Positions 1 to 64,000 of a stretch of DNA of 64,000 bases are shown piece after piece. The translations under genes and the position numbers were made by a program. The notes under the pieces were generated by a model that was given only the letters and a program-made list of their open reading frames with translations, ran no database searches and was not told where the DNA came from. Positions within the stretch are counted from its first letter, which is position 1, and each line of letters begins with the position of its first letter. This DNA comes from Hyphomicrobiales bacterium (GTDB taxonomy: Bacteria; Pseudomonadota; Alphaproteobacteria; Rhizobiales; Rhizobiaceae): positions 62,001 through 126,000 of the forward strand of contig UBPA01000009.1 in the NCBI GenBank assembly GCA_900467185.1. Reading direction: 5' to 3'.

Positions 1-10
1 GGCATCGGGC

Positions 11-742
11 ATGGCGCTTCTGGGCGTCCTTCTCCCGACCATACCCGCGCTTGCGCAGTCCCCAAAGATGCCGGAAACTCTCCAGACCCTCGCGCTGCTG
101 ACGGAGGAATATCCGCCCTTCGCCTTCACGCAGGACGGCGAGATCACAGGCTCCTCGGTCGATCAGGTTCGCCGCATCATGGCGGAAATCCATCCCGATT
201 ACACACTCGACATCGTCCCATGGGCCCGCGCGATCGCCACGGCGGAAACCGACCCCGCAACCTGCGTCTTTACGACGACACTGCTGCCGGAACGCATCAG
301 GCGCTTCAAATGGGTGTCACCCCTGAACATCGATACGCTCATGCTCGTCGGCCGCGCCGGCGGCAAAGCCCTCCCCCGCTCCGTCGAGGCCGCCAAGGCC
401 TTCACCGTCGCCGTCCACAAGGACGACCTGGGCGAGATCTTCGCGCGCGCGCAAGGGTTTCGGCATGTCGACACGGCCCCGAGCGTCGATCTCTCCCTGA
501 AGAAACTTCTAGCCGGCCGCGTCGATCTCGTGCTGTTGACCCGCAAGACATTCGACGACCTGCGCAAACAGGGCGAGCCGCTCGAAGGGATCCTCGACGT
601 GGAAACGTACCGCGCGGGCATCGCGTGCAACAAGGCCGTGCCCGACCGGCTGATCGCCGACATGCAGGCCGTGCTCGACCGGCTGATCGCGGACGGCACG
701 CAGGCCGAGATGGAGCGTCGCTACGCCAATTCGGCGAAATAG
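11..742 (+). CDS. Periplasmic solute-binding protein, family 3 type (5' end may be incomplete)
   Basis: 243 residues from this ATG. A hydrophobic segment (about residues 1-16) ending near Ala-Leu-Ala-Gln looks like a signal peptide, so the protein should be periplasmic. The rest has the pattern of extracellular solute-binding proteins (SBP_bac_3): an N-terminal strand with EYPPF and a C-terminal segment with a lone Cys (IACNKA) before the final helix. No permease or ATPase lies beside it in the window. The frame is open to the first base shown, so the true start and part of the signal peptide may lie upstream. The ligand cannot be told; some relatives bind amino acids, others act as orphan periplasmic sensors. 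Confidence 0.7.
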   Translation: MALLGVLLPTIPALAQSPKMPETLQTLALLTEEYPPFAFTQDGEITGSSVDQVRRIMAEIHPDYTLDIVPWARAIATAETDPATCVFTTTLLPERIRRFKWVSPLNIDTLMLVGRAGGKALPRSVEAAKAFTVAVHKDDLGEIFARAQGFRHVDTAPSVDLSLKKLLAGRVDLVLLTRKTFDDLRKQGEPLEGILDVETYRAGIACNKAVPDRLIADMQAVLDRLIADGTQAEMERRYANSAK

Positions 743-875
743 GTCCCTCCCGACGTCTCCGCCGCGCGAACCGGCTTGACACGGACGGCCCTGCGGGGTG
801 CAAGACATCGGCTGAACAGCATGCGCCGGCGAAAGCCGCCATGCACCCGAACCGGCGACCGACCCGAGACGAAAC

Positions 876-1592
876 ATGCTGATCTTTGCAGGACTGGGCA
901 ATCCGGGCCCGAAATATGCGGGAAACCGCCACAATATCGGCTTCATGGCCCTCGACGCGATCCATCACCGTCACGCCTTCTCGCCCTGGTCGAAGAAGTT
1001 CAAGGCCGAGATCGCAGAAGGCGACCTCGCGGGCGAGCGGGTGCTGCTGTTGAAGCCGCAGACCTTCATGAACCTGTCGGGCGAATCCGTCGGCGAGGCC
1101 ATGCGCTTCTACAAGGTTCCGGTGGGCGGCGTCGTTGCCATCTATGACGAACTGGATCTCGTGCCCGGCAAAGCCCGGCTGAAGACGGGCGGCGGCCATG
1201 GCGGCCACAACGGCATCAAGTCCATGGACGCCCATTGCGGCCGCGACTACCGTCGTCTGCGTCTCGGCATTGGCCATCCCGGCGCCAAGGAGCAGGTGGA
1301 ACGCCACGTTCTCGGCGACTTCGCCAAGGCCGACCGCATCTGGCTGGACCCATTGCTGGAAGCGCTCGCGGACAATGCGGACATGCTGGTCAAGGGCGAG
1401 GATTCGCAGCTGATGAACAAGCTCGCGCTCGCAACAGGCAGCCCGCCACCGGCCGAGCCGGTGCAAAAGGCAAAGCCCGCCGGCCAGTCACACATCCGCG
1501 CGGCGCGCAACCATGCCCAGCCCAAGATCCTGCCGACGACAGGACCGATGGCGGACATGCTGAAAAAGATGTTCGGCAACAAGGACGAATGA
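876..1592 (+). CDS. pth: Peptidyl-tRNA hydrolase
   Basis: Releases tRNA from peptidyl-tRNAs that drop off the ribosome; cytosolic and normally essential. The 238-residue protein opens with GLGNPG (residues 6-11), followed by the catalytic His19 in NRHNIGF, Asn in FMNLSG and the DELD acidic motif near residue 94. The globular domain ends near residue 190; a basic, Ala/Pro-rich tail of about 48 residues follows, longer than E. coli Pth (about 194 residues). A TTGACA at 776-781 could be a -35 box, but the -10 at the right distance (TGCAAG) is poor. The gene is monocistronic here; clpS converges on it. Confidence 0.95.
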
Positions 1593-1629
1593 TCCGCCCG
1601 AAACGGTCAAGGCCGCGCCGACGCGCCGA

Positions 1630-1938
1630 TCACTCCTCCGGCTCGGTCGTCAGCATCATCGGAAACCCGGCTTCCTTGGCAAGGTCCGTCGCCTCCTTGG
1701 CCTTCGTCTCCGCGATATCCCGCGCGCAGACGAGAAGCACGCAGGACCCCATCTTGTGGGCCGTCAGCATCATCCGGTAGCCGGTCTCCTCGCTCATCCG
1801 GAAGACGATCTTCAGCACCATGATGACGAAGTCACGCGGCGTGTAGTCGTCATTCAGAAGAATGACCTTGTAGAGCTTCGGCCGCTCGAGCTTCGGCTTG
1901 ATCACGGTCTTCGGCGTGGTGGTGGTATCATCGCTCAT
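1630..1938 (-). CDS. clpS: ATP-dependent Clp protease adaptor ClpS
   Basis: Delivers N-end-rule substrates to ClpAP. The 102-residue protein has the ClpS core: LLNDDYTP near residue 30, where the acidic residues contact the substrate amino terminus, and the AHKMGSC segment that forms the binding pocket. The start is the ATG at 1938 (MSDDTTTT); an in-frame TTG six bases upstream is less likely. No clpA is next to it. Rhizobia usually carry two clpS genes, one beside clpA and one apart, so this may be the second paralogue (ClpS2 type); that assignment is inference from context. Confidence 0.9.
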   Translation of the reverse strand: MSDDTTTTPKTVIKPKLERPKLYKVILLNDDYTPRDFVIMVLKIVFRMSEETGYRMMLTAHKMGSCVLLVCARDIAETKAKEATDLAKEAGFPMMLTTEPEE

Positions 1939-2031
1939 GGGCAAGTGCCTTCTGACGGAAAGGCCCGGGTGCAGGCATGCCGCTATATCACATCGGAAGC
2001 TGCCTGTTTCAAGCCCGGCACAGGGGCCACC

Positions 2032-2436
2032 TCACCCACCCGCCACGAGAAGCTGCGCCGGCAGACCGTGTCGTTCGGCTCTGGCCACCGCCTTGCGATC
2101 GAACGTTGCATATGTTCCTGCACCCATCTTCGCTCCCTCGTGGAGGATAATGGCATCGGGGAAATCACCGCCTGCCTCCAGAAACGAAAGACCGAGCGAG
2201 ACCGCATCCCGATCGACGGTTACCGTCTGCGTATCCCGGAGTGCTGTAATCGCCTGCCGCAACTCCGCCGTGGTGAACTGGTAGACACGCCTGAGAACCC
2301 AGCACATCTCGCACAGCGTCTGGTTCGTGACCACGACCTCGTTCTGACGGAAGAATGCCTCGGCGACGGGGCTCTCCTGAAGGTGATCCCGGGTCAGCAT
2401 GCGAACGAGAATGTTCGTATCGATGGTCGCCTTCAC
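2032..2436 (-). CDS. vapC: PIN-domain toxin, VapC type
   Basis: 134 residues with the PIN ribonuclease pattern: DTNIL at residues 6-10 supplies the first metal-binding Asp, a Glu lies in LCEMCWVL near residue 43, and FPDAI and TFDRKA supply the later acidic residues. Toxins of this family cleave RNA, often initiator tRNA or rRNA. It starts with GTG (GTGA overlaps the antitoxin TGA), so translation is probably coupled to the upstream antitoxin. The four acidic positions are present, so the toxin looks intact. The actual target is unknown. Confidence 0.85.
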   Translation of the reverse strand: MKATIDTNILVRMLTRDHLQESPVAEAFFRQNEVVVTNQTLCEMCWVLRRVYQFTTAELRQAITALRDTQTVTVDRDAVSLGLSFLEAGGDFPDAIILHEGAKMGAGTYATFDRKAVARAERHGLPAQLLVAGG

Positions 2437-2702
2437 GGTTTCGGCTCGCCTTGACCGATTTCGCCTGCATAGCCTGCAGCAATGGCCTCCTTGATCTCCT
2501 CAGACGTATGTGGCCGGTCGGCCTTGTGAGAAAACATGCCGAACAGGCTTTCGACCGGACGCGTTTTCGGAACCACATGCAGTGACGTGCGATGTCGCGG
2601 CATGACGTTGACATCCACCTCGTCACCGGGCCCAAGGCCCAGCGGCTCCAGTAGGTCTCTGTTCAGCACAATCCTTCCGTCGTCCGAGACTTTGAGGCGC
2701 AT
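2433..2702 (-). CDS. vapB: AbrB/SpoVT-fold antitoxin, VapB type
   Basis: 89 residues. The first half is a swapped-hairpin DNA-binding domain (DDGRIVLNRDLLEPLGLGPGD, residues 7-27), typical of AbrB/MazE/VapB antitoxins, which bind their own promoter and neutralise the toxin. The C-terminal 45 residues, with SLFGMFSHK, should wrap around the PIN toxin. ATG start with AAGGAC about 8 bases upstream. The gene overlaps vapC by 4 bases on the minus strand, between clpS and ychF, and forms a complete type II TA module. Confidence 0.85.
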   Translation of the reverse strand: MRLKVSDDGRIVLNRDLLEPLGLGPGDEVDVNVMPRHRTSLHVVPKTRPVESLFGMFSHKADRPHTSEEIKEAIAAGYAGEIGQGEPKP

Positions 2703-2856
2703 GATCCACCGTCCTTTCGTTGTCTCCGAATGCTACCACAGACCCCCCGCGCCACAAGTCTTGGCCGCGCGACTCCCGGCTCCACCCCTTGACCCCTTTG
2801 CCGCTTTCGCCCATAGGCACCGCATTGCAAAACGAGAAGAGACGGGTCGTTACGCC

Positions 2857-3960
2857 ATGGGTTTCAAATGCGGTATCGTCGGTCTGCCGAATGTCGGCAA
2901 GTCCACGCTGTTCAACGCGCTGACGAAGACGGCGCAGGCGCAGGCGGCCAATTATCCCTTCTGCACCATCGAGCCGAACACGGGTGAAGTCGCCGTGCCG
3001 GATCCGCGGATGCGCAAGCTGGCCGATATCGCCAAGTCCAAGGAACTCATCCCGACGCGCATCGCCTTCGTCGATATTGCCGGCCTCGTCCGCGGCGCAT
3101 CGAAGGGTGAAGGCCTCGGCAACCAGTTTCTCGCCAATATCCGCGAAGTCGATGCCGTGGTGCACGTGCTGCGCTGCTTCGAGGACGACGACATCACCCA
3201 TGTCGAGGGCAAGATCGACCCGGTCGCGGACGCCGATACGATCGAGACCGAGCTGATGCTCGCCGACCTCGAAAGCTTGGAGCGCCGCACGGAGCAGACC
3301 CGCAAGCGGGCGAGCGCGAAGGATAAGGACTCGGTCGCCGCCCTGCCGATCATGGATGCCTCGCTGAAGCTCCTCAACGAAGGCAAGCCGGTCCGCACGC
3401 TGCTGTCCACGTTGAATGCCGAGGAGCTTCTGATCCTGAAGGGTCTGAACCTCTTGACCTCGCACCCCGTCCTCTACGTCTGCAACGTCGCCGAGGCCGA
3501 TGCGGTCGAAGGCAATGCCCATACGCGCGCCGTCGAGGCGATGGCCAAGGCGCAGGGCGCGGAAACCGTGGTCATCTCCGCCGCCATCGAATCGGAAGTC
3601 GCACAGCTGCCGGAGGAAGAATCGCGGGAGTTCCTCGAAGCGCTCGGGCTGAGCGAAGCCGGTCTCGACCGTCTCATTCGCGCCGGCTACAAGCTGCTCG
3701 ACCTGATCACCTACTTCACGGTCGGCCCGAAGGAAACGCGCGCCTGGACCATCGAGCGCGGCACCAAGGCACCGGCTGCCGCCGGCGTCATCCATTCCGA
3801 TTTCGAACGCGGCTTCATTCGCGCCAACACCATCGCCTTCGACGACTACATTCAGTTCGGCGGCGAAAGCGGCGCGAAGGAAGCCGGCAAGGCGCGCGAC
3901 GAAGGCAAGGAATATGTCGTGCAGGACGGCGACGTCATTCACTTCCGCTTCAACACCTAA
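2857..3960 (+). CDS. ychF: Redox-regulated ribosome-associated ATPase YchF (OBG family)
   Basis: 367 residues, the usual YchF length. From the ATG at 2857: P-loop GLPNVGKST (residues 8-16), the DIAGLVRGASKGEG switch region near residue 70, N-V-A-E in place of the NKxD specificity motif (explaining the ATP preference of the family), and a C-terminal TGS domain (ITYFTVGPKE, then FERGFIRAN). YchF binds ribosomes and affects translation fidelity and stress responses. The frame is open upstream to 2536, but the family starts at MGFKCGIVG. A strong inverted repeat follows the stop. Confidence 0.95.
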   Translation: MGFKCGIVGLPNVGKSTLFNALTKTAQAQAANYPFCTIEPNTGEVAVPDPRMRKLADIAKSKELIPTRIAFVDIAGLVRGASKGEGLGNQFLANIREVDAVVHVLRCFEDDDITHVEGKIDPVADADTIETELMLADLESLERRTEQTRKRASAKDKDSVAALPIMDASLKLLNEGKPVRTLLSTLNAEELLILKGLNLLTSHPVLYVCNVAEADAVEGNAHTRAVEAMAKAQGAETVVISAAIESEVAQLPEEESREFLEALGLSEAGLDRLIRAGYKLLDLITYFTVGPKETRAWTIERGTKAPAAAGVIHSDFERGFIRANTIAFDDYIQFGGESGAKEAGKARDEGKEYVVQDGDVIHFRFNT

Positions 3961-3986
3961 TCGCTGACAAGCGGCGGCAGAAACAA

Positions 3987-4029
3987 AACGGCCTCAGGCA
4001 TCTCCTCTTCGGACATGCCTGAGGCCGTT
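3987..4029 (-). terminator. Perfect 15-bp inverted repeat between ychF and apt
   Basis: Arms at 3987-4001 and 4015-4029 are exact complements (AACGGCCTCAGGCAT) with a 13-base loop. Read on the minus strand, the hairpin is followed by TTGTTTCTG, so it best fits an intrinsic terminator for apt. On the plus strand it follows ychF by 26 bases without a T-run and could act as an mRNA 3' end. Confidence 0.8.
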
Positions 4030-4033
4030 CTCG

Positions 4034-4579
4034 TCAGTGACCGGAAAATTCGACCAGCGTGCGAACCTCGACGCCGAGCGCCTCGAGCTTCTTGCGTCCG
4101 CCGAGATCGGGAAGGTCGATGACGAAGCAGGCGGCGACGATGTCGGCGCCCATCTGTTTCAAAAGCTTGCAGGCGCCTTCCGCCGTGCCGCCAGTGGCGA
4201 TCAGATCGTCGATGACAATGACCTTCTCCCCCGGCGTGATGGCATCGCGGTGCATCTCCATCTCGTCCACGCCATATTCCAGGCTGTAGGCGATGCGCAC
4301 CGTATCATGCGGCAATTTACCCTTCTTGCGGATGGGCACGAACCCCGACGACAGCTGGTGCGCCACGGCACCACCGAGGATGAAACCGCGCGCCTCGATG
4401 CCGGCGACCTTATCGATCTTGGTGCCGGCGTAGGGGTGCACGAGTTCGTCGATCGACCGGCGGAATGCCCGGGGATTGCCGAGCAGCGTGGTGATGTCGC
4501 GAAAGAGAATGCCGGGCTTCGGGTAATTCTCGATGGTGCGGATGGCGGCGGCAAGTTCGCTCTGTAGGGAAGACGTCAT
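4034..4579 (-). CDS. apt: Adenine phosphoribosyltransferase
   Basis: Converts adenine and PRPP to AMP in purine salvage. 181 residues from ATG 4579 (MTSSLQSEL), matching Apt length. The PRPP-binding loop is [14 protein letters not shown] near residues 120-133, and the flexible-loop region has [12 protein letters not shown] at 4627 would add 16 residues that are unlike the family. It ends in a strong terminator hairpin. It works alongside the adenine deaminase gene at 42-43.7 kb, which opens the alternative, catabolic fate of adenine. Confidence 0.95.
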
Positions 4580-4719
4580 GGAAACGGAAGGCCTCGCAAA
4601 GGGTCTGTTACCGGCAGGTCTTAGCACCGGATCCGGCCGGTCCCTACTGCATTTTTCGGTAAAATCGCGTCTCGCAGGGGAACGGCCCGACCACTGGCCG
4701 GACCGTTCGAAGATGAGGA

Positions 4720-5196
4720 TCAGTCGGCCGCAGCAGGGCTCTTCTGCAGGTTTTCCTGCACCTTGCGCGCCACGGTCGGGTCGGATTGCGCCGCCGTGAT
4801 GATCGTCTTGTAGTCGTTCAGCGACATGCCGGGAGAGGTCTCCACGGCCTTGATCATCTGCTGATTGGCCTCGTTCTGCAGCTTCTGCTTGGCTGCGGCA
4901 TCGGTGGTGGTGCCGATCTTCTGGGTGTAATCCTGCCGCACCTTGTCCACCTGCAGATAGGCGACGGCAAAGGCCTTCAGCTTCTCGTCGGTGAGCGCCG
5001 CCTGCGGGATTTGCGCCTGGGGCGCGGCCTGAGAGGCTCCGGCCTGTGGCGTGCGCGGTTGGGTCGCCTGCGGCTCGGCCGCACCCTGCGCGAAGGCCGG
5101 CGACTGGACGACGAGGAGACCAAGGAGCGCGGCCGTCAGCGAAGCGACGGGGGTGGAGGCGGCCTTGGTCCGGAGCGTCGTGGGGCGGTTGTTCAT
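4720..5196 (-). CDS. Exported DUF4168 protein
   Basis: 158 residues. A signal peptide (residues 1-37, ending PAFAQG) is followed by a Gln/Ala/Pro-rich linker and a C-terminal helical DUF4168 domain (about residues 70-155) with the VAYLQVDKV and [10 protein letters not shown] segments typical of the family. Probably periplasmic. The function of DUF4168 is not established. The start ATG 5196 (MNNRPT) begins a proper signal peptide; longer in-frame starts run into the upstream regulatory region. Divergent from the DUF1059 gene. Confidence 0.75.
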
Positions 5197-5305
5197 GAAG
5201 TGTCCTTCCGTGTTTCCGGGATGCAATGTGCGTCCGTTGCGTTTCTCAGCCCGCGCTCCTTCTGACCGGTTGACCCGGCGAGAATGTGACGAGACGCCGA
5301 TTTCC

Positions 5306-5331
5306 GGAACCATCCGTTCCTCTCGTGGGTT
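5306..5331 (+). promoter_or_regulatory. Possible RpoE2/EcfG-type general stress promoter
   Basis: GGAAC at 5306-5310, then 18 bases and GTT at 5329-5331, agrees with the GGAAC-N18/19-TT pattern described for Sinorhizobium RpoE2. It points at the DUF1059 gene 58 bases downstream. The complementary GTTCC at 5316-5320 makes an inverted GGAAC pair. Confidence 0.4.
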
Positions 5332-5388
5332 TGCCTCCGTCGTCCCGTTGTAAGCGCGAGGCGACAGGAGGAAACCAAGGAGGAAGAG

Positions 5389-5577
5389 ATGAGACTGTTT
5401 GAATGTGGCGCACTGGTACCGGGATGCGACTGGCACACCCGGGCCGACAACGATGCGGAAATCGTGAGGCGGACGGTCGAGCACCTGCGGCAGGCCCATG
5501 GCGAAGACGTGATCCGCGAGACCATGGTCGACAACATCAAGGCCCGCATAACAGACGAGACGACGAAGGCGGCCTGA
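5389..5577 (+). CDS. DUF1059 small protein
   Basis: 62 residues with the DUF1059 layout: MRLFECGALVPGCDW at the N-terminus, with two Cys eight residues apart, then a His (W-H-T-R), an acidic stretch, and a helical HLRQAHG segment. The paired Cys/His residues suggest a metal site, but no activity is established for the family. A strong Shine-Dalgarno sequence (AAGGAGG) lies about 8 bases upstream. It has its own promoter region, shared divergently with the DUF4168 gene, and may be stress-induced. Confidence 0.75.
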   Translation: MRLFECGALVPGCDWHTRADNDAEIVRRTVEHLRQAHGEDVIRETMVDNIKARITDETTKAA

Positions 5578-5631
5578 ACGGACAGGCATAGCCGCAGGCA
5601 TCCGGCCTGCGGCCAGCGTCCGTGTGTCTCA

Positions 5632-6903
5632 TCAGCGCGTTTGCGGCATGTCCGTCACCCGCGCGAGCAGACTGTCGCAGCTTTCGCGAAAACCGGAGGC
5701 GATCCAGGCCTCTTCGAGGTCGGCCAGCACGCCCCCCATGGCCGGCCCCGGTGCAATGCCGGCGGTGATCAGATCGGTGCCGCTCACGGGAAAGACGGGC
5801 TTCTGCCAGATCGATGCCCGATCGAGCAACCGCCCGAGACGCGCGACCATCGCCATCGCATCGCCGTCGCCCTCTGCCTTCTGACGTGCGGACGCTAGCG
5901 CGAGCTTCAGGCGGAACACGATGCCATTGGGCCCCTGCCGATACAGCATCCGGTCCAGCGCCGCCTCCGCCATGCCGTCCTTGATCGTCCCGGCCCCGGC
6001 AAACGCCTGCAGGGCAGCGCCGTCCGCGTTCGAGAACCGCAACCGCGCGGCCATGGCTTCCAGCCGCTCAGCGTCCGGGGGAACCATGGCGGCCAGCCGC
6101 AGCACGGGATCGACCGGCCATCCCAGAGCCTGCTCGGTTGCCACGAGACCGGGAATGGCGTCGATGCCCCATTTCTCGCTTTCGGGCAGGATCTCCGTGA
6201 GAACGCCGGATGTTCGCATCCACAGCAGTGCGCGGCCGGGATCCTTGGCGGACAGGAGCTTCTTCAGCTCCCCCCAGACCCGCTCCGCCGAGAGCGTCGC
6301 CAGCTTCGACTTGGCCTGTGCCGAGGCCCGCAGGCCATCCGCATCCGGCCGGAAGGCGCCGTACCAGGCGAAGAAGCGGAAGAAGCGGAGAATGCGCAGA
6401 TAGTCTTCCGCCACCCGTTCGGCCGCCGGGCCGATGAAACGGACCATGCCCCGCTCGATATCGGCGGCACCATCGACGAGGTCGATGACCTCGCCGGACG
6501 CCGTCGCGTAGAGCGCATTCATCGTCAGATCCCGCCGCGCCGCATCCGCCGCCCAGTCCGTTCCGAACGCCACTTCGGCGTGCCGGCCATCGGTGGAAAT
6601 GTCGCGACGCAGTGTCGTCACCTCGAAGGGTGTACCGTCCACGACCAGCGTGACGGTGCCGTGCGCGAGGCCCGTGGGCACCACCTTGATACCGGCGGCC
6701 GTCGCCCGCGACGTCACCACATCGGGCGTCAGCGTCGTCGCCAGATCGACATCGCTCACCGCTACACCCATCAGCGCGTTGCGGACCGCACCGCCGACGA
6801 CGCGAACCTCTCCACCGTCCGCATTCAGAAGATCGAAGACGCGACGAAGCGGCCGCGCCTGAAACCAGGGCTGATCGGCGACGGAGAGTGCGGCGGTCGT
6901 CAT
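5632..6903 (-). CDS. cca: CCA tRNA nucleotidyltransferase
   Basis: Class II nucleotidyltransferase of 423 residues that adds or repairs the 3' CCA of tRNA. Motifs: VGGAVRNALMG (residues 37-47), DVDLAT metal-binding acidic pair near residue 53, RRDLTMNAL near residue 125, and the GMVRFIG/RILRFFRFFAWYG segments. A poly(A)-polymerase role is possible in this family, but a dedicated alphaproteobacterial CCA enzyme is the simplest reading. It is the last gene of the DUF1285-Nudix-cca operon; its ATG overlaps the Nudix TGA by 4 bases. Confidence 0.92.
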   Translation of the reverse strand: MTTAALSVADQPWFQARPLRRVFDLLNADGGEVRVVGGAVRNALMGVAVSDVDLATTLTPDVVTSRATAAGIKVVPTGLAHGTVTLVVDGTPFEVTTLRRDISTDGRHAEVAFGTDWAADAARRDLTMNALYATASGEVIDLVDGAADIERGMVRFIGPAAERVAEDYLRILRFFRFFAWYGAFRPDADGLRASAQAKSKLATLSAERVWGELKKLLSAKDPGRALLWMRTSGVLTEILPESEKWGIDAIPGLVATEQALGWPVDPVLRLAAMVPPDAERLEAMAARLRFSNADGAALQAFAGAGTIKDGMAEAALDRMLYRQGPNGIVFRLKLALASARQKAEGDGDAMAMVARLGRLLDRASIWQKPVFPVSGTDLITAGIAPGPAMGGVLADLEEAWIASGFRESCDSLLARVTDMPQTR

Positions 6904-7541
6904 GCGTAAAGCCTTTCATACAGCATCCGGACGATGCCGGCCGTGATGCCCCAGATCCGATGCCCCTCATAGGGCATGGCGTAATAATGGCGCGTCGCGC
7001 CTTTCCACAGGCCGCTGTCGACGGTGTGGTTGTCGGGGTTCATCAGAAAGGACAGCGGCACCTCGAAGGAGGCCGCGACCTCTGCCGGGTTCAGGGACAG
7101 CGTGTAGCCGGGGCGCACGATGCCCAGTACCGGCGTGATCCGGAAACCGGAAAGCGCCATATAATGCGGCAACCGGGCCACCGGCTCGATGAAAGCGCGA
7201 TCGAGGCCGATCTCCTCCTCGGTTTCCCGCAGCGCTGCATCCTCGACCGAGCGGTCCCCGGGATCGACCGAGCCACCGGGAAAGGCGATCTGCCCGGAAT
7301 GCTTGCGCAGCGTCGCCGTCCGCTCGGTGAAGATCACCCGCGCATCGTTACCGTCGTCCACCACGGGCACCAGCACGGCGGCATCCTTCAGCGTCATGGT
7401 CTCGATGTAGGGCACGACATCCGGGTTGAGCAGGATGTCGGCATGGTCCCGCCAGGCGAGATCGACCGGGCCGCCGGTCTGCGATGCCGCGCGGCTCCGG
7501 AAGGCCGCGGCGGAAAAATCGGTGTCGATGGTATCCGTCAT
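6900..7541 (-). CDS. Nudix hydrolase, CoA diphosphatase type
   Basis: 213 residues from ATG 7541. The Nudix box runs from GGSVDPGD through RETEEEIG, with all catalytic Glu residues present. Just before it, FTERTATLRKHSGQIAFPGG matches the extra motif that marks CoA pyrophosphatases (NudL/Nudt7 type), which split CoA into 3'-phospho-AMP and phosphopantetheine. A GTG at 7565, directly after the DUF1285 stop, would add 8 residues and is an alternative start. It sits between DUF1285 and cca in a tight operon. Confidence 0.85.
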   Translation of the reverse strand: MTDTIDTDFSAAAFRSRAASQTGGPVDLAWRDHADILLNPDVVPYIETMTLKDAAVLVPVVDDGNDARVIFTERTATLRKHSGQIAFPGGSVDPGDRSVEDAALRETEEEIGLDRAFIEPVARLPHYMALSGFRITPVLGIVRPGYTLSLNPAEVAASFEVPLSFLMNPDNHTVDSGLWKGATRHYYAMPYEGHRIWGITAGIVRMLYERLYA

Positions 7542-7565
7542 GATAGCGTCATCGCCCGGCCGCAC

Positions 7566-8201
7566 TCATTCGGCAAGGGCCGCCAGCGTCTCCACCGGCA
7601 TCATCGGAAAGACGGCACCGCCGGAGCGCACGGCGAAGGTCGGCATGCCATCGATATCGATCTCCTCGCCAAGCGCTGCAAGATCGTACATCACCGCCCG
7701 CGACACCAGCGCCTCCAGCCGGCCCCGCACATGCAGGTAGGGCTTCATCTCGGCATGGTCCCCGGCGATCTCGAAGCGCAAGGGATGCTCCGGTCCCGCC
7801 TCCACCACATCCCCGACATTGGTGCGAAACGACAAAACCGGCCCGTCGTCGCCCTGCGTCACGGTCATCTCCACGGCAAGGAAAGGCGCATCCACAACAC
7901 GGATTCCGACCTTCTCCACCGGCGTGACCAGATAGGTCTTGCCGTCCTCGTCCTTGCGCAGAACGGTGGAGAACAGGCGGACGAGCGCCGGCCGGCCGAT
8001 GGGCGTGCCCATGTAGAACCAAGTCCCGTCGGCCCGGATCTCCATGTCCAGATCGCCGCAGAAAGGCGGGTTCCAGCGCTCCACCGGCGGGACGCCGCGC
8101 GGCGCGGCTCCCTCAATGGTCACGACCTGTCCGGCCGCGCGGGCGATCATCGCCGCAAGACCGGCAGCGTCGCTTTTGTCATCCGTTTTCGCAGCTGCCA
8201 T
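7566..8201 (-). CDS. DUF1285 family protein
   Basis: 211 residues. The central and C-terminal parts carry the DUF1285 signature: ERWNPPFCGDLDMEIRADGT (about residues 41-60), GTPIGR, and LHVRGRLEALVSRAVMYDL near residue 175. No signal peptide or membrane segment, so cytosolic. Function unknown. It is the first gene of the operon with the CoA diphosphatase and cca, and is divergent from moxR across a compact promoter region. The frame remains open far upstream, but ATG 8201 gives the expected family length. Confidence 0.8.
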   Translation of the reverse strand: MAAAKTDDKSDAAGLAAMIARAAGQVVTIEGAAPRGVPPVERWNPPFCGDLDMEIRADGTWFYMGTPIGRPALVRLFSTVLRKDEDGKTYLVTPVEKVGIRVVDAPFLAVEMTVTQGDDGPVLSFRTNVGDVVEAGPEHPLRFEIAGDHAEMKPYLHVRGRLEALVSRAVMYDLAALGEEIDIDGMPTFAVRSGGAVFPMMPVETLAALAE

Positions 8202-8252
8202 CGTTCCGTCCCGTTTGCCCGTGATCGTGCGTTTTATCAGAATGCGCTTCAC

Positions 8253-8281
8253 GAGATAGTGCGCCTCGCATAGCTTGTCAG
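8253..8281 (-). promoter_or_regulatory. Predicted promoter of the DUF1285-Nudix-cca operon
   Basis: Minus-strand CTGACA (8281-8276), exact 17-base spacer, TATCTC (8258-8253). The start of transcription would fall near 8246, about 45 bases before the DUF1285 ATG. Its -35 box overlaps that of the divergent moxR promoter. Confidence 0.55.
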
Positions 8282-8302
8282 CCTGAAGGTGATAGCTAGT
8301 TT
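8275..8302 (+). promoter_or_regulatory. Predicted promoter of the moxR operon
   Basis: TTGTCA (8275-8280), 16-base spacer, TAGTTT (8297-8302). Its -35 occupies the same bases as the divergent minus-strand -35 (8276-8281), so polymerase could hardly occupy both promoters at once. Confidence 0.5.
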
Positions 8303-8393
8303 GAAACGGAACACGGAACAGGCGCGGATGCGATTCGAAATTCCCGTTCGGATCAGGGTCGTATCGGGCGCCGGACGAGCGGAGAGTTAAGCG

Positions 8394-9407
8394 ATGGGAC
8401 TGATGAACACGGCGGACGCCGCGCTCGACGACAAGGCAATCGTCGCTGCAGCCGAGAAGGCGCTGGCCGACATCGCGGTCGTCCGCACGGAAGTCGGCAA
8501 GATCATCTTCGGCCAGGAAAGCGTGGTCGAGCAGACCTTGCTGGCCGTTCTTTCCGGTGGCCACGCGCTGCTGGTCGGCGTGCCCGGCCTTGCCAAGACC
8601 AAGCTCGTGACCACACTCGGCACCGTGCTCGGTCTCGACAGCAACCGCGTGCAGTTCACCCCCGACCTGATGCCGTCCGATATTCTCGGCTCCGAGGTCA
8701 TGGATCAGGACGAGACGGGGCGCCGCTCGTTCCGCTTCGTGCCGGGCCCGATCTTCACCCAGCTGCTGATGGCCGACGAGATCAACCGCGCGAGCCCGCG
8801 CACCCAGTCCGCTCTGCTGCAGGCCATGCAGGAATATCATGTGACCGTCGCCGGGCAGCGCAACAACCTGCCGCGCCCCTTCCATGTGCTCGCGACCCAG
8901 AACCCGCTGGAGCAGGAAGGCACCTATCCCCTGCCGGAAGCCCAGCTCGACCGCTTCCTGATGCAGGTGGATGTCGATTATCCCGAGCTTGCCGCCGAAC
9001 GCCGCATCCTTCTGGAGACGACGGGCACGCACGAAAGCAGCGTCAAGGCGGTGCTGGACGCGCCGCAACTGATGGGCATCCAGAACCTCATCCGCCAGAT
9101 GCCGGTCAGCGAAAGCGTGGTCGATGCCATCCTGACGCTGGTGCGCTCGGCCCGCCCGGGCCATGGCAATGCCGATACGGACCGCCATGTCGCCTGGGGC
9201 CCGGGCCCCCGCGCCGGCCAGTCGCTGATGCTGACCGCCCGCGCCCGCGCGCTCTACGACGGCCGCCTCGCGCCCTCGATCGACGACATCGCGGCACTGG
9301 CCGAACCCGTTCTGCAGCACCGCATGGCGCTGACCTTTGCCGCCCGCGCGGAGGGCATGTCGGTGCGCGACGTCATCGCCGGCCTCGTCAAGACCCTCAA
9401 GGCCTGA
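8394..9407 (+). CDS. MoxR-family AAA+ ATPase
   Basis: 337 residues. Walker A is GVPGLAKTKL near residue 63; Walker B and sensor region are ADEINRASPRTQSALLQAMQ (about residues 127-146); sensor 1 is ATQNPLEQEG. These mark the MoxR class of AAA+ ATPases, proposed to act as chaperones that mature or control partner proteins carrying von Willebrand A or DUF58 domains. It is the first gene of a four-gene operon with DUF58, a BatA/DUF4159 membrane protein and an amidotransferase-like membrane protein. Cytosolic, probably a hexamer. Confidence 0.92.
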   Translation: MGLMNTADAALDDKAIVAAAEKALADIAVVRTEVGKIIFGQESVVEQTLLAVLSGGHALLVGVPGLAKTKLVTTLGTVLGLDSNRVQFTPDLMPSDILGSEVMDQDETGRRSFRFVPGPIFTQLLMADEINRASPRTQSALLQAMQEYHVTVAGQRNNLPRPFHVLATQNPLEQEGTYPLPEAQLDRFLMQVDVDYPELAAERRILLETTGTHESSVKAVLDAPQLMGIQNLIRQMPVSESVVDAILTLVRSARPGHGNADTDRHVAWGPGPRAGQSLMLTARARALYDGRLAPSIDDIAALAEPVLQHRMALTFAARAEGMSVRDVIAGLVKTLKA

Positions 9408-9411
9408 CCGG

Positions 9412-10335
9412 ATGGTGAACGCCGTCGGGCACATCGTCGATCGCACGCCCTCCGGCGAGGTCCTCTCGCGCGCGCAGAGCCGGGCCGCGCTGGTGCCGGA
9501 CTGCATGGTCGAAGCCCGCCGCATCGCCAACACCGTCATTTCCGGCTGGCACGGCCGCCGCCGTCGCGGCATCGGCGAGAATTTCTGGCAGTTCCGGCCC
9601 TATTCGGACGGGGAGAGCTTGTCGCGCATCGACTGGCGCCGCTCCGCCCGCGACGACCACACCTATGTCCGCGACCGGGAATGGGAGGCCGCCCACACGA
9701 TCTGGCTCTGGGCCGACCTGTCGCCCTCGATGATGTACAAGTCCCGCTTCGGCACGGTGTCGAAGGAGAGCCGCGCGCTGGTGCTGATGCTGGCCCTTGC
9801 CGAGATCCTCGCCCGCTCGGGCGAGCGCATCGGCTGCCCCGGCGTGATGGAGCCGGTCTCCGCGCGCAATGCGGCCGAGCGCCTGGCGACCGCGCTGATG
9901 CACAGCGACCTCTCCGCCGGACTGCCGGCCACCGGCATGATCCGCGGCTGGAGCGATCTGGTGCTCATCGGCGATTTCCTCGACCCCGCGCCGGCCATCA
10001 TGGACCGTCTCGGGCCACTCGGACGGCGCGGCATGCGCGGTCATGTCATCGAAGTCGCCGACCCGGCGGAGGAAACCTTTCCCTATGCCGGCCGGACCGA
10101 ATTCACGGACCCCGAGACCGGCGAGAAGCTGACCGCCGGCCGGGCCGAAATCCTGGCGGAGGACTATCGCCGCGCCTATTTCGCGCGGCGCGAGAGCCTT
10201 GGCGAAGGCCTGCGCCACATGGGCTGGACCTTCATCCCCCACCGCACCGACCATCTGGCCTCCGAAGCGCTCGTCTCCGTCCACATGCACCTGTCCGGCA
10301 TGCCCGGGCGCGCCACGCATGGGGGCCAGCTATGA
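9412..10335 (+). CDS. DUF58 domain protein
   Basis: 307 residues from ATG 9412, four bases after moxR. The DUF58 core is clear: RRRGIGENFWQFRPY, then DGESLSRIDWRRSARDD and VRDREWEAAHT (residues about 43-90), followed by a von Willebrand A-like fold with WADLSPSMM in MIDAS-like position (Asp-x-Ser-x-Ser). DUF58 proteins are the usual partners of MoxR ATPases. The gene ends in ATGA, overlapping the start of the next gene, so translation is coupled. No signal peptide, but the partners are membrane proteins. Confidence 0.88.
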   Translation: MVNAVGHIVDRTPSGEVLSRAQSRAALVPDCMVEARRIANTVISGWHGRRRRGIGENFWQFRPYSDGESLSRIDWRRSARDDHTYVRDREWEAAHTIWLWADLSPSMMYKSRFGTVSKESRALVLMLALAEILARSGERIGCPGVMEPVSARNAAERLATALMHSDLSAGLPATGMIRGWSDLVLIGDFLDPAPAIMDRLGPLGRRGMRGHVIEVADPAEETFPYAGRTEFTDPETGEKLTAGRAEILAEDYRRAYFARRESLGEGLRHMGWTFIPHRTDHLASEALVSVHMHLSGMPGRATHGGQL

Positions 10336-13193
10336 GTTTCCTGCCCGTCGTCTTTTCCAGCCCTTTGATGCTGGCGGCGCTGGTCGTGCTGCCTGCGATC
10401 TGGTGGCTGCTGCGGCTGACACCGCCCAAACCCGTCACGGAAGTCTTCCCGCCGTTGCGCATTCTCGCCGGCATCCTGAAGCGTGAGGAAACGCCGTCGA
10501 AGAGCCCCTGGTGGCTGACGGCCCTGCGCATGCTGATGGCCGCGCTGATCATCCTTGCCATCGCCGATCCGGTCGTCAATCCGAGGGTCGGCACGCTGTC
10601 GTCGTCAGGGCCGCTGGCGCTGGTCGTCGACAATGGCTGGGCGACGGCAAATGACTGGGAGCGCCGGGTCCGGACGGCCGATGCCTTGATCACCGAGGCG
10701 GAATCCGCCGACGTCCCCGTCTCGATCGTCTTCTCCGCGGACCGCGAGAACGATGGCGTGCCCGGCACCGCAACGGCCGCCCGTACGCGGCTGGCCGCCG
10801 CCGCCCCGCGCCCGCTGCGCCCGAACCGCGCAGAGGCCGTCGCGGCCCTTCGCACCGGGCTCGACGGCACGCGCCCCGGCACACTCGCCTTCATCAGCGA
10901 CGGCATCGCGTCGGGTGACGACACCGTGATGCGCGATCTCGCAGGCCTGTCGCCGCAGAGCCTGCGGCTGATCGAGGGCGATGGCGGCGATGCGATCGCG
11001 CTGACGGGCGCCGTCAACGAGGCCGATGCCATGCGGATCACCGCGACGCGGCTTGAGAGTGCGGCCCCCCGCACCGTAGCGCTCACCGCCTTCGACACGC
11101 GCGGCCGGGCCATCTCGAACGGCAGTATTGCCTTTGCGGCCGGCGAGGCCACGGCTTCGGGCACGCTGACGGCACCTTTCGAACTGCGCAACGATTTCGC
11201 GCGCATCGGCATCGACGGCCTCGCGACGGCGGGCAGCACCTATCTCCTGGATGACGGCTTTCGCCGCCGCCGCGTGGCGCTTCTGTCGGGCGAGGCGCGC
11301 GACCAGTCGCAACCGCTTCTGTCGCCGCTCTACTACATCAACCGCGCGCTGGCGCCCTATGCGGACCTCGTTCAGCCGACGGAAACCGACCTTGCCGTCG
11401 CGCTGCCGCAGCTTCTCGAGCAGAAGCCGTCCATGGTCATTATGGCCGATATCGGCCGCCTGCCGGAGGATACGACGCCGGCCATGACGCGCTGGATCCA
11501 GAACGGCGGCACGCTGGTACGCTTCGCCGGCCCGCGCCTTGCCGCCGCCCCGGCCGATGACCCGCTGGTGCCGGTGCGCCTGCGTCAGGGCGAGCGCGCA
11601 CTCGGCGGCACCCTCTCCTGGTCCGAGCCGCAGCCGCTTGCGCCCTACCCGGCCACCAGCCCCTTTGCTGGCATGCCGCGCCCGGAAGGCATCACCGTGA
11701 ACCGGCAGGTGCTGGCCGAACCGACCGCCGACCTCTCGCAGCGCACCTGGGCAAGCCTTGCCGACGGCACGCCGCTCGTCACCACGCGCACGCTCGGCGC
11801 GGGTCGCATCGTCCTCTTCCATGTCAGCGCCGAAGCGACATGGTCGAACCTGCCGATTTCGGGCGACTTCGTGGAGATGCTGCGCCGTGTCGTGCAGCTG
11901 TCGCGCAGCGGCGGCGTCACAAGCGAAGGCGGTGCCGCCGCGCAGGCCCTGCCGCCCTATCGCCTGATGAATGCCGATGGCACGCTCGTCACCGAAACCG
12001 GTGGCGCCCGTCCGCTGGAGATCGCCGCCGGCGCCACGCCCGTCGCCGACGGGGAGCATCCGCCGGGCCTCTACGGGTCCGAGGAAGGCTTCGTCGCCCT
12101 CAACCTTCTGCCCCGCGATGCAAGCCTTCGCCCGATCGAAAGCACGGACCTGCCGATGCCCTACACCAGCGAAGCCCTGATCGGCAGCGAGGCCTGGTCG
12201 ATGAAGCCGGCCCTCTTCACCGCCGCCCTGATCCTCCTGCTGGTCGATACGCTGATCGTCCTCTTCATGGCCGGCACGTTCACGCGCACCCGCCGCCTGC
12301 GGACCGCCGCCGCCATGCTGGCGATCGGTCTCGCGGCGCTGGGTGTCGGCATCATGTCACCCCAGCCGGCGCAGGCTCAAGCCGTTCCGCCGACACAAGC
12401 AGCGCCCGCACAAGGCCCCTTCGACGATACACGTCCCGGCGACGACGACATTCTCGGCCACCTCGACAACACGCATCTGGCCTATGTCGTCACCGGTGAA
12501 AGCGAGGTCGACCGGATTTCCGAGCGCGGCCTTGCCGGCCTGACCGAGTTTCTGACCTACCGAACGACGCTCGAGCCCGGTGCGCCCGTCGGCCTCGACA
12601 TTTCAAAGGACGAACTGTCGTTCTACTCGCTGATCTACTGGCCGATTTCCGCCAATGCCGAAATGCCGAGTGCCGCCGCCATCAGCCGCATCGATGCCTA
12701 TATGCGCGCCGGCGGTACCGTGCTGTTCGACACGCGCGACCAGCTCTCGTCCTTGTCGGCCGTGTCCGGTACGAGCCCAAACACCGAGCGCCTGCAGGCC
12801 ATTCTCTCCGATCTCGACATTCCCCCGCTCGAACCCGTGCCGACCGACAACGTGCTGACCAAATCCTTCTACCTACTCTCGTCCTTCCCCGGCCGCTATA
12901 CCGGCAGTCCGCTGTGGATCGAGGCGCAGCCGCAGAGCACAGGCGAGCCATCGGAACGCCCCGCCCGCTCGGGCGACGGCGTCTCGCCGATCATGATCAC
13001 GGGCAACGACATGGCGGGGGCATGGGCGACCGACGACAACGGCGCCCCTCTGCTGCCGACCGTACCGCCGGACGAGATGCAGCGCGAATATGCGTTCCGC
13101 TCGGGCGTCAACATCATGATGTACATGCTCACCGGCAACTACAAGGCCGATCAGGTCCATATCCCGGCGCTGCTCGAACGGCTCGGCCAGTAA
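10332..13193 (+). CDS. BatA-N / DUF4159 membrane protein
   Basis: 953 residues. The N-terminus has the aerotolerance-regulator (BatA) type membrane anchor: one segment at about 7-25, the PPKPVTEVFPPLRIL linker, and a second segment at about 60-80. A large periplasmic-type region follows (about 90-620), then two membrane segments near 630-690 and a C-terminal DUF4159 domain (about 710-950), a glutamine-amidotransferase-like fold that probably lacks catalysis. The family is found with MoxR and DUF58 in many alphaproteobacteria; its role is unproven, probably in the cell envelope. Overlaps the DUF58 gene by 4 bases. Confidence 0.8.
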   Translation: MSFLPVVFSSPLMLAALVVLPAIWWLLRLTPPKPVTEVFPPLRILAGILKREETPSKSPWWLTALRMLMAALIILAIADPVVNPRVGTLSSSGPLALVVDNGWATANDWERRVRTADALITEAESADVPVSIVFSADRENDGVPGTATAARTRLAAAAPRPLRPNRAEAVAALRTGLDGTRPGTLAFISDGIASGDDTVMRDLAGLSPQSLRLIEGDGGDAIALTGAVNEADAMRITATRLESAAPRTVALTAFDTRGRAISNGSIAFAAGEATASGTLTAPFELRNDFARIGIDGLATAGSTYLLDDGFRRRRVALLSGEARDQSQPLLSPLYYINRALAPYADLVQPTETDLAVALPQLLEQKPSMVIMADIGRLPEDTTPAMTRWIQNGGTLVRFAGPRLAAAPADDPLVPVRLRQGERALGGTLSWSEPQPLAPYPATSPFAGMPRPEGITVNRQVLAEPTADLSQRTWASLADGTPLVTTRTLGAGRIVLFHVSAEATWSNLPISGDFVEMLRRVVQLSRSGGVTSEGGAAAQALPPYRLMNADGTLVTETGGARPLEIAAGATPVADGEHPPGLYGSEEGFVALNLLPRDASLRPIESTDLPMPYTSEALIGSEAWSMKPALFTAALILLLVDTLIVLFMAGTFTRTRRLRTAAAMLAIGLAALGVGIMSPQPAQAQAVPPTQAAPAQGPFDDTRPGDDDILGHLDNTHLAYVVTGESEVDRISERGLAGLTEFLTYRTTLEPGAPVGLDISKDELSFYSLIYWPISANAEMPSAAAISRIDAYMRAGGTVLFDTRDQLSSLSAVSGTSPNTERLQAILSDLDIPPLEPVPTDNVLTKSFYLLSSFPGRYTGSPLWIEAQPQSTGEPSERPARSGDGVSPIMITGNDMAGAWATDDNGAPLLPTVPPDEMQREYAFRSGVNIMMYMLTGNYKADQVHIPALLERLGQ

Positions 13194-13203
13194 AGGCCCA
13201 TCG

Positions 13204-15285
13204 ATGACCATCGACTTTTCGCCCCTCGTTCCCCAAGCCGTGCTGATCGCCCTGTCGATCCTCGCTGCCCTTCTGGTCGCCCTGTCGCTGTGGCGCGGCG
13301 TTCGCGGCGCCGTGCTGCGCGCGCTGGCACTGGCCGCCCTCTGCCTTGCGCTCGCAAACCCGGTGTTCTTTCAGGAGGAGCGCGAGCCGCTCTCCACCAT
13401 CGTCGCCGTGGTGGTCGATCGCAGCCAGAGCCAGGATGTGGGACAGGGTGCAGCCAGCCGCCGCGCCATGACCGATCAGGCACTCGCGACGCTGAAGGAG
13501 CGCCTTGCGCGCTTCCCGCAGATCGAACCGCGTATCGTGGAAGCCGCCGATGATGCCGACACCGAAACGCCATCGACGCGCCTGTTCTCGGCTCTCTCCA
13601 ACGCCCTGTCGGACGTGCCCCCGGCCCGCGTCGGCGGCGCCATCTTCATCACCGACGGACAGATCCACGACGTGCCGGACATCAACCAGCCGCTCGGCTT
13701 CGATGCGCCTGTCCATGGCCTCATCACGGGTCAGCCGGACGAGTTCGACCGCCGCATCGAGGTTATCAGCGGCCCGCGCTTCGGCATCGTCGGCGAGGAA
13801 CAGGCCGTCACCTTCCGCGTCATCGATGACGGCCGCACGCCCGCCGGCACGGCCGAGGTCACGGTCAGCCTCAACGGGCAGCAGATCGCCACGCAGCAGG
13901 CCGAGCCGGGCACGGACATTCCGTTCCGCTTTACCGTGCCGCGCGGCGGCAACAATATTCTGGAGTTCGCCGTGGCGCCGCTGGCCGGCGAGGTGACCGA
14001 GGCGAACAACCGCGCCGTTCACGTTCTCGACGGCATCCGCGAGAACCTCCGCGTGCTCCTCGTCTCCGGCGAACCGCATTCCGGCGAGCGGGCCTGGCGC
14101 AACCTCCTGAAGTCGGACGTATCCGTCGATCTGGTGCATTTCACCATTCTGCGCCCCCCGGAAAAGCAGGACGGCACCCCGATCAATGAGCTGTCGCTGA
14201 TCGCCTTCCCCACCCGCGAACTGTTCATCGAGAAGATCAACGAGTTCGACCTGATCATCTTCGACCGCTATCAGCATCGCGGCGTACTGCCGATCATCTA
14301 TTACGACAACATCGCGCAATATGTCGAAAACGGCGGCGCCCTGCTGATCGCCGCCGGCCCGGAACATGCGGGCGCAGACTCGATCGCCACGACGCCCCTC
14401 TCCGCCGTCCTGCCGGCAAGTCCGACCGGGCAGATGAACGACAAGGCCTTTTTTCCCAGACTGACCGACGAGGGCCGGAAGCATCCCGTCACGCGCGGTC
14501 TCGAGGGCGCCAACAGCGAGCCGCCGCATTGGGGCCGCTGGTTCCGCACCGTCGATGTCGATCCGCCGGAGGGACAGACGATCATGCAGGGCGCCGACAA
14601 CAAGCCCCTGCTGGTGCTCAACCGCGTCGGCAAGGGCCGCGTCGCCATGCTTCTGTCCGATCAGGGCTGGCTCTGGGCGCGCGGCTTCGAAGGCGGCGGC
14701 CCCAGCGTGTCGCTCTATCGCCGCATGGCCCACTGGCTGATGCAGGAACCGGCACTGGAAGAGGAGGCGCTGACGGCGCGTGCGAGTGGTCGCACACTGG
14801 AGGTCACCCGCCAGACCATCGCCGGAGACCCGGGTCCCGCGCGCCTGACGCTGCCCTCGGGCGGAACACAGGACGTGCCCCTCACCGAACGCGAACCCGG
14901 TCTCTACCGCGCAGATATCCGCACCGGCGAGACAGGCCTGTTCGAAGTGGCGAACGGCGACCTCACGACGCTCGTCCATGTCGGCAGCGTCGATGCGCCG
15001 GAGTTCAAGGCGACCGTCTCGACCGAGGAGACGCTGGCGCCCTGGGCGGAGAAGACGAAGGGGCTCGTCCAGCGCGTGGCCGACGCCGCCGGTAGCATCG
15101 ACATCCCCGCCATCCTGCCCGTTCGCGGTCCGGTCCGCGTCGCCGATACCGACCGGATGTCGCTGCGTATGACGGATGAGACCGTGCTGAAGGGCGTCAA
15201 CTCGCTGCCGCTCTTCGCCGGTTTCCTCGGCCTCGCCGCGCTGTTGCTCGTGCTCTCCAGCACCTGGTATCGCGAGGGCCGCTAG
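13204..15285 (+). CDS. Large membrane protein with amidotransferase-like domain, MoxR operon
   Basis: 693 residues. Two N-terminal membrane segments (about 12-30 and 37-58) precede a von Willebrand A-like start (AVVVDRSQS, residues 69-77), an Ig-like stretch (AEVTVSLNGQQIATQQ), a class I glutamine-amidotransferase-like domain (about 270-500, with YVENGGALLIAAGPEH) and a final membrane segment before the C-terminal YREGR. No catalytic Cys-His-Glu triad was found in the amidotransferase-like part. It closes the MoxR operon, 10 bases after the DUF4159 gene. Function unknown; probably a periplasm-facing structural or regulatory partner. Confidence 0.75.
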   Translation: MTIDFSPLVPQAVLIALSILAALLVALSLWRGVRGAVLRALALAALCLALANPVFFQEEREPLSTIVAVVVDRSQSQDVGQGAASRRAMTDQALATLKERLARFPQIEPRIVEAADDADTETPSTRLFSALSNALSDVPPARVGGAIFITDGQIHDVPDINQPLGFDAPVHGLITGQPDEFDRRIEVISGPRFGIVGEEQAVTFRVIDDGRTPAGTAEVTVSLNGQQIATQQAEPGTDIPFRFTVPRGGNNILEFAVAPLAGEVTEANNRAVHVLDGIRENLRVLLVSGEPHSGERAWRNLLKSDVSVDLVHFTILRPPEKQDGTPINELSLIAFPTRELFIEKINEFDLIIFDRYQHRGVLPIIYYDNIAQYVENGGALLIAAGPEHAGADSIATTPLSAVLPASPTGQMNDKAFFPRLTDEGRKHPVTRGLEGANSEPPHWGRWFRTVDVDPPEGQTIMQGADNKPLLVLNRVGKGRVAMLLSDQGWLWARGFEGGGPSVSLYRRMAHWLMQEPALEEEALTARASGRTLEVTRQTIAGDPGPARLTLPSGGTQDVPLTEREPGLYRADIRTGETGLFEVANGDLTTLVHVGSVDAPEFKATVSTEETLAPWAEKTKGLVQRVADAAGSIDIPAILPVRGPVRVADTDRMSLRMTDETVLKGVNSLPLFAGFLGLAALLLVLSSTWYREGR

Positions 15286-16148
15286 GTCTTCGGACCCGGT
15301 CCATCGATGAAGGCGAGCACCGCGGCGGCATAGTCGGCCGGATCCTGATAGATCGCCTTGTGACCGACATCCTTGAGCAGAAGGAACTGGGCACCGGGGA
15401 TCGTTCGGGCAATATATTCGGAATGCGCACGGCTCACCGCCTCGTCATGATCCCCGTGCGCGATGAGGGTCGGCACGCGGATGCTCTTCAGCTCGGCTTC
15501 GGAATAATGAGGCTCGGTCTCCCAGAGCCTGGCGATGGCGTCCCGAAACGCCGGATAGTCGTCGGGCGTCGAGGAAAGACGGCGATAGTCCGTCTCGTCA
15601 CGATTGCCGTCGGACTGGTGCAGCGAAAAGCGCGGTTGCGGAAGAAGCCCGTCCGGCGAGACGTTGGCCGCTTGCGCAAAGAGTTTCGTCAGCCGTTCCG
15701 GATGATGCAGGGCGATATCGAGCCCGATGATGCCGCCATCGCTCCAGCCGACGAGCGCCGTCCGCTCGACCTTCAGCGTATCGAGCAGCGCGATATAATC
15801 CTCTGCCATGAGATGATAGGTGAAGGGCGCATCCGTGCGGGTGGAGTGGCCATGTCCCCGGCTGTCGGCGACGATCACCTCATGCGTCTTTGCAAGGATC
15901 GGCACCTGGAAACCCCAGACGTCGGCGCTTCCCATGCCGCCATGGATCAGCAGGATCGGAGACCCCTTCCCCTTGCCGTAGACCGCATAGTACATGCGGA
16001 TGCCGTTGACGGCCGCAAAGCCGCTTTCATCGGCGCGCGGCAGCGGCGGCGGCGGGTTGAAGCGATACCACCGCTCGTCGCCCACGACCCCGAGACAGCC
16101 GAGCGCAAAGACGATGAGCGCGAGCAAGAGACCCTTGAGACCGGACAT
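15282..16148 (-). CDS. Alpha/beta hydrolase, membrane-anchored or secreted
   Basis: 288 residues from ATG 16148. A hydrophobic N-terminus (about 4-22) is a signal or anchor; ALGC there resembles a weak lipobox. The fold motifs are LIHGGMG (oxyanion loop), GWSDGG (nucleophile Ser), GDHDEA (Asp) and VGHKAI (His), so a full catalytic triad is present. Substrate unknown. It converges on the MoxR operon: the stops overlap as CTAG, sharing two bases. A GC-rich, unassigned stretch separates it from the acetyltransferase. Confidence 0.8.
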   Translation of the reverse strand: MSGLKGLLLALIVFALGCLGVVGDERWYRFNPPPPLPRADESGFAAVNGIRMYYAVYGKGKGSPILLIHGGMGSADVWGFQVPILAKTHEVIVADSRGHGHSTRTDAPFTYHLMAEDYIALLDTLKVERTALVGWSDGGIIGLDIALHHPERLTKLFAQAANVSPDGLLPQPRFSLHQSDGNRDETDYRRLSSTPDDYPAFRDAIARLWETEPHYSEAELKSIRVPTLIAHGDHDEAVSRAHSEYIARTIPGAQFLLLKDVGHKAIYQDPADYAAAVLAFIDGPGPKT

Positions 16149-16250
16149 GAACGCGCATCCTCGCTTCGTCCGGCGCGGGATCCGGACAGGCCCCGACACT
16201 ACGCAGCCGATATTGAGGAACGCTTACACCGGGCCCGACAATTGGCGCGA

Positions 16251-16757
16251 TCAGCCGCGCCAGCGGATCTCGCCGGCAAGCCGCGCATGGATGTCGGCGC
16301 CGATCGGAACCACCAGAACCCGCGCCATATCGACCGGACCGGGGAAGGCCAGCGCGCCGCGGGAGACGGGCTCGAAGCCGAGCGGCTGGTAATAGGCAGC
16401 GTCGCCGACGAGGATTACGGCCTCGGAACCCTTCCGCCGCGCGGCCTCCACGGCGATCCGCACCAGTTCGCGCCCGATACCCCTGTTCTTGTGCGAGGGC
16501 CGAACGGCCAGGGGCCCCAGCAGATGGGCGGCGACAGGACCGGCCGAGACCGGCGTCATCCGCACGGAACCGATCGTCTCGCCATCGTCGGCGCAGATGA
16601 AGGACAGGGCGCGATCATGCGGTCCCTGCTCGCGGATGCGGGCGGCGGCGCGCGCAAAGCGGCCGGGCCCGAAGGCTTCCTCATTGATCAGTTCGATAGC
16701 GGCGGCGTGGGAGGCATCTTCCGTCAGATAGACGAGGTCGTGCTTGTGCATGAACAT
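16251..16757 (-). CDS. GNAT-family N-acetyltransferase
   Basis: 168 residues. The acetyl-CoA binding motif A is LGPLAVRPSHKNRGIGREL (about residues 83-101, with the R/Q-x-x-G-x-G/A form RGIG), followed by the motif B region GDAAYYQPLGFEPVS, which resembles the YhbS-like group. The acceptor is unknown. The start could also be the Met at residue 3. It is divergent from the glutathionyl-hydroquinone reductase gene. Confidence 0.85.
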   Translation of the reverse strand: MFMHKHDLVYLTEDASHAAAIELINEEAFGPGRFARAAARIREQGPHDRALSFICADDGETIGSVRMTPVSAGPVAAHLLGPLAVRPSHKNRGIGRELVRIAVEAARRKGSEAVILVGDAAYYQPLGFEPVSRGALAFPGPVDMARVLVVPIGADIHARLAGEIRWRG

Positions 16758-16913
16758 GGGGAAACCCGATTGGCGAACGAAGCATGGGAAACGGCAGCGC
16801 GCGACAGCGCATGCCCGAAAGCATGGTCATCAGCGTCGTCGAGGGTTTCCTGCAAAATGCATGTTCGCGTCTTTCGAGAAAAAGCTGGTGCGCCGATAGC
16901 AGAAAAAAAACGC

Positions 16914-16926
16914 TTCACCAAGTGAA
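16914..16926. promoter_or_regulatory. TTCAC-CAA-GTGAA inverted repeat in a divergent intergenic region
   Basis: Perfect 5-bp arms with a 3-base centre, in an AT-rich patch between the divergent acetyltransferase and glutathionyl-hydroquinone reductase genes. It is a candidate operator for an unknown regulator; no regulator gene is adjacent. Confidence 0.3.
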
Positions 16927-17024
16927 AACGCATCGTTCACCGCGGCATGCCTGTCGGGGCGTTGCCGGTCTCCTATCTTGTGTGGCATCGAGGACACTGG
17001 AAACGACAACGAGGAAACCGATCC

Positions 17025-18008
17025 ATGGGCATGCTGGTCGAGGGCATCTGGCACGACGTCTGGTACGACACCGCAGCGACCAAGGGGCATTTCAAGCGCT
17101 CCGAATCGCAGTTCCGCAACTGGGTGACGGAGGATGGACGTGCGGGCCCGACGGGAAATGCCGGCTTCAAGGCCGAGGCCGGCCGCTACCACCTCTACGT
17201 TTCGCTCGCCTGTCCCTGGGCCCATCGCACGCTGATCTTCCGCGCGCTAAAGGGTCTCGAGGACCTGATCTCGGTGTCCGTGGTCGATTACCTCATGCTG
17301 TCCAAGGGCTGGGAGTTCAAGGACGGCCCCGGCGATACGCAGGACCATCTCTTCGGCGCCAAGGCGCTGTCCGAAATCTACGTCCGCGCCGATCCGACAT
17401 ATTCCGGGCGCGTCACCGTCCCCGTCCTCTGGGACAAGACGCAGAACACACTGGTCTCCAACGAGTCCGCCGATATCATCCGCATGATGAACACCGCCTT
17501 CGATGGGCTGACCGGCTCGACGCTCGACTTCTACCCGGCCGATCTACGCACGGAGATCGACGCGCTCAACGCCCGCATCTACGACACCGTCAACAACGGC
17601 GTCTACAAGGCCGGCTTCGCGACCACGCAGGAGGCCTATGCAGAGAGCGTCAAGCCGCTCTTCGAAACCCTCGACGATCTCGAGACACGGCTGTCGACCC
17701 GGCGCTACCTCACGGGCAACAGTGTGACGGAAGCGGACTGGCGCCTGTTCACGACACTGGTGCGGTTCGACCCGGTCTATGTCGGCCATTTCAAATGCAA
17801 CATCCGCCGCATCGCCGACTATCCCAACCTGCAGGCCTATCTGAAGGACCTATACCAGACGCCCGGCGTGGCCGGCACGGTGGATATGCACCACATCAAG
17901 CACCACTATTACGAGAGCCACAAGACCATCAACCCGACCGGCATCGTGCCAGAGGGTCCACTGCTCGACCTCGACAGTCCGCACGGACGAGAGCGTTTGA
18001 CAGTGTAA
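17025..18008 (+). CDS. Glutathionyl-hydroquinone reductase (Xi-class glutathione transferase)
   Basis: 327 residues, the usual length of this class. The catalytic Cys lies in SLACPWAHRTLIF (about residues 59-71), the CPWA motif of S-glutathionyl-(chloro)hydroquinone reductases (YqjG/ECM4/PcpF), which reduce glutathionyl-hydroquinones using glutathione. A C-terminal helical GST domain follows, with the NPTGIVPEGP tail seen in the family. The start at ATG 17025 (MGMLVEG) fits the family; the frame is open 78 bases further up. Cytosolic. Confidence 0.9.
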   Translation: MGMLVEGIWHDVWYDTAATKGHFKRSESQFRNWVTEDGRAGPTGNAGFKAEAGRYHLYVSLACPWAHRTLIFRALKGLEDLISVSVVDYLMLSKGWEFKDGPGDTQDHLFGAKALSEIYVRADPTYSGRVTVPVLWDKTQNTLVSNESADIIRMMNTAFDGLTGSTLDFYPADLRTEIDALNARIYDTVNNGVYKAGFATTQEAYAESVKPLFETLDDLETRLSTRRYLTGNSVTEADWRLFTTLVRFDPVYVGHFKCNIRRIADYPNLQAYLKDLYQTPGVAGTVDMHHIKHHYYESHKTINPTGIVPEGPLLDLDSPHGRERLTV

Positions 18009-18086
18009 CGTTCTCGCTTCGCCACATTGTGGCAAAAGCGTGCCACCACGGTTAGCTTTTCCCGGGATATGCGCTAGGTAGGACCC

Positions 18087-18995
18087 ATGTTCAAACTCGC
18101 GCATATCTCCGACATCCATCTCGGCCCCCTTCCCAGCCTGTCCCTTCGCGAGCTTGCCTCGAAGCGCATCACCGGTTTCATCAATTGGCATCGCAACCGC
18201 CGCAGCCATATGGCGGGGGACACGCTGAACACGCTGATGGATGCGATCGACCGGATCGACCTGGACCACCTCGCCATCACCGGCGACATGGTCAATCTGG
18301 CCTCCTCGCGCGAGATCGAGACGGTAACGGCCTGGCTGCAGGATGCCGGCGAGCCGCGCAACATCTCGGTCATCCCCGGCAATCACGACGCCTATGTGCC
18401 GGGCGCCTATGAGAAGGCGACGAAGGCGTGGTATCCCTACATGCGCGGCGAAGACGCGCCGGCCGTGTGGGACGAGGATTTCCACTGCTACCCCTACATG
18501 CGCGTTCGCGGCAATGTCGCGATCATCGGCTGCTCGACGGCCCTCGCCACACCGCCCTTCGCCGCCAGCGGCTATTTCGGTCGCCGCCAGGCCCGCGAGA
18601 CGGTCAATCTGTTGCGCGCCGCCGGAGAAGCCGGCCTCTTTCGCGTCGTCATGATCCACCACCCGCCGATCCGCGGCGCGACGCCCACCCACAAGCGCAT
18701 GATCGGCATCCGCCGTTTCGGTGCCACCATCTCGGCGGGCGGCGCCGAACTCGTGCTGCACGGCCACACCCATCTCAACACCGTCTATTCGCTGCGCGGC
18801 CAGAAGATGCCGGTCCCCGTGGTCGGCATCGCCTCGGCGTCCCAGGGACCGGGTGGTTCCAAGCCGCCGGCCGGCTTCAACCTCTTCTCCATCTCGGGAA
18901 GCCCGGGCAACTGGAAACTGCTGCGCGAGCGCTTCGAGCTGAACGAGATCGGCCGGGGCGTCCATCTGGCGGAGACGACCCGCTTTCTCGCCTGA
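18087..18995 (+). CDS. Calcineurin-like metallophosphoesterase
   Basis: 302 residues. All metal-binding blocks are visible: HISDIHLG (residues 6-13), ITGDMVN near 70, PGNHDAY near 96, VMIHHPP near 190 and HGHTHLN near 227. These hold a binuclear metal centre for phosphoester hydrolysis. The arrangement resembles cAMP phosphodiesterase/Icc-type enzymes, but the substrate cannot be fixed. It stands 78 bases downstream of the glutathionyl-hydroquinone reductase gene on the same strand. Confidence 0.88.
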   Translation: MFKLAHISDIHLGPLPSLSLRELASKRITGFINWHRNRRSHMAGDTLNTLMDAIDRIDLDHLAITGDMVNLASSREIETVTAWLQDAGEPRNISVIPGNHDAYVPGAYEKATKAWYPYMRGEDAPAVWDEDFHCYPYMRVRGNVAIIGCSTALATPPFAASGYFGRRQARETVNLLRAAGEAGLFRVVMIHHPPIRGATPTHKRMIGIRRFGATISAGGAELVLHGHTHLNTVYSLRGQKMPVPVVGIASASQGPGGSKPPAGFNLFSISGSPGNWKLLRERFELNEIGRGVHLAETTRFLA

Positions 18996-19197
18996 GCGGG
19001 CGGAAACGGCGCTAATAAGAACGGCACTACCACATCGTGATCGGCAAAAAACCGTGATAGAACCGTGCCTCGGCTTGCGAAGCAGCAGCCGATGGTTTCA
19101 TATCTCCGCGGTTCGACAAACGGGAGCCGATGGCTTGGCGCCACCTATGGAGCGCCGACCGCCAAGAGCCCGGACTAAACCGCCGCAGGTGAAAGCG

Positions 19198-19686
19198 ATG
19201 CGCCCAGCTCAGGAATCGATCGACATCAGCCGCGATCTTGTCAGTCTGCTGCCGAGGTTGCGACGCTTTGCGCTGACCCTGACGCGCGACGGGCTGCAGG
19301 CCGACGACCTCGTGCAAACGGTGTGCGAGCGCGCGACCGGACGCCAGCCGGTCTGGAACGGCCACGGCCGGCTGGAAGATGCGCTCTACACCCTGGCGCG
19401 CACCCTGCGCGACGAGACCTTGGGCCGCAAGCGCATGGCCGCCGATCTGCAGGGCGGTCAGGACCCGTCCGGGGATACGGGCTATACCGGCGCCGTGCAG
19501 CAAATGATCATTTCGATGCCCGAAGGGCTTGCCAGCGCTTTCCTTCTCGTGGCCGTCGAACATAGAACCTATCGCGACGCCGGCCGGATCCTGGGCCTGG
19601 CGCCGGATGTCATCGCGACCAAGCTTGCGACCGCCCGGGCGCGGCTGGCGTCGATGGCCTCCGACATGACGGAAAGAAGGGCCTGA
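19198..19686 (+). CDS. ECF-type RNA polymerase sigma factor
   Basis: 162 residues from ATG 19198. Region 2 is recognisable (LPRLRRFALTLTRD and QADDLVQTVCERA, residues about 17-45), including the core-binding D-D-L-V-Q helix. Region 4 is divergent: the helix-turn-helix reads TYRDAGRILGLAPDVIATKLATARARL, with D-V-I-A in place of the usual G-T-V-K. The next gene, 2 bases downstream, looks like its anti-sigma factor. Target genes are not obvious. Confidence 0.8.
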   Translation: MRPAQESIDISRDLVSLLPRLRRFALTLTRDGLQADDLVQTVCERATGRQPVWNGHGRLEDALYTLARTLRDETLGRKRMAADLQGGQDPSGDTGYTGAVQQMIISMPEGLASAFLLVAVEHRTYRDAGRILGLAPDVIATKLATARARLASMASDMTERRA

Positions 19687-19688
19687 CC

Positions 19689-20516
19689 TTGCAGAACACG
19701 AAAAGTCCCTCCATCGAGGCGCGGCTGTCGGCCTATCTCGATGGCGAAGTGGACGAGACCGAGCGTCGGGCGATCGACCAGCTTCTGGCAACGGATGCCG
19801 AGGCCCGTCGCCTGCTCGAGCACCTGAAACAGGGCAGCGCCTTCGGTGCCTCCGGTTTCGAAGCCTTCCTGCACGATCCCGTTCCCCTTTCGCTCGCCCG
19901 CCGCATCCGCCAGGGCACCGACATCAACCCGAAACTGGACCGCGTGGTCGGCGCACCGCGGAAACAGCGGCGCAAACTCTGGCGCGGGGCGCTGGCCGCT
20001 TCCTGCGGCATGCTCCTCATCGGCGGCTCCACCGGCTATCTCATCGGCCGCACCATCGACGACAACACGCCGCCGACGCCGGTCGTCAAGGCCCGCACCT
20101 GGCTCGACGACGTGACGGATGCGCATCGGGTCTATTCACGCCAGCCACGCCACCTGGTCGAGGTCACGGCCGAGAACGACGAGGAAATCCGCAACTGGCT
20201 GACGGCCAGCACCGGCGTCTCCTTCGCCATTCCGGATCTGGCGCAGAGCAAGCTCACTTTCCAGGGCGCCCGCCTGCTGGTCGCCGCTGGCAAGCCGACG
20301 GCTCAGCTGCTTTTCAAGGACGAGGATGGCGAGGTCTACGCCATCTGTTTCCAGCGCTCGCCCACCACGGACGATAGCGGCCGCATGACGGAGAGCATGC
20401 GCGACGACCTCGCGCTCATCTCCTGGAACAAGCCGGGCGCCACCTATGTCGTCGTCGGCCCTTCCGCCACCGCCAACTTCAAGGATCTCGCCGACGCGAT
20501 CGCGGACGTGATGTAG
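19689..20516 (+). CDS. Membrane anti-sigma factor, zinc-less
   Basis: 275 residues starting at TTG 19689, two bases after the sigma-factor stop; no ATG or GTG near the start gives a better frame. The N-terminal region (EARLSAYLDGEVDETERRAIDQ) matches anti-sigma N-terminal domains, but there is no HxxxCxxC zinc motif. A single membrane segment follows (about residues 100-118, GALAASCGMLLIGGSTGYLIG), then a periplasmic domain of about 155 residues of unknown fold. The layout predicts a membrane-held inhibitor of the preceding sigma factor. Confidence 0.72.
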   Translation: MQNTKSPSIEARLSAYLDGEVDETERRAIDQLLATDAEARRLLEHLKQGSAFGASGFEAFLHDPVPLSLARRIRQGTDINPKLDRVVGAPRKQRRKLWRGALAASCGMLLIGGSTGYLIGRTIDDNTPPTPVVKARTWLDDVTDAHRVYSRQPRHLVEVTAENDEEIRNWLTASTGVSFAIPDLAQSKLTFQGARLLVAAGKPTAQLLFKDEDGEVYAICFQRSPTTDDSGRMTESMRDDLALISWNKPGATYVVVGPSATANFKDLADAIADVM

Positions 20517-20520
20517 CCTG

Positions 20521-20555
20521 AAAAAAGAAATCCCCGGACGTTTCCGTCCAGGGAT
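20521..20555 (-). terminator. Intrinsic terminator of leuA
   Basis: ATCCC-C-GGACG, loop TTTC, CGTCC-A-GGGAT forms a 10-bp stem with one mismatch (20530-20555). On the minus strand it is followed directly by TTTCTTTTTT, a good U-run. It may also stop the converging anti-sigma transcript. Confidence 0.85.
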
Positions 20556-20584
20556 CATGGTGTCACAGGATCGAAAGCAGGCGA

Positions 20585-22294
20585 TCAGGCCACCGGCTCC
20601 TCGATCACCCGGTTGGCAGCCGACACGATGGCTTCCAGAGAGGCCGTCACGATGTTGGTGTTGATGCCGGCCCCGAAGAGCTTGCCGCCATTGTGCTCGA
20701 CCTCGACATAGGCGATGGCCGCCGCGTTGGAGCCCTGCTGCAGCGAATGCTCGGAATAGTCGGCAACCGAGATATCGACGCCGAGATAGAGCGACAGCGC
20801 ATTGATGAAGCCGTCGATCGGCCCCGTGCCCCGCCCCTCGATCATTCTCGCCTCGCCGCGATCGGTGATCTCCGCCTGCACGATGCGCGCGCCGCGATGC
20901 TCGCCGAGCGGCAGAGTCGTGTGATCGACATAGCGGATGCGGGCGCCCGGCTGCTCGATATAGCGCTCCAGGAACCGCGCATGGATCGCCTTGGACGGCA
21001 GTTCCTTGCCCTGCTCGTCGGTGATCCGCTGGATATCCTCGCGGAACTCCACCTGCAGCGCCCGCGGCAGGTTGATGCCGTAATCCTCCTGCAGGATATA
21101 GGCGATGCCGCCCTTGCCCGACTGGGAGTTGATGCGGATGATTGCCTCGTAGGACCGCCCGACGTCACGCGGATCGATCGGCAGGTAGGGCACTTCCCAT
21201 TGCGGCTTGTTGGCGGTCTTGATCGCCTTCATACCCTTGTTGATGGCATCCTGATGCGAGCCGGAGAAGGCCGTGTAGACCAGTTCGCCGACATAGGGGT
21301 GTCGCTCGGTGATCGCCATCTGGTTGGAATACTCGTAGACGTCCTTGATCCGCTCGATGTCGGAGCAATCGATCTGCGGATCCACACCCTGCGTGAACAT
21401 GTTCAGCGCCAGCGTCACGATATCGACGTTGCCCGTCCGCTCGCCATTGCCGAACAGCGTCCCCTCGACGCGGTCGGCACCGGCCATCAGGCCGAGTTCC
21501 GCAGCGGCGATGCCGGTGCCCCGGTCGTTATGCGGGTGCAGCGAAATGATGATGTTTTCGCGGTTGTCGAGGTTGCGGCACATCCACTCGATTTGGTCGG
21601 CATAGATGTTCGGCGTGGACATCTCGACCGTCGAGGGCAGGTTCAGAATCAGCTTGTTCTCGGCTGTCGGCTTGATGATCTCGGCCACGGCATTGCAGAT
21701 CTCCAGCGAGACCTCCAGCTCCGTTCCGGTAAAGCTCTCCGGCGAATATTCGAACCGGAAGTCGCCGCCGGCCTTTGCCGCCATGTCGGCGATCATCTTT
21801 GCCGCATCCGTGGCGATCTGCTTGATGCCCTGAACGTCCTTGGCAAACACCACCCGGCGCTGCAGTTCGCTCGTCGAATTATAGAAATGCACGATCGGCT
21901 TGTTGGCGCCCTGCAGCGCCTCGAACGTCCGCGTGATCAGCTCCGGCCGGCACTGCACCAGCACCTGCAGCGACAGGTCAGCCGGAATATTGCCTTCCTC
22001 GATGCACCAGCGCGCGAAATCGAAGTCCGTCTGCGAGGCCGAGGGGAAACCGATCTCGATTTCCTTGAAGCCCATATCGACCAGCAGCTGGAACATCCGC
22101 GCCTTGCGGTCATGGCCCATCGGATCGACGAGCGACTGGTTGCCATCGCGCAGATCGACGGAACACCAGATCGGCGGGCTGGAAATCGTCTTCGACGGCC
22201 ATGTGCGGTCGGTGATCGGCACCTGCGGATAGGGCTGATATTTAGACGCGGCCGAGGGCATGCCCTGTTTGACGGTATGGGACTTCAGGATCAT
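20585..22294 (-). CDS. leuA: 2-isopropylmalate synthase
   Basis: Joins acetyl-CoA and 2-oxoisovalerate in the first committed step of leucine synthesis. 569 residues from ATG 22294 (MILKSHTVKQG), which has AGAGAA upstream. The catalytic loop is SVDLRDGNQSL near residue 46; the metal-binding HPHNDRGTG lies near 252. A C-terminal allosteric LeuA_dimer domain (about 430-560) gives leucine feedback inhibition. A leucine-rich leader peptide and hairpin lie 215 bases upstream, so expression is probably also leucine-controlled. The terminator follows the stop. Confidence 0.95.
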   Translation of the reverse strand: MILKSHTVKQGMPSAASKYQPYPQVPITDRTWPSKTISSPPIWCSVDLRDGNQSLVDPMGHDRKARMFQLLVDMGFKEIEIGFPSASQTDFDFARWCIEEGNIPADLSLQVLVQCRPELITRTFEALQGANKPIVHFYNSTSELQRRVVFAKDVQGIKQIATDAAKMIADMAAKAGGDFRFEYSPESFTGTELEVSLEICNAVAEIIKPTAENKLILNLPSTVEMSTPNIYADQIEWMCRNLDNRENIIISLHPHNDRGTGIAAAELGLMAGADRVEGTLFGNGERTGNVDIVTLALNMFTQGVDPQIDCSDIERIKDVYEYSNQMAITERHPYVGELVYTAFSGSHQDAINKGMKAIKTANKPQWEVPYLPIDPRDVGRSYEAIIRINSQSGKGGIAYILQEDYGINLPRALQVEFREDIQRITDEQGKELPSKAIHARFLERYIEQPGARIRYVDHTTLPLGEHRGARIVQAEITDRGEARMIEGRGTGPIDGFINALSLYLGVDISVADYSEHSLQQGSNAAAIAYVEVEHNGGKLFGAGINTNIVTASLEAIVSAANRVIEEPVA

Positions 22295-22467
22295 TTCGGT
22301 TCTCTTCGACTTCACAGCGTCCGGCATCGCGTCGATTCGGAGCATGGATCGCTGTCACGGTGAAACGTCGCGCGGGATGCCTTAACCGATCGGAGGCCGG
22401 TTGACGATGGCAAATGCTTGGCCAAGTGCTGGAAAAGGCTGCGGAGACGTCGGATTTTAGCGGAGGC

Positions 22468-22512
22468 TAAGGAGCTGTGCCGGTGGGCTTGTCGGCCACC
22501 GGGCGCTCCTTA
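22468..22512 (-). promoter_or_regulatory. Long hairpin directly after leuL
   Basis: On the minus strand the bases AAGGAGC (beginning inside the leuL stop codon) pair with GCTCCTT (plus-strand 22469-22475), and an inner CCGGTGG pairs with CCACCGG. The two stems are separated by small bulges and cap a 9-base loop. No U-run follows, so it is not a classical intrinsic terminator. Its place between leuL and leuA suggests an attenuation or mRNA-switch element. Confidence 0.55.
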
Positions 22513-22635
22513 AAGAACCCGGCAACCGCGCGTAAGGCCGAGAAGAAGAAGCGAGGTGAAGGCGCGCGAGCGATCGCGAACGACGGTGCGTCCCCGGGAA
22601 AACTGCTCGATGATCTTGGCGCTGTTCTTCGACAT
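22510..22635 (-). CDS. leuL: Leucine-rich leader peptide of leuA
   Basis: A 41-codon frame (ATG 22635, TAA 22510) ending TSLLLLGLTRGCRVL: four consecutive Leu codons (22540-22551) and six Leu in the last 13 residues. It sits upstream of leuA on the same strand and runs straight into a strong hairpin, the layout of an attenuation leader. There is no Shine-Dalgarno sequence, but a TTGCCC-N17-TATAGA promoter places the transcript start at or next to the A of the ATG, so the mRNA would be leaderless. The symbol leuL is by analogy. The first 28 residues (basic, with RGRTVVRDRSR) are unusual for a leader. Confidence 0.6.
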   Translation of the reverse strand: MSKNSAKIIEQFSRGRTVVRDRSRAFTSLLLLGLTRGCRVL

Positions 22636-22637
22636 GA

Positions 22638-22653
22638 CCGGCTCTATAGCCGG
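22638..22653. promoter_or_regulatory. Palindrome over the -10 box of leuL
   Basis: CCGGCT, loop CTAT, AGCCGG: a perfect 6-bp inverted repeat covering the whole TATAGA box and ending two bases from the predicted transcript start. It is a candidate repressor site. Confidence 0.35.
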
Positions 22654-22671
22654 AGCACCGAAAAAGGGCAA
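22643..22671 (-). promoter_or_regulatory. Predicted leuL-leuA promoter
   Basis: Minus-strand TTGCCC (22671-22666), exact 17-base spacer, TATAGA (22648-22643). Transcription would start near 22636-22635, the first base of leuL. Same architecture as the trpL promoter. Confidence 0.65.
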
Positions 22672-22763
22672 GGGTGGATGAAGAAAAAGGCACTTGCTCA
22701 TGTGCAAGGCATCGTCTGATGACGAAACGCGATGCTCGCAAGGTCGCCCACCGGTGTTGGAAA

Positions 22764-22791
22764 TTGCATATTCCGAATTTGCAGCTACACT
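22764..22791 (+). promoter_or_regulatory. Predicted promoter of the Phd/PIN toxin-antitoxin pair
   Basis: TTGCAT (22764-22769), 16-base spacer, TACACT (22786-22791). Only six bases separate the -10 box from the antitoxin ATG and no Shine-Dalgarno is present, so the transcript may be leaderless. Near-direct repeats GAAATTGCA and GAATTTGCA overlap the promoter and could be antitoxin-binding sites. Confidence 0.45.
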
Positions 22792-22797
22792 GGCCAC

Positions 22798-23073
22798 ATG
22801 ACCACGATCCCGATCCGAGACGCCAAGAACCGCCTGACCGAACTGGCCCGCCGCGTGGAAGACGGCGAGCGCTTCACCGTGACCCGCAACGGCAAGCCGG
22901 TGATGGAACTGGTGCCTGCAAAACAGCCTGTCGGGATCGATTGGGAAGGGCTGGAAGCCTATAAGCGCGAGAAGGGGATTACCCATTTCTTTGGCGACAT
23001 CCCGGCGGATTTCGATGATCCGCTACCGGAAGACTTTCTGATCACGCCACTTCCGCTTCCGACCAAGAGTTGA
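22798..23073 (+). CDS. Phd/YefM-family antitoxin
   Basis: 91 residues from ATG 22798. The N-terminal Phd fold is clear: TTIPIRDAKNRLTELARRVEDGE (start) and FTVTRNGKPVMELVP. The C-terminal half, acidic and Pro-rich (IPADFDDPLPEDF), should be the toxin-binding tail. It overlaps the downstream PIN toxin in TGATG, so the two are translationally coupled. Antitoxins of this family normally repress their own promoter. Confidence 0.85.
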   Translation: MTTIPIRDAKNRLTELARRVEDGERFTVTRNGKPVMELVPAKQPVGIDWEGLEAYKREKGITHFFGDIPADFDDPLPEDFLITPLPLPTKS

Positions 23074-23465
23074 TGTCCCGTCTCCTGGACACGCATATCT
23101 TCATCGCCCTGCTCGAAGGCCGCTTCGAGCAGCTACCGCCCGCTGTCCGGCAGGAGGTCAGGGCCGAGAATGGCGCACTCTATCTCAGCGTGGCAAGTCT
23201 CTGGGAGATCGCGATCAAATCGAGGATCGGCAAGCTTCCGCTCAAGACTCCGTTGGACAATCTTCCGGACGCTGCAAGGCAAGCCGGACTGTCCATTCTC
23301 CCGATCAACGAACATCATGCCCTCCACACCGTCACGCCGGAGCCATCGACTCGCGATCCGTTCGATAGGCTGTTGCTCGCCCAATGCGCCGTCGAGAACA
23401 TGCGGCTCGTGACCATAGACCGGGCTCTGGCCGACCATCCCCTGTCGGCAACTGCTGCCCCGTAA
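23073..23465 (+). CDS. PIN-domain toxin of the Phd/VapC type
   Basis: 130 residues from ATG 23073. PIN motifs: LLDTHIFI with the first Asp (residue 6), SLWEIAIKSRIGKL with the Glu, and the D-R-L-L-L-A-Q and TIDRAL acidic positions near the C-terminus. The LLDTH form and the SxWEIAIK helix place it with COG3744-like PIN toxins usually paired with Phd antitoxins. The catalytic acidic residues are all present. A terminator hairpin of the converging clpP gene follows almost at once. Confidence 0.85.
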   Translation: MSRLLDTHIFIALLEGRFEQLPPAVRQEVRAENGALYLSVASLWEIAIKSRIGKLPLKTPLDNLPDAARQAGLSILPINEHHALHTVTPEPSTRDPFDRLLLAQCAVENMRLVTIDRALADHPLSATAAP

Positions 23466-23466
23466 C

Positions 23467-23494
23467 GAAAAACCCCGCCGGCGAGCGGCGGGGT
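23467..23494 (-). terminator. Intrinsic terminator of clpP
   Basis: ACCCCGCCG, loop GCGAG, CGGCGGGGT: a perfect 9-bp stem, followed on the minus strand by TTTTT. Lies between the convergent PIN toxin and clpP. Confidence 0.9.
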
Positions 23495-23520
23495 CTAGAA
23501 ATACGTCACGGCAAAACGGT

Positions 23521-24102
23521 TCAGATATCGGCGACGTTCGTCACGATCCGCGAGACCAGGCCATAGGCCTTGGCGTCTTCGGCGGACAGCCAGTAATCGC
23601 GGTCCGTGTCCTTGGCGATCTTTTCGATCGGCTGGCCGGTTGCTTCCGAGAAGATCCGGTTCAGGCGCTCGTTCATCTTGATGATCTCGCGTGCCTGGAT
23701 CTCGATGTCGGATGCCATGCCGCGCGTGCCGCCCGAGGGTTGGTGCAGCAGGAAGCGCGTGTTGGGCAGGCACAGACGCTGCTCCTTGGGCACGGACACA
23801 TAGATCAGGGCGCCGGCGGAGGCGACCCAGCCCGTGCCGATGATCCAGACCTTCGGCTTCACGAACTTGATCATGTCGTGAATGCTGTCGCCGGATTCGA
23901 CATGGCCGCCGGGCGAATTGACGAAGATGCGGATATCCTCATCGCTGGCGGACGACAGCGCCACGAGCTGCGAGCAGACCTTCTGCGCCAGTTCCTGGTT
24001 GATCGGGCCATAGATGAAAATCGAGCGCGACTTGAAAAGGTTCGCCTCCGTTTCCTTGCCCAGGGGCAGTTCCGTCTTCTTGTCGTCCTCGTCTTCGTTC
24101 AT
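23521..24102 (-). CDS. clpP: ATP-dependent Clp protease proteolytic subunit (ClpP paralogue)
   Basis: 193 residues. Catalytic Ser in [10 protein letters not shown] near residue 100, His in LLHQPSGG near residue 125, and Asp in the KIAKDTDRD region near residue 170. The N-terminus (acidic, with [14 protein letters not shown]) lacks the propeptide of the main ClpP, and no clpX or lon is adjacent, so this looks like one of the additional ClpP paralogues common in rhizobia (often called ClpP2 or ClpP3). It may form mixed or separate tetradecamers with Clp ATPases. Has its own strong terminator. Confidence 0.9.
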
Positions 24103-24376
24103 CCGCTGTCTCCCGCGAAATTTCAGGTGTCTACCCGCTCAGATAAGGCGACTCGACCGCGATGACAATGCAACAAACACAAGAGCCGGGGCAACAAGCC
24201 CCTGGCCCGGCGAAAGCCCGACCGGTCGGGATGGTTAAGGGCCGGCCTTCGACCCTTGCTGGGGCATTTGCCGTATGGACACCGCGCGAAGGCGGATTAG
24301 GATGGGCACGGCAACGATGACGGCGGCGAGCCTCCCAAGCACATCCCATGCGCCGCCATGAACTGAGGGGACCATC

Positions 24377-24961
24377 ATGACACGTCGCTTTCTCGCCGCC
24401 GCCGCTGCGGCACTCGCGCTTTCGGCCGCTCCGGCCTTCGCCCATCTCGACCCGGCCGAGCACGGCTCGATGATGGCAGGCATCACCCATCCGCTGTCGG
24501 GGCTCGATCATGTGCTGGTGATGGTCGCCGTCGGTCTCTGGGCAGCACAGATGGGTGGCCGCGCGCTCCTTGCCGTGCCCGCCGCCTTCGTCGTGACGAT
24601 GGCGCTCGGCTTCGCGCTGGCGCTCTCCGGCCTGCACCTGCCCTTTGTCGAGCCCGCCATCCTCGCCTCCATCGTCGCTCTGGGCATGCTGGTCGCCATG
24701 GCGGTGCGCATGCCTGCCGCCGCCGGTGCGGGCGTCGTCGGCATCTTCGCCCTCTTCCACGGCTATGCCCATGGCGGCGAACTGGGTGCGGCGACCGCCC
24801 TGCCCTTCGGCCTTGGCTTCGCGGTATCCACGGCGGCCCTGCATGCCGCCGGCATCGGCCTTGGCCTTCTGATCGGCCGTGTGGCGAATGCCGGCCTCGT
24901 CTCCCGCTTTCTCGGTGCGGCGACGGCTGTCGCCGGTGCCGCGCTCTTCGTCGCCGGCTGA
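24377..24961 (+). CDS. HupE/UreJ family membrane protein
   Basis: 194 residues. Signal peptide 1-22 (ending PAFAH), then about six membrane segments. The family signature HPLSGLDHVLVMVAVG (about residues 37-52) and FALFHGYAHG (about 123-132) hold the conserved His/Asp residues proposed to bind Ni or Co. HupE/UreJ proteins import nickel or cobalt for hydrogenase or urease, but no hydrogenase or urease gene is in the window. I saw no cobalamin riboswitch upstream. Divergent from clpP. Confidence 0.85.
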   Translation: MTRRFLAAAAAALALSAAPAFAHLDPAEHGSMMAGITHPLSGLDHVLVMVAVGLWAAQMGGRALLAVPAAFVVTMALGFALALSGLHLPFVEPAILASIVALGMLVAMAVRMPAAAGAGVVGIFALFHGYAHGGELGAATALPFGLGFAVSTAALHAAGIGLGLLIGRVANAGLVSRFLGAATAVAGAALFVAG

Positions 24962-25164
24962 CCGGATCACCCGCGTCCGAGCGACCGAAAATCTTTTGCA
25001 CCCTGCCCAAGTCCGGCCCTGAAAAGCCGGATTTGCTCGGTGTAATCGGCGACATGGCACATCTGCCAGCGTGGACCGGGCGGTGCATCGCCGCGAGACC
25101 GGTCCATGAGGAACCGACAAGCGGCAGCATCATTTCCAGATGATCGCACGCTTGGGAGACGACC

Positions 25165-25995
25165 ATGTCACCGGAAGAACAATCCCTTCTCAGCGGCCTT
25201 TTCGAACGGGTACGCACAGCATCCTCGACACCGCGCGACCGCGAGGCGGAAACCCTGATCGATCAGGCCGTCCGCAGCCAGCCCTCCGCACCCTATTACC
25301 TCGCCCAGGCCGTCATCGTTCAGGAAAAGGGTCTGGAAGCCGCAGCCCAGCGGATCGAAGCCCTCGAAGCGCAGCTTCGCCGCAGCGAGGACCGTATCCA
25401 CGCGCTGGAAACCGAACGCGACGCCGAACCGCGCGAGAGCCATTCCGGCGGTTTTCTCGGCTCGCTCTTCGGATCGCCTGACAAGCCGCAACAGAGGCCC
25501 GATGCCCCTCGGAGTGGACAATCCTACCCTGCCGACGGCTCCTCGGTCGGCGGCCCCTGGGGCGGAGCGCCCCGCGCGGCCTACCCGGCGCCCCAACAGC
25601 CCTATCCGCCGCAGCAGCAGCCCGCGAGCGGACCATGGGATCGTCAGCCGCAGCCGGCGTCGGCGGGCGGCGGCTTTCTGCGCGGCGCGATGGGCACGGC
25701 AGCGGGCGTTGCCGGCGGCATGCTGCTCGCCAACTCGCTCAGCGGCATCTTCGGCAACCATATGTCCTCGCTCGGCCTCGGCGGCGCGACCGAGACCGCG
25801 GCACCGATCGAGGAAACCACGATCAACAACTATTACGGCGACGATGCCGTCACCCAAGCCTCGGACACGACACCGGCGGACGATGTGCCGGATGCCCCTT
25901 CCGGCGACAATGGCTGGCAACAGGCCGATCTCGACACATCGCCCAACGACGATTTCGACACGGATTTCGGCTCCGACGACACGATGGACGTGTAG
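25165..25995 (+). CDS. DUF2076 family protein
   Basis: 276 residues. The N-terminal block (residues 1-80, EEQSLLSGLFERVRTA then LIDQAV and YYLAQAVIVQEKGLEAA) is the DUF2076 signature; a coiled coil follows (about 60-90, AQRIEALEAQLRRSEDRI). A Pro/Gln/Gly-rich middle and a Gly/Ala-rich hydrophobic patch (about 170-190, GAMGTAAGVAGGMLLANSL) precede an acidic C-terminus ending DDTMDV. DUF2076 proteins are described as periplasmic-side ligand-binding or envelope proteins, without firm function. No signal peptide here. Confidence 0.8.
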   Translation: MSPEEQSLLSGLFERVRTASSTPRDREAETLIDQAVRSQPSAPYYLAQAVIVQEKGLEAAAQRIEALEAQLRRSEDRIHALETERDAEPRESHSGGFLGSLFGSPDKPQQRPDAPRSGQSYPADGSSVGGPWGGAPRAAYPAPQQPYPPQQQPASGPWDRQPQPASAGGGFLRGAMGTAAGVAGGMLLANSLSGIFGNHMSSLGLGGATETAAPIEETTINNYYGDDAVTQASDTTPADDVPDAPSGDNGWQQADLDTSPNDDFDTDFGSDDTMDV

Positions 25996-26004
25996 GCGGA
26001 CCGG

Positions 26005-26469
26005 TCAGCCCCGCCCGCGATAGGGCTGAACACCCTGGTCGGGCAACCAGACGCCTTCGGGCGGGTTGCCCGTCTGCCAGAACACATCGATGGGAATGCC
26101 GCCGCGCGGATACCAGTAGGCGCCGATTCGCAGCCACTTCGGCGAGAGCAGATCGACGAGACGCTTGGCGATATCGAGCGTGCAATCCTCGTGAAACGCC
26201 CCGTGATTGCGGAACGAATGCAGGAAGAGCTTCAGCGACTTCGATTCGACCAGCCAGCCCTCCGGCACGTAGTCGATGACGATATGGGCAAAATCCGGCT
26301 GCCCCGTCATCGGGCAGAGCGAGGTGAACTCGGGCGCCGTGAAGCGCACGACGAAATCGGTGCCGGCATGGTTGCTCGGAACGCGCTCCAGCACGGCGTC
26401 GTCGGGGTTGGCTGCACCGGCAGCGGCCTGTCCCAGCATGGACAGCCCGGATACGTCGGTCTTGCTCAT
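26005..26469 (-). CDS. queF: NADPH-dependent 7-cyano-7-deazaguanine reductase
   Basis: Reduces preQ0 to preQ1 in queuosine synthesis. 154 residues, the unimodular QueF form. The catalytic Cys is in [11 protein letters not shown] near residue 54, with the invariant [16 protein letters not shown] helix (about 79-94) and the following FHED. The other queuosine genes are not in the window. Its ATG overlaps the TGA of the cation-efflux gene upstream, so the two are co-expressed. Confidence 0.95.
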
Positions 26470-27434
26470 GTGTCTCTTCCTTCTTGGTCTCGTAATTCCT
26501 CGCCGGAACCGGGCTCGACCCGGCTCGGCGTCACCTTCACGCGAATGCCGTGGGCTTTCTCGCTCTCCGGCTCGATGTGAATGGCGATCTTGGCAGCGCC
26601 GTTGACGGCGCGGATGGCATCCTCGATGCGGTCGCAAATATCGTGGGCGGCGCCCACCGTCATGTCCGCCGGCACCACCATGTGGAAATCGACGAAGATG
26701 ACCGAGGCCGCCTGCCGGGTCTTGAGGTCGTGCACGCCGAGCGAGCCCGCCGCATTGCCGGCGATGGCGGCGCGGATCTGCGCATCTTCCGCTGTCTCCA
26801 CAGCCCGGTCCATCAGGCCGCTGATGGAGCCGGCGATGACCTTCCAGCCCTGGAACAGGATATTGCCCGCGACGATGACGGCAAGAAGCGGATCGAGGAT
26901 CGTATAGCCGGTGGCGATCGCCAGCAGCAGGCCGACCAGCACGCCGCCCGAGGTCACGACATCCGACATGATGTGGTGCCCGTCGGCCGACAGCGCCGGC
27001 GAGCGGAACGCCTTCCCGGCCCGCAGCAGGATGGTCGCCCAGATCGCGTTGACGACACCGGCCGCGAAATTGATCGCAAGACCGATGGCCGGCGCCTCGA
27101 TCGGCTGCGGCGACAGAACCGCCGGCACCGCCTCGTAGACGATCAGGAGAGCCGCAACGACGATCAGCACGCCCTCGATGACGGCGGAGAAATACTCGGC
27201 CTTGTGATGCCCGAACGGATGGTCGTCGTCGGCAGGCTTTGCCGCGTAGCCGATGACCACGAAAGCCACGACGGCCGCAACCACATTGACGATCGATTCC
27301 AGGCCGTCGGACAGCAGCGCCACGGATCCCGTGAACCACCACGCCGCCATCTTCATGGCCAGCACGAGAAGCGACAGGGGAATGGTCCAGAAGGCGAGCC
27401 GCTGGGCGCGGTTAATGGTGCTTGTCGTCGTCAT
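26466..27434 (-). CDS. Cation diffusion facilitator (Zn/Fe/Mn-type efflux pump)
   Basis: 322 residues with about six membrane segments in the first 210 residues and a cytoplasmic C-terminal metal-sensing domain after that. Transport-site residues: SDGLES (near residue 42), [10 protein letters not shown] (near 73) and ADGHHIMSD (near 150), giving the Asp/His pattern of cation diffusion facilitators. Metal preference cannot be fixed by eye. The first gene of a two-gene operon with queF; the link is probably positional rather than functional. Confidence 0.88.
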
Positions 27435-27696
27435 GGAACCAACCTCCGGCCGGCAACCCGTGCCGGCCTTTCATGCCGTGGACGCCCGACGCCGCGATGG
27501 TGGCGACGGCGCGACGTATCGTAGTGCGGAATTATCTGGAATGCCTGATTTGCGCAGTCGCCGCGCGTCCCGCCGATGGGAACGGTCGCGGCCCTCGATG
27601 TCTCTGCCCGAAACGATGTTGCCCGCACCCTTTCGCGGAAAAGGCACGGGCATGCAAGACCCTAAAGCCGGCGGAGGCCGGTTATCCGACGGCCTG

Positions 27697-29886
27697 TCAG
27701 GCGGCCTTCACCTTCGCGCGCTTGGCAAGGTTTGCCACCACATTCTCGATCATGCGCATACCGGCATCGCCGCCGAGCGTCATGATGGATTCCGGATGGA
27801 ACTGAACGGCGGCGATCGGCTCCTTCGTGTGCTCGATCCCCATGATCGTCCCGTCCTCGCTCTCGGCCGTGATCATGAAATCGCGCGGCAGGGTCGAGGG
27901 GTCGGCGAAGATGGAGTGGTAGCGGCCGACGGTCACTTCCTTGCCGAGGCCGGAAAAGACGAGGCCCGGCTCCAGCACGCGGATACGCGACGGCTTGCCG
28001 TGCATGGGAACGGCGAGCTGCCGCAGATCGCCGCCATAGGCCTCGGCCAGCGCCTGCAGGCCGAGGCACACGCCGAAGATCGGCAGGTCGCGCGCCCGCG
28101 CCTTCTTGATCGTCGCCTTGCAGTCGAAATCCTTCGGCCGACCGGGACCGGGCGACAGCACGACGAGCTCCGGCTTCAACCGGTCCAGAAGCTCTTCCGC
28201 CACAGGCGAGCGCACCGTGTTCACGGTCGCGCCCGTCTGACGGAAATAATTGGCCAGCGTATGGACGAAGCTGTCCTCGTGATCGACCAGCAGAATATTG
28301 ACGCCGGCGCCCACGGGCGCGACGTCACGGGCCTGCTTGCCCTTGGCGGCGGATTTCGCATCGCGGATGGCGGAGATCATGGCGGAGGCCTTCAGTTCGG
28401 TTTCGGCTTCTTCCTCGTGCGGATCGCTGTCGTTCAGCAGCGTCGCGCCGGCCCGCACCTCGGCAATACCGTCCTTGATGCGGATGGTGCGCAGCGTCAG
28501 CCCGGTGTTCATGTCGCCATTGAACCCGACCATGCCGATCGCACCGCCATACCAGGCGCGCGGGCTCTTCTCATGGCTTTCGATGAAGCGCATGGCCCAG
28601 AGCTTCGGCGCACCGGTGACGGTCACGGCCCAGGCATGGCTGAGGAAGCCGTCGAAGGCATCCATATCGTCGCGCAGGCGCCCTTCGATATGGTCGACCG
28701 TATGGATCAGACGCGAATACATCTCGATCTGGCGGCGGCCGATCACCTTCACCGACCCGGGCACGCAGACGCGGCTCTTGTCGTTGCGGTCGACGTCCGA
28801 GCACATAGTCAACTCGGATTCGTCCTTCTTGGAGTTCAAAAGCTTGAGGATCTGCTCGCTGTCGGCGATCGGATCGTCGCCGCGCTTGATCGTACCGGAA
28901 ATCGGGCAGGTTTCGATCCGCCGGCCGGAGACGCGCACAAACATTTCCGGCGAGGCGCCGACCAGATATTCCTGATGACCGAGATTGATGAAGAAGGAAT
29001 AGGGCGACGGATTGATCGCCTTCAGCCGATTGGAGATTTCCGACGGGCGGCTCTCGCAGCGCTCGTAGAACTTCTGCCCGGGCACCACCTCGAACAGGTC
29101 GCCGCGCCGGAAGCTCTCCTTGGCCTTGGTCACCAGCTCGGCATACTCGCCCGGCCGATGGTCGCCATGCGGCGGAATGCTGTCCACGACGCGGAAGGGC
29201 TCGGCCGCGATGTCGCCGGCCTTGCCGAAGGTCGAGAGATCGCCCAGCGCGAAATCATAGCGGTCGATCCAGGCCTTGGCGGCGTAGTGGTCGACCACGA
29301 GAATCTCGTCGGGCAGAAACAGCACCATATCGCGCTGGTCGTCCGGGCGCTTCAGCTTGAAATCGATGGCATCGAACTGGAAGGCAAGGTCGTAGCCGAA
29401 GGCGCCGTAAAGGCCGAGGCTTGCATCTTCCGCCGAGAAGAACAGCGCCGTGATGGCCCGCAGGACCGTAAAGACGGTCGGCGTCTTCGAGCGCTCTTCC
29501 TCGGTGAAGACATGGTCCGGCATGTCGATCGTCAGGTCCAGCCGCCGGGCCGTCAGCGTGCCCAACGTAATGTCCTTCACACCTTTCAGGTGCCCGGCGA
29601 TCACGGACAGCAGAACCTCGCCGCGCGCGTTATAGGCTTCGATCCAGAGCGAACGGCCGAAGGAGGAGATGCCGAGCGGCGGATCGACGATGGCGGTGTC
29701 CCAACGCGTATAGCGGCCGGGATATTCGTAGTTGGACGAGAACACCGCGCCGCGCCGCTCGTCGAGCTGATCGACGTAGCTGGAAATCGCATCGGCATAG
29801 GACGCTTCGCGCCGGCGCCGCGTGACGGTAATTCCGCCCTGCGTCACATAGGATTCGGCACCGTCTTCAAGCTTCGTCGTCGACAT
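27697..29886 (-). CDS. trpE(G): Fused anthranilate synthase, TrpE-TrpG
   Basis: Makes anthranilate from chorismate, the first step to tryptophan. 729 residues. TrpE part (about 1-520): [10 protein letters not shown], the [10 protein letters not shown] and [14 protein letters not shown] motifs, and VTVTGAPKL. TrpG part (about 530-729): oxyanion loop LSPGPGRP, nucleophile Cys in [10 protein letters not shown], and catalytic His in VQFHPES. The fused form is typical of Rhizobiales. The start ATG 29886 (MSTTKLEDG) follows the attenuator; a longer frame overlaps the terminator and is unlikely. Controlled by the trpL attenuator. Confidence 0.95.
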
Positions 29887-29931
29887 TCGTTCGCTCCGTT
29901 CTGGCTCGGGAAACGAGCACGGCCAGAATGC

Positions 29932-29963
29932 AAAAAAGCCGCCTCGAAACTCCGGGCGGCTTA
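29932..29963 (-). terminator. trp attenuator terminator
   Basis: Minus-strand AAGCCGCC, 11-base loop, GGCGGCTT, then TTTT: an 8-bp GC-rich stem with a U-run. It lies about 40 bases after the trpL stop and 46 bases before trpE(G), exactly where an attenuator is expected. Confidence 0.88.
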
Positions 29964-30001
29964 TCGTCAAAATCCATCACGCAGGACTGATCGAGGCCGC
30001 T

Positions 30002-30046
30002 TTAGCGAGCCCACCACCAGACAGAGAGGATGCGTGCGTTGATCAT
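30002..30046 (-). CDS. trpL: trp operon leader peptide
   Basis: A 14-codon frame encoding MINARILSVWWWAR, with three consecutive Trp codons (30011-30019). It corresponds to the Sinorhizobium trpL peptide, which is also 14 residues long and ends WWWAR. Ribosome stalling at the Trp codons should prevent formation of the downstream terminator. The promoter places the transcript start at about the ATG, so the mRNA is leaderless, as reported for S. meliloti. By analogy, the released leader RNA and peptide could also act in trans. Confidence 0.92.
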   Translation of the reverse strand: MINARILSVWWWAR

Positions 30047-30052
30047 GAAAAA

Positions 30053-30081
30053 CTGTTAGCGCGGAGAGGGCCGTCTGGCAA
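30053..30081 (-). promoter_or_regulatory. Predicted trpL-trpE(G) promoter
   Basis: Minus-strand TTGCCA (30081-30076), exact 17-base spacer, TAACAG (30058-30053). Transcription would start at or next to the trpL ATG (30046). Nearly the same design as the leuL promoter. Confidence 0.7.
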
Positions 30082-30238
30082 GCGGCAAGCGCTGCAAAAT
30101 CAGGCCTCGCGATCACGTCACCGTGGCGAAAGCGCGACACCCCGGTGCAAACCGCGCACGCCGCCCCTCGCCGTCGGCCATCGCGCACCTAAGTCTGGAT
30201 GACCGGCCGAAGCGCCGCCGAAAATTGGATGGGTCCCT

Positions 30239-31213
30239 ATGCGCCGACGTCTTCCGCTGCTTTTCCCCCTGATGGTCCTCCCGGCCGTTCTCGTTCTTGC
30301 AGGTGCTGGCCTGCCGCAGGCCGGCCCGGTGCCGGAGAGCAAGCCCGCAGCCGCCGAAACGCAGACCGCGCCGACGCCGGAGGGCGCCAAGGAGCCCGAG
30401 GCGACCAGCACCGACGGCCAGCCGGTCGAGCCGACGGCGGCGGAAGATGTTCCAAAGCCCGAAACCAAACCGCCATCGCCGGCAGCGGACGCCGTTCCGG
30501 CAGAGCCCGATGCGGACAAGCCAGCAGAGCCCGATGCGGCCAAGCCCGAAACGCCGTCCGAGGCGCCGGCGCCCGGCGAGGCCGCTCCCGCCGATAAGCC
30601 GGCCGAGCCGAAAACCACAACGCCCGCGGCCGAACTCGTCATCACACCGGAAGAACCCGCCGCCTATGCGCAATGCCTGACGGATCTCAAGGCGCTCGGC
30701 GCGACCTTTTCGGAGAAGCCGCGCATCGACGATGGAAAGGGTTGCGGCATCGACAAGCCGATCTCCGTGACCGAAATCCTGCCCGGCATCAAGCTGGCGC
30801 CGGAGGCGACGCTGCGCTGCGAAGCCGCGCTGGAGCTCGCCCGCTGGACGAAGGAGGCCGTGCTGCCGGCTGCGCGCGTGGCCATGTCGGAGGATGGAGC
30901 GTTGAAATCCATCAACCAGGCCTCGAGCTATATCTGCCGTCTGCGCAACAACGCCTCCACCGGCAAGATCTCCGAGCACGCGCGGGGCAATGCCATCGAC
31001 ATCGCCTCCTTCACCTTCAAGAACGGCGAGACCATCGCGATCCAGCCGCGCGACGAGGACGGCACGCTCTCCGGCGCCTTCCAGCGTGCGGTGACGGCCA
31101 CCGGATGCCTCTACTTCGAAACGGTTCTGGACCCCGGCAGCGACGAGGCGCATGAGAACCACCTGCATTTCGACGTCCTGCAACGGCGCGGCAACTACCG
31201 CTACTGCCGATAG
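30239..31213 (+). CDS. Exported extensin-like family protein
   Basis: 324 residues. A signal peptide (1-20) is followed by a low-complexity Pro/Ala/Glu linker (about 25-135) that could span the periplasm or cell wall, then the Extensin-like C-terminal domain (about 140-324). This domain shows SEHARGNAIDIASF and HENHLHFDV, a zinc-ligand pattern (H..D..H) like that of D,D-carboxypeptidases of the M15 type, so peptidoglycan hydrolysis is plausible. Conserved Cys pairs suggest disulfides. Start ATG 30239 gives a proper signal peptide. Confidence 0.82.
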   Translation: MRRRLPLLFPLMVLPAVLVLAGAGLPQAGPVPESKPAAAETQTAPTPEGAKEPEATSTDGQPVEPTAAEDVPKPETKPPSPAADAVPAEPDADKPAEPDAAKPETPSEAPAPGEAAPADKPAEPKTTTPAAELVITPEEPAAYAQCLTDLKALGATFSEKPRIDDGKGCGIDKPISVTEILPGIKLAPEATLRCEAALELARWTKEAVLPAARVAMSEDGALKSINQASSYICRLRNNASTGKISEHARGNAIDIASFTFKNGETIAIQPRDEDGTLSGAFQRAVTATGCLYFETVLDPGSDEAHENHLHFDVLQRRGNYRYCR

Positions 31214-31216
31214 GCC

Positions 31217-31234
31217 CTCGCCCTAGCGGGCGAG
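31217..31234. terminator. Hairpin at the convergent 3' ends of the extensin-like and DUF2333 genes
   Basis: CTCGCCC, loop TAGC, GGGCGAG: a 7-bp perfect stem whose loop holds part of the DUF2333 stop codon. No T-run on either side, so termination strength is uncertain. Confidence 0.35.
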
Positions 31235-32356
31235 GATATCGCGCATCTCCACGAGATTGGAGCGAACGCGCAGGATGTAGAAGCCCATGGTGGCGAGGTG
31301 CGTCGGCATGATCCAGCCGTCCTCACGCCCGTTGGAGATGATGGCAGGCTGGATGCGGAGCGCCGAGCGCAGCTGCTTCAGGCTTTCCGCCCAGATCGGC
31401 GCCAGCCCGCGCTGGGTGATGACGCCGTCGAAATCGGCACCGGCCGCCGCCATCACGCCGTAATATCCGTAGAGCTGGCCATAGGCGAACCAGAACCGGT
31501 CGTCGGCCCGCGTATCGAACCAGCCGCCATTATGGTCTTCGGAACGCTCGCGGATCATCGCGGAAGTGTTGCCGATATCGTTGGAAATGCGGTCGATGAA
31601 CTCGATCAGATTGTCCGAACGCCCGTCGAAGGTCGCCTCGCATTTCACGAGGCTCTCGTTGAACGCCTGCAGATCGCGCTTGGCGGAGCGGTAGAAGCTC
31701 GGTGTCGGCGTCTTCGGGCCGAACGGGTCGAGCCCGAAATACCAGGCACCCTCATCGAACTGCATGTTGCTGCGGGCCTTCTGCAGGTTCTCGTTGATAC
31801 CCGACGTCCCCCGCACCCGGCCGAGCGAATCCACCAGCTCGACCGTCGTGCGCCGCACCGCCTGATTGACGCCGCGCTGGAAAGAAGCCTTGTTGTCGAG
31901 GAACGGCGTATGGTCCCAGTCCATGCCGAAGAAGCCGGCCTTGTAGAGCAGCATGGAGGAAATCCAGGCATTCTCGTCGACATTGAAGTCGATCAGATCG
32001 GAGGCGACATCGACGATCGCCGAGCGCTCGCAGGTCGCCGTTGCAGGGGCCGCGGCACCGGGCGCAAGCTTGACCGGCAGGCCGGCATCCGTCTTGCGCT
32101 CCCCGAAATTATAGCGGTTGACGTAGTCGGGATCGAAGTTCGTCCAGGCCTGCGTGGTATAGACGAAATAGCCATAGAGGCCGACGAACAGCAGGACGAT
32201 AGCGGCCACCGGCCCCTTGACGATCCAGCCGCCGCTTGCCCGGAACCAGCCGGCAAACTTCACGAAGGGAAACAGGAGCCAGGAGATGGCAAGGCCCAGC
32301 CCCCGGCCGATGGCGGAAAAGAGGCGCTGGAAAAACGCGACGACCGGTTCGAGCAT
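31223..32356 (-). CDS. DUF2333 family membrane protein
   Basis: 377 residues from ATG 32356. One or two N-terminal membrane segments (about 5-30 and 48-68), then a large domain, probably periplasmic, with DUF2333 features: AWISSMLLYKAGFFGMDWDH, RRTTVELVDSLGRVRG and FAYGQLYGYYGVMAAAGADF. Function unknown. The gene is 122 bases downstream of a cytochrome c gene, in line with tdk; whether they form one transcript is uncertain. Confidence 0.75.
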   Translation of the reverse strand: MLEPVVAFFQRLFSAIGRGLGLAISWLLFPFVKFAGWFRASGGWIVKGPVAAIVLLFVGLYGYFVYTTQAWTNFDPDYVNRYNFGERKTDAGLPVKLAPGAAAPATATCERSAIVDVASDLIDFNVDENAWISSMLLYKAGFFGMDWDHTPFLDNKASFQRGVNQAVRRTTVELVDSLGRVRGTSGINENLQKARSNMQFDEGAWYFGLDPFGPKTPTPSFYRSAKRDLQAFNESLVKCEATFDGRSDNLIEFIDRISNDIGNTSAMIRERSEDHNGGWFDTRADDRFWFAYGQLYGYYGVMAAAGADFDGVITQRGLAPIWAESLKQLRSALRIQPAIISNGREDGWIMPTHLATMGFYILRVRSNLVEMRDILAR

Positions 32357-32478
32357 GAGGGTGTGGTCCTTGTGAGATGACGCTGGTGACAGAGGGCTGG
32401 ATGACGGGGCGCTTGCCGCCCTGCCTGACATAGGCGCCGCAGCCACCCGCCACAACCGGCTTCCGAGCCCCTCGCGCT

Positions 32479-32862
32479 TTATTGCGCAGCCGTGTTCTTC
32501 AGATAGGCGATCACATCCGCGATTTCCCTGTCCGATTTCAGGCCGGCAAAGCTCATGCGCGTGCCGGGAACCATGGCGCGGGGCGCCAGCAGATAGGTCG
32601 AAAGCCGCGCCTCGTCCCACACCTTGCCGTCACGCCCGAATGCCGTCATCGCCTCCGAATAGCCATAGCTCTCGACATGCGCGACCGGCCGGCCGACGAC
32701 GCCCTTGAGGCTGGGGCCGACACGATTCTCCGGCCCTGTCGCCGTGTGGCAGGCGCCGCATTTGCGAAACACGCGCTCGCCGGACACAGCATCTCCGGCG
32801 CGTGCCACGCCCGTGGCTGCGACGAAGACGATCAGAAGACAATGGGCGAAACCGATGCGCAT
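32479..32862 (-). CDS. Periplasmic class I cytochrome c
   Basis: 127 residues from ATG 32862. Signal peptide 1-22 (ending ARAGD), haem-binding CGACH (about residues 34-38), and the axial Met in PGTRMSFAGLK (about 93-103), with the C-terminal IADVIAYLKN helix. This is the small soluble cytochrome c (c550/c2) type that carries electrons to terminal oxidases. The ORF extends 10 codons upstream, but ATG 32862 begins a normal signal sequence. Downstream of tdk by 33 bases. Confidence 0.88.
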   Translation of the reverse strand: MRIGFAHCLLIVFVAATGVARAGDAVSGERVFRKCGACHTATGPENRVGPSLKGVVGRPVAHVESYGYSEAMTAFGRDGKVWDEARLSTYLLAPRAMVPGTRMSFAGLKSDREIADVIAYLKNTAAQ

Positions 32863-32895
32863 CTGGCGCTCCCATGAACGAGGTCGAGACACAGT

Positions 32896-33477
32896 CTATG
32901 CCTCATGCATCCGGTCGTCCCAGTGCCGGCGGCAGTAGGACACATATTTCTCGTTGCCGCCGATCTCCACCTGCGCGCCCTCATGCATCACCCGTCCCTG
33001 CCCGTCGAGGCGCACCACCATGGTCGCCTTGCGGCCGCAATGGCAGATGGTCCGCACCTCGCGCAGTTCGTCCGCGATCGCCAGAAGCGTTGCCGACCCC
33101 GGAAACAGCTGCCCGCGGAAATCGGTGCGCAGGCCGTAGGCCATCACCGGAACGCCGAGCCTGTCGGCCACCCGGGCGAGCTGCCACACCTGCGCTTCGC
33201 TCAGAAACTGCGCCTCGTCCACGAACACGCATGCCGCATCCGTCTGCGAAATCGCCTCCTTGACCAGCGTGTAGAGGTCGTCCGTCACGCTGAAGGCGAT
33301 CGCATCCGACGACAGGCCGATGCGCGAGGAAACGCGCCCCTCGCCCGCCCGGTCGTCGAAGGCGGCGATCAGCACCACGGTGCGCATGCCGCGCTCTTCG
33401 TAATTGTAGGAGGATTGCAGCAGCAGGGTCGACTTGCCGGCATTCATCGTGGCGTAGTGGAAATAGAGCTTTGCCAT
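32896..33477 (-). CDS. tdk: Thymidine kinase
   Basis: 193 residues, type II thymidine kinase. P-loop ATMNAGKST (residues 9-17), Walker B/catalytic DEAQFL near residue 88 (Glu as base), and a lasso/zinc region with ICHCGRKA and VSYCRRHW, giving four potential ligands (Cys/Cys/Cys/His). Phosphorylates thymidine in nucleotide salvage. The first gene of a possible tdk-cytochrome c-DUF2333 unit; the association is unusual and may not be functional. Confidence 0.93.
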
Positions 33478-33883
33478 GCCGACGATCCTTTCGGGTTTTC
33501 CGGCCCAACGCGGGATGGGGCGGCGCATGACGCCCCGGCCGGCGGCTTCATGCCTGAGCCAAGGCCGTTTGGCCAGAGCGCCGTTCCAACGGCCGTCTCC
33601 GATCGACGCTGTCATTCTTGCCATTGCACCTATGCCTCGGCGAACCGATGCCTTATGTTCAAGATTGCGAACGCTCGATCGACCGAACGGCCGTCCGGCA
33701 GCGCATTGCGGATCGGCGGCCACGGACGTCGATCGTGATCGTGGAATGCGCCATTACGACAGTTCCTGTCGCATTACGGGCCGCGTGCGTTCGCGAGCGC
33801 AATACACTGACCCAACCGTCGGATCCTGTTATGCCGAGGATCCGATGCTCTTTCTGACGTCATCACAGGGGAACAAAAAACCA
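33478..33883. other. Intergenic region between tdk and choX
   Basis: 406 bases between divergent genes, with no supported gene. It holds two near repeats of CATTACG flanking a small hairpin (CGACAG-TTC-CTGTCG) and two GGATCC palindromes shortly before choX; one or more could be regulator sites for choline uptake, but none matches a motif I can name. Confidence 0.5.
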
Positions 33884-34840
33884 ATGACCAGAAGTTTCGC
33901 CCGTCTGCTCACGCTGTCCGCCGCCGTCTCTCTGAGCGCGCTGAGCGCCGGAACCGCCTTCGCCGCCGACCCTGCAAGCTGTGCCACCGTCCGCTTCTCA
34001 GATGTCGGCTGGACGGACATCACGGCCACGACCGCAACAGTCGCCGCGGTCGTCGAAGGTCTGGGTTACACGCCCGACATCAAGGTGCTCTCGGTTCCCG
34101 TCACCTATCAGTCGCTGAAGAACAAGGACATCGACGTCTTCCTCGGCAACTGGATGCCGGCGCAGGAAAAGGACGTCAAACCCTACCTGGACGACAAGAC
34201 GGTCGAATCGCTCGGCGCGAATCTCGAAGGCGCGAAGTACACGCTGGCCACCAATGCCAAGGGTGCCGCTCTCGGTATCAAGGACTTCGCCGACATCGCC
34301 AAGCACAAGGACGAACTCGACGGCAAGATCTATGGCATCGAGCCGGGCAATGATGGCAATCGCCTCGTGATGACGCTGATCGAGAAGAACGAGATGGGCA
34401 TGGGCGGCCTCGAGGTCGTCGAAAGCTCCGAGCAGGGCATGCTGTCCCAGGTCGCACGCGCCCAGCGGGACGACAAGCCGGTCGTCTGGCTCGGCTGGGC
34501 CCCGCACCCGATGAACTCGACCTTCGAGATGACCTACCTCACGGGCGGCGACTCGACCTTCGGCCCGAACTTCGGTGGCGCGACCGTCTACACCAACACG
34601 CGCGCCGGCTACGTCTCGGAATGCCCGAACATCGGCAAACTGATCTCCAACGTGAAGTTCACCCTCGACATGGAAAACCATATCATGGGCAAGATCCTCA
34701 ACGATGGCGAGGAGCCCGAAAAAGCGGCGAAGGAATGGCTGAAAGCCAACCCGACCGCGATCGAACCCTGGCTTGCCGGCGTCACGACGCTGGACGGCAA
34801 GGATGGCCTGCCGGCCGTCAAGGCGGCGCTCGGCCTCTGA
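33884..34840 (+). CDS. choX: Choline ABC transporter, periplasmic binding protein
   Basis: 318 residues. Signal peptide 1-27 (ending AFAADP), then an OpuAC/ProX-type solute-binding domain. Residues that form the aromatic choline box in rhizobial ChoX seem to be present (RFSDVGWTD, FLGNWMP, GIEPGNDG, WLGWAPH). In Sinorhizobium, ChoX binds choline for betaine synthesis and osmoprotection. Starts at ATG 33884. First gene of choXWV; 191 bases separate it from choW. No betAB genes are in the window. Confidence 0.92.
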   Translation: MTRSFARLLTLSAAVSLSALSAGTAFAADPASCATVRFSDVGWTDITATTATVAAVVEGLGYTPDIKVLSVPVTYQSLKNKDIDVFLGNWMPAQEKDVKPYLDDKTVESLGANLEGAKYTLATNAKGAALGIKDFADIAKHKDELDGKIYGIEPGNDGNRLVMTLIEKNEMGMGGLEVVESSEQGMLSQVARAQRDDKPVVWLGWAPHPMNSTFEMTYLTGGDSTFGPNFGGATVYTNTRAGYVSECPNIGKLISNVKFTLDMENHIMGKILNDGEEPEKAAKEWLKANPTAIEPWLAGVTTLDGKDGLPAVKAALGL

Positions 34841-35031
34841 TCCAGATACCGGAAGGCGGGGGCAACCCCGCCTTTTCCGCACTGGCATCCGGGCTTTTCC
34901 AAGCCCTGTTTCCCTTATATCAATGATCCGTCTTTTTTCGATCCGACCTTTGCGATCTGCGCCCGCGCGGTCCATGATGTCACTGCGATCGATGTCGTAT
35001 CATCCGTCACTCTTTCAGGAGAGGATCCCGC

Positions 35032-35877
35032 ATGGATTTTCTGACAGGACACCGCGTTCCTATCGGCCAGGGCGCGAAGGCCTTCGTCGACTGGTTGACG
35101 ACCAATTTCAGTCTGTTCTTCGACCAGCTCTCCAGCTTCCTGTCGGGCGTCGTCTCGGCCATTCTCTTCGTTCTGCAGTATCCGCACCCCCTTGTCGTCG
35201 TCGGTCTCGTCACCGTGCTCGCCGCCTGGCTTCGCCGGTCGGTCGGCATCACGCTCTTCACGGGCCTCGGCCTCCTGCTGATCATCAATCAGGGCTACTG
35301 GAAGGAAACGACGGAAACGCTGGCGCTCGTGCTGGCGGCAAGCGTCGTCTCCATGGCCATCGGCATACCCCTGGGGATCGCGGCCGCACGCCGCGCCTGG
35401 GTCTATGCCTTCATGCGCCCCGTGCTCGACCTGATGCAGACCATCCCGACCTTCGTCTATCTCATTCCGGCGCTGATCCTCTTCGGTCTCGGCATGGTGC
35501 CCGGGCTAATCGCCACCGTCATCTTCGCCATTCCCGCCCCCATCCGCCTGACCCGGCTCGGGATCATCTCGACACCGCCTTCGCTCACCGAGGCGGCCGT
35601 CTCCTTCGGCGCCACGCCGTCGCAGGTGTTGCGCAAGATCGAGCTGCCCTTCGCCACGCCGCAGATCATGGCCGGCCTCACCCAGACGATCATGCTGTCT
35701 CTGTCCATGGTGGTCATCTCAGCCCTCGTCGGCGCCAACGGGCTCGGCGTTCCCGTGCTGCGCGCGCTGAACACGGTCAACGTCGCCAAGGGTTTCGAAG
35801 CCGGTCTCTGTATCGTCATCCTGGCGATCATTCTCGATCGCCTCTTCCGCTCTTCGGATGAAGGAGAAGGCGCATGA
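35032..35877 (+). CDS. choW: Choline ABC transporter, permease
   Basis: 281 residues with about six to seven membrane segments and the binding-protein-dependent permease motif near residue 190 (EAAVSFGATPSQVLRKIELPF), which contacts ChoV. Belongs to the ProW/OpuAB group. An AGGAGAGG ribosome-binding site precedes the ATG. The 3' end overlaps choV by 4 bases (ATGA). With ChoX and ChoV it forms a high-affinity choline importer in the inner membrane. Confidence 0.93.
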   Translation: MDFLTGHRVPIGQGAKAFVDWLTTNFSLFFDQLSSFLSGVVSAILFVLQYPHPLVVVGLVTVLAAWLRRSVGITLFTGLGLLLIINQGYWKETTETLALVLAASVVSMAIGIPLGIAAARRAWVYAFMRPVLDLMQTIPTFVYLIPALILFGLGMVPGLIATVIFAIPAPIRLTRLGIISTPPSLTEAAVSFGATPSQVLRKIELPFATPQIMAGLTQTIMLSLSMVVISALVGANGLGVPVLRALNTVNVAKGFEAGLCIVILAIILDRLFRSSDEGEGA

Positions 35878-36923
35878 GCGATGCCGTGATCTTCGAAAAT
35901 GTCGATATCGTTTTCGGCGAACGCCCCGAACGGGCCCTGCAAATGGTCGATTCCGGAAAGACCCGCGACGAGATCGGCGATGCCACGGGCCTCGTCCTCG
36001 GTGTGGCCGGTGCATCGCTGACCGTGCGCGAAGGCGAAATCCTCGTGCTGATGGGCCTGTCGGGCTCGGGCAAGTCGACGCTGCTGCGAGCGGTCAACGG
36101 CCTGGCGCCGGTGGTGCGCGGCAATGTCAGCGTGAAGACGGGCACCGGCACGATCGATCCCTACCGCGCAACGTCCAAGGCCCTGCGCGACTTCCGCATG
36201 CACACCGTCTCCATGGTGTTCCAGCAGTTCGCGCTCCTGCCCTGGCGCACGGTCGAGGACAATGTCGGCTTCGGACTGGAACTGGCCGGCGTGCCCGATG
36301 CCGAGCGCCGGCGCCGGGTCGGCGAGCAGCTGGAACTGGTCAACCTTACGCAATGGGCCGGCCGCAAGGTGCAGGAACTCTCGGGCGGCATGCAGCAGCG
36401 CGTCGGCCTCGCCCGGGCCTTTGCCACCGGCGCGCCGATTCTCCTGATGGACGAGCCTTTTTCGGCGCTCGACCCGCTCATCCGCACGCGGCTGCAGGAC
36501 GAGCTTCTCGAATTCCAGCGCCGGCTGAAGAAGACCATCCTCTTCGTCAGCCACGATCTGGACGAGGCCTTCCGCATCGGCAACCGCATCGCCATCATGG
36601 AAGGCGGACGCATCATCCAGTGCGGAACGCCGCAGGAGATCGTGAAGAACCCCGCCAACCAGTATGTCGCCGATTTCGTGCAGCACATGAACCCGATCAC
36701 CATGCTGACCGCGACCGACGTCATGCAGCACGGCCTGGCACAGCGCGCCGCGCCCGGCGGCGTCAGTGCCACGGCCGCGCCCGACACGCCGCTGATCGAC
36801 ATTCTCGACGCGATGACCCGCCAGCCGGGCGCGATCGGCGTGGTCGAGAACGGTGCGGTCATCGGAACCATCGACGCGCAGGACGTGATCGAGGGCCTGA
36901 CGCGGCATCGAACCCGCCCCTGA
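35874..36923 (+). CDS. choV: Choline ABC transporter, ATP-binding protein
   Basis: 349 residues. Walker A GLSGSGKST near residue 62, Q-loop VFQQFALLPW, signature LSGGMQQR near 165, Walker B ILLMDEPFSALD near 184 and the H-loop FVSHDLDEA. A C-terminal extension of about 80 residues after the ATPase is typical of glycine-betaine/choline transporters and may sense ionic strength; CBS motifs are weak. Translationally coupled to choW. Confidence 0.93.
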   Translation: MSDAVIFENVDIVFGERPERALQMVDSGKTRDEIGDATGLVLGVAGASLTVREGEILVLMGLSGSGKSTLLRAVNGLAPVVRGNVSVKTGTGTIDPYRATSKALRDFRMHTVSMVFQQFALLPWRTVEDNVGFGLELAGVPDAERRRRVGEQLELVNLTQWAGRKVQELSGGMQQRVGLARAFATGAPILLMDEPFSALDPLIRTRLQDELLEFQRRLKKTILFVSHDLDEAFRIGNRIAIMEGGRIIQCGTPQEIVKNPANQYVADFVQHMNPITMLTATDVMQHGLAQRAAPGGVSATAAPDTPLIDILDAMTRQPGAIGVVENGAVIGTIDAQDVIEGLTRHRTRP

Positions 36924-36932
36924 CGATCGGTC

Positions 36933-36957
36933 GCCGAACAGTTTAAATGTGTTCGGC
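36933..36957 (+). terminator. Hairpin after choXWV
   Basis: GCCGAACA, 9-base loop, TGTTCGGC: a perfect 8-bp stem starting 9 bases after the choV stop. No T-run follows, so it may be a weak terminator or a 3'-end stabiliser. Confidence 0.5.
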
Positions 36958-37050
36958 CGATGAGACAGCATCGCCTGTCGTCTCCTGGTGCGTCGTTCGC
37001 GGAACCCGTGCCGCGAGTGACAGGCCGTCGAGACAACAGAAAGGCCGGAG

Positions 37051-37791
37051 ATGGCAGAGAAACCACACGTCTTGCGCGAGACGGACGATGGCGCGCGAAA
37101 GCTCGCCCGCCTGATCCTGCGGGAACAGCGCAGTGCAGCCATGGCCGTTCTCGAACCGGGCTGCGACGGTTTCCCCTTCGTCAGCCGAATCCTCCTCGGC
37201 TTCGATACTGACGGCGCGCCCGTCATCCTCGCCTCACGGTTGGCAACGCATACGCAGGCGCTGCTCGCCGATGTCAGGTGCTCTCTGCTGGCGGGGCGCA
37301 CCGGCAAAGGCGATCCGCTCGCCCATCCGCGAATCACCGTGCAATGCGAGGCGGAGCCCGTGACGCAGACAGACGCGCGGCACGCGCGCCTGCGGTCCCG
37401 CTTCCTGCGGCGCCACCCCAAGGCACAACTCTACATCGATTTTCCCGATTTCCTGTTCTTCCGCCTGACGCCGCGCCGCGCAAGCTTCAATGCAGGCTTC
37501 GGCCGAGCCTATGCGCTGGAGGGAAACGACCTTCTGATCGCTTCGCAGGCACGGGAAGAAATCGCGACAGCAGAGCCTCTCCTTCTTGACGAACTCGGAA
37601 GCAACGCAGATGCTGTCATATATCGGATTGGGGACGATCCGGAGCCCGTTACTCCGGGCTGGCAAGTGACCGGTATCGATGCCGAGGGGGTCGATCTTGC
37701 ACTGGGAGATGCTGTCCGTCGGGTGTCCTTTCCCCGGCAGGTTGAAAACATCGCAGATCTCCGTGCAATGTTCGTCAAACTTTACCGTTAA
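37051..37791 (+). CDS. HugZ-type haem oxygenase / pyridoxamine-phosphate-oxidase-like protein
   Basis: 246 residues. The first two-thirds (about 10-155) have the split-barrel flavin-binding fold of HugZ/PNPOx-like proteins (LARLILREQRSAAMAVL, then GFPFVSRILLGF and PRITVQCEAEP); the C-terminal part matches the DUF2470 domain that binds haem in HugZ. HugZ proteins degrade haem to release iron. No haem transporter is nearby, and no iron box was recognised. It sits downstream of choXWV with its own promoter region. Confidence 0.75.
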   Translation: MAEKPHVLRETDDGARKLARLILREQRSAAMAVLEPGCDGFPFVSRILLGFDTDGAPVILASRLATHTQALLADVRCSLLAGRTGKGDPLAHPRITVQCEAEPVTQTDARHARLRSRFLRRHPKAQLYIDFPDFLFFRLTPRRASFNAGFGRAYALEGNDLLIASQAREEIATAEPLLLDELGSNADAVIYRIGDDPEPVTPGWQVTGIDAEGVDLALGDAVRRVSFPRQVENIADLRAMFVKLYR

Positions 37792-37827
37792 CTCGGCAGA
37801 AGTACCCCTAAATCTCGCATAGGCCTG

Positions 37828-37856
37828 TTGTTCCCTTTATGCGTCATGCCTAATTG
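37828..37856 (+). promoter_or_regulatory. Predicted promoter of the ArsR-family gene
   Basis: TTGTTC (37828-37833), 17-base spacer, TAATTG (37851-37856), about 55 bases before the start codon. An ATTGTCTCATTCTAG stretch just downstream could be an autoregulatory site. Confidence 0.4.
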
Positions 37857-37911
37857 TCTCATTCTAGCCGCACCAAAATGGGTGGGGCCAAGACGTCGCA
37901 TGGAGTATGGC

Positions 37912-38253
37912 ATGGAAACGATCCCTCCCCACCAGCATGAAAAAGCCGAGGTCGCTGCGGATTTCCTCTCGGCTATGGCCAACCCGAAGCGGCTGCTGAT
38001 CCTGAACGAACTGGTCAAGGGTGAAATGGCTGTCGGAGCGCTTGCGGCTCAGGTCGGCCTTAGTCAGTCTGCGCTTTCGCAACACCTGTCGAAGCTTCGA
38101 GCCCAGAGCCTCGTTACGACACGCCGCGATGCACAGACGATCTACTATTCGTCCTCGTCCGAGTCTGTTCTGAAGGTCCTTTCGATGCTGTCCGAAATCT
38201 ACGGCGCAGCAGATGCGAAGGAAGAAGCGCAGCCGCGTCGCCGATCTGCCTGA
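37912..38253 (+). CDS. ArsR/SmtB-family transcriptional regulator
   Basis: 113 residues from ATG 37912, chosen because GGAG lies 7 bases upstream; ATG 37900 is an alternative. Winged helix-turn-helix: AMANPKRLLILNELVKGEMAVGAL, with recognition helix GLSQSALSQHLSKLRAQ (about residues 46-62) and wing RRDAQTIYY. No Cys metal-binding motif is present, so metal sensing is unlikely. It resembles NolR-like ArsR regulators of rhizobia in general layout, but identity is not certain. A terminator lies 120 bases downstream. Confidence 0.85.
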   Translation: METIPPHQHEKAEVAADFLSAMANPKRLLILNELVKGEMAVGALAAQVGLSQSALSQHLSKLRAQSLVTTRRDAQTIYYSSSSESVLKVLSMLSEIYGAADAKEEAQPRRRSA

Positions 38254-38374
38254 CCTTGCGCGAAGTCCTCTGCCATCGGCGAAAACCGAGAGAGACAGCG
38301 GCGTGACGTGGACGGGCATCGAAGGATAATGCTCACCTCGGTTGTATCCGGGATGGGCTCATTTTTGCGTGTTT

Positions 38375-38406
38375 AAAGCCAGGGGCCAATGTGGTTTCTG
38401 GCTTTT
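38375..38406 (+). terminator. Intrinsic terminator after the ArsR gene
   Basis: AAAGCCAG (38375-38382) pairs with CTGGCTTT (38398-38405), 15-base loop, running into TTTTT. A standard rho-independent terminator, either for the ArsR mRNA or for a small RNA. Confidence 0.85.
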
Positions 38407-38585
38407 TCTTTGACAACCTTCCGAAAGGTCACCTTTCACTTAGACAAGTCACCGGAAAACCTCGGAAACCATCCTGCGCTCATGTCTTAAATAAGTCAAT
38501 AGTGACTACTTCAGGAAATGTGCATTTTCGAAGAAATGATGCATATCTTGCTGGCCCGCGGGCAGACCGACGCGTGCGGCATGTC

Positions 38586-38613
38586 TTGACGCTCTCAGGC
38601 CCGCTGATAGTTT
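38586..38613 (+). promoter_or_regulatory. Predicted promoter of the aminotransferase gene
   Basis: TTGACG (38586-38591), 16-base spacer, TAGTTT (38608-38613), about 60 bases before the start codon. Confidence 0.4.
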
Positions 38614-38679
38614 GACCAACGGATAAAATTCGCCGATCCATTCAAACGCCAAATGGCCGTCCTGGTCATGGAGACCGTC

Positions 38680-40008
38680 ATGTCGAACCGCCTCAACGCC
38701 ACGCCCAACGACCTGCGCGCCTTCTGGATGCCGTTCACCTCGAACCGGCAGTTCAAGAAGGAACCGCGCATGTTCGTCTCGGCGAAGGACATGCACTACA
38801 AGACGCATGACGGCCGCACCGTTCTCGACGGCACCGCCGGGCTCTGGTGCGTCAATGCCGGGCACTGCCGCCCTCTGATCACCGAGGCCATCCGCGAACA
38901 GGCTGGCGAACTGGATTATGCTCCCGCCTTCCAGCTCGGCCACCCCAAGGCCTTCGAGCTTGCCAACCGGCTCGTGGATATCGCGCCCGAGGGCTTCAAT
39001 CACGTGCTCTACACCAACTCCGGCTCCGAGTCGGTGGACACGGCTCTCAAGGTCGCACTGGCCTATCACCGCGTGAAGGGCGACGGCGCCCGTTCGCGCC
39101 TCATCGGCCGGGAGCGCGGCTATCACGGTGTCAATTTCGGCGGCATTTCCGTCGGCGGCATCGTCTCGAACCGCAAGATGTTCGGCACGCTGCTCAGCGG
39201 CGTCGATCACATGCCGCACACGCACATGCCGGACCGGAACGCCTTCACCAAGGGCGAGCCCGAGCATGGCGGCGACATCGCCTCGGAACTGGAACGCATC
39301 GTCACCCTGCACGACGCCTCGACGATTGCCGCCGTCATCGTGGAGCCGGTCGCGGGCTCGACCGGCGTGCTCATCCCGCCGAAGGGCTACCTGCAGAAGC
39401 TGCGGGAGATCTGCACCAAGCACGGCATTCTCCTGATCTTCGACGAGGTCATCACCGGCTACGGCCGTCTCGGCACGCCGTTCGCGGCACAATATTTCGA
39501 CGTCATGCCGGACATGATCGTCACGGCAAAGGGCCTGACCAACGGCGTCATTCCCATGGGCGCGGTGTTCGTGACGTCCGAGATCCATGACGCGTTCATG
39601 CAGGGTCCGGAGCACATGATCGAGTTCTTCCACGGCTACACCTATTCCGGCAACCCGATCGCCTCGGCCGCCGCCATCGCGACGCTCGACACCTATCGCG
39701 ACGAGGGCCTTCTCACCCGTGCGGCCACGCTCGCGCCGTACTGGGAAAAGGCCCTGCACGGGCTCCGCGATTGCCCGCACGTCATCGACATCCGCAACAT
39801 CGGCCTCATCGGCGCGATCGAACTCGCGCCGATTGCCGGGGAGCCGACCAAGCGCGCCTTCTCCGCCTTCCTGAAGGCCTATGAGAACGGCCTGCTGATC
39901 CGCACCACCGGCGACACGATCGCCTTGTCGCCGCCGCTGATCATCACCGAAGCGCAGATCGACGAACTCGTTGCCGGCATCCGGCAGGTGCTCGAAACCG
40001 GCATCTGA
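38680..40008 (+). CDS. Omega-amino acid--pyruvate aminotransferase (beta-alanine type), class III
   Basis: 442 residues from ATG 38680 (GGAG just upstream; ATG 38653 is an alternative). PLP fold: HWMPFTSNR-like start (FWMPFTSN), cofactor-phosphate loop TNSGSESVDTALK near residue 112, catalytic Asp in LIFDEVITGYGR, and the PLP-Lys in VTAKGLTNG near residue 285. Closely resembles the Pseudomonas beta-alanine--pyruvate transaminase. Ends in a hairpin. Substrate may be beta-alanine, taurine-like or polyamine-derived amines. Confidence 0.9.
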   Translation: MSNRLNATPNDLRAFWMPFTSNRQFKKEPRMFVSAKDMHYKTHDGRTVLDGTAGLWCVNAGHCRPLITEAIREQAGELDYAPAFQLGHPKAFELANRLVDIAPEGFNHVLYTNSGSESVDTALKVALAYHRVKGDGARSRLIGRERGYHGVNFGGISVGGIVSNRKMFGTLLSGVDHMPHTHMPDRNAFTKGEPEHGGDIASELERIVTLHDASTIAAVIVEPVAGSTGVLIPPKGYLQKLREICTKHGILLIFDEVITGYGRLGTPFAAQYFDVMPDMIVTAKGLTNGVIPMGAVFVTSEIHDAFMQGPEHMIEFFHGYTYSGNPIASAAAIATLDTYRDEGLLTRAATLAPYWEKALHGLRDCPHVIDIRNIGLIGAIELAPIAGEPTKRAFSAFLKAYENGLLIRTTGDTIALSPPLIITEAQIDELVAGIRQVLETGI

Positions 40009-40017
40009 GCGACCATC

Positions 40018-40055
40018 ATCCTCTCCCGCGGCACAGAACAGCGGCGGGAGAGGAT
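40018..40055 (+). terminator. 12-bp inverted repeat after the aminotransferase gene
   Basis: ATCCTCTCCCGC (40018-40029) and GCGGGAGAGGAT (40044-40055), perfect 12-bp arms with a 14-base loop, 10 bases after the stop. No T-run follows. Confidence 0.55.
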
Positions 40056-40153
40056 CGACGACACGCAGCGTCCCGAAATGCCCGAACCGCTGGAGGTCGC
40101 CCCCTTGCTCCGCGTCAGGCCGCCCTCCCCCGTGAGCATGAGCCTTGCCGACC

Positions 40154-41119
40154 ATGAGCATTCCCAAGCGCCACCCCTATGATTTCGACCCCACCTATGG
40201 TCTGGGGCTTGCCGATCTGCGCGCGATCCGGCCGCCGCCGGAGGTGGAGGGGTTCGACGCCTTCTGGCAGGCGCGCTACGGCAAGGCTCTTGCCATAGAG
40301 CCGAGGCCGAGCCTGACGCGCTCGGCAACGCAGCATCGAAAGTGGATCATCCACGATCTTTCCTACACCTCGACGGACGGCTTCCGCATCGGCGGCTGGC
40401 TTCTCGTTCCCCACCACGGCACGGTGCGCCGCGGCCTCGTCGTCGGCCACGGCTACGGCGGACGCGACCAGCCGGATCTCGACCTGCCGGTCGAGGATAC
40501 GGCGATCCTCTTTCCCTGCTTCCGCGGCCTTTCCCGCAGTTCGCGCGCGCCGATCTCGTCCGATCCCGCATGGCACGTGCTGCACGACATCGACAAGCCG
40601 GACCGCTACATCATCGGCGGCTGCGTCGAGGATGTCTGGGTCGCCGTGACCGTGCTGAACACGCTTTTTCCCGGCACGAAGGACCGTGTCGGCTATAGCG
40701 GCATCAGCCTCGGCGGCGGCATCGGCGCGCTCGCCCTCCCCTATGACGCGCGGATCGACCGCGGCCATCTCGTCGTTCCCACCTTCGGACACCGGCCGCT
40801 CTGGCTGACACTGCCCACCATCGGCAGTGCCCGCGCCGTGCAGGCCTATGGCCGGACGCATCCGGAGGTCCAGCAGACGCTCCGGCTTTTCGATGCGGCG
40901 ACCGCTGCCACGCGCATGACCGTGCCGCTGCTCTGCGCCGTCGCACGCTTCGATCCCGCGGTCGCCCCGCCCTGCCAGTTTTCCGTCGCCAACGCGCTGC
41001 CGATCAAGGATTGTAACGAAATCTTCATCCTCGACGCCGGGCATTTCGATTATCCTGGCCAGACGGCGCAGACCTCTGCGCTGATGGCAAAAGTCGGGAA
41101 CCTCTTCGGGACACCATGA
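40154..41119 (+). CDS. Acetylxylan-esterase-like alpha/beta hydrolase
   Basis: 321 residues from ATG 40154. N-terminal strand with FDAFW (typical of AXE1/CE7-like proteins), LVVGHGYGG oxyanion loop, nucleophile Ser in GISLGGGIGA (about residue 184), Asp in RFDPAVAPP near residue 275 and His in DAGHFDYPG near residue 300. The CE7 marks RGQ, GxSQG and HE are changed to RGLS, GISLG and GHFD, so this is a divergent relative and not a canonical cephalosporin-C/acetylxylan esterase. Coupled to the next esterase gene by a 4-base overlap (ATGA). Substrate unknown. Confidence 0.75.
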   Translation: MSIPKRHPYDFDPTYGLGLADLRAIRPPPEVEGFDAFWQARYGKALAIEPRPSLTRSATQHRKWIIHDLSYTSTDGFRIGGWLLVPHHGTVRRGLVVGHGYGGRDQPDLDLPVEDTAILFPCFRGLSRSSRAPISSDPAWHVLHDIDKPDRYIIGGCVEDVWVAVTVLNTLFPGTKDRVGYSGISLGGGIGALALPYDARIDRGHLVVPTFGHRPLWLTLPTIGSARAVQAYGRTHPEVQQTLRLFDAATAATRMTVPLLCAVARFDPAVAPPCQFSVANALPIKDCNEIFILDAGHFDYPGQTAQTSALMAKVGNLFGTP

Positions 41120-41844
41120 ATCGCGAATATCTGCGCTGGTACAGTCCGCGGCTCCATCGTGACATGGAGTTGCTGGTGTTCGGGCATGCCGGTGCGAAAG
41201 TGCTGATGTTTCCGACGCGCGAAGGGCGATTCTGGGAATACGAGACGCTCGGCCTCGTCGATGCGCTGGCCGAAAAGGTCCGCTCCGGTCACCTCCAGCT
41301 CTTCTGCATCGAGGGGCTCGCGCGCGAAACCTTCTACGACCGCAGCCGCCACCCCGCCGACCGCATCCGCCGCCACAGGGCGCTGGAGGAATACGTTCTC
41401 AACGAAGTGCTGCCGCTCATGGCGCACAAGAACCCGAACGGCGCCACCATCGTGCAGGGTTGCAGCCTCGGCGCCTATCAGGCCGCCAGCCTCGTCTTCC
41501 GCCACCCGCACCTCTTCTCCAAGCTCGTCGCCTTTTCCGGCCGCTACGACCTGACGCTGGAGATCGAGAGCTTCTCGAACCTGCTCGACGGCCATTACGA
41601 CGACGAGGTCTATTTCCACACCCCGACGCATTTCCTGCCGGGCCTGTCGCACGACTGGCGCCTCGATCGGCTGCGGTCCGTCGATATCGTGCTCACCATC
41701 GGCAATGCCGACCCCTTCCTCGACAACAACCGCCATCTGAGCCAGTTGCTCAGCGAGAAAGGCGTCGGCCACCAGCTCCATGTCTGGGACGGTCGCGCCC
41801 ATCGCGGCCAGTCCTGGCGCAAGATGGCCGCGCTCTACATCTGA
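41116..41844 (+). CDS. Esterase-fold protein (COG4947-like)
   Basis: 242 residues. Esterase fold with the nucleophile Ser in [11 protein letters not shown] (about residue 118), a possible Asp in GNADPFLDN (about 198) and His in GRAHRGQSW (about 232). The start, [20 protein letters not shown], with [15 protein letters not shown], is typical of the COG4947-type uncharacterised esterases. No signal peptide. Overlaps the upstream esterase gene, so the two are produced together. Function unknown. Confidence 0.7.
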
Positions 41845-42005
41845 CGGCCACGGCGACCGATCCAAAGCGTCACCGGCGACAGAACAATGCGCGTGCCGCC
41901 CTTCCCCTGCCCGCTCCACCCTCTATGATGGGCGCTGGTGCACCGCACCGCACCGGACGTCGTCAACCCTTCATGCTGCCTGTCACCGCCAGAATCGGAG
42001 CTTTC

Positions 42006-43703
42006 ATGTCCGCCTCCCTCTCCGACCGAATCGACCAGGGCACGGGCCGCGTCGCTGCCGACATCGTCCTCAAGAACGGCCGCTTCTTCGACCTCGTCAC
42101 CGGCGAATGCATCGAGTCCGACATCGCCCTCTGCGGCGACCGTATCGTCGGCACCTGCGGCCACTATCGGGGGGTGGAAGAGATCGACATTTCCGGCTGC
42201 ATCGTCGTGCCCGGCTTCATCGACACGCATCTCCACATCGAATCCTCGCTGGTCACACCGCACGAGTTCGACCGTTGCGTTCTGCCCTACGGCGTCACGA
42301 CCGCCATCTGCGACCCGCACGAGATCGCCAATGTGCTGGGCACCGAAGGCATCGAATTCTTCCTCGACAGCGCCCGCGAGACCATCATGGATATCCGCGT
42401 GCAGCTGTCGAGCTGCGTGCCGGCGACCCATCTGGAGACATCGGGCGCGAACCTGCCGATCGAGACCCTGCTGCCCTATCGGGATCACGAGAAGGTCATC
42501 GGCCTTGCCGAATTCATGAACTTTCCGGGCGTCATCCACAAGGACCCGGTCTGCCTCGCCAAACTCGAGGCCTTTCAGGACGGCCATATTGACGGCCATG
42601 CGCCGCTGCTCCGCGGCCTTGATCTCAACGGCTACCTCTCGGCCGGCATCCGCACCGATCACGAATGCACGACGGCGGAGGAAGCGCTTGAGAAGATCCG
42701 GAAAGGCATGCACATCCTCGTGCGTGAGGGCTCGGTGTCGAAAGACCTCCACGCCCTGATGCCGATCCTCACCGAACGGCTGTCACCCTTTCTCGCGCTC
42801 TGCACAGACGATCGCAATCCACTCGATATCGCCGAGGAAGGGCACCTCGACTACATGATCCGAGAGGCCATCGCCCATGGCGTGGACCCGCTCGTCGCCT
42901 ATCGCGCCGCCTCCATCTCCGCCGCGCGCGCCTTCGGCCTGAGGGATCGGGGACTGGTGGCCCCGGGCTGGCGCGCCGATCTCGTGGTGCTGGATAGTCT
43001 CGAGACCTGCAAGGCGCAGATGGTCTTTTCCGGTGGCCGCCGCGTCACCGACGCCCTGTTTTCAACACGTCGCCCCGTGGCACCGGTCGGGCTCGACAGC
43101 GTCAAGGCGGGCCACATCCACGCCGCTGCCTTCGCCGTGCCCTATACGGAGGGCGAGACCTCCGTCATCGGCGTGCTTCCCGGCAAGATCATCACCGAAC
43201 ATCGCCGCTTTCAGCTGCCGGCGGACGGCAACCAGACAGGCGTCGATCTCGGACGCGACATCATCAAGGTCGCCGTCATCGAACGCCATGGCGTCAACGG
43301 CAATCACGCCAACGGCTTTGTCCAGGGCTTCGGCCTGAGAACGGGCGCCATCGCCTCCACAGTCGGGCACGACAGCCACAATATCTGCGTCGTCGGCGTC
43401 GATTCCGACGACATGGCGCTCGCCGCCAATCGGCTGGGCGAGATCAAGGGCGGCTTCGTCGTGGTCGAAGACGGCGTCGTCACCGGCGAGATCGCTCTCC
43501 CCGTCGCGGGCCTGATGAGCCTCGAGCCTTATGAGAGCGTCCGCGACACGCTCCACCACCTCCGCCAGGCCGCTTTCGCGCTCGGCGCCACGCTGCAGGA
43601 ACCCTTCCTCCAACTCGCCTTCCTGCCCCTTCCCGTGATCCCGCATCTGAAGATCTCAGATAAGGGGCTGGTGGATGTGGATCGGTTCATGCTGATCGGG
43701 TGA
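42006..43703 (+). CDS. ade: Adenine deaminase
   Basis: Deaminates adenine to hypoxanthine. 565 residues from ATG 42006. Amidohydrolase metal motif [12 protein letters not shown] (about residues 72-83), [18 protein letters not shown], the Glu/His positions in [11 protein letters not shown] and INGHAP-like [10 protein letters not shown], and the Asp in LCTDDRNP. The C-terminal domain (about 400-565) with [13 protein letters not shown] is characteristic of Ade-type adenine deaminases (not the adenosine-deaminase-like family). Together with the xanthine dehydrogenase cluster it feeds adenine into purine catabolism. The frame is open upstream, but 42006 matches the family. Confidence 0.93.
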
Positions 43704-43712
43704 AGGACGATC

Positions 43713-43741
43713 TTGGCAGCGACGAACGCGTGTCGTACTCT
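43713..43741 (+). promoter_or_regulatory. Predicted promoter of a small TA-like pair
   Basis: TTGGCA (43713-43718), 17-base spacer, TACTCT (43736-43741), 22 bases before the ATG at 43764, which has GGAGA as ribosome-binding site. Confidence 0.5.
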
Positions 43742-43763
43742 GTGTGCACGATCGGAGACCAGC

Positions 43764-43964
43764 ATGAGCCGCCTCGAACATATCGAAAAGTCGGTAACCG
43801 AACTATCCGCCGAAGAACTGGCCGAGTTCACGCGCTGGTTCGAAGATCTGCAGGCAAGGCGCTGGGACGAGCTTTTCGAAGCGGATGCCACAGCCGGAAA
43901 GCTCGATGCGCTGGCTGATGACGCCCTGTCGGAACTTGCCGCAGGAAGAGCACGACGCCTTTGA
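43764..43964 (+). CDS. Small putative antitoxin
   Basis: 66 residues from ATG 43764. It is helical and acidic (LEHIEKSVTELSAEELAEFTRWFEDLQ, then LDALADDALSEL), the pattern of short antitoxins that pair with RelE/ParE-type toxins, though no DNA-binding domain is obvious. The last bases overlap the start of the next gene (TTGA). Identification rests on context and shape, not on a recognised family motif. Confidence 0.6.
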   Translation: MSRLEHIEKSVTELSAEELAEFTRWFEDLQARRWDELFEADATAGKLDALADDALSELAAGRARRL

Positions 43965-44215
43965 AGCATCACGCGACCGCCGCGTTCTGGAAATGCTACG
44001 ACGCACTTCCTGCGCATGTGCGAAAGGTCGCGGATCGCAATTTCGGTATCCTCAAGCGTGATCCTCTCCACCCTTCCCTTCATGTCAAGCAGGTGGGACG
44101 CTTCTGGTCCGTTCGGGTCGGATCATCCTGGCGAGCCCTCGCCGTCAGGGACGGCGAAGACTTCGTCTGGTTCTGGATCGGCTCGCATGCCGATTACGAC
44201 AAACTTCTAGCCTGA
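43961..44215 (+). CDS. RelE/ParE-like toxin
   Basis: 84 residues starting at TTG 43961, overlapping the antitoxin TGA. RelE/ParE superfamily features: N-terminal helix pair, LHPSLHVKQVGRFWSVRVGSSWRALAV (basic, with the R-V-G-x-x-W-R strand), and the ending FVWFWIGSHADYDKLL typical of this toxin group. Basic residues suggest mRNA cleavage at the ribosome. No ATG gives the conserved N-terminus, so the TTG start is favoured. It converges with the alpha-glucosidase gene, overlapping its 3' end by 9 bases. Confidence 0.75.
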   Translation: MKHHATAAFWKCYDALPAHVRKVADRNFGILKRDPLHPSLHVKQVGRFWSVRVGSSWRALAVRDGEDFVWFWIGSHADYDKLLA

Positions 44216-45859
44216 CACCCGCCCGCAAAACGCATCCAGCGCCTCCAGCACGATCTCGCCGTTCTCGAGGCGCACCGTGTCGAAGCCCGGCAGAGGGAGT
44301 GCCTCGGCGATCGTCATGCCCTTGGGCAGTCTCACGCTTTGTGGACCCCGGCGGAGGTTGAAGACGAACAGGAGTTTCGCACCAGCCTTCTCGCGGGTGA
44401 AGATCAGGATGTCCTGATTGGTATCGAGGAAGGTCATCCCGCCGTCGAAGAGTTCGGCATGCGCCTTGCGGAAGGCGAGCGTCGCGCGGTAATGCGCGAG
44501 CACCGAGCCCGGGTCCGCATCCTGCACATCGACGGCGATGGCCTTGTGCACGTCCGGCACGGGCAGCCAGGGCTGCCCCGTAGAGAAGCCACCGCTCTGG
44601 CCCTCATGTTCCCAAGGCATCGGCGTGCGGCATCCGTCGCGGCCCTTGAAGGCCGGCCAGAAGCGGATGCCGTAGGGATCGCGCAGTTCGTGCAGTTCGA
44701 GCTCCGCCTCCGGAAGCGCCAGCTCCTCGCCCTGATACAGGCAGATCGAGCCGCGCACACTGGCAAGCACGGAGATCGCCAGCTTGCCGATCCGCTCCTG
44801 CTCGCTCTCGTTCTGGATGAAACGCGACACGTGCCGCTGGACGTCATGGTTGGAAAAAGCCCAGCAGACCCAGCCGTCTGTCACCGATTCCTGGAACGAC
44901 GAGACGCAGTGCTTGATATGGCTTGCCGTGAAGTCGGGCCCCAGGAGATCGAACGTGTAGCACATGTGCAGCTTGTCGCCGCCGCTGACATAGGCCGCCA
45001 GCGTCTTCAGCGACCGCCCGCCATCGCCGACCTCGCCGACGGCCGTGCGATCGTCATAGTCTTCCAGCAGTGCCCGGAACCGCTTGAGGAAGCCGATATT
45101 CTCCGGCTGCGTCTTGTCGTACAGATGGCTCTGCATGCCGTAAGGGTTGACGTCGGGCGCATCGAGGCCCGGCCCGTCGTCGCCGAGCCCCAGCGGCGGG
45201 TTGTCGCGCAGCTCCTTGTCATGGAAGTAGTAGTTGACCGTATCGAGCCGGAAGCCGTCCACGCCGCGCTCCAGCCAGAAGCGAACGGTGTCGAGCACGG
45301 CCTCCTGGACATCCGGATTGTGGAAGTTCAGGTCGGGCTGCGAGCCGAGGAAGTTGTGCAGATAGTACTGCCGTCGCACGCCGTCCCATTCCCAGGCCGG
45401 ACCGCCGAAGATCGACAGCCAGTTGTTCGGCGCGGTTCCGTCGGGCTTCGCATCCGCCCAGACATACCAATCGGCGCGCGCATTGTTGCGGCTCGCCCGG
45501 CTTTCCTTGAACCAGGGATGCTGGTCGGACGTGTGCGAGATCACCTGATCGATGATGATCTTCAGGCCGAGGCGGTGCGCCTCCGCCAGCATCGTGTCGA
45601 AATCGGCCAGCGTTCCGAACATCGGATCGACATCGCAGTAATCCGAAACGTCGTAGCCCATGTCGGCCATGGGCGAGGTGAAGAAGGGCGAGAGCCAGAT
45701 GGCATCGACGCCGAGATCGGCGATGTGCGGCAGCCGCGCCGTGATGCCCGGCAGGTCCCCGATACCGTCTCCGTTCGTATCCTGGAACGAGCGCGGATAG
45801 ACCTGATAGATCACCGCGCCGCGCCACCAGTCCGGGTTGGTCTTCGAGGACGAGGCCAT
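44207..45859 (-). CDS. Alpha-glucosidase, glycoside hydrolase family 13
   Basis: 550 residues from ATG 45859. GH13 conserved regions: DAIWLSPFF, DQVISHTSDQHPWF (region I), GFRLDTVNYY (region II, catalytic Asp), the Glu in VGEVGDG (region III) and the FSNHDVQR (region IV Asp/His). This matches oligo-1,6-glucosidase/alpha-glucosidase (AglA-like) enzymes that split maltose-, trehalulose- or sucrose-type sugars in the cytosol. The usual aglEFGK transporter is not in the window. AAGGAA lies before the start, inside an ATTCC-GGAAT repeat. Overlaps the toxin gene at the 3' end. Confidence 0.9.
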   Translation of the reverse strand: MASSSKTNPDWWRGAVIYQVYPRSFQDTNGDGIGDLPGITARLPHIADLGVDAIWLSPFFTSPMADMGYDVSDYCDVDPMFGTLADFDTMLAEAHRLGLKIIIDQVISHTSDQHPWFKESRASRNNARADWYVWADAKPDGTAPNNWLSIFGGPAWEWDGVRRQYYLHNFLGSQPDLNFHNPDVQEAVLDTVRFWLERGVDGFRLDTVNYYFHDKELRDNPPLGLGDDGPGLDAPDVNPYGMQSHLYDKTQPENIGFLKRFRALLEDYDDRTAVGEVGDGGRSLKTLAAYVSGGDKLHMCYTFDLLGPDFTASHIKHCVSSFQESVTDGWVCWAFSNHDVQRHVSRFIQNESEQERIGKLAISVLASVRGSICLYQGEELALPEAELELHELRDPYGIRFWPAFKGRDGCRTPMPWEHEGQSGGFSTGQPWLPVPDVHKAIAVDVQDADPGSVLAHYRATLAFRKAHAELFDGGMTFLDTNQDILIFTREKAGAKLLFVFNLRRGPQSVRLPKGMTIAEALPLPGFDTVRLENGEIVLEALDAFCGRVSG

Positions 45860-46052
45860 GGACGATTCCTTCTGGAATGAGGGGGACGGCCGATGTTTTA
45901 ACGTCCGGAACCCCGTGAAGCAATGTCGCAAGACCGCCTTTCGGCTGCGACCGTGCGAACGACCCTCTCATTAAGGCACAGCAAATGGACGCGCCGCCTT
46001 GCCATCCCCGCCTGCAGGCTTTATCCGGCAAAAAGCAAAGAGGAGAACAGCG

Positions 46053-46967
46053 ATGGCACGGCTTCTGGCGATCGGCGAATGCATGGTGGAACTCGGCGAC
46101 GCCGGCAGCGGGCTGCTGCGCAAGGGCTTTGCCGGCGACACGTTGAACGCCGCCTACTATGCCCGGACCTACCTGCCTGCAGAGGTGGACGTCGCCTATT
46201 TGAGCGCCGTCGGCACCGATCTCCTGTCGCAGGAGATTCTCGCCTTCATCGAGGGCAAGGCCATTGTTACCGAGGACATCCGGCAGATCGAAGGCGCCGC
46301 CCCCGGCCTCTACATGATCCACCTCAAGGATGGCGAGCGCAGCTTTTCCTACTGGCGCTCGGCGTCGGCCGCCCGAAAGCTCGCAGACGATGCCGCACAT
46401 CTGCGCCGCGCCATCGACAAGGCCGACACCATCGTCTTCTCCGGCATCACGCTGGCCATCCTGTCGCCCGACGCGCGCGAAACCTTGATCCTGGAACTGC
46501 GCCGCGCGAAGGCTGCGGGCAAGCGCGTCGTCTTCGACCCGAATATCCGCCCCTGTCTGTGGGAAGACGCAGCGACCCTGCGTGCCGTCGTGGAGGCCGG
46601 CGCCCGCGCCTCGACCGTCCTGCTGCCGAGCTTCGATGACGAGCAGGTGCATTTCGGCGATACCGATCCCGAGGCGACGATCGCGCGCTACCGGCAGTGG
46701 GGCGCTGAAACGGTCCTCGTCAAGAATGGTGGCGGGGATGCCCTGCTCTCCGATGGAGGAAACGACATCGCGCGCATATCGCCCCCGAAGGTCGATGTCG
46801 TCGTCGACACGACCAGCGCCGGCGACAGCTTCAACGGTGCGTTTCTGGCGAGAGTTCTGGCAGGCGTGGCCCCAGCCGAAGCCGCCGCCTTCGCCGCCCG
46901 CGTCGCCGCGGCCGTCATCGCGCATCATGGCGCGCTCGTACCCGCCGAGCACCTGCCGCAGGCATGA
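46053..46967 (+). CDS. kdgK: PfkB-family sugar kinase, 2-dehydro-3-deoxygluconokinase type
   Basis: 304 residues from ATG 46053 with AGAGGAG upstream. PfkB features: ARLLAIGECMVELG, GGxxxN-like substrate region GFAGDTLNAAYYA, SAVGTDLLS, YWRSASAARKL (KDG-kinase type), and the C-terminal signature DTTSAGDSFNGAFLA with catalytic Asp (about residue 258). Likely phosphorylates 2-keto-3-deoxygluconate for the Entner-Doudoroff path; substrate is inferred from resemblance to KdgK. Divergent from the alpha-glucosidase gene. Confidence 0.82.
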   Translation: MARLLAIGECMVELGDAGSGLLRKGFAGDTLNAAYYARTYLPAEVDVAYLSAVGTDLLSQEILAFIEGKAIVTEDIRQIEGAAPGLYMIHLKDGERSFSYWRSASAARKLADDAAHLRRAIDKADTIVFSGITLAILSPDARETLILELRRAKAAGKRVVFDPNIRPCLWEDAATLRAVVEAGARASTVLLPSFDDEQVHFGDTDPEATIARYRQWGAETVLVKNGGGDALLSDGGNDIARISPPKVDVVVDTTSAGDSFNGAFLARVLAGVAPAEAAAFAARVAAAVIAHHGALVPAEHLPQA

Positions 46968-46982
46968 TCCCGCTCGCACGAC

Positions 46983-47015
46983 GCCCGTTCGCGTAAAGAA
47001 TGACGCGAGCGGGCA
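46983..47015 (+). terminator. Hairpin after the sugar kinase gene
   Basis: GCCCGTTCGCGT and ACGCGAGCGGGC form a 12-bp stem with a single G-T wobble around an 8-base loop, about 16 bases after the stop. No clear T-run. Confidence 0.4.
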
Positions 47016-47134
47016 CGTCTAAATATCGGGATCGACTCGCAAACATCGCCGCGTCCCGATGCAGATCGGGCCGGGTGCTTTGTCAGGGATACGGTAAAAC
47101 CGCTTACCCCCGAAAAGACGAGCGCAAGCGAACG

Positions 47135-48553
47135 CTAGCGGCGCTTCTTGCCTTCGAACGGATTTTCCGACGCCCTCAGATGAATGCGGATCGGTACGCC
47201 CGGCAGCTGGAAGTCGGTCCGCAGGCCGTTGGTCAGGTAGCGGATATAGCTTTCCGGCACGGAGTCCGGCCGCGTGCAGGAGATCATGAAGCCCGGCGGG
47301 CGGGCCTTGACCTGCGTCATGTATTTCAGCTTCAGGCGACGGCCGGAGACGGCCGGTGGCGGATGCTGCGTCTGCTGCGCATCGAGCCACTTGTTCAGCC
47401 GCGCCGTGGAAATGCGGCGGTTCCAGACCTTGTCCGTGTCGATGATCGACTGCATCAGCTTGTCGAGCCCGTAGCCGGTCTGCCCGGACATCGGCACCGC
47501 GCGAATGCCGCGCGCCTGCGGCAACAGCCGCTCGGTCTTCTCGCGAAGATCGGCCAGCAACGCCTGCGGATCCTCGACGAGGTCCCATTTGTTGAAGGCG
47601 AGAACGGCGGCGCGACCCTCGCGGATCACGAGATCGACCAGCTGCAGGTCCTGCTTTTCAAACGGGATGGTGGCGTCGAAGACGATGACGACGGATTCAG
47701 CGAAGCGGATCGAGCGCAGGCTGTCGGCGACCGAGAGCTTTTCCAGCTTCTCCTGAACGCGCGCCTTCTTGCGCATGCCGGCCGTGTCGAACATCTTGAT
47801 CGTGCGGCCGCGCCAGTCCCATTCCACCGAGATGGAATCGCGCGTGATGCCGGCTTCCGGACCGGTCAGCAGGCGATCCTCGCCCAGAAAGCGGTTGATC
47901 AGCGTCGATTTGCCCGCATTCGGCCGGCCGATGATGGCGACGCGCAGCGGCTTGGTCTCGTCATAAGCCGGCTCTTCGTCATCGTCGCCCTCCTCCGCCG
48001 TCTTGCGCAGGTCGATGTTCGTTTCGGCTTCGTCCACGACGGGCGGAAAGGCGCGCTCTTCGCCGATCGCCTCGACGATGGCATCGCGCAGGTCGATCAT
48101 GCCCTGCCCGTGCTCGGCCGAAATCGGGCAGGGATCGCCGAGGCCGAGCGTGAAGGCATCGTAGAAGCCGCCGTCAGAGCCCTTGGCTTCCGACTTGTTG
48201 GCGACCAGCACGACGGGCTTGCCGCGCCGGCGCAGTAGGCCGGCCAGCGTCTGGTCGGCCGGCGTCAGGCCTGCCTTGGCATCGACCACGAACAGCGTCA
48301 GATCCGCCTCGTCGATCGCGGCCTCCGTCTGCGCCCACATGCGACCCTGCAGGGTCTCGGGGCCCGACTGCTCGAGGCCGGCGGTATCGATGATGGTGAA
48401 GCGGAGATCGACGAGCTTTGCGTCGCCCGGCCGCCGGTCGCGCGTCACGCCGGGCGTGTCATCGACCAGCGCCAGCTTCTTGCCGACAAGCCGGTTGAAG
48501 AGCGTGGACTTGCCGACATTGGGGCGGCCGACGATGGCGACGGTGAAGTTCAT
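47135..48553 (-). CDS. der: Ribosome-assembly GTPase Der (EngA)
   Basis: 472 residues, with the two tandem GTPase domains that define Der. Domain 1: GRPNVGKST (residues 8-16), [12 protein letters not shown]. Domain 2 (from about 195): [30 protein letters not shown]-like C-terminal domain follows (about 370-472). Needed for 50S ribosomal subunit assembly. A TPR protein gene lies 137 bases upstream on the same strand, a neighbourhood also seen as yfgM-bamB-der in enterobacteria, but bamB is missing here. Confidence 0.95.
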
Positions 48554-48690
48554 CTCAAAAATCCTGTCGCGGCGTTCACGCCGCTGTACCGGCCGCAGCG
48601 CCGCCCGTCGTCATGACGGGCAAGGGGCGTTGCGACCTCTCGGTTCATCCCGCAAGCCGCCCCATAAGGAGCAGCGTCACGGGGTTCGTT

Positions 48691-49353
48691 TCACTGCGTG
48701 GACGCCATGACGTCCAGAAGCATGCGCGCCCGGTTGGCAAGGCCACGGGGCGCCTGGGTGTCGTCGACGATCTGCTGGAACCACTCTTTCGCCTTGGCCT
48801 TGTCGCCGGCCTTGTAGGCGGCGAGACCCAGCGCTTCGCGGGCGGAGCTGCGCAGGCCGTTGCCATCCACCGCCAGCGGCTCGGCTTCCGCCGCCACCTG
48901 CGCGTAACTGCCGGTATCGACCAGCAGATAGGCGGCACGGATGCGGGCTGCATCCCGCATCGGCTGCACGATCGCCTCGTTCTTCGAAATCTCGGTGAAG
49001 GCCGTGACGGCCGCAGCCGTATCGCCCTTCTGGGCCTTCAGCGTTGCGGCACGCATCTGCGCCAGAACCGGATAGGCGCCGTAACCGTCGGCCTCCAGCT
49101 TGTCGAAGGCGGCGAGCGCCTCGTCGGTCTTGTTGTCCTTGGCGAGCGTCAGGGCCGCCAGAAATTCATCGCCCGAGGCCGAGGCCGAGGTCTCGTGCCA
49201 ATAGTCGTAGGCGACCTTGCCGATCGTACCGATGACGATGAGAATCGCGAGCATGGCAAGAATGCCGCCGAAGCGGAGCCAGACCGCCTTGACCTGCTCG
49301 GAGCGAAGCTCGTCATTGACCTCGCGGATGAAACTGTCGTTCTGATGCGCCAT
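48691..49353 (-). CDS. Membrane-anchored TPR protein (YfgM-like)
   Basis: 220 residues. One membrane segment near the N-terminus (about 27-50, LRFGGILAMLAILIVIGTIGKVAYDYW), then helical repeats, with ALTLAKDNKTDEALAAFDKL and later helices fitting TPR_21. Periplasm-facing YfgM-type proteins are ancillary to the SecYEG translocon and envelope stress control. Its location upstream of der supports this family assignment. No signal-peptide cleavage site, so membrane-anchored. Confidence 0.8.
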   Translation of the reverse strand: MAHQNDSFIREVNDELRSEQVKAVWLRFGGILAMLAILIVIGTIGKVAYDYWHETSASASGDEFLAALTLAKDNKTDEALAAFDKLEADGYGAYPVLAQMRAATLKAQKGDTAAAVTAFTEISKNEAIVQPMRDAARIRAAYLLVDTGSYAQVAAEAEPLAVDGNGLRSSAREALGLAAYKAGDKAKAKEWFQQIVDDTQAPRGLANRARMLLDVMASTQ

Positions 49354-49492
49354 TCGGGTTCCGGCGGACCGGCCTTCTCTGCCATTTCTGTCAAAGCCGC
49401 GCTTCTAGCCTATTTCGCGCATATTGTAAGGGGGCACGGCGAAATCGCGTGCCTGTGAGCATGCCGGACGCCCGCATTGCCGGGAAAACCGC

Positions 49493-50080
49493 TCACGACA
49501 GCGCGATCGGCGACACGCCGATCAGCACCTCATGCAGCTTCAGCACGAAGAGGCCGTAGGCCAGAAGGCCGAGCGCGATCGCCATCACGTCGAAGCGCGG
49601 CGAGCGAAAGACCGGCAACACGTCCTCGCCCGCCCTTGCGCGCCGCTTCAGCGAAATCCTTGCGACGACGCCCCAGGCAAGGACTGCACCGAACAGCAGC
49701 ACGGAGGCCGTGTCGCCATTGGCCAGCAGATGCGCCAGCGCCCAGATCTTGATGGCAAGCACCTGCGGGTGCCGCGTCTTCACCGCGATCCGCCCGGCCG
49801 GGAGAAACCCGGCGGCAAGACAGATGAAGGCGGGCAGCATGAGCAGCAGCGCCACATGCTTGAGGAACACCGGCGGCGCATAGAGCAGGCCGGTGGATGC
49901 CCGGGCCTGCCCGAAGCCCACCACGACGAGACAGAGGCCGGCAAAGCTGATGAGTCCGTAAAGCGCCAGGAAGGTCGGCTTGCCCAACCGCGCGATCAGC
50001 ATGGCGCGCAGGCCGGGCACCACGATCCGCAGCAGATGCACGCCGAAGAGAACGACGATACCGAGAACCAGAAGTCCCAT
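49493..50080 (-). CDS. NnrU-family membrane protein
   Basis: 195 residues with about five to six membrane segments (MGLLVLGIVVLFGVHLLRIV, ALYGLISFAGLCLVVVGF, HVALLLMLPAFICLAAGF, WALAHLLANGDTASVLLF and a C-terminal one). The TRHPQVLAIKIWALAHLLANGD segment (about 100-121) is the conserved NnrU core. Family members are linked to nitrite/nitric-oxide reduction in some rhizobia and to isoprenoid enzymes elsewhere, but no denitrification gene is in the window. Function uncertain. Confidence 0.85.
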   Translation of the reverse strand: MGLLVLGIVVLFGVHLLRIVVPGLRAMLIARLGKPTFLALYGLISFAGLCLVVVGFGQARASTGLLYAPPVFLKHVALLLMLPAFICLAAGFLPAGRIAVKTRHPQVLAIKIWALAHLLANGDTASVLLFGAVLAWGVVARISLKRRARAGEDVLPVFRSPRFDVMAIALGLLAYGLFVLKLHEVLIGVSPIALS

Positions 50081-50422
50081 GGCTGCACCCCATCACCCTG
50101 TTACGCGTCGCCGGGCGTCTCCGCCCGCCAGAAGGCCGAACCCGAAAGGGTTAACGAAGATTTATGAAGCAAATCCGGGCATCTGCAACGCCTTTCTGAT
50201 ATGCGGCACGCATCGGGCCCGGAATGCCGCTTTCGACCGGTTTTTCCGCAGTCTATGGCCTTTGGCTGCCATGGCTTCAAAGGATCGCCGCAATCCTGTC
50301 GCATGGGCGGGCGCGGCCATCCATCGCTCCCGGTCGCGCCGCGTTCCACATTTCTCTGCTGCAGGCCGGCATCGCGCCAGATCGTCAAGGTCCGCAGCAG
50401 GCGCATCACGTCAGGTTTTCGC
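50081..50422. other. Intergenic region between the NnrU and deacetylase genes
   Basis: 342 bases between divergent genes. I see no supported gene or clear site in it; promoters for both genes must lie here. The deacetylase frame is open through it, but lacks a signal peptide before ATG 50423. Confidence 0.5.
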
Positions 50423-51475
50423 ATGCACAGATCCTCCGCACCCATGGCCGCCCTTCTCCTCCTGCCGTCGTTGACCCTGGCGCCGTCGATGGTGCGTGCG
50501 GACCCGCCGCGGTCGCCCGCGCTGACCGCTTCGCCGGAACCCGCCACGAAGGCGGCGCCAAAGTTCCAGCAACTCGTCATCATCTCCTTCGACGGCGCCC
50601 ACGACAATCGCCTCTGGGAGCGGAGCCTTGCCATGGCGCCGAAGGTCGGCGCGCATTTCACCTATTTCCTCTCCTGCACCTTCCTGATGACGCGCGCCGA
50701 GGGTGGCCGCGCCTATCGCCCAAGCGGCCACAAGGTCGGCGCGTCGAATGTCGGCTACGCCCAGAGCCGCGACGAGATCGCGACGCGCGTGCGCCACATC
50801 TGGCAGGCCCATCAGGATGGCCACGACATCGGCAGCCATGGCTGCGGCCATTTCGACGGGAAAGACTGGAGCGAAAAAGACTGGAGCGCCGAGTTCACCG
50901 CCTTCGATGCCGCGCTCGACAATGCCTGGAAAGCCGGCGGCATCGGCGCTGAGGAGCCGGACGGCTGGCGCGGCATGATCGACGGCATCAAGGGGTTTCG
51001 CGCGCCCTACCTGTCGACCAGCGCCGGCCTCGTGCCGGCCGAGCGGAAGGCGGGCCTCTCCTACGACGCCAGCCTCGTGACCAAGGGCCCGGCCTGGCCG
51101 ACGCCGGAAGACGGCATCCAGCGCTTCGGCCTGCCGCTGATCCCCGAAGGCCCGACCGGCCGGCGCGTCATCGGCATGGATTACAATCTTTTCGTCCGCC
51201 ACTCGATGGGCGTGGAAAACCGCAAGGACAGCGCCACGTTCGAAGCGCGCACGCTCAAGGCCTATCGCGACGCCTTCGCCACCCAGTACGACGGCAGCCG
51301 CATCCCCCTGCAGCTGGGTTTTCACTTCGTGGAAATGAACGGCGGCGCCTACTGGCGCGCGCTCGAAACCTTCCTCGCCGAAACCTGCAGCAAGCCGGAC
51401 GTCGCCTGCGTCAGCTATGCGCAGGCCCTGCCCCTGATCGAGGCACGAAAAAAGGCGGATCCCTCCGCCTTTTGA
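50423..51475 (+). CDS. Secreted polysaccharide deacetylase family protein
   Basis: 350 residues from ATG 50423. Signal peptide 1-25 (ending VRAD), then a NodB-like fold: VIISFDGAHDN (first metal Asp, about residue 54), HDIGSHGCGHFD (His-x3-His, about 136), and FRAPYLS near 195. Two of the three metal ligands are in the usual arrangement, with SFDGAHD in place of TFDDG. Likely periplasmic; substrate unknown (peptidoglycan or polysaccharide). An intrinsic terminator is built into the last codons. Confidence 0.82.
   Translation: MHRSSAPMAALLLLPSLTLAPSMVRADPPRSPALTASPEPATKAAPKFQQLVIISFDGAHDNRLWERSLAMAPKVGAHFTYFLSCTFLMTRAEGGRAYRPSGHKVGASNVGYAQSRDEIATRVRHIWQAHQDGHDIGSHGCGHFDGKDWSEKDWSAEFTAFDAALDNAWKAGGIGAEEPDGWRGMIDGIKGFRAPYLSTSAGLVPAERKAGLSYDASLVTKGPAWPTPEDGIQRFGLPLIPEGPTGRRVIGMDYNLFVRHSMGVENRKDSATFEARTLKAYRDAFATQYDGSRIPLQLGFHFVEMNGGAYWRALETFLAETCSKPDVACVSYAQALPLIEARKKADPSAF
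51450..51473. terminator. Bidirectional terminator inside the deacetylase coding sequence
   Basis: AAAAGGCGGA, loop TCCC, TCCGCCTTTT: a perfect 10-bp inverted repeat with A-run and T-run on either side. It ends exactly at the T of the deacetylase stop codon, and serves bacA on the other strand (24 bases after its stop). Confidence 0.88.
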
Positions 51476-51496
51476 TGGTCTTACACCAGACCTTGG

Positions 51497-52810
51497 TCAG
51501 GGCTGAGCTGGATTAATCTCTTCTTCGTTCTGTCCCCGGAGGTAACGCTGGTCGATGTCCGGCAGCGGCAGATCATCGATCGCAGCTTCGAATGCCTTCA
51601 AGCGCTTGTGGATCGACAAGAGCTCGATGATCGTCGTCCAGGAATTGACGAGGTACTGGAACGAGTTCGACACTTGACCGAAGGCGGTCAAAATCTGCTG
51701 ATAGATGCCGTATGTCAGCTTACCCGCAACAATAGTCGGAATGAGCATGAACGTAACGAACTGCGCGTCGGCTTGCAGATAGAAATAACGAGCTACATTG
51801 AAATAGACATAATGAAAATACATGCGGAAATAATTCCGTCGTACGTTGGCAAACAGCTCCTTCACTTCGAGAGGCTGAGCACGCTCGGCATGATCCTCCC
51901 CATATACAAGCTCTTTTCGATAGGCGGCCTCAACTCGCTGATTGCGGAAATGCAGGCCGGGAAGCTTGATACCAACGACCGCCAGAAGCAAAGTGCCGAA
52001 AGCTGACCAGAAAATCGCAAGCCAGAACAGCGGATGGGCAATCTGTCCGATGATCGGCAGGTCGGTCACGTAACGGGACAATGCGAACAGAATGGGCAAG
52101 AAAGCGATCAGCGTCATGACGGAGTTGATAAGGCTGACACCCAACCCTTCGAGGATGTTGGCAAATCGCATCGTGTCTTCCTGCACACGCTGCGACGCAC
52201 CTTCGATGTGACGAACGCGGTCCCACTGGGCCATGTAGAAATCGTTCATCGCGTTTCGCCAGCGGAAAACATAGTGGCTGACGAAGAAGTCCGTGGCGAT
52301 GGAAACGAACATGCTGAGGAAGGCAATACCCCAGAAGATGAACAGCAGACTGTAGAAATCCCACGGCACGATGCCGGGTTTTCCAGTCAACGCGTTCTGC
52401 AGCAAGTCTCCGAACGGCCTGCGCCACGCATTGATCGCAACGTAGACCTGCACGCCAAAATACGTGGAGAACAAGATAAGTGCAGAGCCCCAGATCGACC
52501 AGTTGATCCACGGGTGGTCCCGCGCGAGGTAGTTCCACACACCGCCAAAAAGGACCGTACAAACGAAGAAGTACGCGTAGAAAAATCGACTGTCCGGCGT
52601 AAGGAAGAAACCGAGTCCGATGGGAACCTGATCCTCCGGCAGCGGGGCATAGCCGATCGACGCGCTCCAATCAGCAACGAAACCGTACCAGACAAGAATG
52701 CAAACGAGGCTCCACACCAACATGGACGTGAAGAACAATTTCGGCTTGGGAAAGAACGAATGAAACAAGGCGGGAACCTTCTGGCTGGCGGGCGAACCGC
52801 CCGCGTTCAT
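51497..52810 (-). CDS. bacA: Peptide transporter BacA/SbmA
   Basis: 437 residues with eight predicted membrane segments and the SbmA_BacA block: FFVSHYVFRWRNAMNDFY, IEGASQRVQEDTMRF, IAFLPILF, and the conserved FRNQRVEAAYRKELVYGED (about 290-308), and the ending SFQYLVNSWTTIIELLS. These match Sinorhizobium BacA closely. BacA imports host NCR antimicrobial peptides and modifies lipid A with very-long-chain fatty acids in chronic symbiosis. N-terminus is longer than S. meliloti BacA by about 15 residues. Codon use is AT-richer than neighbours. Last gene of a map-MFS-bacA run. Confidence 0.93.
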   Translation of the reverse strand: MNAGGSPASQKVPALFHSFFPKPKLFFTSMLVWSLVCILVWYGFVADWSASIGYAPLPEDQVPIGLGFFLTPDSRFFYAYFFVCTVLFGGVWNYLARDHPWINWSIWGSALILFSTYFGVQVYVAINAWRRPFGDLLQNALTGKPGIVPWDFYSLLFIFWGIAFLSMFVSIATDFFVSHYVFRWRNAMNDFYMAQWDRVRHIEGASQRVQEDTMRFANILEGLGVSLINSVMTLIAFLPILFALSRYVTDLPIIGQIAHPLFWLAIFWSAFGTLLLAVVGIKLPGLHFRNQRVEAAYRKELVYGEDHAERAQPLEVKELFANVRRNYFRMYFHYVYFNVARYFYLQADAQFVTFMLIPTIVAGKLTYGIYQQILTAFGQVSNSFQYLVNSWTTIIELLSIHKRLKAFEAAIDDLPLPDIDQRYLRGQNEEEINPAQP

Positions 52811-52892
52811 GGCGGCGAACCTAGGCCAATTGGAGGGGCTTCACAATCACGCCCTTGAAAGGTTACGTCTTTTTAATCCTGGGGCGGCCGTC

Positions 52893-54092
52893 TCAAAGCC
52901 CCGATGCCATGCGGATACCCCGGCGCTCTGCAAAGATGATGACCGCGCAGAGGATGAGGACGCCGCTGGCGATCAGCGTCGGCAGCGTGAAGCTGCCGGT
53001 GCTGCCCGCCAGCCAGCCGGCGACGAGCGGACCGACGATCTGTCCGATGCCGAAGGCGGCGGTCATGACCGCGAGCGCGCGCCGCTGGCTGGCGGGCGCC
53101 AGGGCCCGGCCGATCTGCAGGCCGAAGGCCGTGATCATGATGAAGGTGGCGCCGAGCAGCAGGCCGCCGGCAAGGGGGGCTGCTGGAAACGGCAGAACCA
53201 CGGTGAGGATGAGCCCGAGCGCCTCGACCACGAGACCGATGAGATAGATGCCGACGATGCCGAAGCGCGGCACCGCCTTCCGCCAGACCGCGACGGAGGC
53301 CGCGGCGCTGAGGCCCGTAACGAGCCAGCACAGAAACTCGATCGTGTGATCCACCGCGCCCGCGCGCGCCATGGCGACGAGGAAGGTCGCCGTGATCACG
53401 TAGCCGAAACCGAACAGGCCATAAGTCAGCGTCAGCGCCGCGAAGGGCCGTGTCCAGACGAGCGGCGGCTCGGCCGTCGGCGTGGCTGTCGTGCTCGTCG
53501 GCCCGTCCGGCAGCAACAGCGCCACGCAGGCGGTGCCGAGCAGTGCGAGAAACGCGCCGGCAAACCAAGCCTCCCGCCAGTTCGCCAGGGCTTCGCCTTG
53601 GCCCGATGGCAGAAGCCAGACCATCAGCGACGACGCGGCGATGCCGAGGCCGACGCCTGCGAAATGCAGGGATTGCACATGGGTATTGCCGGCCGCCGCT
53701 CCCCGCGTCAGCACGATCTGCGAAATCATGATCATGGTGAAGGCGCTGGCCATGCCGGCGAGAAAGCGGATCAGCGCGAAGATCGGCACCGAGGTCGTCA
53801 GCCCCATGGCGCAGAGCAGCACGGTGGTCGCGACCAGCATGCCGAGCCCGATCACTCGCTCGCGCCCTTGCGCGAAGGACAGGCCGGCAAGCACGGCACC
53901 GAGCAGGTATCCCACGAAGTTGGCCGCCGCGATCACCCCGGCCTGCCCCGGCGTCAGCGGAATATCCAGCATCATGCCGGGCAGGATGGGCGTGTAGGAG
54001 AACCGGCCGAAGCCCATGGCGACCGCCATCGCGATCGCGCCGGCCATGGCCGTCGCCAGAAGCTTGAGACCGGATGTGCGCGTGTTGGGCAT
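52893..54092 (-). CDS. MFS transporter (YbfB/YjiJ family)
   Basis: 399 residues with about 12 membrane segments. Conserved stretches: GFGRFSYTPILPGM (about 27-40), NFVGYLLGAVLAG, a variant of the MFS loop 2-3 motif (FAQGRERVIG), and the RALAPASQRRALAVMTAAFG segment. YbfB/YjiJ proteins are uncharacterised drug-like exporters. The start is at ATG 54092, which overlaps the map stop (TGATG), so the two are coupled. Its gene is upstream of bacA on the same strand. Confidence 0.85.
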   Translation of the reverse strand: MPNTRTSGLKLLATAMAGAIAMAVAMGFGRFSYTPILPGMMLDIPLTPGQAGVIAAANFVGYLLGAVLAGLSFAQGRERVIGLGMLVATTVLLCAMGLTTSVPIFALIRFLAGMASAFTMIMISQIVLTRGAAAGNTHVQSLHFAGVGLGIAASSLMVWLLPSGQGEALANWREAWFAGAFLALLGTACVALLLPDGPTSTTATPTAEPPLVWTRPFAALTLTYGLFGFGYVITATFLVAMARAGAVDHTIEFLCWLVTGLSAAASVAVWRKAVPRFGIVGIYLIGLVVEALGLILTVVLPFPAAPLAGGLLLGATFIMITAFGLQIGRALAPASQRRALAVMTAAFGIGQIVGPLVAGWLAGSTGSFTLPTLIASGVLILCAVIIFAERRGIRMASGL

Positions 54093-54841
54093 CAGCCGGG
54101 CAGCGTGACGACGAGAGGACCGTTGCGCGTCACGACGACGGTGTGCTCGTATTGCACGGTCGGCGCGCGCGGCTCGCTGTAGAGCGTCCACGCATCGTCG
54201 CCGCCTTCGGCGTAATGCGCGCCCATCGACAGGAAAGGCTCGATGGTGAACACCATCCCGTCCTCCATGCGCCGCTTCTCGTGCTTGTCCGGCCAGGTGG
54301 AGATTTCCGTCGGCTCCTCGTGCAGCGAGCGGCCGACGCCGTGGCTCGCGAGGTTGGAAATCAGGGTATAGCGGTTCTTGCGGGCAAAGGCGCCGATGGC
54401 ATTGCCGATGGCGGCGAGCGGCTTGCCCGCCTTCACCTCGTTCAGCCCCACCCACATGGCGCGCTTGCCATCCCGGCAGAGCCGCTCGGTCGCCTTCGAA
54501 ATGGGCGGCACGGCGAAGGATGCGCCGGTATCGGCAAAGAAACCGGCCTTTTCGGCGGACACGTCGATGTTCACCAGATCTCCGGCCGCAATCACCCTTG
54601 GCCCGGGAATCCCATGCGCGACCTCCTCGTTGACGCTGATGCAGGTGGCGCCGGGAAAGCGATAGGAAAGCTCCGGCGCCGACTGCGCGCCCTCCGCCTC
54701 CAGCGCCTTGCGGCCGATGAGGTCGAGGTCTGCGGTGGTCATGCCCGGCTCCAGGGCGGCGCCCATGATCTGCAGCGCATTGGCGCAGATCCGGCCGATC
54801 TCCTTCAGGCGTTCGAGATCGTCGGCGTTTTCTAGTGTCAT
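54092..54841 (-). CDS. map: Type I methionine aminopeptidase
   Basis: 249 residues from ATG 54841. Metal ligands of MetAP: His in EVAHGIPGP (about residue 77), NIDVSAEKAGFFADTGASF (Asp ligands, about 95-112), HGVGRSLHEEP (about 166-176) and the Glu in FTIEPFLS (about 198). Removes the N-terminal Met of nascent proteins. A second methionine aminopeptidase gene is probably present elsewhere, because this one is placed with MFS and bacA rather than with ribosomal genes; that is inference. Confidence 0.92.
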   Translation of the reverse strand: MTLENADDLERLKEIGRICANALQIMGAALEPGMTTADLDLIGRKALEAEGAQSAPELSYRFPGATCISVNEEVAHGIPGPRVIAAGDLVNIDVSAEKAGFFADTGASFAVPPISKATERLCRDGKRAMWVGLNEVKAGKPLAAIGNAIGAFARKNRYTLISNLASHGVGRSLHEEPTEISTWPDKHEKRRMEDGMVFTIEPFLSMGAHYAEGGDDAWTLYSEPRAPTVQYEHTVVVTRNGPLVVTLPG

Positions 54842-54985
54842 GGTCGTTCGTGTCCGAAGGCTGGTGCGGTGCGGCGGGAAACGAGGCCCCGGCACACCGG
54901 TCGAAAAGTAAACCTATCTACTCCGCTTCCCGCCCGCAAGGAAGCCGGGCGGCGCGCGGAAACCGGCAAGGCGACACCCGCCGCC

Positions 54986-56044
54986 TCAGACGGCGCTGGC
55001 CGCCCGCGCCGCGTCCTCGGCGATCCCTTCGCGCACCAGCGGCGCGACCTTCGTGCCGTAAAGCTCGATGCCCCGCATGATCTGGTCGTGCGGCATCGGG
55101 CCGATCGCCATCTGCAGCAGAAACCGGTCGTTACGGAAGATGCGGTGATGCCGGACGATCTTTTCGGCGACCGTTTCGGGATCGCCCAGAAACAGATTGC
55201 CGCGCGGGCCGATGGCCTGATTGAAATGCGCCCGGTTGGTCGGCCCCCAGCCGCGCTCGCGGCCGATCCTGTCCATCACCTCCGCCTGCGGCCCGTAGAA
55301 CTGGTCGGCCGCAGCCTGCGTCGTCTCGGCGATGAAGCCGTGCACGTTGATGCTGGTCTTCAGCCCCGTTGCCGGCTGCCCGGCGCGCCGTGCGGCCTCC
55401 CGGTAGAGATCGAACAGCGGCGCATAGCGCGCCGGCTCGCCGCCGATGATGGCGAGCGCCACCGGCAGGCCGAGCGCACCCGCCCGTGCGACGGACTGCG
55501 GCGTGCCCCCGACGGCAACCCACAGTGGCAGCGGTGCCTGCAGCGGTCGCGGATAGACGCCGCGATCGTGCAGCGCTGCCCGCTTCTCGCCCTCCCAGGT
55601 CACGATCTCGCCGCTGCGCAGCGCCATCAAGAGGTCCAGCTTCTCGGAAAACAGGTCGTCGTAATCCTCCAGCGGATAGCCGAACAGCGGAAACGATTCG
55701 ATGAAGGAACCGCGCCCCGCCATGATCTCCGCCCGCCCGCCGGAGAGAAGATCGAGCGTCGCGAACTGCTGGAACACGCGCACCGGATCGTCCGACGACA
55801 GCACGGTCACCGCGCTGCTCAGACGAATGCGGCTGGTGCGTGCGGCCGCCGCCGCCAGCACCACGGCCGGGGACGAGACCACGTAATCGGCGCGGTGATG
55901 CTCCCCGAGCCCGAAAACGTCGAGGCCGACCTGATCGGCCAGCTCGATTTCGTCCAGCAGGTTCTTCAGCCGCCGCTCGCCTTCGCGGCCCTTGTCGGCG
56001 GCTTTGGGGTCGACATCGCCAAAAGTGTAGAGACCGAGTTCCAT
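54986..56044 (-). CDS. LLM-class flavin-dependent oxidoreductase
   Basis: 352 residues from ATG 56044. Luciferase-like monooxygenase fold: [60 protein letters not shown] split over residues about 70-104 (bacterial luciferase-family strand and FMN-phosphate loop), and [10 protein letters not shown] later. Uses FMN/F420-type cofactor; substrate unknown. Divergent from xdhA; an in-frame extension of 11 codons runs into the shared promoter region and is unlikely. Confidence 0.88.
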
Positions 56045-56187
56045 GATGCGGGTATCCCTGATGTGGTGTTTTCCCACACATAAACATCGCGGGCGCGCTT
56101 TCCCACTGCGAGAGCCGTAAACGCTGCGTCGCCACCCTGTTTACATCGGCGCACAGCCCGGAAGGGCAAGCGCGGTGCCAAAATCCA

Positions 56188-56216
56188 TTGTCAGCCGGCT
56201 GTCTTTGCGCTTAGTC
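56188..56216 (+). promoter_or_regulatory. Predicted xdhABC promoter
   Basis: TTGTCA (56188-56193), 17-base spacer, TTAGTC (56211-56216). Transcription would start near 56223, inside the inverted repeat described next. Confidence 0.45.
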
Positions 56217-56233
56217 TTGTCCGTCAAGACAAG
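56216..56233. promoter_or_regulatory. Inverted repeat over the xdhA transcription start
   Basis: CTTGTC, 6 bases, GACAAG: an 18-bp operator-like repeat covering the predicted start site, 9 bases before the xdhA ATG. Its position would suit a repressor of purine catabolism. The downstream arm merges with the AAGGGG ribosome-binding site. Confidence 0.45.
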
Positions 56234-56241
56234 GGGTCCGA

Positions 56242-57738
56242 ATGACCATCACAGCCGACACCGCCAACCCGTCCTCGGGCAGCATCCGTTTCCTGCTCAA
56301 CGACCGCGAGATCGATCTGAAGACCGTGGCGCCCACGGCGACGCTGCTCGATTTCCTGCGGATCGAGCGCCGGCTGACCGGCACCAAGGAAGGCTGCGCG
56401 GAAGGCGACTGCGGCGCCTGTACCGTTCTGGTCGGGCGCATGGTCGCGGGAAACCTCGTCTATGAAGGCGTCAACGCCTGCATCCGCTTCGTCGGCTCGC
56501 TCAACGCCACCCATATCGTGACCGTCGAGCATCTGGCCGCGCGGGACGGCACGCTGCACCCGGTCCAGCAGGCGATGGTCGATTATCACGGCTCGCAATG
56601 CGGCTTCTGCACGCCGGGCTTCGTCATGTCGCTGTACGGCCTCTGGCTCTCGAAGGACAATCCCGGCCGCGCCGATATCGAAAAGGCGCTTCAGGGCAAT
56701 CTCTGTCGATGCACCGGCTACGAGCCGATCGTGCGCGCGGCCGAAGCCGTCGCCACTGCCCGGCCCGATGCCGTGTTCGATCCGATCCTGACGATGCGCG
56801 ATCGCGTGGTCACCTTCCTCTCGGGCCTGCCCACCGGCGGAACCATTGTGCTCGGCCCGCCCGAGACGCGTCTCGTCGTGCCGGGCTCGGCGCAGGCGCT
56901 CGCCGAAGCGCTGGCCGAACACCCGGACGCGACCGTGGTTGCCGGCTCCACCGATGTCGGCCTGTGGGTGACGAAGCAGATGCGCGCCATCAACCCCGTC
57001 ATCTTCATCAACGGCCTTTCGGATCTGCAATCGATCACCGAGACGTCCGACGGCATCACCATCGGCGCCGGCGTCACCTATTCGCTCGCCTTCTCCACGC
57101 TTGCACGCCGCCTGCCGCCGCTCGGGAAGCTGCTCGACAGGCTCGGCGGCGATCAGGTGCGCAACATGGGCACCATCGGCGGCAACGTCGCCAACGGCTC
57201 GCCCATCGGCGACACGCCGCCGCCCCTGATCGCGCTCGGCGCCACGGTCACGCTCCGCTCGGTCTCCGGCACACGTACCCTGCCGCTGCAGGACTATTTC
57301 ATCGCCTATGGCCGGCAGGACCGGCATCCGGGCGAGTTCGTCGAAAGCCTGTTCGTGCCTGCGCTGCCCGCGGACGAGCATTTCGCCGTCTACAAGATCT
57401 CCAAGCGCCGCGACGAAGACATCTCCGCCCTCTGCGCCGCCTTCCGCCTTGGCGTATCGTCGGAAGGCATTGTCATATCCGCCCGCATCGCCTTCGGCGG
57501 CATGGCGGGCACGCCGAAGCGCGCCACGGCCGTCGAGGACGCGCTGATCGGCAAACCCTGGAGCGAAGAGACCGTCGCCGCCGCCCGCCCGGCCTTCGAC
57601 ATCGACTATCAGCCACTGAGCGACTGGCGCGCCACCAGCACCTATCGCGCTCTGACGGCGAAGAACCTGCTATTGCGGTTCTATCTGGAAACATCGGGCA
57701 CGCCGGCGGAGCTGGTGCGGTTCGAGGCCGCGGAATGA
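56242..57738 (+). CDS. xdhA: Xanthine dehydrogenase, iron-sulfur/FAD subunit
   Basis: 498 residues. N-terminal [2Fe-2S] domain with EGCAEGDCGACTVLVG (about residues 51-66), second cluster QCGFCTPGF and NLCRCTGYEPI (about 116-165), then the FAD-binding domain with VVAGSTDVGLW and GGNVANGSPIGD (about 245-325). Forms the electron-transfer half of the molybdenum enzyme that oxidises hypoxanthine and xanthine to urate. Cotranscribed with xdhB and xdhC; an intergenic repeat separates it from xdhB. Confidence 0.95.
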   Translation: MTITADTANPSSGSIRFLLNDREIDLKTVAPTATLLDFLRIERRLTGTKEGCAEGDCGACTVLVGRMVAGNLVYEGVNACIRFVGSLNATHIVTVEHLAARDGTLHPVQQAMVDYHGSQCGFCTPGFVMSLYGLWLSKDNPGRADIEKALQGNLCRCTGYEPIVRAAEAVATARPDAVFDPILTMRDRVVTFLSGLPTGGTIVLGPPETRLVVPGSAQALAEALAEHPDATVVAGSTDVGLWVTKQMRAINPVIFINGLSDLQSITETSDGITIGAGVTYSLAFSTLARRLPPLGKLLDRLGGDQVRNMGTIGGNVANGSPIGDTPPPLIALGATVTLRSVSGTRTLPLQDYFIAYGRQDRHPGEFVESLFVPALPADEHFAVYKISKRRDEDISALCAAFRLGVSSEGIVISARIAFGGMAGTPKRATAVEDALIGKPWSEETVAAARPAFDIDYQPLSDWRATSTYRALTAKNLLLRFYLETSGTPAELVRFEAAE

Positions 57739-57761
57739 TGCAACGCATCGGGTTGGCGTAG

Positions 57762-57873
57762 CCCCTCACCCTAACCCTCTCCCCGCACGCGGGGAGCGGG
57801 GACGTGCCAGACGGCCGCTCCAAGTCCCTTCGCCCCGCTTACGGGGGGAAGGTGCCGGCAGGCGGATGAGGGG
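57762..57873. repeat. REP-like palindromic intergenic element
   Basis: 112 bases bounded by CCCCTCA (57762-57768) and its inverse TGAGGGG (57867-57873). Inside are the palindromes CCCCGC-AC-GCGGGG (57781-57794) and CCCCG-CTTA-CGGGG (57833-57846). The composition resembles the abundant mosaic palindromic elements of rhizobial intergenic regions. Fills most of the 191-base gap in xdhAB. Confidence 0.75.
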
Positions 57874-57929
57874 CAGCGGCGCATGCGTGCTGTGAACAAA
57901 AACGGGCCTCAAGGTCAAGGAGACGCATC

Positions 57930-60269
57930 ATGGACACCTCAACCTTTCAGGAGCGCCAGACCATCCGCGGCGGCATGCACAAGAACCTTCGCCATGACAG
58001 CGCGCACAAGCACGTGGCCGGCAGTGCCGACTATATCGACGACATGCCCGAGCCGGCGGGCACGCTGCATGCGGCGCTCGGCCTCACCGACCGCGCCCAT
58101 GCCGAGATCGTCTCGATGGACCTGAGCGCCGTGGAAGCCTTTCCCGGCGTCGTCTGCGTTCTCACCGCACGCGACATGCCGCACTCCAACGACATCAGCC
58201 CCAGCCACCTCGACGACGAGCCGGTGCTGGCGGACGGCCGCGTCGAGTTCCACGGTCAGGCTGCCTTCGCCGTCATCGCCGAAACGCGCGACGCCGCCCG
58301 CCGTGCGGCCCGTCATGCCAGGATCGTCTACAACGACCTGCCGCATGCCATCGACGTCGTGCAGGCGCGCGCGGCCGGCGGCACGCTCGTGACCAAGCCG
58401 CTGACCCTGTCGCGCGGCGATGCCGTGCACGAAATGCCGCATGCGCCGCGTCGCGTGAAGGGCGAAATGCGCATCGGCGGGCAGGAACACTTCTATCTCG
58501 AAAGCCATATCGCCTTTGCCATTCCCGGCGAAGACGACGACATCACCGTCTGGTCCTCCACCCAGCATCCGAGCGAGATCCAGCACATGGTCGCCCATGT
58601 GCTCGGCGTGCCCTCCAATGCCGTCACCGTGCAGGTGCGCCGCATGGGCGGCGGCTTCGGCGGCAAGGAAACGCAGGGCAACCAGTTCGCCGTCATCGCC
58701 GCCGTCGCGGCGAAGAAGCTGAACCGCCCGGTCAAATTCCGGCCCGACCGCGACGAGGACATGGCCTGCACCGGCAAGCGCCACGACTTCCTCGTCGAAT
58801 ACGAGGTCGGCTTCGACGATGACGGCCGCATCCATGCCGTGGAGGCGACGTTCGCCGCCCGCTGCGGCTATTCCTCCGATCTCTCCGGCCCCGTCACCGA
58901 CCGTGCCCTCTTCCACGCGGACGGCGCCTATTTCTATCCGCATGTGCGCCTCACCTCCGAACCGCTGAAGACCAACACCGTCTCCAACACTGCCTATCGC
59001 GGCTTCGGCGGGCCGCAGGGCATCGTCGGCGCCGAACGCATGATCGAGGAGATCGCCTATGCGCTCGGCAAGGACACGCTCGAGATCCGCAAGCTGAATT
59101 TCTACGGCGAGAAGGGCTCCGGACGCGATCTGACCCCCTATCACCAGCAGGTCGAGGACAACGTCATCGGCAAGCTGGTGGCGGAACTCGAGCACAGTGC
59201 CGACTACCAGAAGCGCCGCGCCGACATTCTCGCCTTCAACGCCGGCAGCCGCATCCTGCGCAAGGGCATCGCGCTGACGCCCGTCAAGTTCGGCATTTCC
59301 TTCACCATGACGGCCTTCAACCAGGCGGGCGCCCTCGTCCACGTCTATCAGGACGGCTCGATCCACCTGAACCATGGCGGCACGGAGATGGGCCAGGGGC
59401 TTTACACCAAGATCGCTCAGGTGCTGGCCGACAGCTTTCAGGTCGATATCGACCGTGTGAAGATCACCGCGACCACCACGGGCAAGGTGCCGAACACCTC
59501 GGCCACCGCAGCTTCCTCCGGCACGGACCTGAACGGCATGGCCGCGGCCGATGCCGCGCGCCAGATCAAGGACCGTCTGATTGCGTTTGCCGCCGAGCGC
59601 TGGCAGACGACGCCGGACAAGATTTCCTTCGTGCCGAACCATGTTCTCATCGGCGAGGAGCGCGTGCCCTTCAACGACCTCGTCAAGCTGGCCTATTTCG
59701 CCCGCATCCAGCTGTCGGCGGCCGGCTTCTACAAGACGCCGAAGATCCACTGGGACCGCACCACCGGCCGCGGCACGCCCTTCTACTATTTCGCCTATGG
59801 CGCTGCGGTTTCGGAGGTCTCGATCGATACGCTGACCGGCGAATACATGGTCGAGCGGGTGGACGTGCTCCACGATGTCGGCCGCTCGCTCAACCCGGCG
59901 ATCGACATCGGCCAGATCGAAGGCGGCTTCGTGCAGGGCATGGGCTGGCTGACGACGGAAGAGCTCTGGTGGGATGACAAGGGCCGGCTGCGCACCCATG
60001 CGCCCTCCACCTACAAGATCCCGCTCGCCTCCGACCGCCCGAAGATCTTCAACGTCAGGCTCGCGGACTGGAGCGTGAACGGCGAGGAGACGATCGGTCG
60101 CTCCAAGGCCGTGGGCGAACCGCCGTTCAACCTGCCGATCTCCGTGCTCGAAGCCATCTCCATGGCGGTGGCCAGTGTCGGCGACTACCGCCAGTGCCCG
60201 CGCCTCGATGCGCCGGCGACACCGGAGCGCGTGCTGATGGCCGTCGAGCGGATGCGTTCCGCCCCATGA
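57930..60269 (+). CDS. xdhB: Xanthine dehydrogenase, molybdopterin subunit
   Basis: 779 residues. Molybdenum-cofactor motifs in order: QEHFYLESH (about 186), GGGFGGKET (about 240-248), AYRGFGGPQG (about 352), GGTEMGQGL (about 480-490), and the catalytic Glu in KAVGEPPFNLP near residue 727. Full length for XdhB. It binds purine at the Mo site; electrons pass to XdhA. Its TGA overlaps the xdhC ATG by 4 bases. Confidence 0.96.
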   Translation: MDTSTFQERQTIRGGMHKNLRHDSAHKHVAGSADYIDDMPEPAGTLHAALGLTDRAHAEIVSMDLSAVEAFPGVVCVLTARDMPHSNDISPSHLDDEPVLADGRVEFHGQAAFAVIAETRDAARRAARHARIVYNDLPHAIDVVQARAAGGTLVTKPLTLSRGDAVHEMPHAPRRVKGEMRIGGQEHFYLESHIAFAIPGEDDDITVWSSTQHPSEIQHMVAHVLGVPSNAVTVQVRRMGGGFGGKETQGNQFAVIAAVAAKKLNRPVKFRPDRDEDMACTGKRHDFLVEYEVGFDDDGRIHAVEATFAARCGYSSDLSGPVTDRALFHADGAYFYPHVRLTSEPLKTNTVSNTAYRGFGGPQGIVGAERMIEEIAYALGKDTLEIRKLNFYGEKGSGRDLTPYHQQVEDNVIGKLVAELEHSADYQKRRADILAFNAGSRILRKGIALTPVKFGISFTMTAFNQAGALVHVYQDGSIHLNHGGTEMGQGLYTKIAQVLADSFQVDIDRVKITATTTGKVPNTSATAASSGTDLNGMAAADAARQIKDRLIAFAAERWQTTPDKISFVPNHVLIGEERVPFNDLVKLAYFARIQLSAAGFYKTPKIHWDRTTGRGTPFYYFAYGAAVSEVSIDTLTGEYMVERVDVLHDVGRSLNPAIDIGQIEGGFVQGMGWLTTEELWWDDKGRLRTHAPSTYKIPLASDRPKIFNVRLADWSVNGEETIGRSKAVGEPPFNLPISVLEAISMAVASVGDYRQCPRLDAPATPERVLMAVERMRSAP

Positions 60270-61090
60270 AATACGTCGTCGGCAGCCTGCAGGCGTTTCT
60301 GGCCCGCGAGGCACAGATCGTCTGGATCGAGGTGGCGGAAACGCGTGGGTCGACCCCGCGGGAGACCGGCGCCTTCATGCTCGTCTCACCCACAGACAGC
60401 CACGGCACCATCGGCGGCGGGCAGATGGAGCACATGGCGACCGATCACGCCCGCAACCTGCTGGCGGGCATGGCGACGGAAACGCATCTCGACATCCCCC
60501 TTGGGCCCGAGATCGGCCAGTGCTGCGGCGGCCGGGTCGTGCTCTCCTTCCGCACCCTCGACACGCCCGCGCGTGGCGATCTCGACGCGATGCTGGAAGC
60601 GCGCGTGAACGGGTTTCCCGAGGTCTGGCTGTTCGGCGGCGGGCATGTCGGCCGGGCTCTGGCCGATGCGCTGGTGCTGCTGCCGGTGCGCACCATCGCC
60701 GTGGAAACGCGCCGCACCGAACTCGACCTGATGTCCTCGGGCGCGAGCCACCGCCTGACGGCGATGCCGGAATCCCTGGTAAGGGACATCGCACCCGGCA
60801 GCGCCGTCATCATCCTCACGCATGATCATGCATTGGATTTTCTGATCGCGCGCGAAGCACTTCCCCGCACCGACCTCGCCTATACCGGCATGATCGGCTC
60901 CAAGACCAAACGCGCGACCTTCGCCAGCTGGGCGCGCGACGAAGGGCTTGACGACACCAGCCTCTCCCGCCTCGTCCTGCCCATCGGCGGCAAGACCGTA
61001 AGCGACAAGCGCCCCGCCGTGATCGCCGCGATGACGGCGGCCGAGGTGCTGGTTGCGCTCGACGCCTATCGCCGCTCCGCCGGCTCGTAG
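60266..61090 (+). CDS. xdhC: Xanthine dehydrogenase accessory protein XdhC
   Basis: 274 residues from ATG 60266. XdhC inserts sulfurated molybdenum cofactor into XdhB. N-terminal domain: WIEVAETRGSTPRETG (about 18-33) and IGGGQMEHMA; the Rossmann-like C-terminal domain: VWLFGGGHVGRALADAL (about 126-142), ILTHDHALDF and TGMIGSKTKRA. GQCCGGRV (with Cys-Cys, about 89-96) probably handles the cofactor sulfur. The 3' end overlaps the divergent small gene by 25 bases. Confidence 0.94.
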   Translation: MKYVVGSLQAFLAREAQIVWIEVAETRGSTPRETGAFMLVSPTDSHGTIGGGQMEHMATDHARNLLAGMATETHLDIPLGPEIGQCCGGRVVLSFRTLDTPARGDLDAMLEARVNGFPEVWLFGGGHVGRALADALVLLPVRTIAVETRRTELDLMSSGASHRLTAMPESLVRDIAPGSAVIILTHDHALDFLIAREALPRTDLAYTGMIGSKTKRATFASWARDEGLDDTSLSRLVLPIGGKTVSDKRPAVIAAMTAAEVLVALDAYRRSAGS

Positions 61091-61278
61091 CGCGGATCGC
61101 GGCCATCGAGAAAACCGAGGTCGCGCTGGAGATGCGGCGGCATGCTCTCGAGATCCAGCCCGGGATACCGCGCCGGCAGGAACCGCGCGAACACGCGCTG
61201 CAGACGCCGCACGGCATGGCCGAGCGCGCTCGTTTTCCTCGTATGAAGCAGGGTGGGACGTGTCGTCTGCAGGCTCAT
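61066..61278 (-). CDS. DUF1127-like small protein
   Basis: 70 residues. A basic N-terminus with LGHAVRRLQRVFARFLP and the ending LQRDLGFLDGRDPRY has the general shape of DUF1127-like proteins (arginine-rich helix plus L-x-R-D-x-G-L), though the match is loose. Its 3' end lies within the xdhC 3' end (25-base convergent overlap), and it is divergent from the LysR gene. Small DUF1127 proteins affect RNA turnover and phosphate or carbon metabolism in rhizobia; role here unknown. Confidence 0.55.
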   Translation of the reverse strand: MSLQTTRPTLLHTRKTSALGHAVRRLQRVFARFLPARYPGLDLESMPPHLQRDLGFLDGRDPRYEPAERR

Positions 61279-61376
61279 GGCATCACCATTCGGTCAGGGA
61301 ATGGCTTGCATCATCGGCCCGCGCATGCTCGAAATCCAATCGAACATCCGCCTGCCGCCATCAAGAGACCTGATCC

Positions 61377-62273
61377 ATGAAGATGTCCCGTCAGTTCCCG
61401 CTGAACGCCCTGCGCGTCTTCGAGGCCGTCGCGCGCCTGTCGAGCTTCACCCGGGCCGGCCAGGAACTCGGCCTCACCCAGACCGCCGTCAGCTACCAGA
61501 TCAAACTGCTCGAGGAGAACATCGGCGAACCCCTCTTCCTGCGCCGCCCACGCCAGATCACCCTGACGGAGACCGGCGAACGGCTGCTGCCGAAGGTGAG
61601 CCAGGGGTTCGATCTGCTGGGAGAGGCGGTCGTGGCGGCGCGGCGTGCGTCGAGCGAAATCCTTATCCTGCACTCCACGCCCACCTTCGCCCAGCAATGG
61701 CTGACACGACGCCTCGGCACCTTTCAGTTCCGCCACCCGCAAATCGCCGTCCGGCTCGTCACCGGTGCCCGCATCGTCGATTTCCAGACGGAAACGGCCG
61801 ATATCGCCATTCGCTGGGGCACGGGGGATTGGCCGGGCCTGATCAGCCATCATCTGATGCGTCTCGATTTCGCGCCGATCCTCAGTCCCGCTCTTGCAGA
61901 AGCGCATGGCGGCATCCGCGAGCCCGCCGATCTTCTGAAACTGCCGCTCATCAGCCCGTCCGACCCGTGGTGGAAGCAGTGGTTCACGGCCGCCGGCGTT
62001 GCGGATCCGAATCTCGACGTGCTGACGCCGAACGATTTCGGCGTCCAGACCTTCGACGCAGCCGCGGCCATGGCCGGACAGGGCGTCGCCATCGTCAACC
62101 CCGCGCACTACGCTGACGACATCGCCGCCGGTCGCCTCCTCGTGCCTTTCGATCTCCTGTGCAATGACGGCCGGAATTACTGGCTCGCCTACGCCGAGAG
62201 CCGCCGCAACGTCCCCAAGATCCGCGCATTTCGCGACTGGATCCTGGAGGAGTTTTACACGGCACCATCGTAA
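61377..62273 (+). CDS. LysR-family transcriptional regulator (GcvA-like)
   Basis: 298 residues. Winged helix-turn-helix at the N-terminus: FPLNALRVFEAVARLSSFTRAGQEL then the recognition helix QTAVSYQIKLLEENIG (about residues 38-53), followed by LFLRRPRQITLTETG. The C-terminal effector domain has the GcvA-type pattern (IAIRWGTGDWPGL). Position next to xdhABC and puuD suggests control of purine breakdown, which is inference. The preceding 98 bases separate it from the DUF1127-like gene. Confidence 0.9.
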   Translation: MKMSRQFPLNALRVFEAVARLSSFTRAGQELGLTQTAVSYQIKLLEENIGEPLFLRRPRQITLTETGERLLPKVSQGFDLLGEAVVAARRASSEILILHSTPTFAQQWLTRRLGTFQFRHPQIAVRLVTGARIVDFQTETADIAIRWGTGDWPGLISHHLMRLDFAPILSPALAEAHGGIREPADLLKLPLISPSDPWWKQWFTAAGVADPNLDVLTPNDFGVQTFDAAAAMAGQGVAIVNPAHYADDIAAGRLLVPFDLLCNDGRNYWLAYAESRRNVPKIRAFRDWILEEFYTAPS

Positions 62274-62303
62274 CGACCGCGGCAACCCACCTCTGGTGCG
62301 ACC

Positions 62304-62334
62304 TTGACGTTTTTTGTATTTTACGTAATTTACG
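62304..62334 (+). promoter_or_regulatory. Promoter and repeat operator of the PemK-like TA pair
   Basis: TTGACG (62304-62309), 16-base spacer, TAATTT (62326-62331). Two direct TTTACG copies (62320-62325 and 62329-62334) flank and overlap the -10, as expected for antitoxin autorepression. AAGGAG lies 7 bases before the ATG at 62351. Confidence 0.55.
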
Positions 62335-62350
62335 CAAAAAGGAGATATCA

Positions 62351-62605
62351 ATGTCTGAGGCTCTGAAAATACCGGCAACTGTCTTTTCTCGAAGCTTCGC
62401 GCGCTATCAGGACGAAGCCATTACCGAGAAGATGATCGAGATCACCAGTCACGGGAGAGTTGTCGGTGGCTATCTATCCGCTGGCGAGCTTGAGCACTAC
62501 AAAAGACTGAAACGTCGGGAGCGCGAAGTGCTCGTTGTCGGCGACTTGGACGATGAAACGATATCGGATCTGGAAAATGCGCGCTATGGCGTTTCGCCGG
62601 CGTGA
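62351..62605 (+). CDS. Phd/YefM-like antitoxin
   Basis: 84 residues. The N-terminal segment (IPATVFSRSFARYQDEA, then MIEITSHGRVVGGYLS) has the short sheet/helix pattern of Phd-like antitoxins, and the C-terminus is acidic (VLVVGDLDDETISDLENA). Its GTG/TGA overlap with the PemK-like toxin shows translational coupling. A strong Shine-Dalgarno sequence (AAGGAG) precedes the start. The genes interrupt the purine-catabolism block. Confidence 0.75.
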   Translation: MSEALKIPATVFSRSFARYQDEAITEKMIEITSHGRVVGGYLSAGELEHYKRLKRREREVLVVGDLDDETISDLENARYGVSPA

Positions 62606-63045
62606 AATTCCCGGCACCTGCACCGGGTCTGGTGGTTCGATATGCGTTCCTCTGGAAAGAAGATCATGACCAGGGAAGGTACGAAGCGGCCAAGGACAGG
62701 CCATGCGCCATCATTCTCGCTGCGAATGTTCGAGAGACGGCTGACATTCAAGTCGTTGTCGTGCCCATCACGCATTCTGCTCCCGCTGCTGACGAAAGAT
62801 CGACGTCGCTCGAAATGCCGCAAGCCGTCGCTCGGACCCTGGGACTGGATGCCGATCGCCATTGGGTTCGGGTCACGCAGCTCAACCGTTTCATTTGGCC
62901 CGGCTACGATCTGCGCCCCAGACCGGATGTGCCCGAACGTGTCGATTACGGCTTCATCCCCCAAGCGTTCTTCGAACGCATCCGATCGGCGATTCTCGCG
63001 GAGAACAAGAGGACCAAGATCTCGTTCATTCCACGGGACTCTTGA
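62602..63045 (+). CDS. PemK/MazF-like toxin
   Basis: 147 residues starting at GTG 62602, overlapping the antitoxin stop. The first half (PAPGLVVRYAFLWKEDHDQGRYEAAKDRPCAIIL, with R-P-C at the start of a strand) and the central VVVVPITHSAPA are typical of PemK/MazF-like growth inhibitors; the C-terminal YGFIPQAFFERIRSAIL closes the fold. Toxins of this type cut RNA at specific short sequences. The catalytic Arg/Thr-Ser pattern seems intact. Length is slightly longer than MazF of E. coli. Confidence 0.78.
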   Translation: MKFPAPAPGLVVRYAFLWKEDHDQGRYEAAKDRPCAIILAANVRETADIQVVVVPITHSAPAADERSTSLEMPQAVARTLGLDADRHWVRVTQLNRFIWPGYDLRPRPDVPERVDYGFIPQAFFERIRSAILAENKRTKISFIPRDS

Positions 63046-63217
63046 TCCGTATCGATAAGATACCATGCCACATTCAAGCTTGCCCCTTCGATCCCCCGCC
63101 ATATCGCCCTCGCCACCAAATATCTTGTCGAGCACGCGGATCTTTGAGAAAGCGCCCCTTCCCTCGCCCGGCAAATTCTCGCAATGTGCCAGGCGGGGGG
63201 CATGAAAGGGGAATGGA

Positions 63218-64000
63218 ATGTACGAATACGCCATCGTGTGGGAATGGCTGGCCTTCGCCGTGCGCTGGCTGCACGTGATCACCGCGATCGCCTGGATCGG
63301 GTCCTCCTTCTATTTCATCGCGCTCGATCTCGGGCTGGTCAAGCGCCCGCATCTTCCCGCCGGAGCCTATGGCGAGGAGTGGCAGGTCCATGGCGGCGGG
63401 TTCTACCATATCCAGAAATACCTGGTCGCTCCGGCCATGATGCCGGAGCACCTGACCTGGTTCAAATGGGAAGCCTATACCACCTGGCTCTCCGGCTTTG
63501 CCCTCCTCTGTCTGGTCTATTACGGCGGCGCCGATCTATTCCTCGTCGATCGCCATGTGCTCGACATCTCCTCCACCACAGCGATCCTCCTGTCGCTCGC
63601 ATCGCTCGGAATCGGTTGGCTCTTCTACGACCTGCTCTGCAAATCGCCGCTCGGCAGGAACACCTGGACGCTAATGGGCCTGCTCTATGTGGCGCTGGTC
63701 GCCATGGCCTGGGGCTACACGCAGGTCTTCACCGGCCGTGCCGCCTTCCTGCACCTCGGCGCCTTCACGGCGACGATCATGTCGGCCAACGTCTTCTTCA
63801 TCATCATGCCCAACCAGCGCATCGTGGTGGCGGACCTGATCGCCGGGCGCACGCCCGACCCGAAATACGGCGCAATCGCCAAGCAGCGCTCTCTGCACAA
63901 CAACTACCTGACACTGCCCGTCATCTTCTTCATGCTGTCGAACCACTATCCGCTGGCCTTCGCCACGGCCTATAGCTGGATCATCGCGGCGCTGGTGTTC
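63218..64000 (+). CDS. puuD: Urate hydroxylase PuuD (partial, cut by the window end)
   Basis: 261 codons from ATG 63218 to the last base, without a stop. Multi-pass membrane protein: segments at about residues 10-32, 93-110, 116-135, 149-165, 178-195 and beyond. The DUF989 motifs of PuuD are present (RWLHVITAIAWIGSSFYFI, AGAYGEEWQVHGGGFYHIQKY, NVFFIIMPNQRIVVADLI). PuuD is a cytochrome-c-linked urate hydroxylase that makes 5-hydroxyisourate; its C-terminal cytochrome c domain lies beyond the window. It follows xdhABC in function. Confidence 0.93.
   Translation, partial: MYEYAIVWEWLAFAVRWLHVITAIAWIGSSFYFIALDLGLVKRPHLPAGAYGEEWQVHGGGFYHIQKYLVAPAMMPEHLTWFKWEAYTTWLSGFALLCLVYYGGADLFLVDRHVLDISSTTAILLSLASLGIGWLFYDLLCKSPLGRNTWTLMGLLYVALVAMAWGYTQVFTGRAAFLHLGAFTATIMSANVFFIIMPNQRIVVADLIAGRTPDPKYGAIAKQRSLHNNYLTLPVIFFMLSNHYPLAFATAYSWIIAALVF

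Follow-up and report, generated by a model that had tools for sequence, protein, structure and literature searches.

The region upstream of leuA in this genome raises the question of how a short leucine-rich reading frame, apparently translated without a ribosome-binding site and followed by no recognizable terminator, could control the gene behind it. To address this question, we compared the locus with its relatives and with leuA leaders of more distant bacteria; the window denotes the whole 64,000-nucleotide stretch of DNA that was analysed, and its relevant features are compiled in Table 1.

Table 1. Features of the leuL-leuA region and of trpL within the window
Feature	Position	Strand	Basis or remark
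leuA, 2-isopropylmalate synthase, long (TIGR00970) type	20585..22294	-	758.9 bits, above cut-off; start by conservation
GAAGAGA, Shine-Dalgarno-like sequence of leuA and putative target of the Leu run	22301..22307	-	consensus folds
Helix 2, 3' arm (C), GCTCCTT; closes H-type pseudoknot with helix 1	22469..22475	-	covariation
CCACCGG, alternative partner of arm B, inner stem of the long hairpin	22480..22486	-	folding energy, covariation
Helix 1, 3' arm (B), GCCCGGTGGCCG, past the stop codon	22493..22504	-	alternatively pairs with 22486-22480
Helix 2, 5' arm, AAGGAGC, in the helix 1 loop, overlapping the stop codon	22505..22511	-	7 pairs
leuL, predicted leaderless leader ORF, 41 codons and stop	22510..22635	-	sequence; frame kept in relatives
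Helix 1, 5' arm (A), CGGTTGCCGGGT, within the final leader codons	22517..22528	-	12 pairs, conserved
Final Leu codon ahead of helix 1, CTT	22534..22536	-	5 nt 5' of helix 1
Leu run CTT CTT CTT CTC, putative sensor codons and anti-Shine-Dalgarno strand	22540..22551	-	codon-usage counts, pairing comparisons
leuL promoter, -10 hexamer TATAGA	22643..22648	-	sequence; layout counts; 17 nt past -35, 7 nt to ATG
leuL promoter, -35 hexamer TTGCCC	22666..22671	-	sequence; TTG at same distance in relatives
trpL MINARILSVWWWAR*, leaderless promoter layout, T-run terminator	29932-30046	-	sequence

The leader frame upstream of leuA

A first-pass annotation of this DNA had proposed a 41-codon frame 5' of leuA on the same strand, with four consecutive Leu codons and two more close by. 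This frame, leuL, is indeed present, its ATG being located 340 nt ahead of leuA and its product reading MSKNSAKIIEQFSRGRTVVRDRSRAFTSLLLLGLTRGCRVL*; the four contiguous Leu codons are followed by a fifth, and the residue just before the stop is Leu as well. Since the reading frame stays open upstream as far as an ATG at 22986, the assignment of its start depends on promoter and conservation. The downstream gene encodes a 2-isopropylmalate synthase of the long type known from Actinobacteria and yeast (TIGR00970), and the nearest LeuA proteins, among the best 80 of 588, are those of Rhizobium sp. PP-CC-3A-592 and Leaf371 (99% and 97% identical), which places the window in Rhizobiaceae. Between clpP and leuL, a putative pair of Phd/YefM-like antitoxin and PIN-like toxin, recognized by inspection of the translations, is encoded divergently (22732-23465, plus strand); tblastn detected the antitoxin also in L002, L003 and L005 (71-94% identity) and in none of the other loci compared, and in S. 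meliloti (L112) clpP adjoins leuL.

For comparison, we used as relatives the best 80 of 588 confirmed matches, leaving out L073 (no upstream DNA) and L001 (the genome's own copy); judged by record titles this set is nearly all Rhizobiales, and S. meliloti was added separately. Every one of the 79 relatives having upstream DNA (best 80 of 588) carries a Leu-rich frame ahead of leuA, ending 114-291 nt 5' of the leuA match, and in the rhizobial set the leuA start lies 105-290 nt past the leader stop. Most of the leader C-termini follow the patterns LLLLGLxRGCRVx or LLLLGLxGDRRxR, a few being divergent (e.g. L071, L074, L078, L079), and the N-terminal sequence varies strongly from clade to clade; the S. 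meliloti leader reads MTQADAHKIAAIFSGHDANRAPARAFASLLLLGLIRGCRVR.

Outside the RNA-paired end, the median dN/dS in a sample of 42 leaders, grouped by hand into six clades, was 0.40, 0.58, 0.30, 0.82, 0.54 and 0.48, respectively. Judged by these substitution patterns, this part of the frame is under selection, at the level of protein or codons, in most clades, and weakly so in one. Codon choice differs between leader and leuA: CTT accounts for 284 of 473 Leu codons in the leaders (60%) compared to 113 of 2951 in leuA (4%), CTG for 43 of 473 compared to 1880 of 2951, and CTT and CTC together make up 408 of the 473 leader Leu codons. Such a preference fits an anti-Shine-Dalgarno role or a role in tRNA sensitivity. 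Taken together, the comparisons indicate that leuL is a real and conserved leader.

Promoter layout and predicted leaderless start

The promoter that had been assigned to leuL, TTGCCC-N17-TATAGA, is in place, and its layout recurs throughout the relatives. Searching 81 loci for TTG-N(19-21)-TA-N4-N(5-8)-ATG, we found it at 79 of 81 leader ATGs, compared to 63 of 18,338 other ATGs of the same loci and 0 of 81 leuA ATGs. As the leader starts were partly picked by promoter score, the 36 leaders having just one in-frame ATG provide the fair test, and 35 of these carry the layout; three starts (L020, L023 and L079) were shifted by hand and thereby gained it, the count before the shift being 76 of 81. 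The base preceding the leader ATG is C in 94%. A genome-wide search for the strict form TTG-N20-TATA-N9-ATG gave three matches including leuL, and its reversed-pattern control gave one. No promoter was listed by a stricter consensus scan of positions 22000-23400.

Likewise, the proposed absence of a ribosome-binding site at leuL held up, as indicated by a best AGGAGG match of at most 3/6 in 68 of 81 leaders. Ahead of leuA, a match of at least 4/6 was found in 80 of 81 loci, the leuA starts having been partly picked on that score. From the promoter spacing, the leuL transcript is predicted to start at or beside the A of its ATG (22635). The terms leuA and SMc02717 do not occur in the available main text of PMC3616915. 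Beyond the rhizobial set, the leaderless layout was observed in 8 of 25 leaders, and it is clear only within that set.

The same arrangement had been claimed for trpL, and we could recover it as TTGCCA-N17-TAACAG-N6-ATG with a start at 30046 on the minus strand. Together with leuL, this suggests that amino-acid leaders of rhizobia may commonly start leaderless. An Rfam match to RcsR1 (29932-30030) overlaps trpL and is the only Rfam match in the window; at leuL, none of 4227 Rfam models reached its gathering score, and three unrelated chance matches were found below it.

RNA structure behind the Leu codons

A strong hairpin had also been described at the end of the leader. It exists, with an outer stem formed by 22511-22505 and 22475-22469 and an inner stem formed by 22502-22496 and 22486-22480; however, no T run follows, and the hairpin is only one of two alternative folds. 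When an alignment of 80 rows (79 distinct, with L112 and L122 outside) was folded with RNAalifold, the predicted helix was not the hairpin, and instead paired the final leader codons (arm A) with RNA past the stop codon (arm B). This helix 1, of 12 bp, is paired in 99.7% of cells over the 79 distinct rows, and helix 2, of 7 bp, in 97.1%, with four pairs changed on both sides. For the pseudoknot as a whole, 98.7% of 1501 cells are paired, compared to 30-48% in slid controls, and seven pairs show changes on both sides, compared to a shuffle mean of 3.0. Restricting the analysis to the 39 rows below 80% identity gave a similar picture (helix 1: 466/468 cells paired, 6/12 pairs doubly changed; helix 2: 257/273 cells paired, 4/7 pairs doubly changed). 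By the measure of covariation, the best supported conserved structure of leuL is therefore a pseudoknot and not a hairpin alone.

In the absence of helix 1, helix 2 becomes the base of the long hairpin. The inner hairpin has a mean energy of -14.4 kcal/mol, compared to -9.8 kcal/mol with shuffled spacers (81 loci; p <= 0.05 in 49%), and a C-to-T change in arm B is accompanied by an ACCGG-type spacer in 6 of 7 cases compared to 3 of 74 otherwise, a count in which kinship is ignored. Since arm B can pair with arm A or with the spacer, two folds share a common base stem, as in the LEU element of Actinobacteria discussed below.

At least five U within the 10 nt after the structure were found in just 3 of 81 loci (mean 2.2 U), and a terminator scan of the window listed none at leuL. 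Given this lack of a U tract, leuL would not be an ordinary terminator attenuator, and we rejected this plain form of attenuation. A strongly C-over-G, Rho-like region after the element was likewise rejected, the base shares being 0.29 for C and 0.26 for G (n = 76).

The position of the structure relative to the Leu codons is strikingly constant: in 80 of 81 leaders, L068 being the exception, the final Leu codon before helix 1 is CTT and lies 5 nt upstream of it. We extended this comparison to 62 leuA loci outside the rhizobial set, of which 6 had no recognised leuA motif, 12 had no Leu leader and 44 had one. A stop-spanning helix was present at p <= 0.05 in 22 of the 44, its sequences being quite different from the rhizobial ones and some of the loci being close kin. 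In these 22 leaders, which were picked by Leu content, the spacing is 5 nt in 12 and 4 nt in 5, that is in 17 of 22 compared to 15.6% in shuffles, the remaining five spacers being 13, 13, 6, 3 and 1 nt. The 5-nt spacing is found in Nocardia, Tsukamurella, Nonomuraea and Cupriavidus, and a spacing of 3 nt in Microbacterium; in a set of leaders picked partly by helix quality, loop helices at p <= 0.05 were obtained in Nocardia, Tsukamurella and Nonomuraea, and were not significant in Microbacterium, Sphingomonas and Cupriavidus.

When the A site holds the last Leu codon, helix 1 begins at +12 from the P-site codon, next to the position of about +11 at which ribosomes open mRNA. In a more speculative reading, the pseudoknot may report, to one codon, the passage of the last Leu codon, and perhaps retain the ribosome there.

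A covariance model built on helix 1 only gave hits at E <= 0.01 in 4 of 289 sampled genomes of the class, its own included; in its own genome it found the leuL site and, beyond that, just two others, with E values of 1.6 and 1.9. Being too sequence-bound, this model misses divergent leaders. Two further leader types deserve mention. In the betaproteobacterium Cupriavidus campinensis (L125), the leuA leader ends in SLLLDLPTGCRA, very like the rhizobial LLLLGLTRGCRV, and carries a 12-bp helix 5 nt past the last Leu codon with no significant loop helix. In the Pseudomonadota loci L133, L136 and L138, the leaders end in LTRP, and a helix of a different family (CCCTTAGGCG/CGCCTAAGGG) follows the final Leu codon at a distance of 4-5 nt, again ahead of leuA.

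We also analyzed the pairing of the Leu run with the leuA Shine-Dalgarno sequence. The energy of this pairing is -15.4 kcal/mol compared to -13.3 kcal/mol for other Shine-Dalgarno sequences of the same loci, and it is the lower of the two in 56 of 78 cases (p 4.6e-6, kinship ignored). In 5 of 7 clade groups, which comprise 52 of the 81 sequences given, consensus folds join the Leu run to the leuA Shine-Dalgarno by 4 to 10 pairs, and the pairing partner shifts where the Shine-Dalgarno differs. No such pairs were seen in the groups Rhizobium (13 sequences, several of them shortened by start assignment) and Pseudo (9). An exchange of partners across species left the energy nearly unchanged (-15.3 own compared to -15.0 swapped, p 0.086) and does not establish covariation of the two strands. 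Single-sequence folds reach a pairing probability of at least 0.5 in 4 of 11 loci (0.03 in S. meliloti), and, for the window taken by itself, 17% of 53 control Shine-Dalgarno sequences pair equally well with the Leu run. Support for a pairing between the Leu run and the leuA Shine-Dalgarno is accordingly mixed and of moderate strength.

A possible mechanism, its rivals and known leaders

As a prediction from sequence comparison, leuL probably turns leuA on under leucine shortage. Control of leuA translation by a stalled ribosome appears the most likely route, with termination as its main rival, and we favour with moderate confidence a model in which leuL, as a leaderless leader of leuA, senses leucine and follows the architecture of the LEU element. 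In this model, 70S ribosomes would initiate at the 5'-terminal AUG of leuL. With ample leucine, the ribosome would reach the leuL stop, open helix 1 and then depart, whereupon the bared pyrimidine Leu run would bind the leuA Shine-Dalgarno, the intervening folded region drawing these distant segments together, and leuA translation would be held low. With charged Leu-tRNA scarce, the ribosome would halt on the Leu codons and mask the run, helix 1 and the pseudoknot staying intact ahead of it, so that the leuA Shine-Dalgarno would be free and leuA made. The Leu codons would accordingly have two functions, sensing leucine as the stall site and silencing leuA as its anti-Shine-Dalgarno. A more speculative extension, which we consider possible and put forward tentatively, is that a ribosome-gated RNA switch of this kind, consisting of a sensor, a silencer and a gate with no terminator, is common to two phyla, and that the geometry is the conserved principle.

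Transcription attenuation would assign the same elements differently, in that the pseudoknot or helix 1 would act as antiterminator and the long hairpin would terminate, weakly alone or together with Rho, once a ribosome is at the stop. Mutually exclusive folds sharing arm B resemble classical attenuators, a ribosome at the stop would mask arm A and thereby favour the hairpin, and trpL, also encoded in this window, works by transcription termination, as does S. meliloti trpL in the available part of PMC7298713. Against this stand the scarcity of U tracts and a C excess that is weak for a Rho site, as given above, and the available text on Streptomyces lividans LeuL1, which likewise describes a leader without a typical terminator (PMC8079986); we regard attenuation as rather unlikely, yet as the strongest of the alternatives.

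The other readings carry far less weight with us. A compact and highly conserved pseudoknot could chiefly be the binding site of a regulatory protein, the leader peptide being secondary, as Seliverstov et al. proposed on the basis of a helicase-like protein found there in Actinobacteria only (PMC1262725); however, the Leu codon is set at a regular in-frame distance from the helix, the promoter is placed to start the RNA at the AUG and the frame is under purifying selection, all of which indicates the ribosome as sensor, and we judge the proposal improbable. Similarly low is the probability we give to leuL also yielding a small RNA or peptide that acts elsewhere, like rnTrpL/peTrpL: purifying selection acts on its basic N-terminal part in most clades and S. 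meliloti offers a precedent in the available part of PMC7298713, but such a product is superfluous for explaining the anatomy, the N-terminus is strongly clade-variable, and a discrete small RNA is hardly expected where no terminator exists. That leuL is a chance open frame ahead of leuA, as the further opening of the frame upstream in the window might hint, is contradicted by its presence in 79 of 79 relatives (best 80 of 588), by covariation and by the promoter position, and we consider it virtually negligible.

The model of a stalled ribosome controlling leuA translation has to be set against leaders already described. The first-pass annotation had called a leaderless leu leader less described, which is borne out for rhizobia in the open-access literature searched; leaderless leuA leaders lacking a terminator are, however, described in the available text on Streptomyces lividans (PMC8079986), and the LEU element of Actinobacteria in a paper of 2005 (PMC1262725). 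No rhizobial leuA leader, and no leuA transcript end or leucine regulation in a rhizobium, was found among the matches listed from the accessible open-licence literature. Both the LEU element and leaderless leaders as such (trpL, polycysteine ORFs, LeuL1) are hence known already; new, as far as the open-licence literature shows, are an LEU-like leader in Rhizobiales, the covariation of its pseudoknot and the 5-nt rule.

The leuL of E. coli is led by a Shine-Dalgarno sequence and ends in an intrinsic terminator; it shares with rhizobial leuL the Leu codons ahead of leucine-synthesis genes. According to the portions available of PMC7298713 and PMC10117765, trpL/rnTrpL of rhizobia is leaderless, as predicted for leuL, and likewise has consecutive sensor codons. 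The two differ in that trpL comprises 14 codons and a T-run terminator, whereas leuL has a pseudoknot and no T run. Mycobacterial polycysteine ORFs (Canestrari et al. 2020) are described in the accessible parts of PMC9031893 and PMC13236596 as leaderless and as controlling downstream translation; they resemble leuL in their contiguous sensor codons and differ in that these encode cysteine. For Streptomyces lividans LeuL1 (MRFGLLLLSCRGEGL), the text available of PMC8079986 reports a mapped leaderless transcript, a Leu run and no Rho-independent terminator; it resembles leuL, with its predicted leaderless start, in these respects and has a shorter peptide.

The closest resemblance, however, is to the LEU element of Actinobacteria (Seliverstov et al. 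2005), which comprises an ORF with a Leu run upstream of leuA, a pseudoknot and an alternative hairpin, has no terminator, and was proposed to pair its Leu run with the leuA Shine-Dalgarno (PMC1262725). Like leuL, it stands before leuA as a short Leu-run ORF with a conserved pseudoknot, an alternative hairpin and no terminator; our match of the pseudoknots was made to its published description and not to its drawing (PMC1262725). In contrast, leuL has about 41 codons compared to 13-16 in the LEU element, the helix sequences differ, and leuL occurs in alphaproteobacteria, where PMC1262725 does not place the element. In Nocardia farcinica (L113), a species included in PMC1262725, the leader MQRALLLGRRDGV carries a helix of 11 bp with a loop helix of 7 bp, and the leuA leaders of Tsukamurella and Nonomuraea resemble this anatomy; the leuA leader of C. 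diphtheriae, MNRANLLLLRRGGSQA, fits the pattern in the available part of PMC5784534. Two of six actinobacterial leuA loci had no such leader, namely Streptomyces L114 and L123, in both of which leuA is plasmid-borne. Rhizobial and actinobacterial leaders precede the same gene with the same geometry and a similar LLL-[GS]-CR motif, and because of this shared anatomy, the actinobacterial examples and the published leaders, we call leuL LEU-element-like. The LEU element has resisted explanation since 1999-2005, with Leu codons, no terminator and misfitting mutants in Streptomyces coelicolor, in which changes of Leu codons gave results reported to be inconsistent with classical attenuation (PMC1262725). 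A like anatomy that is predicted to be leaderless and covaries strongly makes the LEU question directly testable in tractable rhizobia, and the geometric rule, which is sharp and is kept even where the helix sequences diverge, adds to this testability.
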